Of a stretch of 38,320 nucleotides of DNA, positions 1 through 38,320 are shown in pieces. A model generated the notes under the pieces. That model saw nothing but the letters and a program-made list of their open reading frames with translations, made no database searches and was not told the origin of the DNA. Made by a program: the position numbers and the translations under genes. Origin of the DNA: an uncultured SAR86 cluster bacterium (GTDB taxonomy: Bacteria > Pseudomonadota > Gammaproteobacteria > Magnimaribacterales > AG-339-G14); contig CACNYO010000009.1 of the NCBI GenBank assembly GCA_902624765.1, forward strand, positions 1-38,320, given 5' to 3'. Every line of letters starts with the position of its first letter. Within the stretch, counting starts at the first letter, position 1.

Positions 1-2
1 CA

Positions 3-119
3 GATAGAGTTTTAGTCATGAAAAAAGGTTTAATAGTTGAATCTGGTGCTACAGATCAAATATTTGATACACCTCAAGATGAATATACAATCAACCTTAT
101 TAACGCTGCATATAATTAA
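3..119 (+). CDS. ABC transporter ATP-binding protein, C-terminal fragment (5' truncated by window edge)
   Basis: Frame 3 reads [38 protein letters not shown], matching the D-loop-distal end of Opp/Dpp-type ABC ATPases (vMkkGxivE.G...if..P.h.YT..Ll.A). Confidence 0.75.
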
Positions 120-121
120 AA

Positions 122-1792
122 ATGAGTAAAAAGAGAAAATATTCATCTTCTTTAGTTGATGGAGTTGAACAAGCCGGCGCTAGGTCAATGCTTAGACCAA
201 CTGGCTTTACAGATGATGATTTTAAAAAACCACAAGTAGGTATTGCATCAACTTGGTCCAATGTAACTCCATGTAATATGCATATCAATGAGTTGGCTAG
301 AACAATATGTGATTCTGTTGATGATGCAGGTCTAAAATCTGTTCTCTTTAACACCATCACAATATCAGATGGTATCTCAATGGGTACGCTTGGAATGAGA
401 TACTCGTTGGTTTCTAGAGAAGTCATTGCAGACTCTATCGAAACAGTTGTTGGGTGTCAGTCGTTTGATTCTGTGGTGGCAATTGGCGGATGTGATAAAA
501 ACATGCCTGGCTGTATGATGGGTTTGATCAGGTTAAACAGACCAAGTCTATTTGTTTACGGCGGCTCGATCAAACCCGGAAAAGATCATACCGATTTTGC
601 AACTGTTCTTGAAATGGTCGGAGCATATTCTCAAAATCAAATTAGTGAAGAGGAACTTATAGCAGTTGAAAAAAATGCACTTCCAGGGCCAGGTTCATGC
701 GGAGGAATGTATACAGCAAATACTATGGCATCTGCAATTGAAGCTTTAGGAATGAGCTTACCTGGAAGCAGTTCACAAGACGCTGTTTCTGAGGAAAAGA
801 AAAATGATTGCTTAGCTGTTGGCCAAGCTATTGATAATTTGTTAGAGAAGGATATCAAGCCAAGCGATATTTTAACAAAAAGTTCATTTGAAAATTCAAT
901 TAAAGTTGTCATTGCTTTGGGGGGGTCAACCAACGCAGTTCTCCATCTATTGGCAATGGCAAAATCTGCAAATATTAATTTAAGTCTCGATGACTTTACA
1001 AGGATTGGAAAAAACACGCCGGTTTTATCAGACATAAGGCCTTCCGGGTATTATTTGATGAGTGATTTGAACGAGCAGGGAGGGATTCAACCTTTAATGA
1101 AAATGATGCTTGACGATGGATTGCTAGATGGAAGCTGTTTGACTGTTTCAGGAAAAACATTGGAAGAAAATCTTAAGGATATTGAACCTTACACAAATGA
1201 TCAAAAAATTATCTATCCAATTGATAAGCCAATCAAAAAAGAAAGTCATATTAGAATTTTAAGAGGCAATTTAGCGCCTGAGGGTGCTGTTGCCAAAATA
1301 ACAGGGAAAGAGGGATTATCTTTTTCAGGCCCTGCAATAGTTTTTGAGTCAGAGGAAGAAGCTGTAGATGCTATTTTCAAAAACACCATTCTAGAAGGCT
1401 CGGTTATAGTAATTAGATATGAGGGGCCTGTAGGAGGTCCTGGTATGCGGGAAATGCTAAAACCAACTGCTGCAATAATGGGAGCAGGCCTCGGCGACAA
1501 AGTAGCATTAATTACTGATGGAAGATTCTCAGGAGGATCTCATGGTTTTGTTGTAGGTCACATTACACCAGAGGCGGCAAATGGAGGACCAATTGGACTT
1601 TTAAAAAATGGAGATCTCATCACCATTGATGCACAGAAAGATCAAATAAATATTGATATTTCGAAAAAACAGTTAGCTGATAGGAAGAAAAATTGGCAAT
1701 CTTTAAAAGAGCCTCCTAAAAGAGGTGTATTAGCAAAATATGCTAGGTCTGTATCTTCAGCATCAGAAGGTGCAGTAACTGATGATTTTTAA
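122..1792 (+). CDS. ilvD: Dihydroxy-acid dehydratase
   Basis: 556 aa; [60 protein letters not shown] motifs. Confidence 0.97.
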
Positions 1793-1827
1793 TTTGAATT
1801 TTTTCAAACTAACCTAATATAAAAAAT

Positions 1828-2148
1828 ATGAGTAAAACAATTGAGCTTAACGAAGAAAATTTTAGTGAAACAGTTGGGTCTACTAAGCCTGTTTTAGTAG
1901 ATTATTGGGCAGAATGGTGTGGTCCATGCAAAATGGTTGCTCCTATATTAGAGGAAGTTGCCGTTGATTTATCCGATAAGCTTACTGTTGGCAAAGTAGA
2001 TGTTGATGAAAATCAAGAATTGGCAGCTCAATTAAATATTATGAGTATCCCAACTCTAGTCTTATTCAAAGATGGTGAAGTTATTGATCAGGCAGTAGGA
2101 GCTTTATCAAAAGCTCAACTTTTATCTTTTTTAGAGCAACACATTTAA
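1828..2148 (+). CDS. trxA: Thioredoxin
   Basis: 106 aa; VLVDYWAEWCGPCKMVAPILEE active site and SIPTLVLFKDG cis-Pro motif. Confidence 0.96.
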   Translation: MSKTIELNEENFSETVGSTKPVLVDYWAEWCGPCKMVAPILEEVAVDLSDKLTVGKVDVDENQELAAQLNIMSIPTLVLFKDGEVIDQAVGALSKAQLLSFLEQHI

Positions 2149-2157
2149 AATTACCCT

Positions 2158-2199
2158 AGACGAGGTGAAACTTAGGTGTTAAATTTATTCACCTTGTCT
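2158..2199 (+). promoter_or_regulatory. Hairpin in the trxA-rho intergenic region (rho leader or trxA 3' structure)
   Basis: Arms AGACGAGGTGAA (2158-2169) and TTCACCTTGTCT (2188-2199) form 12 pairs with one G-U and an 18 nt loop; no downstream T-run. Confidence 0.55.
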
Positions 2200-2232
2200 T
2201 AGACAATCTATTATTAAATCCCAATATTTGTT

Positions 2233-3495
2233 ATGCATTTAGGCGAATTAAAAGCCAAGCCAGTTGAAGAACTACTCAGTCTTGCTGAGGAAATGGGTAT
2301 TGAAAATTTAGCACGATCAAAAAAACAAGACGTTATTTTTGGAATTCTTAAATCTCATTCTGGAAAGGGCGAGGACATTGAAGGTGAAGGTGTTCTTGAA
2401 ATATTGAATGATGGATTTGGATTCTTAAGGTCTCCATCTTCCTCATATTTAGCAGGAGCTGATGATATTTATGTTTCACCAAGTCAAATAAGGAGATTTG
2501 GGCTCAAAACGGGTGATTCAATATCTGGAAAAATAAGGCCTCCAAAAGAAAGTGAGAGATATTTTGCATTGCTTAAGATAGATGAAATTAACTTCAATGC
2601 ACCAGAACAGACTAAATCAAAAGTTGCTTTTGAAAACTTAACACCTTTATTTCCAGAAGAAAGAATCGTAATGGAAGCTGGGAATGGAACTACGGAAGAC
2701 TTATCTGCAAGAATTATTGATTTAACCGCTCCAACAGGAAAAGGTCAAAGAGGACTAATTGTTTCACCTCCAAAAGCAGGAAAAACCCTGCTCCTTCAAA
2801 CTATTGCTCACTCGATCGAAAGAAATAGCCCTGACAGTAAGCTTATGGTTCTTTTAGTCGATGAAAGACCAGAAGAGGTTACTGACATGAAACGTTCTGT
2901 GCGAGGGGAGGTTATTGCTTCTACCTTTGACGAGCCACCCGCACGACATGTTCAAGTTGCTGAAATGGTAATCGCTAAAGCTAGAAGACTTGTTGAAACA
3001 AAAAATGACGTCATTATCTTGTTGGATTCAATTACTCGTTTAGCAAGAGCTTATAATTCCACTCAGGCAGCATCTGGAAAAATCTTAACGGGTGGTGTTG
3101 ATGCAAATGCTCTAGAAAAACCAAAAAGATTTTTTGGTGCTGCAAGAAATATAGAGGGAGGAGGTAGCCTTACCATTATTGCAACTGCACTTATTGATAC
3201 TGGATCCAGAATGGATGAAGTAATTTATGAGGAATTCAAAGGAACTGGAAATCAGGAAATTCATCTTGACAGAGCAATTGCTGAAAGAAGAGTTTTCCCT
3301 GCAATTAACATAAGACGCTCTGGAACAAGAAGAGAAGAATTGATTACAGATGACGCAGAACTTCAGAGAATTAATATTCTCAGAAAACTTCTCAATGATA
3401 TGGAAGATGTTGATGCTACTGAATGGCTCATAGATAAGTTAGGTAAGCATAAGACAAATAATGAATTTTTCAATTCAATGAAAAGAGGTAAATAA
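2233..3495 (+). CDS. rho: Transcription termination factor Rho
   Basis: 420 aa; N-terminal [69 protein letters not shown], Walker [25 protein letters not shown]. Confidence 0.98.
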
Positions 3496-4098
3496 CTATT
3501 TTGCTTTGAGCAACAAATATTTCTTCTTGCCAGATTTAGTTTTTTTTATAACTTCCCAATACCCATTTAAAAAACTTAAATCCAGTTCTTTTTCAACTTC
3601 TAGATAAATATTTCCTAGATTAGCTAACAATGAATTTGTCCTTATTTTTGAAAGAACTTTTTTTGCTAGATCTTTATGGAAAGGCGGATCCACAAAAATT
3701 AAATCAAAATTATCATTTGTTTCGTCTAACCAAGTAAGCACATCATCATGAATTACTGAGATATCTCCGTAAGCCTTCAGGCTTTCAATGTATTCTTTAA
3801 TTTTATCTAAGTGATTTGAATTTTTTTCAACAAATATAATCTTGTCTGCTCCTCTTGATAAAGATTCCAATCCTAAAGAACCAGTTCCAGCGAATAAATC
3901 CAGACAAGTTTTTCCATCAATGCTCTGTCCAAGCCAGTTAAATAAAGTCTCTCTAAGTCTGTCTGGAGTGGGTCGAAGATCTAAAGAAGGCATGAACTCA
4001 AATTTTCTGCCTTTATATACTCCGCTTATTATTCTGAAAGAACCTTTATTTGCTTTATTGCTCATAATTTCCTCTATAATTCTCAATTCTAAACTCAT
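3496..4098 (-). CDS. rsmD: 16S rRNA (guanine(966)-N(2))-methyltransferase RsmD; true start may be the internal ATG at about 4065
   Basis: RIISGVYKGRKFEF, LRPTPDRLRETLFNWLG, CLDLFAGTGSLGLESLSRGA, FDLIFVDPPF motifs. Confidence 0.93.
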   Translation of the reverse strand: MSLELRIIEEIMSNKANKGSFRIISGVYKGRKFEFMPSLDLRPTPDRLRETLFNWLGQSIDGKTCLDLFAGTGSLGLESLSRGADKIIFVEKNSNHLDKIKEYIESLKAYGDISVIHDDVLTWLDETNDNFDLIFVDPPFHKDLAKKVLSKIRTNSLLANLGNIYLEVEKELDLSFLNGYWEVIKKTKSGKKKYLLLKAK

Positions 4099-4102
4099 TG
4101 AA

Positions 4103-4561
4103 ATGCAAGATATATTTTTAAATATTTTAAGAACGCAAGCTCAGACTGTTTATGTTATTTCTTCTGGAAATTCAGTTTCAAAAGAGGCAATGACTGTTTC
4201 TTCAGTAGCCTCGTTATCAGCTAACCCACCGAGAATGTTAGTTTGTATCAATAAATCCGCAGCCATGCATGACTTTTTAAAAACTACTCAATCGTTTTGT
4301 CTTAATTTATTGAGTAATGAACAAAAACATGTAGCTGATATTTGCAGTAACTCTGAGAAAATAAATGAGCGATTTTCTAATGATTCTTGGCTTAAGAAAG
4401 AGGAGATTCCATATTTAGAAAATGCTCAATCAAATCTATTCTGTAATTTAAAAGAAATTATGGAAGATACCACTCACTCAATCTTCGTTGGCGAGGTTCA
4501 AGATTTAATTCATAATGACGCTTTAAAACCTCTGGTGTATCAAGAAGGAAAATATGTTTAA
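4103..4561 (+). CDS. Flavin reductase-like (HpaC/FMN-binding split-barrel) protein
   Basis: In-frame ATG at 4103 gives MQDIFLNILRTQAQTVYVISSG...AMTVSSVASLSANPPRMLVCINKSA...FCLNLLS, typical of the flavin_reductase domain. The upstream ORF extension from 3842 is antisense to rsmD. Confidence 0.8.
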   Translation: MQDIFLNILRTQAQTVYVISSGNSVSKEAMTVSSVASLSANPPRMLVCINKSAAMHDFLKTTQSFCLNLLSNEQKHVADICSNSEKINERFSNDSWLKKEEIPYLENAQSNLFCNLKEIMEDTTHSIFVGEVQDLIHNDALKPLVYQEGKYV

Positions 4562-4952
4562 GTTTTTTTATCTTTCAATTTTTGTTTTGTTCTCATTTAT
4601 AGCATTTTCAAGCGAGAATAAACTTTATTTTATTGAGCCTAAAGATGGTGCAATATTAAATGGGCCTGTAAAAATAGTTTTTGGGTTATCTGGTATGGGA
4701 GTGGCTCCGGCCGGAATAGATTTTCCAAATACTGGGCATCATCATCTTCTTGTTGATTTAAAAAACTTGCCTGATCTAACAAAACCCATTCCCGCTAACA
4801 AAAATCATATTCACTTTGGTAAAGGCCAGACTGAAACAATTCTTGAATTGCCAAAGGGAAAAAGAACTTTGCAACTGTTAATGGGCAACTATCTCCACAT
4901 TCCACACAAAGATCCAGTTATTTCAGATAAAATTACAATCTTTATTGAATAA
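4554..4952 (+). CDS. DUF4399 domain secreted protein
   Basis: 132 aa with signal peptide; YFIEPKDGAILNGPVKIVFGLSGMGVAPAG...NTGHHHLLVD...HFGKGQTETILELPKGKRTLQLLMGN resembles DUF4399. Confidence 0.75.
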   Translation: MFKFFYLSIFVLFSFIAFSSENKLYFIEPKDGAILNGPVKIVFGLSGMGVAPAGIDFPNTGHHHLLVDLKNLPDLTKPIPANKNHIHFGKGQTETILELPKGKRTLQLLMGNYLHIPHKDPVISDKITIFIE

Positions 4953-4971
4953 ATTCTCCTTATAAAATCTA

Positions 4972-7323
4972 TTGATTTACGAAATCTTGAAATTTAAGAA
5001 AAAATTCATAATTTTTTTCTACTTGATCACTTTATCTAATTTTTCAGTGAGTGAAATTTTCATTGATGGAGTTCTTGATGAAGAAGAATGGAGCTCAGCT
5101 AAACTGATTGATGACCTTGTAGTTGTACAGCCAAATACCCTAAAGAAATCAAAATATAAATCTGAAGTTTTATATTTTGCCGATGAAAAAGGAATTTATT
5201 TTGGTTTTAAAAATTTTAAACCTTCAGAAAGACAAACCCCAATTCAACATAAACGGGATGCATGGATGGCAGATGGAGATAGAAATTTTATCATCATTGA
5301 CTTTGTGGGGAATGGTAACAACGGATTTTCTTTTGGGACTTCCTTAGGAGATTCTGTCGGCGACGGCACTGTTTCAAATGAAAATCAGTTTAACCAAGAT
5401 TGGGATGGTGTGTGGTTTGTCAAAACCAGCCGAGATAGCGAAGCTTGGTACTCTGAATTTCTGATTCCTTGGGATGTAGCACCCATTAGTTCTTCTACTG
5501 AAGATGAATTAGAAATAAAAATAAGAATAAATACTTTCGATTTTCTTAGTAATGAATGGTCTAGTTTTCCTGCTATCTGGAGCACCGATTCAGCATTTTT
5601 ATCAAAATTTGAACCTATAAGAATTAAGAATTATGCCCGAGATGCTCAAAGTGATGCTGACTTCTATCCATATATTTCAATTTCACAAGAGCAAGTTACA
5701 GATGAGCAAATAAATAAAATAGGTGGAGAAATATTTTGGTCTATAGATGCTGAAAAGAGATTAGATGTAACTATAAATCCTGATTTTGGCCAAGTAGAAA
5801 GTGATGATGTTATTGTGAATTTTGATTCAACAGAGACTTATTATGAAGATAGAAGGCCATTCTTCACTGAAAATCAAAACTTATTTCAAATAACTGGCTG
5901 GAGAACTTATTTAATAAATACAAGAAGAATTGGAGCAGCGCCAGATTATGATTGTAATCAGCTTAGTGAACGATTAGCTGAAAAATGTCTTAAAGATAAT
6001 TCATCTACTAGCGACATCGACCTTGCCCTAAGATATACCCAATCAGGAGCACTAAACGAGTTTGGTATCTTCTCCGCTTTTGAAAAAGGAACGGATATTT
6101 ATAAAGGAAGAAATTTCCAAGCTATTCGCTACAGAAGAAATTTTAATGAAGGGAAAGTAGGCTACCTTCTAACTTATGCAGATAAACCAAATATATCTAG
6201 GAGTGCTCAAGTGCACACTTTTGATTACGAATATTTTATAAATCAAGATACCCGTTTTTTTGGAATGTTAAGTTACTCTGACATTGATGATCCTAATCTA
6301 TCCAAGGACGGATCTGCATTAAGAGCTCTTATCTCAAAACAATTTACTAAAAAATTCTCTGGTTTATGGGCTTTCTCATCTTATGGCAAAGGATATGACA
6401 TTAACGATATGGGTTACAGTGAAATGAAGGAATATATGTCAACTGGATGGGTAGTAAACTATAGAGAAGCTGAATTTGATAAAAATTCTCCTCTCCAAAG
6501 TTTAACTGTTGACTCAAACGGTGGATTTCAGAGAAGTGCATCTGGAATAGACGGTGGATCTTTAGTCAATGTGAACTTAAGTCTAGATTTCAAGGATTTT
6601 TCATCTGTTAGATTGAGTTGCGAATGTTTTCTCTTTTCTCCTGGTAAAGACTTTATGGAGACAAGAGGTTTTCCAGATGCACCATATATCAGGAATGAAG
6701 AAGGATACATCTTTGCTATTAATTATGAGGCACCAGAGACACTTGTATTTATTCCTTCAATGAAGCTAGAAAGCAGATCATTAGGATATGAATTTGATGA
6801 TACTTCGCTATCGAGAAAAGAGGAAGGATGGGGTTTTAATTTGGGCGCAACAATAAAACCAACAGAAAATCTAAATATTAACTTAGGTCTAATTAGATAC
6901 GATGAAGTCGAAAACTGGAGTAAATTTGAATACGACAATGTGTTCGGCTATTACCTAAAGAAGAAACTCTCTTCCTCTTTATCTTTGGGTTACTATGAAA
7001 AAAAGCATGAACTAAGAATAAAAGCTCAGTTTTACTCTTTAACTGCAGAAGATCCTGAAGCTTTCTTTGTATCACCTGAAGGAAAAATGAAGTCTGCTAG
7101 CGATAACCTAAATTCATTTGAGTTGAGCCAAGTGGCATTTCAAATCAGGTATAGATATGAATTAGCGCCACTATCTCATATTTATGTGGTCTACACTCGA
7201 GGTGGAAATTATTTTAGCACTGATATGTCTTCTTCATCATTTGATAAACTTTATACAAAAGGATGGGATACAACATACTCTGATCAATTTATTATAAAAA
7301 TAAGATATAGATTTTCATCGTAA
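4972..7323 (+). CDS. DUF5916 family protein: N-terminal CBM9-like domain plus C-terminal outer-membrane beta-barrel (copy 1)
   Basis: 783 aa, TTG start, signal-like N-terminus; IDGVLDEEEWSSA CBM9-like start; NPDFGQVESDDVIVNF...YEDRRPFFTENQNLF...INTRRIG DUF5916-like block; barrel-like C-terminus near IIKIRYRFSS. Confidence 0.8.
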   Translation: MIYEILKFKKKFIIFFYLITLSNFSVSEIFIDGVLDEEEWSSAKLIDDLVVVQPNTLKKSKYKSEVLYFADEKGIYFGFKNFKPSERQTPIQHKRDAWMADGDRNFIIIDFVGNGNNGFSFGTSLGDSVGDGTVSNENQFNQDWDGVWFVKTSRDSEAWYSEFLIPWDVAPISSSTEDELEIKIRINTFDFLSNEWSSFPAIWSTDSAFLSKFEPIRIKNYARDAQSDADFYPYISISQEQVTDEQINKIGGEIFWSIDAEKRLDVTINPDFGQVESDDVIVNFDSTETYYEDRRPFFTENQNLFQITGWRTYLINTRRIGAAPDYDCNQLSERLAEKCLKDNSSTSDIDLALRYTQSGALNEFGIFSAFEKGTDIYKGRNFQAIRYRRNFNEGKVGYLLTYADKPNISRSAQVHTFDYEYFINQDTRFFGMLSYSDIDDPNLSKDGSALRALISKQFTKKFSGLWAFSSYGKGYDINDMGYSEMKEYMSTGWVVNYREAEFDKNSPLQSLTVDSNGGFQRSASGIDGGSLVNVNLSLDFKDFSSVRLSCECFLFSPGKDFMETRGFPDAPYIRNEEGYIFAINYEAPETLVFIPSMKLESRSLGYEFDDTSLSRKEEGWGFNLGATIKPTENLNINLGLIRYDEVENWSKFEYDNVFGYYLKKKLSSSLSLGYYEKKHELRIKAQFYSLTAEDPEAFFVSPEGKMKSASDNLNSFELSQVAFQIRYRYELAPLSHIYVVYTRGGNYFSTDMSSSSFDKLYTKGWDTTYSDQFIIKIRYRFSS

Positions 7324-7475
7324 AAATATTTAACAAACTCATCAAAAATCATAACTTCCATCAAAAAATACATAAGTTAATCTGACTTCAACATTGATCA
7401 TATGATTTCAGATAAAATACCTTTCTTAATAGGTTCTTTTTCAGATTTACTCCAATGCTATACAAAGCATTCAAT

Positions 7476-9785
7476 ATGGTTAGAAAATTTATACTTTTAT
7501 TTTTATTTATGCCGCTATCTGCAGAGATTATTGTTGATGGTAAATTAAATGAAACTGAGTGGGATTCTGCAGGAGTCATTGATACTTTTTATGTCACTGA
7601 GCCTCTAACCTATGCAATTCCAGAAGTTGAAACCGAAGTTTTATATTTTGCTAATGAGGATGGAATATATTTCGGGTTTAAAAATTTCCAGCAACCCATA
7701 GAAGATCAAACATCCCTACTCCATAAAAGAGATGTAATGGATGCATCAGCAGATAGGGCATTTATTGCAATTGACTTTAATGGAAACGGTATTAGGGCAT
7801 ATAGTTTTTCAGTCACTTTGGGTGGATCAATCAGTGATGCAGTTTGGGCAAATGAAAATCAACCTTCACTAGACTGGGATTCAATTTGGTTCGTTAAAAC
7901 ATCTCAAACCGAAGATGCTTGGTTTGCTGAGTTCATGATTCCATGGGATGTTGCTCCACTAGAAAAATCAGATGAAGAATTTGTTGAAGTAAATGTCAGG
8001 ACGTCTAGAGGTTATTTTCTTAAAAATGAATGGCATGGTTTTCCTAAGATTAATTGGACAGATACAAAATTTATCTCAAGATTTCATCCAATAAAAATAA
8101 GAAATTATGCCAAGAATTCTTCTTCAGAAGTTGACTTCTTCCCATATATTTCAATTTCTCAAGAAGAGGTTACTGGGGGGCAAGAAAATAAAATTGGGGG
8201 AGAAATATTTTGGGCTATTGATTCAGAAAAAAGATTAGACGTCACTTTGAATCCTGATTTTGGTCAAGTAGAAAGTGATGATGTCATTGTAAGTTTTGAT
8301 GCCTTAGAGACTTTTTATGAAGATAAACGACCTTTCTTCACAGAAAATCAGGATCTTTTTCAAATAAGGGGTCGAACTTCTTTTCTCATCAATACAAGAA
8401 GAATTGGCGCCAAACCAGACTACGATTGTTCTTCAGAGATAGACGAATCAGATTGTAACTCACAAAGAAAAACCTACAGCGAAATTGATTTAGCCTTGAA
8501 ATATACACAGACGGAAGCGGATGATGAATTTGGAATTTTCTCAGCTTTTGAACGAGATGGAAAATACTACAAAGGAAGGAATTTCCAATCTATTAGATAC
8601 AGAAAAAGTTTAGATGATCTTCGTATTGGCTATCTTTTAACTTATGTTGACCGTCCAAACATATCAAGAGCTGCCCAAGTTCATACGATGGACTTTGACT
8701 ATTCTTTCGATGAAATAAGTAGGTTTTCTGGGACGCTGAGTTATTCAAATATAGATTTAGAATCAACTTCAACCGAAGGTGTGGCTTTGAGAGGAAGAGT
8801 GGCGAGAAACTTTACAGAAAAGTTTTCCGCTCTTTGGGGTTTTGGTATCTATGACGAAGGCTATGACATGAACGATATGGGTTATCTGGACATGAGAAAT
8901 TTTGCTGAAACAGGCATTACAGCTGTCTACAAAGAAACCAATTTCTCAGAAGAATCTTTAATTAGAAGTCTTACATTGGATGTGAATAGCGGTCACCAAC
9001 GAAGCATATCAGGAATAAACGGTGGAGCAATGGCATGGATATCACTTAATTTAGATCTGAAGGATTTTTCTTCAATAGATATTTTTTGTGAATGCATCTT
9101 ATCTCCCGGAAAAGATTTTGTAGAAGCTAGAGATTATCCTGACTCACCATTTATAAGAAGGCTGGGAGGATACACATTGAATATGAGATATTCGGCACCT
9201 AGGCAGAAGACTTTCATACCCTTCATAAAAATTGAAAGCTCATCTGGAGGTTATAAATTTGATAATCCATCAAATTCTAAAAGAGGTGAGGGTTGGGGAT
9301 TCAACATAGGAGCAAATATTAAGCCCTCTAATGATCTCGATTTAAATCTTGCTCTCATTAGATATGATGAATATGAAAATTGGGTTAAATATGAATTTGA
9401 TAATGTATTTGGCTATTACAAAAAGAAGAAATTATCTTCTTCTTTGTCTTTAGGATGGATCAAGGACAACATTCACGAATTAAGAATTAAAGCTCAATTT
9501 TATTCACTCACTGCTGATGATCCAGATCCTTATTATGTCAGCTCGGATGGAAAAATGATTAATTATGATGGGTCACTTAATCCTTTTGAGCTGAGTCAGG
9601 TCGCATTTCAAATAAGGTATAGATATGAACTTTCTCCTCTCTCTAATTTTTATGCAGTTTATACTAGAGGAGGATATTATTTTGACGACGATAAAGATTT
9701 AAAATCTTTTGGAGATTTATACTCCACCGGATGGGACACTACTTATTCTGATCAATTTATTCTTAAACTGAGATACAAATTTTAA
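7476..9785 (+). CDS. DUF5916 family protein: CBM9-like plus beta-barrel (copy 2, paralog of copy 1); ORF track starts at 7455
   Basis: Internal ATG at 7476 starts a good signal peptide (MVRKFILLFLFMPLSA). Full-length similarity to copy 1 (NPDFGQVESDDVIVSFDALETFYEDKRPFFTENQDLFQI); ends SDQFILKLRYKF with C-terminal Phe. Confidence 0.8.
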   Translation: MVRKFILLFLFMPLSAEIIVDGKLNETEWDSAGVIDTFYVTEPLTYAIPEVETEVLYFANEDGIYFGFKNFQQPIEDQTSLLHKRDVMDASADRAFIAIDFNGNGIRAYSFSVTLGGSISDAVWANENQPSLDWDSIWFVKTSQTEDAWFAEFMIPWDVAPLEKSDEEFVEVNVRTSRGYFLKNEWHGFPKINWTDTKFISRFHPIKIRNYAKNSSSEVDFFPYISISQEEVTGGQENKIGGEIFWAIDSEKRLDVTLNPDFGQVESDDVIVSFDALETFYEDKRPFFTENQDLFQIRGRTSFLINTRRIGAKPDYDCSSEIDESDCNSQRKTYSEIDLALKYTQTEADDEFGIFSAFERDGKYYKGRNFQSIRYRKSLDDLRIGYLLTYVDRPNISRAAQVHTMDFDYSFDEISRFSGTLSYSNIDLESTSTEGVALRGRVARNFTEKFSALWGFGIYDEGYDMNDMGYLDMRNFAETGITAVYKETNFSEESLIRSLTLDVNSGHQRSISGINGGAMAWISLNLDLKDFSSIDIFCECILSPGKDFVEARDYPDSPFIRRLGGYTLNMRYSAPRQKTFIPFIKIESSSGGYKFDNPSNSKRGEGWGFNIGANIKPSNDLDLNLALIRYDEYENWVKYEFDNVFGYYKKKKLSSSLSLGWIKDNIHELRIKAQFYSLTADDPDPYYVSSDGKMINYDGSLNPFELSQVAFQIRYRYELSPLSNFYAVYTRGGYYFDDDKDLKSFGDLYSTGWDTTYSDQFILKLRYKF

Positions 9786-9970
9786 TGATCTTTACAGATC
9801 CAACCTCTTGATGTTTTTCTAGCTTCTAAGGCAGGGAAATAAACATTGCATTCTATACATTTGACCATGCTGGATTGATCTTCACTGATATCTACTGAAT
9901 TTTCTCCCAAAAGACGTGCAAGTCCAACGACTATTCCTACAAAAATTAAAACTGAAATTAAAATAGCCAT
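9782..9970 (-). CDS. Small membrane-anchored zinc-ribbon-like protein (PP0621-like)
   Basis: 62 aa; N-terminal TM helix, then VKCIECNVYFPALEARKTSRGWICKDH. Confidence 0.6.
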   Translation of the reverse strand: MAILISVLIFVGIVVGLARLLGENSVDISEDQSSMVKCIECNVYFPALEARKTSRGWICKDH

Positions 9971-10743
9971 TAGGATTTAATTTTCTTTTCTTTGAAAGCG
10001 TCCAGTAGGTCTTGAGTTATATCGGCCAGATCTGACTGATTGAGTTCTTTATAGGCTTCAATTTTGATCTCAAGAGCTTCTTCTACTTGAGAGCTATTTG
10101 GGAGATGTTCAATCACATAATTAGCTCTGTTTAAGGCAGCAACAAAAGCCTTTCTTTCCATATAAAAAGTCGCTACATAGATTTCTTTTTTTGCGATCAA
10201 ATTTCTTAAGAAAACCATTCGTTGCCTTGCTTGATTAGCGAAGTCACTATCTGGAAACCTAAGTAAAAAATCACTCAAGTCGGAAAACGATTTCTTTGCT
10301 TGATTGAGATCTCTTTTCGAGGCCGCATCCTCGAGAATCATATTTGGATTAAAAATAGACATATCGGCTGTGTAACCGGACATTCCTTTCAAATAGTAAG
10401 CATAATCTATATTTGGATGATTAGGATGCAAGCTGATAAACCTATCAGCGGCTGATATGGCAGCCTCATAGTTTGCTGACTTAAAATAAGCATAAATAAG
10501 CTCTGACTGAGCTTGCGTCGCAAATCTTCCAAAGGGGTATCTTGCCTCAAGCATTTCTAAACTCATTGCGGCAGCAGCAAAATTACCAGATCTCAATCTA
10601 TTCTGCGCTTGATCAAATAGTTCTTTTTCAAGCAAGATCCTTTCAATAGTTTCTTCTTTATTTGCGCATGATGCGGATAAACCCATCAAGATCAGTAAAA
10701 AAAGTAGATTAAAGATAAAATAAAGCCTATTACGAGTTTGCAT
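9970..10743 (-). CDS. bamD: Outer membrane protein assembly factor BamD
   Basis: 257 aa lipoprotein-like N-terminus (LMGLSASCANKEE), TPR-like repeats, LEARYPFGRFATQAQSELIYAYFKSANYEAAISAADRFISLHPNHPNIDYAYYLKG; divergent from rluD as in gammaproteobacteria. Confidence 0.94.
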   Translation of the reverse strand: MQTRNRLYFIFNLLFLLILMGLSASCANKEETIERILLEKELFDQAQNRLRSGNFAAAAMSLEMLEARYPFGRFATQAQSELIYAYFKSANYEAAISAADRFISLHPNHPNIDYAYYLKGMSGYTADMSIFNPNMILEDAASKRDLNQAKKSFSDLSDFLLRFPDSDFANQARQRMVFLRNLIAKKEIYVATFYMERKAFVAALNRANYVIEHLPNSSQVEEALEIKIEAYKELNQSDLADITQDLLDAFKEKKIKS

Positions 10744-10776
10744 CTGCTAATTCTATCTGTTTAAAGATTAAAAAAC

Positions 10777-11736
10777 ATGCCAAAAAAAATTTCAATTAAC
10801 TTCGAGGTCAACGCTGAAGAGTCAGGAAAAAGAATAGATGTAATCGTATCCAAGAGACATCCAGAGTTCTCAAGAATGCAAATTAAAAAGTTTATTGAAC
10901 TAGATTTTTTGTCTATTGATAATCAAACAATTTCCAAAGTAAGCGAAAAAGCTTCAATTGGAAGTAAGATAAATTTATCTGGTCTAATTGATGCAGCAGT
11001 TGAAGATCTTCCTGAAGATATTGAGATTGAAATAAAAAAGCATACAGAGGATTTCATAGTTATAAATAAAGCTCCAGGAATTGTTGTTCATCCGGGCTCA
11101 GGAAATAGATCAGGAACGATTCTCAACAGCTTATTATTTAACTTTCCAGAGCTCGCAGATCTACCACGAGCTGGAATAATTCATCGTTTAGACAAAGATA
11201 CTTCTGGACTAATGGTTATTGCAAGAAATGAGAAGGCTTATAAACACTTGTCAGATCAAATCTCCTCCAGAACCGTTAGAAGGGGATATGACTTAGTTGT
11301 AATTGGAAAAACGTTGAGAGCAGGAACTTTGGACTTCCCAATTGGGAGGCATCGTACGGTGAGAACAAAACAATCAGTTACAGAAAAAGGAAAAGAAGCA
11401 ATTACTAAATTTAAAGTATTAGAATTTTTGGGATTTTACACTTACATCCGAGCTTATTTAGAAACAGGCAGAACTCATCAAATTAGAGTCCATTTCAGCC
11501 ATATTAAACATCCTCTCGTTGGAGACAAAACTTATGGAACAAGTCAAAGATTTGCAAAAAATACTTCAGACGATTTGAAAGATTTTATTATCAAGTTTCC
11601 GAGACAGGCCCTACATGCTAGAGAACTTTCTTTTATAGATCCCTCGACTAATGAAACAGTTAATTTTGAAAGCGAAATTCCTGAAGATTTTCAAAGTTTA
11701 TTGGATCGTCTAAAAACCAATGAAAACTTGACTTAA
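10777..11736 (+). CDS. rluD: Ribosomal large subunit pseudouridine synthase D
   Basis: 319 aa; S4-like N-terminus, IVVHPGSGNRSGT, GIIHRLDKDTSGLMVIARNEKAY, LETGRTHQIRVHF; located next to bamD. Confidence 0.93.
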   Translation: MPKKISINFEVNAEESGKRIDVIVSKRHPEFSRMQIKKFIELDFLSIDNQTISKVSEKASIGSKINLSGLIDAAVEDLPEDIEIEIKKHTEDFIVINKAPGIVVHPGSGNRSGTILNSLLFNFPELADLPRAGIIHRLDKDTSGLMVIARNEKAYKHLSDQISSRTVRRGYDLVVIGKTLRAGTLDFPIGRHRTVRTKQSVTEKGKEAITKFKVLEFLGFYTYIRAYLETGRTHQIRVHFSHIKHPLVGDKTYGTSQRFAKNTSDDLKDFIIKFPRQALHARELSFIDPSTNETVNFESEIPEDFQSLLDRLKTNENLT

Positions 11737-11784
11737 AGGCTTCTAGTGTCACAATTCGAATCTTTTTAAAACTGTTTAATAAAT

Positions 11785-13518
11785 ATGAAGAAAGAATCAG
11801 GCGGATCTGCGCTTATCAGAGCTTTGGCAGATGAAAATGTAGAGCTTCTCTTTGGATATCCTGGAGGAGCTGCTCTTCATATTTACGATGCAATCTATCA
11901 ACAGGATAAAGTTCAGCATATTTTAGTTAGGCATGAACAGGCTGCAGTCCATGCAGCTGATGGTTATGCCAGAGCTACCGGCAAAGTCGGAACTGTTCTT
12001 GTAACATCAGGTCCTGGAGCGACAAACGCAATAACTGGTATTGCAACTGCATATATGGACTCTATTCCATTGGTAGTGATTTCAGGTCAGGTTGCAAGCC
12101 ATTTAATAGGAACAGACGCCTTCCAAGAAACAGACATGATGGGAATTTCCCGACCCATCGTAAAACATAGCTTTCTGATTCAAAGCCCAGAAGAGATACC
12201 AGAGGTTGTTAAAAAGGCTTTTATTATTGCGAAAACAGGAAAGCCGGGACCAGTTGTAATTGATGTACCCAAGGATATGACAGATCCGAACCATCTTTTT
12301 GATTATCAGTATCCCAAAGATATAAAAATGAGATCTTATTCAGTCCCCTCTGAGGTAGAAGAAAGTAATATAGATGAGGCAGTTTCATTATTAGAGAAAG
12401 CAAAAAAGCCTGTTCTATATGCGGGCGGCGGGATCATTCAAGGTAATGCATCTGAGGAACTTAAAAAGTTAGCGAAAATCATGAATGCCCCTGTGACAAA
12501 TACACTAATGGGTTTGGGAGCCTTTCCTGCAACTCATGAAAACTTTATTGGAATGTTGGGAATGCATGGAACCTATGAAGCTAATATGGCAATGCATGAA
12601 GCTGATTTAATCTTTGCTTTGGGTTCAAGATTCGATGATAGAACTACAAACAATCCTCAGAAATACTCATTAAATGCCAAAAAAATTCACTTAGATTGTG
12701 ATTACGGTTCTATAGAAAAGATTATAAATGTCGATGTATCTCTAAATGGAGATGCTAAAAAGATTCTTAAGCAAATTCTCAATAAAATAAATACAAAAAA
12801 CATTGATAAAGCATCAATAGATATCTGGAATAAGGAGATTCTTAACTGGAGAGAAACTCATGGTCTTAATCATGATCTTCTTGATAAAAAGTTTCATCAG
12901 AAACAAATCCTTCCTCAACAAGTAATACAGTCTCTTTATAAGTCTACAAACGGTAAGGCATTTATAACTTCCGATGTTGGCCAACACCAAATGTTTGCTG
13001 CTCAGTATTATAAATTTGATGAACCAAGGAAATGGATTAACTCTGGCGGTCTTGGAACTATGGGATTTGGTCTGCCTTCTGCCATGGGTGTTAAATTTGC
13101 TTTCCCTGATGAGGATGTTGTTTGTGTGACCGGAGAAGGCAGCATTCAAATGTGTATTCAGGAGCTATCTACTTGTATGCAGTATGGATTGCCTGTGAAA
13201 ATAATTAATCTCAATAACAGAGCTTTGGGAATGGTTAAGCAGTGGCAGGATATGCAATACGGTGGAAGGTATTCCAGTATTCTCTACGAAGATTCTTTAC
13301 CTGATTTCGTCAAGCTTGCAGAATCATATGGACATGTGGGTATGAAGGTAGAGGATATCAGTGAGTTAGAAGAAAGAATGGACGAATGTATTTCCATGAA
13401 AGATAAACTTGTATTCATGGATGTATATGTTGATCCAGATGAGCATGTATACCCGATGCTTGAAGCCGGCGGCAATATGTCTGAAATGCGAGTTAGTAAA
13501 ACTAAAAAGACTTTTTAA
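11785..13518 (+). CDS. ilvB: Acetolactate synthase large subunit
   Basis: 577 aa; LFGYPGGAALHIYDAIY, RHEQAAVHAADGYARATGKVGT, TSGPGATNAITGIATAYMDSIPLV, MGFGLPSAMGVKFAFP. Confidence 0.96.
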   Translation: MKKESGGSALIRALADENVELLFGYPGGAALHIYDAIYQQDKVQHILVRHEQAAVHAADGYARATGKVGTVLVTSGPGATNAITGIATAYMDSIPLVVISGQVASHLIGTDAFQETDMMGISRPIVKHSFLIQSPEEIPEVVKKAFIIAKTGKPGPVVIDVPKDMTDPNHLFDYQYPKDIKMRSYSVPSEVEESNIDEAVSLLEKAKKPVLYAGGGIIQGNASEELKKLAKIMNAPVTNTLMGLGAFPATHENFIGMLGMHGTYEANMAMHEADLIFALGSRFDDRTTNNPQKYSLNAKKIHLDCDYGSIEKIINVDVSLNGDAKKILKQILNKINTKNIDKASIDIWNKEILNWRETHGLNHDLLDKKFHQKQILPQQVIQSLYKSTNGKAFITSDVGQHQMFAAQYYKFDEPRKWINSGGLGTMGFGLPSAMGVKFAFPDEDVVCVTGEGSIQMCIQELSTCMQYGLPVKIINLNNRALGMVKQWQDMQYGGRYSSILYEDSLPDFVKLAESYGHVGMKVEDISELEERMDECISMKDKLVFMDVYVDPDEHVYPMLEAGGNMSEMRVSKTKKTF

Positions 13519-13519
13519 T

Positions 13520-14032
13520 ATGAGTCACATATCGATCTTAATGGAAAATCAACCGGGAGCTCTCTCTAGGGTTGTAGGTTTATTTTCACAAAGAGGTTAC
13601 AACATAGACTCTTTATCAGTCGCTCCTACTAACGATTCATCTTTATCAAGGCTCACCATGGTTGTTAAAGAAGAAGAAAGCGTAATATCTCAAATACTCA
13701 AACAATTAAACAAAGTAATTGATGTTGTAGAAGTTCAGAATCTGTCCGAAATTGAATCTGTCTCACTGGAAATTGCTATTGTTAAATTAAAAATTACCGA
13801 GAAAGAAGCAAAAAAAATTATTGAAAGTGCTTTTCCTGTTGTTGGAGAAATTATTAATCACAAAGATGAATTTGTAATGATTAAACTTATTGGTTCCAAC
13901 CATGAAGTTGATGATTTTCTTCTTTCTTTAAATAAGCAAAAGTTTTTAGAGGTTACCAGATCAGGTCTGCTTGGAATGGGGACAGGTGAAAACTTTCTCA
14001 TTTCAGAAAGTGAAACTACAATTGAGTATTAG
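13520..14032 (+). CDS. ilvN: Acetolactate synthase small subunit
   Basis: ACT domain MSHISILMENQPGALSRVVGLFSQRGYNIDSLSVAPTND from the in-frame ATG at 13520; the ORF-track start at 13409 lies inside ilvB. Confidence 0.94.
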   Translation: MSHISILMENQPGALSRVVGLFSQRGYNIDSLSVAPTNDSSLSRLTMVVKEEESVISQILKQLNKVIDVVEVQNLSEIESVSLEIAIVKLKITEKEAKKIIESAFPVVGEIINHKDEFVMIKLIGSNHEVDDFLLSLNKQKFLEVTRSGLLGMGTGENFLISESETTIEY

Positions 14033-16597
<2,565 letters not shown>

Positions 16598-16601
<4 letters not shown>

Positions 16602-18238
16602 ATCCTCAGCACAAAACAGGATTTATTGTCTTTGCTTTGGCGTTGGTTCTGATTGGTTTGAATTATTTAGATCCTGTAATTGTTCTAAATAACTTTATTT
16701 TTATTGGTCTAAATAGTGCGGGAGCTTTTATAAATCAATCAGCTCTCACTTTTCTTACCGAATTTGGTAATGCAGCCGTACTGATGATTGCATCAGTAAT
16801 CCCAATATATTACTCAAGAAAATTTTTCAGGTTAATCATCTCATCTACACTGATTGGAATCTTGTTCTCAAGGGGATTAAAAATTTTACTGGATATTCCA
16901 AGACCAGGAGCAATCCTGCCAAGAGAAGAATTTTTTGTTGTTGAGCCTCTTTTGACCTCTCAATCCGTGCCTTCCGGACATGCATTTAGTCTCTTTTTAT
17001 TTTTCTCTTGTTTGGTTGTCTCAGGCATGATTAAAAAAAATTATTTTGTACTGTTAATTTTCGCCTTTTCACTTATTGCTTTTACAAGGATCTTAGTTGG
17101 AGCTCACTGGCCAATGGATATTCTGATCGGGGCTTCTTTGGGTTTTAGCTTGCCTTTACTCTTAGCTTCATCGACAAACAGATCGTCAAAAATTTTGGAT
17201 ACTTTATATTCGGTATTTTTCATTATTTTATTAAGCATCGCACTTTACACAATTCTCATTGGCAATTTTTCTACCTATGATTTTGCAAATGAAATCGGTT
17301 GGTTATACATTCTTATTTTCTTGGGTCCCCTTTTATTTCTTAATTTACTGAAGATAGAGAACATTTTTAGTTTTGCTTTGGACTATTTCACCAAAATTAA
17401 GGTATCTCAGAGTAATTTTTTTAAAATCTTTATGCCTTTGCTTATTTCTTCCACATTCATATATTTAATCTATCAATATGGATCTTTTAGTTCCTTTCTT
17501 TTTATGACAGAAAATTTGGATTTTCTCCTAGTATCTATTGCATTAGGTCTTTTGGTTTTAAGCCTATTGATAAGGGCTGTTCGAATTAGAAGATTTTTTA
17601 AAAAGGAAACAAAGAGTCTAGGAGTTATGCGAATCACTTTCTTGCATAACTTTTTAAATAATTTCTTACCTATGCGAATTGGAGAATTTTCTTTTCCTTT
17701 GCTTTTGAGAGAATCTTATGGAATCGATAATAAGATATCCCTCAGGGCACTTTTTATTTTCAGGATCACAGATCTTCTATCAATCATTTTCTTGTCTTTA
17801 TTTGTCTTTCTTAGTTTTTACTATTCTTTAATGCTTAACTTTTTAATTTTAGTTGCTTGGTACTTGGGAGTAAGCTATTTATTGCAAGAAAGAGATATTA
17901 AAAAAAATCTTTTTGAAAAAATTGAAATTTTGATTTTGTCTTTGCTAGCTTGGTGCATAAAAATATTTGCACTCACTTATCTTCTGTTATCTTTGATTTC
18001 AGTAAGCTTAGAAAGTTCTTTCGTTGCCGTCATTTTTGGTGAATTAACATCAATCCTACCCATCCATGGCTTTGCAGGAACGGGGACATATGAGGGAGGT
18101 ATTATATTTGGACTAAATTCTTTTGATAAAAATATTAATATCGATTCAATGATCAGCGCTTCTTTATTGGTCCACTTTACTGTTCTTTTATATAGTCTTA
18201 TCCTTGCAATTGTTTCAACATTCATTAAGAAGACATGA
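16598..18238 (+). CDS. Fusion: N-terminal PAP2 phosphatase domain plus C-terminal LPG_synthase_TM/UPF0104 flippase-like domain
   Basis: 546 aa; PAP2 motifs KILLDIPRP, PSGHAF, TRILVGAHWPMD; C-terminal half AVRIRRFFKK...FLHNFLNNFLPMRIGEFSFPLLLRESYG...IFGELTSILPIHGFAGTGTYEGG resembles UPF0104/AglD-like membrane proteins. Confidence 0.78.
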
Positions 18239-19185
18239 AAATTTATTTAAGCATTGTTGTTCCTGTTTACAACGAGGAAGAAAATATAAAGCCTCTCGTC
18301 GAAGAGATTTATCAATCGATGGAATCTCTAGACAAAGAATGGGAATTACTCATTGTTGATGATTCAAGCAAAGATAATACTGGAGATATATGTGAATCAA
18401 TTGCCAAAGTAAAAAAAGAAGTCAGGTACCTGCAGTTGGGAAGGAATTCAGGTCAAACAGCTGCTATGCAAGCAGGTTTTGACCATGTGCAAGGAAAATA
18501 CATAGCAACTTTGGACGGCGATCTTCAAAACGATCCGAAGGATATTTTAAGACTCCTGAATAGGCTAAAAGAAGAAAAGCTAGATTTAATTGTTGGATGG
18601 AGAAAAGATAGAAAAGATCCCTTTCTTAGAAGTCTCATATCAAAGATGGCAAATTCTTTAATTGGCTGGTCAACTGATATTAAGCTCCATGATTACGGAT
18701 GTAGCTTAAAGGTCTACAGAAATAAAACCCTCAAAGCTGTTCAATTGTACGGCGAAATGCACCGGTTAATTCCTGCTTGGATGAGTCTCTATACCGATAA
18801 GGCCAGGATAAGCGAAGATGAAGTAAATCATAGACCCAGAATTGCTGGCGAGAGCAAATATGGGTTTGGAAGAATTGCTAGGGTGCCTTTAGATTTATTT
18901 TCAATTATATTTTTCCAAAGATTTTTATCTAAACCAGCTCACTTTTTTGGTTTTCCTGGTTTAGTTTTTTTGGTTATTGGAATAATTATCTTATTTGCAT
19001 TAAGTGCCCAAAAAATTATGCTTGGCATAGACTTAGGCGACAGACCTCTTTTTTACGGCGGAATACTTTCTGTTGTGTTTGGAACCCAGCTTTTAACAAC
19101 CGGTTTATTGGCTGAAGTGGTCGTCAGAATTTACTTTTCGAATAAAAACCGTCCTTATGTGATTAGAAGGGATTCTGAGAATTAA
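18235..19185 (+). CDS. GT2 polyprenyl-phosphate glycosyltransferase (GtrB/ArnC/DPM1-like)
   Basis: 316 aa; LSIVVPVYNEEENIKPLVEEI, LLIVDDSSKDNTG, QTAAMQAGFDHVQGKYIATLDGDLQNDP, two C-terminal TM helices. Confidence 0.9.
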   Translation: MKIYLSIVVPVYNEEENIKPLVEEIYQSMESLDKEWELLIVDDSSKDNTGDICESIAKVKKEVRYLQLGRNSGQTAAMQAGFDHVQGKYIATLDGDLQNDPKDILRLLNRLKEEKLDLIVGWRKDRKDPFLRSLISKMANSLIGWSTDIKLHDYGCSLKVYRNKTLKAVQLYGEMHRLIPAWMSLYTDKARISEDEVNHRPRIAGESKYGFGRIARVPLDLFSIIFFQRFLSKPAHFFGFPGLVFLVIGIIILFALSAQKIMLGIDLGDRPLFYGGILSVVFGTQLLTTGLLAEVVVRIYFSNKNRPYVIRRDSEN

Positions 19186-19237
19186 TTTAACTTTATTTAT
19201 TGATAATAGCTTGCTAAGGTTGCATTCCATTTCATAT

Positions 19238-19314
<77 letters not shown>

Positions 19315-19473
19315 TTTTCACTTTTTAAATAGATCCTTTATAAGAGCTTTATCAAGATTTCTCAGTATGTAATTAATTTTTCTAATTCTTAATGACCACA
19401 TCGTGGAAGGTTAGTAGAGGAGGGGAAGTAGTAATATCCTATTATCAATCCTTTTGTAAATATAAAAAAATAT

Positions 19474-19503
19474 TTGACAACTATATTTGGGCCCAGTTAT
19501 TAT
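19474..19503 (+). promoter_or_regulatory. Putative sigma70-type promoter upstream of the DGQHR gene
   Basis: TTGACA (19474-19479), 18 nt spacer, TATTAT (19498-19503), followed by an SD-like AGGAGA before ATG 19532. Confidence 0.45.
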
Positions 19504-19531
19504 AACTATATATAACTTACAGGAGAAAAAA

Positions 19532-20794
19532 ATGAGTAATAAAATTGAATTTAATTTGATAAAGGTTCTGAATATTTTCGGTATTGATTTCTACAATGGT
19601 GCAATTTCAGTAGCAGATCTTTTGGAGATTATGGATGTAGCAGAATTTAATCCCTGGGAATCACCTTTGAAGGGATATCAGAGAAAGCTAAATGATGCCA
19701 AGGTAAATGCAATAGCAGAAAGAACAATATTAAATTTAGGAAGTCCTGAAGCCTTGGTAGATGCAATCAACCTAAATATCAGGGAAAAAGATGCTGTTGC
19801 TTATATCAAGCCCATTGATAAGAAAAATGACGGTTACGGTGGGTTTCATACTCTTACTTACATTCCGACATTAGGTAAGGCTTTCTTGGTGGATGGCCAA
19901 CACAGGGCAAAAGGATTACAGGCAGCTGTTAGCAAACTAAGAGATGACAAAAAATTTAATGAGATGAATCAATTACTTAATACTTATATAAATATATGTC
20001 TCACTCTGACAGAAGATATTTATAAAGAGGCTTATACATTTTATTTAATTAATCAATACGCTAAAAATGTTTCTCCTGAAGGAGCAACTAGGTTAATGCT
20101 TGAAGGTTTTGAGAATAATTCAATTGAATTTAAAAACGAAGTTACTAGTGAAAATACTAAAACAACAATTGATGATATTCATAGCGCCAAAATTGCCGAT
20201 ATGTTGTCTGCGAATTCTATTGTTTGGGCAAATAGAATTAAAGATTACAACGAAAAGGGAGCAGGGAAGGTTAGCGTAAGAGCAATGGCCATGATGATAA
20301 AACCCGTTTTTCTGGCTGTAACGAAAGCTCTTAAAGACAGTGGCTCAAAACAAGACCCTATTGACCTTACTTATGAGCTAATTGAGATTTATTGGAAAGC
20401 TATATCTAAAGTTTTTCCCGATATGTTCAATGAAATTAAAGGTAAGAATTTTGGAATAACTAAATCTTCGCAAGCTGAGGTAATGATGAAGGTTCTTAGG
20501 TATATTTTCTTAGTTCACAACACAGAATGGAAACAAAGAGGTTATACATTTGGAGATATTAAAAAAGATGAAAGCTGGATTAAAGTATTAACCACTCTTC
20601 AAAAGTTTAAAGACGAAAATGGTTCTCTTCCTCCTAGGAAAGTTACCGGTCAAGAATGTTGGACTATAGGTACTAGCGGATCTATGGGCAGATACACTAG
20701 TGCAAGTGCAAAGATAAATATTGCCAAGATTTTAGCTGAACATATAGAGAATGAGCTGAAAATATCTAGAAATAATCCTGGATCTTTAATTTGA
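19532..20794 (+). CDS. DGQHR-domain (DndB-like) protein
   Basis: In-frame ATG at 19532 with SD ACAGGAG; KGYQRKLNDAKVNAIAERTI and FLVDGQHRAKGLQAAV (DGQHR codons 19892-19906), the signature of the DGQHR/DndB family. Confidence 0.8.
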   Translation: MSNKIEFNLIKVLNIFGIDFYNGAISVADLLEIMDVAEFNPWESPLKGYQRKLNDAKVNAIAERTILNLGSPEALVDAINLNIREKDAVAYIKPIDKKNDGYGGFHTLTYIPTLGKAFLVDGQHRAKGLQAAVSKLRDDKKFNEMNQLLNTYINICLTLTEDIYKEAYTFYLINQYAKNVSPEGATRLMLEGFENNSIEFKNEVTSENTKTTIDDIHSAKIADMLSANSIVWANRIKDYNEKGAGKVSVRAMAMMIKPVFLAVTKALKDSGSKQDPIDLTYELIEIYWKAISKVFPDMFNEIKGKNFGITKSSQAEVMMKVLRYIFLVHNTEWKQRGYTFGDIKKDESWIKVLTTLQKFKDENGSLPPRKVTGQECWTIGTSGSMGRYTSASAKINIAKILAEHIENELKISRNNPGSLI

Positions 20795-20858
20795 ATAGGG
20801 CTCTTAAGCAAAGAGCATAAATTATGAAAATAGAGCTTATTAATTAACTCTGATTCTT

Positions 20859-20887
20859 TTGACATAAAAACTGTCATAATTTATATT
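20859..20887 (+). promoter_or_regulatory. Putative promoter of the sulfatase gene, overlapped by an inverted repeat
   Basis: TTGACA (20859-20864), 17 nt spacer, TATATT (20882-20887); TGACA-N7-TGTCA inverted repeat at 20860-20876. Confidence 0.5.
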
Positions 20888-20909
20888 TTCCTGACACCAT
20901 CATTGAATA

Positions 20910-22556
20910 ATGCTTAGGAAAACTCTAATCACTTTTGGTCTTCTCGCCATATTAGGCATCACAGCCTGGGAATTTAAAATAAATATACTTATTTGGTCTA
21001 TACCGAAGCTGTCGGCTATTTTTATGCCAGTTCAAGATAATATTCCAACCACTTGGACAGAGGGACCTGAAATTCCTATACAGGATAATCGTCCTAATAT
21101 TATTTTAATTTTGGCTGATGATATGGGATACAACGACATCTCTGCCCATAACGGCGGGGCAGCAGACGGGTCTTTGATAACACCCCATATAGATTCGCTA
21201 GCAGAAAACGGCATCCTCTTTTCAAGAGGATATGCTGCCAATGCTACTTGTGCACCTTCAAGAGCATCCATCATGACAGGGAAATACCCTACAAAATTTG
21301 GATATGAATTTACTCCCGTACCGGCAACAGGAAGATTAATTATGCGATGGCTTGCTGCAGAAGATGACTCAGAACTCAGAGCCAGAGTTGATAGAGAAGT
21401 AGCGACTCGACTACCTCCTCTATGGGAGCAAGGAATGCCAACTGAGCAAGTAACAATTGCAGAGGTTCTTCGTGATGCAGGATACTACACAGCACACATA
21501 GGAAAATGGCATCTTGGCCAAGCTAATGGCATGGATGCACAAAGCCAAGGTTTTAAAGATTCTTTATCTTTGGTGGGGCCTTTGTATGCTCCAGAGGATG
21601 ATCCAGACATAGTAAATGCTAAGTTCGATACCGCAATCGATAGGATGATTTGGGGTATTGGACAGTATTCAGCAATGTTTAACGGAGGCGATTTTTTTGC
21701 TCCAGATAAATATGTCACCGATTACTACACCGATGAAGCTTTGAAGGTTATTGAAAAAAATAAAAACAGACCTTTCTTTTTATATTTAAGTCACTGGGCT
21801 GTTCATAATCCCTTGCAGGCATTGAGAAGTGATGTACAGAACATGAGTCACATGCAAGGACATAATTTACAGGTTTATTCAGGAATGATTGCCGCGCTTG
21901 ATCGAAGCGTAGGGAAAGTTATTGCAAAACTCAAAGAGCTCGAAATCTATGGCAAAACTTTAATTATTTTTACTAGCGATAACGGTGGAGCCGATTATAT
22001 TGAGTTAGAGGATATTAATAAGCCTTACAGAGGTTGGAAGATAAGCTTCTTTGAAGGCGGAATAAGAGTTCCTTATATTGTCAGCTGGCCTGATAAGATA
22101 AATCCTGGTCAAAAATCTAATAGTGCTGTTCATCACTTTGATATTTTTTCTACGATTGCATCTGCTGCGGGCATTGAATCTTCAGAATTAAATGATTTAG
22201 ATGGTGTTAATCTTCTACCTTATATCAATAAAGAAATATCCACTGAACCGCATAAAACGCTTTTTTGGCGCTCAGGAAATCATCAATCTGTATTACATGA
22301 AAATTGGAAATACATAGTCAGTAAACAAGAAAATTTTCACTGGCTTTTTAACACTTCTGTTGATCCAACCGAAAAGAACAATCTTATTGAATCTCATCCT
22401 GAAAAAGCACAACTTCTAAAAAGTTTACTGGCTGAATTTAATTCGGAGCAAGCTGATCCAGTTGTGCCATCAGCATTTGAAGTTCCAATCCTCATAGATA
22501 AATACGATGGACAAAAATATGAGGAAGGAGACGACTATATTTATTGGTCAAACTAA
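20910..22556 (+). CDS. Arylsulfatase-type sulfatase (Cys-type)
   Basis: 548 aa; NIILILADDMGYNDIS, ATCAPSRASIMTGKYPTKFGYE (C-x-P-S-R), HIGKWHLG, FTSDNGG; N-terminal membrane anchor or signal. Confidence 0.92.
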   Translation: MLRKTLITFGLLAILGITAWEFKINILIWSIPKLSAIFMPVQDNIPTTWTEGPEIPIQDNRPNIILILADDMGYNDISAHNGGAADGSLITPHIDSLAENGILFSRGYAANATCAPSRASIMTGKYPTKFGYEFTPVPATGRLIMRWLAAEDDSELRARVDREVATRLPPLWEQGMPTEQVTIAEVLRDAGYYTAHIGKWHLGQANGMDAQSQGFKDSLSLVGPLYAPEDDPDIVNAKFDTAIDRMIWGIGQYSAMFNGGDFFAPDKYVTDYYTDEALKVIEKNKNRPFFLYLSHWAVHNPLQALRSDVQNMSHMQGHNLQVYSGMIAALDRSVGKVIAKLKELEIYGKTLIIFTSDNGGADYIELEDINKPYRGWKISFFEGGIRVPYIVSWPDKINPGQKSNSAVHHFDIFSTIASAAGIESSELNDLDGVNLLPYINKEISTEPHKTLFWRSGNHQSVLHENWKYIVSKQENFHWLFNTSVDPTEKNNLIESHPEKAQLLKSLLAEFNSEQADPVVPSAFEVPILIDKYDGQKYEEGDDYIYWSN

Positions 22557-22563
22557 AAATTAA

Positions 22564-24558
22564 ATGAGTATTTTAAAAAAATCTTTTTTTTGGATTGCAG
22601 GAATTACTCTTATCCTAATTTTAATCATCTTTATTTCTTATCAGTACCAAGAGAGACAAACAAAAAAATCAGTTGAAAAAATAGATGATATTTTCTCAAA
22701 ACAAAAATCATCCATGAAGTATGAGACTGATGAGAGACGAGAGAAAAACCCAGATAAAAATGCCTATTTTGGGGATCTACACGTTCACACGGCTAATTCT
22801 TTTGATTCTTATACATTCGGCAATATTAATTCTCCAGATGATGCATATCGTTATGCTCGAGGAGCTGCTTTACCCCATCCATCCGGATATCAGATCCAGC
22901 TCAAAAGACCTTTAGATTTTTATGCGGTGACTGATCACGGGATATTTTTGGGAGTGATGAAATCTGCAAGTGACGAAAATTCTTTTTTGTCTAAATATGA
23001 TTGGGTGAAACCATTACATAATTTAAATGATTCAGCGGGTGCAGGCATATTTGAGGTCATCAGAAGATCTAACCTCTTTAGACCTTTCGCACAGAGGCTC
23101 GCAGAGGAGGGAAGACTGGCCAATGATCTTACCAATGAATTAAATAAGATTTCCAGCAGTGTTTGGCAGGATATTATTCGTGCTGCTGATAGAGCCTATG
23201 AACCAGGAGTTTTGACTACTTTTGCTGGTTACGAATACTCGGCAGGTAGCGGAGCAGACCTTACAACACTTCATAGAAACGTTATTTTCAAGGATACTAA
23301 AAATTTACCATTAATGCCCTTTAGCAGAGTAGATAGTCCAAATCCAGAAAAGTTATGGGATTGGATGGATTCTCTTAGAAATAATGGAGTTGAGAGCATG
23401 GCCATACCACATAATTCTAATCTCTCTGGAGGCTTAATGTTTATGCTAGATGATTTTAATGGCGCTCCAATAGATGAATCTTATAGCAGAAAGAGAATAA
23501 GTAATGAGCCTGTTGTTGAAATAACTCAGGTAAAAGCTACTTCAGAGACGAACTCCTTCTTGTCAAAAAATGATGAGTGGGCTGATTTTGAAATTGAAAA
23601 TACAGCAGATAATGATGAAGGGAGTTATACAAGAAGTGCCTTGTTAAGAGGCATGGCTCTGAAAAACAAAAGTGGCGTCAATCCATATAAATTTGGCTTT
23701 ATTGGGTCAACTGATACTCATGTATCTGCATCATCGTTCGAAGAAGATAGATACTTTTCAAAAATAGGCATTCTCGATGGAACTCCTGAACTCAGGGGAT
23801 CTATTCCTTTCAATAAGACTTATGGATCCGTATTGAAAGTCCTAAGGCCAAATTTAATTGCAGAGGTTGATGGAAAAGATTATTTCGCAGGCAGCAATAG
23901 GCTCATTAGCTGGAGCGCTTCCGGCCTTGCAGGTGTATGGGCTGAAGAGAATACAAGAGAGTCAATTTTTAATGCATTTAAAAGAAAGGAAACTTTTGCA
24001 ACTAGCGGACCAAGAATAAAAATTAGATTTTTTGCTGGATATGACATTGAGAGTGCATTCAGCAAAGAAAATACCATCGCCTACCTTTATAAAACAGCAT
24101 CGACAATGGGAGGAAGCCTCAAAACTAAAAAGAACAAATCTCCTACTTTTCTTGTGTGGGCGATGGCTGATGCCCAAGGTACAAATTTACAGAGAGTACA
24201 AATTATCAAGGGTTGGCTCGATAATGGAGAATCTAAAGAGAAAGTCTTTGATGCGACCTGTAGCGATGGATTAGAAGTAGACAAATCATCTCAAAGGTGT
24301 CCTGACAATGGTGCAAAAGTTAATTTGAATGATTGCTCTATATCCAAAAATAAGGGCTCTAAGGAACTAAAAACTTTATGGAAAGATCCAGAATTTCTTG
24401 AAGATCAAGAAGCCTTTTATTACGTCAGAGTTTTAGAAAATCCAGTATGCAGATGGTCTACTTGGGACGCTATTAGAAGTAATCAACTTCCTAGATCGGA
24501 TGTAAAATCAACCATTCAAGAAAGAGCTTGGTCTTCACCAATCTGGATAAGGAACTAA
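22564..24558 (+). CDS. DUF3604 domain protein (PHP-like), N-terminally anchored
   Basis: 664 aa; NAYFGDLHVHTANSFDSYTFGN...PDDAYRYARG, LDFYAVTDHG, AIPHNSNLSGG, GFIGSTDTHV. Confidence 0.88.
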   Translation: MSILKKSFFWIAGITLILILIIFISYQYQERQTKKSVEKIDDIFSKQKSSMKYETDERREKNPDKNAYFGDLHVHTANSFDSYTFGNINSPDDAYRYARGAALPHPSGYQIQLKRPLDFYAVTDHGIFLGVMKSASDENSFLSKYDWVKPLHNLNDSAGAGIFEVIRRSNLFRPFAQRLAEEGRLANDLTNELNKISSSVWQDIIRAADRAYEPGVLTTFAGYEYSAGSGADLTTLHRNVIFKDTKNLPLMPFSRVDSPNPEKLWDWMDSLRNNGVESMAIPHNSNLSGGLMFMLDDFNGAPIDESYSRKRISNEPVVEITQVKATSETNSFLSKNDEWADFEIENTADNDEGSYTRSALLRGMALKNKSGVNPYKFGFIGSTDTHVSASSFEEDRYFSKIGILDGTPELRGSIPFNKTYGSVLKVLRPNLIAEVDGKDYFAGSNRLISWSASGLAGVWAEENTRESIFNAFKRKETFATSGPRIKIRFFAGYDIESAFSKENTIAYLYKTASTMGGSLKTKKNKSPTFLVWAMADAQGTNLQRVQIIKGWLDNGESKEKVFDATCSDGLEVDKSSQRCPDNGAKVNLNDCSISKNKGSKELKTLWKDPEFLEDQEAFYYVRVLENPVCRWSTWDAIRSNQLPRSDVKSTIQERAWSSPIWIRN

Positions 24559-24563
24559 AAATT

Positions 24564-25793
24564 TTAGGCAGATTGAAATTTAGTGATTCTCAAAGGCAAA
24601 GCAATTGCTAAATAAAGAAGACAAATAAGAGCATGTATTCCTGATACTTGTACCGATAGAAGACTTAATTCATTCACGCCGAAGAAAATAAGAATAATAA
24701 ATGATATTGATCTGATTGATTCCATCCACAAAGCAGATTGCTTTCCCTCTAGAAACATCAGAGTAAAAGTAATAAAAAGTACCGCGTTACTAATAAGTAT
24801 CAAAGATTGAAAATAAGTCTGTTGATCTAAGCCAGAAACGATGAAATTTGGAATAATTATTAGGCTAAAAATCTGAAAAAATGCATAAATTTTCTGTAGA
24901 ACATCTATTTTTGGATCGTATTTAACAAAAGATGATAAGTCATTTCTTTGAACTGGAAATCTTTTAGAAACATCATCTGGCCTCCATCTGGCATCTGAAA
25001 ACCAAACCTTAAATTTATCTCTCCAACTTTTGGTTGCAAAAGAATCTCTTAACATCATCCAATACACATCCACATTAGCCTTGATTGGGTTCCAGCTATT
25101 TAAAGGTTTAACAGTTCCATAAATTGGCTTCACTTCATCTTTTTCCTCGATGAAAGTACCAAATATAATATCCCAAAATATAAATACTCCTCCATAATTA
25201 GCATCGATATACTCCTCATTCTGAGCATGATGCACTCTATGATTTGAAGGAGTTACTAATATGTACTCGAATATACCAATGGTTTTGACGTGCTCAGTAT
25301 GAACCCAAAATTGATAGATAAGATTCAGAGATCCTACTGTGATAAAAACCTCAGGAGGAATACCAAGAATAAAAAGAGGTATATAAAAGATCCAACTCCA
25401 CAGGAAACCTGAACTGGTTTGTCTCAGGGCTGTAGATAAATTGAATTCTTCCCCATGATGATGAACTACATGACTTGCCCAAAAAACTTTTACCTCATGA
25501 TGCATTCTATGGAACCAGTAATAGCAAAGGTCATAAAGAATAAAGGCTGTAACCCATACTATCCATGAAGAGCTAGATAATAAGGACAAGCTAAAATAGT
25601 CTGCAATGAAAGCAAACACAGCTCCTTGAAATCCCAGTTTTAAAATTGGAATGTATTGACTTATTGAACCTAGCGATAGACTAGTTAAAGTATCCGAGAC
25701 TCGGTAGTTATTTTTTTTTACAAGAAATCCATAACCTAATTCAAGAAGTATCAGGAGAAGGAAGAAAGGGACAGCATAAGCGACATAATCCAT
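24564..25793 (-). CDS. Sterol desaturase / fatty acid hydroxylase superfamily membrane protein
   Basis: 409 aa; histidine clusters HRMHHE, HVVHHHGEEFNLSTALRQT, HRVHHAQNEEYIDANYGG. Confidence 0.88.
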   Translation of the reverse strand: MDYVAYAVPFFLLLILLELGYGFLVKKNNYRVSDTLTSLSLGSISQYIPILKLGFQGAVFAFIADYFSLSLLSSSSWIVWVTAFILYDLCYYWFHRMHHEVKVFWASHVVHHHGEEFNLSTALRQTSSGFLWSWIFYIPLFILGIPPEVFITVGSLNLIYQFWVHTEHVKTIGIFEYILVTPSNHRVHHAQNEEYIDANYGGVFIFWDIIFGTFIEEKDEVKPIYGTVKPLNSWNPIKANVDVYWMMLRDSFATKSWRDKFKVWFSDARWRPDDVSKRFPVQRNDLSSFVKYDPKIDVLQKIYAFFQIFSLIIIPNFIVSGLDQQTYFQSLILISNAVLFITFTLMFLEGKQSALWMESIRSISFIILIFFGVNELSLLSVQVSGIHALICLLYLAIALPLRITKFQSA

Positions 25794-25885
25794 ATGTGGA
25801 TTATATTCTCTATCAAAAATGATCCAAGCTGATTTGTATCTTAAATATATATTTATTTAAATTCTATAAGTAAAATAAAGTTGAT

Positions 25886-26083
25886 ATGGACGAAAAACTT
25901 CTAAAACTAGAGCAGTGGTTTATTGTTCTCTTTGCATTTGTTTTTTTCGGCAGCATTTTTAATGCAGGCGTTATTTACCTTTTTGAGCCAAAAAATGAAT
26001 TTTTCTTCACTATCATGAGTTATTTGGTCGGCTTTCTTTTTGGCTTAGTAGCTAAGAACAAAAAATGGGGTTGGATAGTATGA
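25886..26083 (+). CDS. Small two-TM hypothetical membrane protein
   Basis: 65 aa MDEKLLKLEQWFIVLFAFVFFGSIFNAGVIYLFEPKNEFFFTIMSYLVGFLFGLVAKNKKWGWIV; its 3' end overlaps the start region of the desaturase. Confidence 0.55.
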   Translation: MDEKLLKLEQWFIVLFAFVFFGSIFNAGVIYLFEPKNEFFFTIMSYLVGFLFGLVAKNKKWGWIV

Positions 26084-26982
26084 TTAATAGCCAGACATAT
26101 AATTTTCACTCCTCGGATTTATCACATGAAAGAGAAAAAGAAATAGCTAGATCATTTATGGGAAGAATAGAGTGGGAAATGATTGTTATTGCTTTTACAC
26201 AATTTTTCGTATGGTGCCTTACCTGGTATTTAGTTGTTTCGTCAATCATTCCACTGTGGCTGGGATTTTTCATCTCTCTTATTTCTACTTCGTTTGCATA
26301 TTTACCATCTCATGCAGGCCAACACGGACACCTCTCAGGGAAATATAAAAATCTTGAATGGGTTAATTTTGTTGTAGGTCAAATTTCGCTGATTCCTCTT
26401 GCAAGATCTCATGAACTTCTAAAAGTTCTTCATATGAAACATCACGCACATACAAATGATCCTGAAAAGGATCCAGATTATTTTCATACCCACGTTGACT
26501 CATGGTTTGAAGCAGCTATGAGAATACATAATCAAGGATCAGACGAAAGGATTGAAAAGATGGTTAATGATTATTCAGATAAAGATCCTGAATTTAAAAA
26601 AAGCATAGATAGAGGATCTCAAGTTCAATTTTTTATTGTCTTAATGCAGATGGTTACGGCTTTCTTTTTTCCTTTGGAAACCCTTTTTTTATGGTGGCTT
26701 CCTTTAAAAATCACTACCTCTTATTTAGGTATAGTTTTCTCAAGAGAGCCTCATAGAGGACTAGGAATTGGAAGGCATAGTGATACAAGATTCTGGAGAA
26801 ACGGCATACCTAGGTTTTTAAATCACTCAATGCAAATTCACATAATGCATCATATGTACCCAAAAATTTGTCATCATGATGAACCCAAAGCAATAGAGGC
26901 CTTACGACCTTTTATGATTGCAAAAAATATGCCTGGTGCAGAAAATATCCCAGAAAAAATTTCGTTTAACTCATTAACTTAA
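26080..26982 (+). CDS. Membrane fatty acid desaturase; ORF track starts at 26065
   Basis: Three His boxes: HAGQHGH, HMKHHAHTNDPEKDPDYF, HIMHHMYPKICHHDEP. ATG at 26080 is likely; 26065 is also possible. Confidence 0.85.
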   Translation: MINSQTYNFHSSDLSHEREKEIARSFMGRIEWEMIVIAFTQFFVWCLTWYLVVSSIIPLWLGFFISLISTSFAYLPSHAGQHGHLSGKYKNLEWVNFVVGQISLIPLARSHELLKVLHMKHHAHTNDPEKDPDYFHTHVDSWFEAAMRIHNQGSDERIEKMVNDYSDKDPEFKKSIDRGSQVQFFIVLMQMVTAFFFPLETLFLWWLPLKITTSYLGIVFSREPHRGLGIGRHSDTRFWRNGIPRFLNHSMQIHIMHHMYPKICHHDEPKAIEALRPFMIAKNMPGAENIPEKISFNSLT

Positions 26983-26989
26983 TAATCTT

Positions 26990-27571
26990 TTGGCTTATAC
27001 ATTAAAAATAGGTGAACAAGCTCCTGATTTCAATCTTCTAGGCACTGACAATGTGTTTCACGATCTATCAAGCTACAGCAAATATAAGTTGCTTATAATA
27101 TCTTTCACTTGTAATCATTGTCCTTATGTTATTGGATCAGACGAAACCACTCGAAAAACTGTTGAAAAGTATAATCGAGAGAGTATGAAGTTAATATGTA
27201 TCAATTCGAATAGCAAAAATACTTATGAGGCCGATAGTTTTGAAAATATGCAAATTCGAATGAAAGAGAATAAATTTCCCTGGGACTACCTTCACGATGA
27301 GTCTCAAGAAATCGCATCGACTTATGGTGCACTTAAAACTCCGCATTTTTTTGTTTTTGATTCAAATAGATTGTTGATTTATACAGGAAGAGGAATTGAT
27401 AATCCAAGAAACGGCGCCGAATCAAATATAAATGATTTGGAAAATGCAATCGATGATTATTTCAAAGGAAAAGTCATAGAAATACCAGTTACGAATCCAA
27501 TTGGATGCAACATTAAGTGGGATGGCAAAGATGCCCATTGGATGCCGCCTGCAGCTTGTGATTTAATATAA
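26990..27571 (+). CDS. Thioredoxin-like/AhpC-TSA (redoxin) family protein
   Basis: 193 aa, TTG start; GEQAPDFNLLGTDNVFHDLSSY, SFTCNHCPYVIGSDETTRK, ATYGALKTPHFFVFD. Confidence 0.85.
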   Translation: MAYTLKIGEQAPDFNLLGTDNVFHDLSSYSKYKLLIISFTCNHCPYVIGSDETTRKTVEKYNRESMKLICINSNSKNTYEADSFENMQIRMKENKFPWDYLHDESQEIASTYGALKTPHFFVFDSNRLLIYTGRGIDNPRNGAESNINDLENAIDDYFKGKVIEIPVTNPIGCNIKWDGKDAHWMPPAACDLI

Positions 27572-27586
27572 TTTTCAGGAGGAAAA

Positions 27587-28261
27587 ATGAGTGAAACAGC
27601 AACCCTTACTCAAGAAGGAGACATTTCAACTATTACTTTGGATGATGGGAAGGTAAATGTCTTTTCGTTAGAAATGCTTGAATCTATTCAAAATTGTCTG
27701 GATCAAGTTTCTAAAGACAGTGGCGCATTAATTATAAGAGGAAGAGAAGGAATCTTTTCTGCAGGATTTGATCTCAAAACATTTCAAAGCGGAGATGCGG
27801 AAAAGGCTAAAAAAATGACTGCTTTAGGAATGAAAACCATGCAAGATTTGTATACTTTTCCTAGACCAGTAATTATGGCTATAACAGGTCACGCAATTGC
27901 TATGGGTATTTTTATTGTTTGTTGTGGGGACTATCGCATTGCTTTAGAAGGAGATTTCGTTGCTCAGGCAAACGAAGTTAGAAATAATATGGATATTCCT
28001 TCTCCAATTATGGAAGTTGCTGAAAGCAGAATCGATAAAAAGCATGTTTATTCTGTTCTCTATCATGCGGATCCTTATCCTTTTGATAAATGTATTGAAG
28101 CTGGACTTATAGATGAAATAGCATCTTCCTCAGACTTCGAAAAAAGGATTATGGAGAAAGCTAAAGACTTAGCTACTTTGGGACATCCTCATTATGCAAA
28201 AACTAAGCAAGCACATCAGAAACCACTCTTGGAAGCTATTTCTAGTGCGATGCCTGCTTAA
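27587..28261 (+). CDS. Crotonase (enoyl-CoA hydratase/isomerase) family protein
   Basis: 224 aa; SD AGGAGG; LIIRGREGIFSAGFDLKTF, PVIMAITGHAIAMGIFIVCCGDYRIA. Confidence 0.9.
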   Translation: MSETATLTQEGDISTITLDDGKVNVFSLEMLESIQNCLDQVSKDSGALIIRGREGIFSAGFDLKTFQSGDAEKAKKMTALGMKTMQDLYTFPRPVIMAITGHAIAMGIFIVCCGDYRIALEGDFVAQANEVRNNMDIPSPIMEVAESRIDKKHVYSVLYHADPYPFDKCIEAGLIDEIASSSDFEKRIMEKAKDLATLGHPHYAKTKQAHQKPLLEAISSAMPA

Positions 28262-28265
28262 AATT

Positions 28266-29474
28266 TTATAGTTTGTATCCAGATTGACCGTGAGAGGAGA
28301 GGTCCAGACCTTCCTCAATTTGATCATCATCTACTCTTAAACCTAATGATGATCTCAAAACCAAGGCAAGTATTATTGTTACAACCGCAGTAAATAGTAG
28401 GACACTGATTGTTCCTGTTAATTGAACACTAAAAAAACTCATAATAGTTTGTCCTTCTGAGAGGCCTACTCCGCCAAAATCTGTGCCAATCAAGAAAGGT
28501 AATAAAAGTATTCCTAGAGTTCCTCCAAGACCATGAACTGCAAAAACATCAAGTGAGTCATCGATTTTGAGAGCATTTTTTACATATCCGACAGCAACAT
28601 AACAGAGGTAACCAGAAACAAAGCCAATGATTACTGCTCCTAAAGGCCCGACAAATCCTGAAGCTGGCGTGATTGACGCAAGCCCTGCAATGGATCCAGT
28701 AACAATTCCGACTAAACTTGGTTTTCCAAATTTAATCCATTCAATGAACATCCACACCAAAGAAGCTACAGAGGCTGAAATATGAGTCACAAGAATAGCC
28801 ATTCCAGCATCTTGATTTGCAGCAAGCGCACTACCTCCGTTAAAACCAAACCAGCCGACCCACAACATACAAGCTCCCATCATAGTCAATCCAGGATTAT
28901 GAGGCGGTTTAATTTGATTTGGGAAGCCTTCTCTTGGCCCCAAGAGGAAAGCCAAAATCAAAGCTGTTGTCCCAGCAGTCAAGTGAACCACAAGTCCCCC
29001 AGCAAAATCGAGAACTCCCATTTGAGCCAACCAACCTCCACCCCATATCCAGTGGGTTACCGGAGCATATACAAACAGAATCCATAAGAATGAGAAAGCT
29101 ATTACAAAACTAAACTTTATCCTTTCAGGGTAAGCTCCAACAATTAATGCCGGGGTGATTATTGCAAATGTCATTTGAAACATGAAAAATGCAGATTCAG
29201 GAATATCTCCAGAAAGACTATCTCTGGCCATGTTCATCAAGAACATTTGACTTAAATCCCCAAAATACGGGGAGCCTTCAGAAAAGGCAATGCTGTACGC
29301 CATGAATAACCACGCAAAAGAGGCTAAGCAAGCAATTGCAAAGCACTGCATTAAAACCGATAGAATATTTTGAGACCTTACAAGACCGCCATAAAATAGA
29401 GCTAGACCTGGCATCGTCATAAACAAGACTAGTGCTGTGGACGTTAAAATCCAAGCTGTATTTCCTGAATCCAT
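28266..29474 (-). CDS. amt: Ammonium transporter
   Basis: 402 aa; LALFYGGLVRSQNILSVLMQ, GGLVVHLTAGTTALILAFLLGPR, MLWVGWFGFNGGSALAAN, DVFAVHGLGGTLG. Confidence 0.94.
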   Translation of the reverse strand: MDSGNTAWILTSTALVLFMTMPGLALFYGGLVRSQNILSVLMQCFAIACLASFAWLFMAYSIAFSEGSPYFGDLSQMFLMNMARDSLSGDIPESAFFMFQMTFAIITPALIVGAYPERIKFSFVIAFSFLWILFVYAPVTHWIWGGGWLAQMGVLDFAGGLVVHLTAGTTALILAFLLGPREGFPNQIKPPHNPGLTMMGACMLWVGWFGFNGGSALAANQDAGMAILVTHISASVASLVWMFIEWIKFGKPSLVGIVTGSIAGLASITPASGFVGPLGAVIIGFVSGYLCYVAVGYVKNALKIDDSLDVFAVHGLGGTLGILLLPFLIGTDFGGVGLSEGQTIMSFFSVQLTGTISVLLFTAVVTIILALVLRSSLGLRVDDDQIEEGLDLSSHGQSGYKL

Positions 29475-29608
29475 TGATTCCTCCCAATAAATTTAGAATT
29501 GAATTATATTAGAAATAAAATAGTGCAAATTGCTCTAAAACAGAGCATCTCCTTTTAAATAAATTGTTAGACATTTCGTCTATCTTTCTCTAATCTACCC
29601 TTTCTTTT

Positions 29609-29684
29609 GGGGCCATAGCTCAGCTGGGAGAGCGCCTGCTTTGCACGCAGGAGGTCGGCGGTTCGATCCCGCCTGGCTCCACCA
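29609..29684 (+). tRNA. tRNA-Ala(TGC)
   Basis: 76 nt GGGGCCATAGCTCAGCTGGGAGAGCGCCTGCTTTGCACGCAGGAGGTCGGCGGTTCGATCCCGCCTGGCTCCACCA; anticodon loop TTTGCAC, encoded CCA. Confidence 0.96.
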
Positions 29685-29726
29685 AAAATACTTCAATTTT
29701 CCTTGTTACAGATACATAATAAGTCC

Positions 29727-31628
29727 ATGAGAGAGATGCACTTACATGATTTAGTTATTAGGAATGGCAACATTGTTGATGGTTCCGGAAAAAAACCTTT
29801 TCTAGGCGATATAGCAATTGATGATGGAAAAATTACCAAAGTCGGTGAAGTCATTAGCTCAGGTAAAAAAGAAATTGATGCTGATGGAAAACTTGTTGCA
29901 CCAGGATGGGTTGATATTCATACACATTACGATGGACAGGTTTGTTGGGATCCCTACTTAACTCCTTCAAGCTGGCATGGAGTAACCACTGTCGTTATGG
30001 GAAATTGTGGAGTTGGGTTTGCACCCGTGAAACCCGGAGATGAAAATTTCCTTATTCAACTCATGGAGGGCGTTGAGGACATCCCAGGTACTGCACTGCA
30101 TGAAGGCATTGATTGGGAATGGGAAACTTTTCCTGAATTTCTAAATGCAATAGAAAGAAAAGAATTTGTAATGGATTTAGGATTTATGATTGGACATGGA
30201 CCAGTTAGAAGCTATGTAATGGGCTATGACAGATGTCAAAACCAAGTTGATGCATCCAAAGAAGAAATCAATCAAATGTCAGAAATAGTAGAAAAAGCAA
30301 TCAATGCTGGTGCGTTAGGATTCAGTACATCTAGAACTATCTTACATAGGGACGTTCATGGTGTTTATGTGCCTGGCACAGAAGCAAGCTCAGAAGAAAT
30401 GAAGGAACTTGCTTTTGCAGTGGACCGCGCAGGTGAAGGCACTTTAGAAATTGTATCTGATTGGCTGGACCAAGAAATAGAAATGTCATGGATGAAAGAA
30501 TACGTTGAAAAGTCTGATTGCGGTTTAACTGTTCTTCAAACAAATGGCGACTCCGTTAAAACAATTCTTTACTGCGAAGAACAGTTTCTTAAAGGTAAAA
30601 ATGTTCGACCTCAGTTTCCAGGAAGAAATGTGGGACTTATGTTTGGCCTAGAAAGTTCTTTGCATCCATTTATAGGCCATCCTTCCTATAAAGAAATTTC
30701 TCATCTTCCCCTAAACGAGAGACTATCAATTATGAGGGATCCTGCTTTTAAGCAAAAAATTCTAAATGAGTCACCAAGCTTTAGAGAAGATTTACAAAAG
30801 GCTGCTAAAGAACAAAAATCCAATAAGACTAAAGAAGAAATTAAAGCTGAAGCAGAAATGGGTAAAAAACTAATCTCTAACTATGAAACTCAATTTATTT
30901 TAAGTGATCCGCCTAATTACGAACCAACAAGAGAAGATAGCATTGCTTATTTAGCTGAACAGAGAAACCAGTCAGAAGAAGAGGTTATTTACGACGAATT
31001 GATAAAAGATGACGGTAAAAGCTTGATTTACGCATGCTTCACTCCTTATGAAAATCATAAACTTAAGTTCGTTGAAACATTCTATAAACTTAAATCATCT
31101 GTAGCTGGCGGGAGTGATGGAGGTGCGCATTGCGGTCTTATCTGTGACGCGAGCATGCCCACAACAAATTTATCTCATTGGGCAAGAGATAGATCTGCAG
31201 GCAATAAAATTCCTTTAGAGCTCATCATCAGAAAGCAGACAAAAGATACTGCTGAAACTTATGGATTGTTTGATAGGGGAGAGATCAAGACAGGGATGAT
31301 TGCAGATATCAACATTATTGATTTTGAAAAATTAAATGTCTCTCTTCCAAAAATGATTTTTGATCTTCCTAAAGGTGGAAAAAGGCTTGTGCAGGAATCC
31401 TTTGGTTATTTAGCTACTATTAAAAGTGGTGAAGTCGTTTATGAGAATGGTCAAGCAACCGGAACTCTTCCAGGTCAAGTCATAAGAGGGAAGCAGACAT
31501 CAGAGGCCAAAGAGACTAAAGAAAAGATATCTTTGTATGATCGAACGGTTAGGTTATTTATTGTCAAATTGCTAAGACTTATTTGGGCTGCTAGAAACAA
31601 GCCTGTTAAAAGTACAGTTATCTCTTAG
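29727..31628 (+). CDS. Amidohydrolase family protein (N-acyl-D-amino-acid deacylase-like); ORF track starts at 29703
   Basis: LVIRNGNIVDGSGKKPFLGDIAIDDGKI, VDIHTHYDGQVCWDPYLTPSSWHGVTTVVMGNCGVGFAPV, GGSDGGAHCG. First ATG in frame at 29727. Confidence 0.88.
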   Translation: MREMHLHDLVIRNGNIVDGSGKKPFLGDIAIDDGKITKVGEVISSGKKEIDADGKLVAPGWVDIHTHYDGQVCWDPYLTPSSWHGVTTVVMGNCGVGFAPVKPGDENFLIQLMEGVEDIPGTALHEGIDWEWETFPEFLNAIERKEFVMDLGFMIGHGPVRSYVMGYDRCQNQVDASKEEINQMSEIVEKAINAGALGFSTSRTILHRDVHGVYVPGTEASSEEMKELAFAVDRAGEGTLEIVSDWLDQEIEMSWMKEYVEKSDCGLTVLQTNGDSVKTILYCEEQFLKGKNVRPQFPGRNVGLMFGLESSLHPFIGHPSYKEISHLPLNERLSIMRDPAFKQKILNESPSFREDLQKAAKEQKSNKTKEEIKAEAEMGKKLISNYETQFILSDPPNYEPTREDSIAYLAEQRNQSEEEVIYDELIKDDGKSLIYACFTPYENHKLKFVETFYKLKSSVAGGSDGGAHCGLICDASMPTTNLSHWARDRSAGNKIPLELIIRKQTKDTAETYGLFDRGEIKTGMIADINIIDFEKLNVSLPKMIFDLPKGGKRLVQESFGYLATIKSGEVVYENGQATGTLPGQVIRGKQTSEAKETKEKISLYDRTVRLFIVKLLRLIWAARNKPVKSTVIS

Positions 31629-33766
31629 TATTTAATCGATAATTCTTCAAGGATATTTCTAGCTTCATCAAATTTCTCTAAAGTCCATAGAAAGTATCTT
31701 GAATCTACGGATATCGTTCTAGCTTCTGGAATATATTTGTAGTCAGCGATAATCGTTTGAAGCATCCCATCAAAAGCAAGACCAACCAACTCACCTTTGG
31801 CGTTAAGCGTGGCTGACCCTGAATTTCCATTTGTAATATCGAGATCGCACAAAAAATTTACAGGAACAGAACCTAGGGATTGCAACTCGTATCTTCCATA
31901 ATTTTTTTTAGAGATTAAATCCATTAGCTTGTCTGGAGCATCAAAAGGCTCCTCTCCGCTATGTTTTTTATTAATACCTTCTAGACGGGTGAATGGACCG
32001 TAGGTAACGCCGTCTTCTAAAGATACTCCCTTAACGTTACCAAAGGTAATTCTGAGGGTGCCGTTAGCATCTGAGTACAATGACTTCCCAATACTTTTAT
32101 AGTATTTTCTTAATGATTTTATGAAGGTTGATTTGAGTCTTTGTTTTTCGCTAGCTTCAGACTTAGCAATGTTTTCGTACTCCATTTGCTCATCAAATAG
32201 AATCCTTGCAATGTTAATGAAAGGATCTTCAATTGAATTGAGTTCATCTAGAGATAAGTCAATCAACGAAAGTCTATCTTCAGCAGAATCCAATAATGAT
32301 TTTTGTGAGTAGATATCTTCAACAATTTTTTTAGACTTTTTAAAGTCTGCATCTAGTTGAAAATAATTGCTAAATTGTGGCCTTGTCAAATTTCCGTCAA
32401 AAGTTCTATATTTTTCAAGTCGGTTAATAAAAATTTCTTTATCAACTCTTTTATCAAGACGATAATCAAGAGATTTAATTCCATTCACAATATTTTCATG
32501 ATCTCTCTCTTGGTAGCCAATTTCTCGTTGATCATTTGGTTTGGTTCTTTCATAGGCGTATCTGTAAATTCTTTGAGCAGTAGAAATCATTCTTGAATTT
32601 CCATAATAATAATTAGGTAACTCTTTCGCCTTTTGATCATCAATCAAAGAAAGAAGCGAACCTAAAGACTCTTTTTCTTGTTTAGAGCCTTTTTCATTTA
32701 AATAATCTATGAAACCTAACCAATCAGAATTGGCTTTGTCTTGAACTTTGAATGACTCCGCACCATCTATTTGTCCTGATATTTTTTTATAATAATTTTC
32801 ATAACCGCTGATTAATCCTCTATATTTTAAAGAAGAACCATCTTCATCTTTTGTAGAAGATCTCATTATGTCTATTCCTGACTTTAAAAAATTAACGAAA
32901 CCTTGAAATCCTTCCTCTATATCAAATTCCACTTCGTTATATGTAAGCAACCTGTTGGTTGTTCCTGGATATCCGGCAACCATAACAAAATCTCCTTCTT
33001 GAACTCCTTTTGCTGATATTTTTAAATAGTTCTTGGACTTGTATGGTTTATTTTGGTTAGCAAATTCTTTGCTGCTGCCATCAGGAGCCACATAAGCTCG
33101 CAACAATGCAAAATCCCCTGTGTGTCTTGGAAACATCCAATTATCTATCTCGCCGCCGTACTCACCTATCGAAGCAGGTGGAGCGTAGACCAATCGGACA
33201 TCTCTTATTTTTAATCTTTTTTCTAATTGATAAGTCTCTCCGCTGAAAAATGATCTGACATTGCATCTGATTTCATCGCTTGTCTCGCATTGTTCAATGA
33301 TGCTTTTTTTATTACTTTCAATTTTATTGTATCTATCAAGATCATTTTTAAGGTTTTCTGTTTGTCTCAACACAGCCTTGGTAACATTGGTGATGCTTTG
33401 AGTCACGTAAGCACTTGACCCAGGTGCAGACGGTTTTTCCTCTGATTTGCTTCTGGCAACAAATCCGGTCTCGAACAAATTCTCCTTTTCGGAAGAGTTA
33501 AATTGTAAATATGACCCTTCGATACAATGGTAATTCGTTGCAATAAGACCTTCTGGAGAGACAAACGATGCAGAGCATCCACCAAGACTTACTATTGCAT
33601 TAAGCGGGAAAGAAAATAAATCTGTTAGATTATCTGCGTCCCCAGAATATCCTGTGTTTTTTAACTCCTTTTTTAAAGTACCCATTTGAGAGGGTTCCCA
33701 CATACCCTCAACCGCAAACAAATTAAGATTTAACAAAGCTAAAATAATCAGTAATTTAATCCTCAT
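31625..33766 (-). CDS. S46 family peptidase (DPP7/DPP11-like dipeptidyl peptidase)
   Basis: 713 aa with signal peptide; VSLGGCSASFVSPEGLIATNYHCIEGSYLQFNS, PPASIGEYGGEIDNWMFPRHTGDFALLRAYV, DITNGNSGSATLNAKGELVGLAFDG. Confidence 0.92.
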   Translation of the reverse strand: MRIKLLIILALLNLNLFAVEGMWEPSQMGTLKKELKNTGYSGDADNLTDLFSFPLNAIVSLGGCSASFVSPEGLIATNYHCIEGSYLQFNSSEKENLFETGFVARSKSEEKPSAPGSSAYVTQSITNVTKAVLRQTENLKNDLDRYNKIESNKKSIIEQCETSDEIRCNVRSFFSGETYQLEKRLKIRDVRLVYAPPASIGEYGGEIDNWMFPRHTGDFALLRAYVAPDGSSKEFANQNKPYKSKNYLKISAKGVQEGDFVMVAGYPGTTNRLLTYNEVEFDIEEGFQGFVNFLKSGIDIMRSSTKDEDGSSLKYRGLISGYENYYKKISGQIDGAESFKVQDKANSDWLGFIDYLNEKGSKQEKESLGSLLSLIDDQKAKELPNYYYGNSRMISTAQRIYRYAYERTKPNDQREIGYQERDHENIVNGIKSLDYRLDKRVDKEIFINRLEKYRTFDGNLTRPQFSNYFQLDADFKKSKKIVEDIYSQKSLLDSAEDRLSLIDLSLDELNSIEDPFINIARILFDEQMEYENIAKSEASEKQRLKSTFIKSLRKYYKSIGKSLYSDANGTLRITFGNVKGVSLEDGVTYGPFTRLEGINKKHSGEEPFDAPDKLMDLISKKNYGRYELQSLGSVPVNFLCDLDITNGNSGSATLNAKGELVGLAFDGMLQTIIADYKYIPEARTISVDSRYFLWTLEKFDEARNILEELSIKY

Positions 33767-34917
33767 TCTCCTGGCCTCCTCAAAAAAGATCTATTTAATT
33801 CATTAACGTTTTTGACTCCTGTAAGAATCATGCTTTGTTCGACTTCATCTTTTAAAAGTTGCAATGCATATTTAGCTCCGTTGTAGCCTCCCACAGATAG
33901 TCCATAAAGGTAAGGTCTGCCTCCCATGCAAGCATTAGCTCCCATGGCAAGGGCCTTTATGACATGAATACCTCTTCTGATACCCCCATCAACTATAATT
34001 TCAATAGAGTCGCCAACAGCATCTCTAATTTCTTTCAACATTTCAAATGGCGCTGGACATCCATCCAGTTGTCTTCCTCCATGATTTGAAATCATTATTG
34101 CTGAAGCTCCGATATCCTTTGCCCGTTTAGCATCTTCTACAGATAAAATTCCTTTGACCGCAAAAGCCTTATCCCATTGACCTATCATCCACTCAGCGTC
34201 TTTCCAAGTAACGGTTCTATCAAACTGACTGTTCATAAAATCCATGACTGAAATATCGTTAGCTGCATCTTTTAACCTATGCTCAATATTAACCATGGAT
34301 GGCGTCGGAGGATGAGTAAGATAATTCAATGTCCAATCAAATTTACTGGCAATATTTAGGTAAGACTTCAGTGTTAATTTTGGTGGCACGGTCATGCCCG
34401 TGCGAAGATCTCTTTCCCGTCTGCCGTTGACAGGGACATCAATAGTTAAGCAGAGAGCATCGTAATTAGCAGCTTTACATCTTTCAATGTATTCGACTGA
34501 GATACTTCTGTCCTTAAGAACGTAAATTTGAAAAACTTTAGGACCTTTAGATTTTTCAGCAACCTCTTCGATAGTAGTTGTTGATAGGGTAGAGAGGCAG
34601 AAAATCGTACCCATATCACTTGCAGCATTAGCTGCTGCTATTTCACCTTCGTGATGAAATAATCTGTGATAGCCGGTGGGCGAGCATATGTATGGCCAAT
34701 CAATATGTGTCCCAAGAACTTTTGTTGAAGTATCAATTTTATCTACATCAACTAAATAATTCGGGATCACTTCGTATTGTTCAAAGGAATTTGTGTTGTG
34801 TTTTATTGTCCATTCATCTCCTGCGGCACCATCGATGTAATGGAACATAGCTGCTGGCAATCTTTTTTCTGCAGCTTTTCTTAAATCGCTAATGTTATGA
34901 CAATCTTTTAATTTCAA
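33763..34917 (-). CDS. FMN-dependent alpha-hydroxy acid dehydrogenase/oxidase (LldD-like)
   Basis: 384 aa; MFHYIDGAAGDEWT, PTGYHRLFHHEGEIAAANAA, ISNHGGRQLDGCPAPFEML, DGGIRRGIHVIKALAMGANACMGGRPYLYGL. Confidence 0.92.
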   Translation of the reverse strand: MKLKDCHNISDLRKAAEKRLPAAMFHYIDGAAGDEWTIKHNTNSFEQYEVIPNYLVDVDKIDTSTKVLGTHIDWPYICSPTGYHRLFHHEGEIAAANAASDMGTIFCLSTLSTTTIEEVAEKSKGPKVFQIYVLKDRSISVEYIERCKAANYDALCLTIDVPVNGRRERDLRTGMTVPPKLTLKSYLNIASKFDWTLNYLTHPPTPSMVNIEHRLKDAANDISVMDFMNSQFDRTVTWKDAEWMIGQWDKAFAVKGILSVEDAKRAKDIGASAIMISNHGGRQLDGCPAPFEMLKEIRDAVGDSIEIIVDGGIRRGIHVIKALAMGANACMGGRPYLYGLSVGGYNGAKYALQLLKDEVEQSMILTGVKNVNELNRSFLRRPGE

Positions 34918-36179
34918 TTGTTAAATTCTTCCAAAAGTCTTTTTCTATCTGATTCATAGATTTTGCCACCAAAATAATAGCAAGGTATGGCTAATCCAGC
35001 GATCAAAGAAAAAGTAACAAGCATTATCGTATATGGTTCAGCCACATCAAAGGATCTTAAAACATCAGTAAAGATTCCACCTCCTAAAGAGCCAAATGTA
35101 AGACCGATAAGGTTTAGGCATAAAATATAAAACGCTACCACAGTAGCTCTTATTTTAGGCGGAACAAGCTCCTGAACGGTTGAAAAAGTAGGGCCGTAAA
35201 AACATCCAAGTTGGAAATAACCAATAACAACTCCAAGCCAAAAAACAAAAGTATTCGGTTCTACGAATCTATAAATTATTCCAAGAGGTAATAGCAACAG
35301 AGTAAGCCAAAAAAGAAACATTGGACGACCTTGATTGAAAGTTCTCAGCCACCAGTCGCTCATTAAACCACCAAACAAGTTTCCAGCAAGACCTGCAACC
35401 ACACCAATGATTCCAGTTAGTTGAGCAATTTCTGATCTTTCGAAACCTCTTTCTTGAGCATACCAAAGTTGTTCAAAAACTGCAGCTCCAAGCGCTACAT
35501 GATAAAGAACTCCGCCAGCTATAGTTAAGATTAATGCGTTGGAAGAGGTCAATGCATGTCTTAAAGTAGAAACTATTTCTGAAAAAGAGAGATTAACCTC
35601 GTCTGGATTATTGATAAGATGTTTTCTAGGACGGTCTTTAAAGAAAAATGCAATGATCCCCAAAACTGCTCCAATACCTCCTAAAATGTAAAAACAATTT
35701 CTCCATCCTAGTGGCTCACCAAGAAACCCAACTATAAGAAGACTTATCCCAACTCCAATAGGAACACCCATATAGTAAACTCCAGCAGCAAAACCCATCC
35801 TATTTGCTGGAAAGCTATCTGAAAGCATAGACATGGATGTTGGCGTTAAGATCGATTCTCCAACTCCAATAAAGGCTCTAGGAATGGCCATGCTAATAAA
35901 ACCTTTAGCAGCACCTGTAAACGCGGTAAAAACACTCCACAGCAGAACCCCAAAACCAATTAATCTTGGTCTGTTGTACTTATCAGCCAGAGTTCCCATG
36001 AACAATCCCATAATCGAATAAAAAAAGACAAAAGCTAGTCCAGTTAAAATCCCGTACTGCCAATCAGTTAAGCCTAGGTCAGGAACAATAAAATTTGCAA
36101 AACTTGCAATAAGTTGACGGTCCACAAAATTTAAAAGATTTAGAAGCGTCAAAAAGAAAAGTAACCTATATGGATTCAT
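34914..36179 (-). CDS. MFS transporter
   Basis: 421 aa, about 12 TM; LLNFVDRQLIASFANFIVPDLGLTDWQYGILTG, GTLADKYNRPRLIGFG, IPRAFIGVGESILTPTSMSMLSD. Confidence 0.92.
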   Translation of the reverse strand: MNPYRLLFFLTLLNLLNFVDRQLIASFANFIVPDLGLTDWQYGILTGLAFVFFYSIMGLFMGTLADKYNRPRLIGFGVLLWSVFTAFTGAAKGFISMAIPRAFIGVGESILTPTSMSMLSDSFPANRMGFAAGVYYMGVPIGVGISLLIVGFLGEPLGWRNCFYILGGIGAVLGIIAFFFKDRPRKHLINNPDEVNLSFSEIVSTLRHALTSSNALILTIAGGVLYHVALGAAVFEQLWYAQERGFERSEIAQLTGIIGVVAGLAGNLFGGLMSDWWLRTFNQGRPMFLFWLTLLLLPLGIIYRFVEPNTFVFWLGVVIGYFQLGCFYGPTFSTVQELVPPKIRATVVAFYILCLNLIGLTFGSLGGGIFTDVLRSFDVAEPYTIMLVTFSLIAGLAIPCYYFGGKIYESDRKRLLEEFNN

Positions 36180-36243
36180 ATTTCCCCAGTTGAATTATTT
36201 ATCCGTTCATGGAATATAATCATTATCCAGAAAAATAATTTTA

Positions 36244-36840
36244 ATGATAGTAGTAGGTTTAACAGGAGGAATTGGATCAGGAAAATCAGCTGTCTCAGAA
36301 ATTTTTGAGAGCTTAGGAGTAAAAGTTGTGGACGCAGATGTGGCTTCAAGACAGCCAGTGATGAAAGGACAACCAGCTTTAAAAAAAATTGCTGAAAAAT
36401 TTGGATCAAATATTCTTACTGCTGAGGGAGAATTAGATAGAAGAAAGCTTAGAGAAATTATATTTAAAGAGAGTACTGCAAAAGACTGGTTAGAAAATCT
36501 ACTTCATCCATTAATTCATCAAATACTCATCGATGATTTAGCAAGTGCGAGCTCAAAATATGCAATTTTGGTATCTCCTTTACTATTTGAAACAAATCAA
36601 AAAGACTTATGTTCAAAAACAATAGTTGTCGACACAAGCGAAGATAATCAAATTGATAGAACTACAAAAAGGGACAATGTTGATGCCAGTCAGATTAAAT
36701 TAATTATTGATTCCCAAATAGATAGAACAAGCAGGAATAAGCTTGCAGATATCATCATCTCAAACGATGGTTCTTTACAGGAATTAGAAAAAAAAGTTAA
36801 AAAAATTCATAAAGATTTAGAAGAAGAAATTCATAAATGA
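36244..36840 (+). CDS. coaE: Dephospho-CoA kinase
   Basis: 198 aa; MIVVGLTGGIGSGKSAVSEIFESLGVKVVDADVASR, VSPLLFET, RTTKRDNVD. Confidence 0.94.
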   Translation: MIVVGLTGGIGSGKSAVSEIFESLGVKVVDADVASRQPVMKGQPALKKIAEKFGSNILTAEGELDRRKLREIIFKESTAKDWLENLLHPLIHQILIDDLASASSKYAILVSPLLFETNQKDLCSKTIVVDTSEDNQIDRTTKRDNVDASQIKLIIDSQIDRTSRNKLADIIISNDGSLQELEKKVKKIHKDLEEEIHK

Positions 36841-37010
36841 AAAAAAAATGCCCTCGATGCAGAAAAATGTACTCTGTGAATAAGGATTCAAATCACAGAC
36901 CTTTTTGCAGTGAGAAATGTCAGGCCATTGACTTAGGCGATTGGTTTTTTGAGAAACACAAGATTTCCCGACCCATAATAGATGAAGATGATCTTTCTAT
37001 TGATCCATAA
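36837..37010 (+). CDS. yacG: YacG family zinc-binding protein (DNA gyrase inhibitor family); not in the ORF track
   Basis: 57 aa MKKKCPRCRKMYSVNKDSNHRPFCSEKCQAIDLGDWFFEKHKISRPIIDEDDLSIDP*; CPxC, FCSxxC and IDLGxW signature; 4-nt overlap with coaE. Confidence 0.88.
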   Translation: MKKKCPRCRKMYSVNKDSNHRPFCSEKCQAIDLGDWFFEKHKISRPIIDEDDLSIDP

Positions 37011-37548
37011 AAGTAGAAATACCTGCTATCCCATCAGCAGAATACTTTTTTGCCTCATCTAAGTCTGAAAGTCTCATTCCACCTAGAGCATAAGTCTTAA
37101 TTTCAGTAAGAGATCTTAATTCCTTAAATTTATGCCAACCTAAAGAAGAAGCATCCTGATGACTTTTTGTTTTTTTGACTGGTGAAACAAAAATATAATC
37201 CAGCTTAAGTTGGTTTGCTTTATTGATCTCCTCTTCATTGTGACAAGACGCACCTAAATAATTTTGAGAGCTTTCTACGTCCGATAAATTCATTAGATCC
37301 ACTGAATTGAAATGAATGCCATCAAATCGTTCTGAGATGTCTAGGTGTCTAGAGCTCAAAATCAGTTTGGTTTGATACTTTTTCTTCAGTAATAAAAATT
37401 TGTTTAAATTTTTATTAAGTTCTGAATTGTCTAAACATCTTAACAAAAGCAATTCTTTTTTGATTTTGATCGATTCCAACAGATCTAAGTAATCTTCAGG
37501 AATTACTTCAGGGGTAATAAAAAAATAATCAGGATCTATAGTCTGCAT
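36997..37548 (-). CDS. Thiamine-phosphate synthase/TenI-like TIM-barrel protein
   Basis: 183 aa; LILSSRHLDISERFDGIHFNS, LGASCHNEEEINKANQLKLDYIFVSPVKKTKSH..LGWHKFKEL, YALGGMRLSDLDEAKKYSADGIAGIS. Confidence 0.78.
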   Translation of the reverse strand: MQTIDPDYFFITPEVIPEDYLDLLESIKIKKELLLLRCLDNSELNKNLNKFLLLKKKYQTKLILSSRHLDISERFDGIHFNSVDLMNLSDVESSQNYLGASCHNEEEINKANQLKLDYIFVSPVKKTKSHQDASSLGWHKFKELRSLTEIKTYALGGMRLSDLDEAKKYSADGIAGISTFMDQ

Positions 37549-38320
37549 TCATGCTTACATAATCTTTAGATAAATCCGACGTAAGGACTTTGCTTATGTT
37601 ATTGCTATCACCCAGCTTAATAACTATTTCTATTTTTCTTTTTTTAAATTCTTTCAATCCTAATTTTTCTGAATAAGTTGAACTGAGTTTGTTATTTCTA
37701 AATACCTGGAGCTTTCCAAGCTTTAGATTAAATTTCTTCTCGTCAAAGCTAATATTGGTATTGCCAACTGCCATTAAAATTCTCCCCCAATTTGGGTCTT
37801 CTCCGAAAGCAGCTGTTTTTACTAAAAGAGAGTTAGCAATATTTTTAGCAACTGTTTTGCATTCGTTTTCAGTCTTGAGTCCTTTAACGGTGATCGAAAT
37901 TAGCTTTGTTGCTCCTTCAGCATCGAGTACTATTTTTTCTGCTAAAGAGTAAAAAATATCTTGAAGAGTCTCTATGATCTTTTTTTCATTGGCTTTCGAC
38001 AGTGAAATTAGTGATGATCCTGTAGCAATGAGCAAAGAAGAGTCATTTGTCGATTGATCTCCATCAATAGTTATTGAATTAAAAGAACCTTCGCAGGCTA
38101 ATTTATGGATTTTATCTAACTTCAATTTACCTATCTTTAAGTCAGTAAATACAAAGGACAACATTGTTGCCATGTTAGGTTCAATCATTGCTGAACCTTT
38201 AGCGATGCCAACAAAATTTATTGTCTCGCCTTTTATCTTGATACTCTTTTTTACTATTTTTTCTTTCTTGTCTGTTGTCATTATTGAAGTAGCAAAATTT
38301 TTCCAACTACTTCTACCAAG
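37529..38320 (-). CDS. argJ: Glutamate N-acetyltransferase / amino-acid acetyltransferase, 5' end beyond window
   Basis: KGSAMIEPNMATMLSF (Thr nucleophile motif), AAFGEDPNWGRILMAVG; frame stays open to the window edge, adding LGRSSWKNFATSI before MTTDKKEK. Confidence 0.93.
   Translation of the reverse strand, partial: LGRSSWKNFATSIMTTDKKEKIVKKSIKIKGETINFVGIAKGSAMIEPNMATMLSFVFTDLKIGKLKLDKIHKLACEGSFNSITIDGDQSTNDSSLLIATGSSLISLSKANEKKIIETLQDIFYSLAEKIVLDAEGATKLISITVKGLKTENECKTVAKNIANSLLVKTAAFGEDPNWGRILMAVGNTNISFDEKKFNLKLGKLQVFRNNKLSSTYSEKLGLKEFKKRKIEIVIKLGDSNNISKVLTSDLSKDYVSMNADYRS

What the first reader, a model, noticed from the sequence alone, without database searches (positions are those of the whole stretch)
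19532..20794. Orphan DGQHR-domain (DndB-like) gene directly downstream of tRNA-Ile
The protein carries the GYQRKLNDAKVNAIAERTI segment and the FLVDGQHR motif of the DGQHR/DndB family. Characterised relatives act in DNA modification loci (phosphorothioation dnd; dpd deazaguanine loci use related ParB/DGQHR proteins). Here it stands alone: no dndC/D/E, dpd, methyltransferase, restriction or helicase gene was recognised in the window. It has its own promoter-like sequence and sits next to a tRNA, a classical island site. It could be a solo defence or regulatory factor, a remnant of a lost system, or a trans partner of a system elsewhere in the genome.
Basis: partly seen in the sequence, partly recalled or inferred. 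Interest (0 to 1): 0.6.

Follow-up and report, generated by a model that had tools for sequence, protein, structure and literature searches.

The report
Lone defence-type gene beside tRNA-Ile
A small-genome bacterium carries a single gene of a family used in anti-phage DNA-modification systems, dropped exactly behind a tRNA gene that its relatives use as a landing site for other small pieces of DNA, one of which is a phage-restriction enzyme gene; the gene is a distant, uncharacterised relative of known ones and its function is inferred, not shown.

Summary
Confirmed: the 420-aa ORF at 19532-20794 is a genuine, divergent DGQHR-domain protein (TIGR03187 72.4 bits, cut-off 58.9; PF14072 49.2, cut-off 29.1). 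The QR, DGQHR and FxxxN motifs are intact, and an AlphaFold model (pLDDT 73) matches ParB/Srx-fold proteins best. It is neither DndB nor DpdB (far below the equivalog cut-offs), and no close homologue was found in any collection searched. The gene is therefore the sole cargo of a ~1.53-kb insertion, absent from all eight. The site is a hotspot: other genomes of the family carry different 1-3-gene inserts there. One is a GmrSD type IV restriction gene, a fold relative; three inserts keep a 44-54-bp repeat of the tRNA 3' end. No insert examined carries an integrase. No dndC was found in the 72%-complete genome, and nothing else in the window is defence-like. Best reading: an acquired single-gene ParB/Srx NTPase, probably anti-phage, carried as tRNA-targeted, helper-dependent cargo. 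A partner elsewhere or a remnant are live rivals. Function is inferred only.

The parts
19238..19314 (+). tRNA-Ile (GAT), the landing site; its last base is the left edge of the insertion
   Evidence: ARAGORN, Rfam tRNA 72.1 bits; 19200-19314 is 99-100% identical in all 8 other genomes of the genus and the match stops at the last tRNA base
19315..20842 (.). Inserted segment, ~1.53 kb, with the DGQHR gene as its only substantial ORF; outer limit of the right edge 20851
   Evidence: Left: homology to congeners ends at 19314. Right: homology resumes at 20852, corresponding to base +10 after the tRNA in empty sites; AATT at ~20841 may match base +1. No repeat of the tRNA 3' end detectable at the right edge
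19474..19503 (+). Promoter-like TTGACA-18-TATTAT inside the insert
   Evidence: 11 of 12 consensus positions; not enriched over shuffles, so weak evidence
19521..19525 (+). Shine-Dalgarno-like AGGAG before the ATG
   Evidence: read directly
19532..20794 (+). DGQHR-domain protein, 420 aa, N-terminal ParB/Srx-like domain (about 1-180) plus helical C-terminal half
   Evidence: TIGR03187 72.4 bits, PF14072 49.2 bits; AF2 model pLDDT 72.8; fold matches to ParB/Noc/GmrSD_N/DndB
19679..19684 (+). Codons of the conserved QR pair (Q50 R51)
   Evidence: invariant in a 22-sequence alignment
19892..19906 (+). Codons of D121-G-Q-H-R125, predicted NTP site
   Evidence: invariant; the equivalent DGQQR arginine of DndI is needed for ATP hydrolysis and phage resistance (PMC11662687)
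20039..20053 (+). Codons of F170xxxN174, third motif of the DGQHR domain
   Evidence: F170 and N174 invariant; motif defined in PMC4619093
20910..22556 (+). Sulfatase; the gene that directly follows the tRNA (start at +66 to +82) in most genomes with the empty site
   Evidence: PF00884; synteny

Best explanation
The gene is the only cargo of a ~1.53-kb insertion at the 3' end of tRNA-Ile, a hotspot where this bacterial family repeatedly gains small gene inserts without an integrase of their own. The protein is a divergent, stand-alone ParB/Srx-fold NTPase of the DGQHR family. Most likely it acts as a single-gene anti-phage or anti-mobile-element factor. It would bind nucleotide through D121GQHR125, sense invading DNA or phage replication, and nick DNA, deplete nucleotides or control a target gene. 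Shown: family membership, motifs, predicted fold, insertion, empty site in relatives, hotspot, a GmrSD restriction gene at the same site in another genus. Inferred: NTPase activity, defence role, site-specific integration supplied in trans.
For: Family: TIGR03187 and PF14072 over cut-off; QR, DGQHR, FxxxN invariant. Fold: AF2 pLDDT 72.8; the top PDB matches include Noc, ParB-N and PadC, and SspE lower down, none below E=0.001; the viral-model top list is dominated by DndB, GmrSD_N and ParB names, 21 matches at E<=0.001. Insertion: eight congeners have tRNA-Ile followed within about 70 bp by sulfatase (5) or by redoxin (3), none with the gene. Hotspot: of 36 loci of the family, other inserts behind the same tRNA are a 607-aa GmrSD (PF03235 101 bits + PF07510 44 bits), a 253-aa UDG-like ORF, three small ORFs, a purple-acid-phosphatase-like gene and a 91-aa ORF. 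Three inserts keep 44-54-bp copies of the tRNA 3' end; in G033 the empty-site sequence resumes directly after the copy. Integrases: nearly all 40 genomes have only one or two ~300-aa Xer-like recombinases. Literature: DndI, an N-terminal DUF262 relative, needs the DGQQR arginine for ATPase and phage resistance (PMC11662687); DndB proposed as ParB-superfamily effector or regulator (PMC10853773).
Against: No experiment. No HNH or other nuclease domain was detected in this protein, unlike GmrSD, DndI and SspE. The window insert has no tRNA 3' repeat. Other cargo at the hotspot is metabolic or unknown, so position alone does not prove defence. The closest viral relatives occur with a partner gene, which is missing here. 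Codon usage is like the host's (rank 18 of 24), so acquisition is not recent or the donor had similar composition. The genome is 72% complete.
Confidence: 0.5

Rival explanations
1. Trans partner: the protein is the ATPase or regulator of a multi-gene DNA-modification or defence system encoded elsewhere in the genome or on a part missing from the assembly.
For: Characterised family members work in multi-gene loci (DndB, DpdB; PMC4507180, PMC10853773, PMC12839542). About 28% of the genome is missing. Its nearest viral relatives form a conserved two-gene cassette with a ~310-aa unknown protein.
Against: No dndC in the assembled genome; no defence gene in the rest of the window; the insert itself carries no second gene; scores far below the DGQHR_dnd_1 and DpdB equivalog cut-offs.
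Confidence: 0.2
2. Remnant: the gene is what is left of a larger island or prophage that once carried an integrase and partner genes.
For: No integrase and no right-hand tRNA repeat; some relatives sit in P2-like prophages.
Against: The reading frame and all three motifs are intact, with an SD-like site and a promoter-like sequence; the insert fits the 0.5-2-kb size of other inserts at this site, three of which still have their repeats and no integrase.
Confidence: 0.15
3. Selfish or counter-defence cargo: the gene serves the mobile element or a helper phage (regulation, partition-like DNA binding, anti-restriction) and not the host.
For: ParB/Srx fold; family members are common in viral contigs; ParB/Srx proteins mediate conflict among plasmids (Maindola 2014, cited in PMC10853773).
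Against: No replication, partition or packaging gene accompanies it; the insert is a single gene; the GmrSD at the same site in a sister genus belongs to a family that acts on phage DNA.
Confidence: 0.15

Closest known systems
DndB (TIGR03233 / PF14072), regulator of dnd phosphorothioation
   Same: DGQHR domain, QR and FxxxN motifs; PF14072 over the gathering score
   Different: No TIGR03233 hit among the ncbifam matches listed at E<=1, low identity (about 16-19%) to a true DndB; no dndC/D/E beside it; no dndC in the assembly
DpdB (NF041060 / PDLC02811), ATPase of deazaguanine DNA modification
   Same: Best PADLOC match (29 bits) and the only plasmid tblastn match, 24% identity to a Caulobacter DpdB, E=3e-3
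   Different: 32 bits against an equivalog cut-off of 300; no dpd gene in the window
GmrSD / DndI / SspE (DUF262 + HNH) restriction factors
   Same: Same superfamily fold and related DGQHR/DGQQR site; a GmrSD gene occupies the same tRNA-Ile site in genome G035
   Different: No HNH (PF07510) domain in the window protein; DGQHR, not DGQQR
DGQHR + ~310-aa two-gene cassette of viral contigs, at least one P2-like (no name found)
   Same: Among the nearest relatives by BLAST, E down to 2e-6 over the N-terminal domain
   Different: 326 aa, paired with a second gene; window protein is longer and alone
tRNA-targeted islands and tycheposons of marine bacteria
   Same: Cargo placed at a tRNA 3' end in a streamlined genome; repeats of the tRNA end at some inserts
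   Different: Described as 4-200 kb with a tyrosine recombinase (PMC10872708); here 0.5-2 kb, no recombinase

Membership tests
DGQHR domain family (TIGR03187 / PF14072) | Profile score over curated cut-off | tested here: met
   TIGR03187 72.4 > 58.85 bits; PF14072 49.2 > 29.1 bits
DGQHR domain family (TIGR03187 / PF14072) | QR pair, DGQHR pentapeptide, FxxxN motif | tested here: met
   Q50 R51, D121-R125, F170/N174 invariant in 22 sequences; motifs as listed in PMC4619093
ParB/Srx superfamily | ParB/sulfiredoxin-like fold | tested here: met
   Predicted only: AF2 model pLDDT 73; Foldseek top hits Noc, ParB-N, PadC, though none at E<=0.001 in PDB; 21 viral models at E<=0.001, mostly ParB, GmrSD_N or DndB where named. 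TM-scores are low
DndB | Equivalog score TIGR03233 (cut-off 328) | tested here: not met
   TIGR03233 not among the matches at E<=1; a true DndB scores 455
DndB | Linked dndC/dndD/dndE | tested here: not met
   None in the window; no dndC in the 72%-complete genome
DpdB | Equivalog score NF041060 (cut-off 300) | tested here: not met
   32 bits
DpdB | dpdA and dpdC in the same genome | not tested
   Window has none; genome-wide search not run
GmrSD type IV restriction | DUF262 plus HNH (PF03235 + PF07510) | tested here: not met
   Neither hit at E<=0.1 for the window protein
tRNA-targeted genomic island | Insertion at tRNA 3' end with empty site in relatives | tested here: met
tRNA-targeted genomic island | Direct repeat of tRNA 3' end at the far edge | tested here: not met
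   Absent at the window insert; present at inserts in G022, G023, G033
tRNA-targeted genomic island | Own integrase | tested here: not met
   None in the insert; one Xer-like recombinase in the assembly
DGQHR / DndI-type NTPase | NTPase or nickase activity | not testable with these tools
   Needs purified protein; only the motif is shown here

The most novel reading that the evidence does not exclude
A class of integrase-free, 0.5-2-kb cargo inserts targets the 3' end of tRNA-Ile in this lineage, moved by a helper's recombinase, and shuffles stand-alone defence genes (a new solo DGQHR effector here, GmrSD in a sister genus) among streamlined genomes.
Probability: 0.25. Interest if true: 0.75.

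Novelty: new variant of a known kind. Interest (0 to 1): 0.48.

Why it matters
If the gene works alone, it would be a one-gene ParB/Srx defence factor without the nuclease domain or modification enzymes that accompany its known relatives, and would help settle what DGQHR proteins do (regulator, ATPase, nickase or nucleotide-depleting effector). The landing site gives a concrete way to find further small defence genes in streamlined genomes: read what lies behind tRNA-Ile.

Tried and rejected
The single-sequence AlphaFold model was useless (pLDDT 36) and was replaced by one from a 22-row alignment. Sequence search of PDB gave nothing. Alien base composition or codon usage: not seen. Rfam: only the tRNA over threshold; two sub-threshold antisense/plastid hits overlap it and were rejected. 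Dnd genes in genome G024 lie on a short contig with a T9SS-tail protein, so probably a contaminant, and were not used as evidence for dnd in the family. The organism was not identified; SAR86 is only a guess from genome size, relatives and gene content.

Full report
Observation. The protein passes the curated cut-offs of both DGQHR profiles. All three motifs that define the domain (QR, DGQHR, FxxxN; PMC4619093) are present and invariant in a 22-member alignment.

What the protein is. It is a divergent member. It scores 35 bits against DGQHR_dnd_1 (cut-off 450) and 32 against DpdB (cut-off 300), with no TIGR03233 match listed, so it is not filed as DndB or DpdB. Searches of 203 genomes of the order, 369 of the class, phages, plasmids, IMG/VR and GTDB contigs found no close relative. 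The best are about 28-34% identical over ~100 residues in viral contigs, E down to 2e-6 in a small local database. An AlphaFold model from the 22-row alignment reaches pLDDT 72.8. Foldseek puts Noc, ParB-N and PadC near the top in PDB (weak E-values, 0.009 to 0.5), and mainly DndB/GmrSD_N/ParB models on top among viral proteins. No nuclease domain was detected; the C-terminal half is helical.

Where it sits. DNA 19200-19314 is 99-100% identical in the eight other genomes of the genus, and the match ends at the last base of tRNA-Ile. In five of them the sulfatase found downstream in the window starts 68-69 bp after the tRNA; in three the redoxin gene follows directly. Window sequence rejoins the empty site at 20852, base +10 after the tRNA, perhaps already at ~20842. 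So ~1.53 kb was inserted, holding one gene. No other genus member has the gene. The insert lacks a detectable copy of the tRNA 3' end (score 6-7, no better than shuffles).

A hotspot. Across 36 loci of the family, the same tRNA is followed by different small inserts: a 607-aa GmrSD (GmrSD_N 101 bits, GmrSD_C 44 bits; PADLOC Orf5, HEC-06 and mREase_IV matches) in G035; a 253-aa ORF with a sub-threshold UDG match in G037; three small ORFs in G033; a purple-acid-phosphatase-like gene in four genomes; a 91-aa ORF in G023. G033, G022 and G023 keep 54-, 45- and 44-bp copies of the tRNA 3' end at the far edge; in G033 the empty-site sequence resumes at base +1 after the copy, the pattern of site-specific integration. 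None of these inserts encodes a recognised integrase, and nearly all 40 genomes of the family have only one or two ~300-aa tyrosine recombinases, as expected for XerC/XerD; three have an additional larger one. Integration by an enzyme supplied in trans is therefore inferred, not shown.

Mechanism. Established knowledge: in DndI (DUF262-HNH) the DGQQR arginine is needed for ATP hydrolysis and phage resistance (PMC11662687); DndB is an ATP-modulated regulator, or possibly an effector (PMC4507180, PMC10853773); DpdB is a ParB-like ATPase (PMC12839542). By analogy D121-R125 should be an NTP site. With no partner in the insert, no other defence gene in the window, no dndC in the assembly, and a GmrSD at the same site in a sister genus, a stand-alone anti-invader role is the best guess, at about even odds.

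Limits. Hotspot occupancy includes non-defence genes, so position supports mobility more strongly than function.

Noticed in passing
L117:8701-10610; L138:2708-4617; L121, L155, L109, L128, L136, L142, L152, L154: In viral contigs, a 326-328-aa DGQHR gene is followed with ~4-nt overlap by a conserved ~310-320-aa protein with no usable Pfam or PADLOC match; in L138 it lies beside a P2-type replication gene A. A candidate uncharacterised two-gene phage-borne system.
   Followed up: partly
L076 (G035:C11), just after tRNA-Ile: A single-chain GmrSD type IV restriction gene inserted at the same tRNA-Ile site in another genus of the family.
   Followed up: yes
L077 (G033:C2), L056 (G022:C3), L083 (G023:C9): Small inserts bounded by the tRNA-Ile and a 54-, 45- or 44-bp copy of its 3' end, without integrase.
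   Followed up: partly
L085-L090: Proteins of about 810-900 aa with an internal DGQHR domain and a long unassigned N-terminal part in six other genomes of the order (one truncated by its contig); context not studied.
   Followed up: no
L084 (G024:C28): dndA-like, dndB, dndC and start of dndD on a 10.5-kb contig with a T9SS sorting-tail protein: probably a contaminant from Bacteroidota in that assembly.
   Followed up: partly
window 20910-26982: The block sulfatase, DUF3604, fatty-acid hydroxylase, desaturase behind the insert is itself variable: whole or in part missing in several congeners, so this is a layered variable region.
   Followed up: partly
L133:4813-7345: A DGQHR gene next to a D12-class adenine DNA methyltransferase and a 169-aa unknown ORF in a viral contig.
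   Followed up: no
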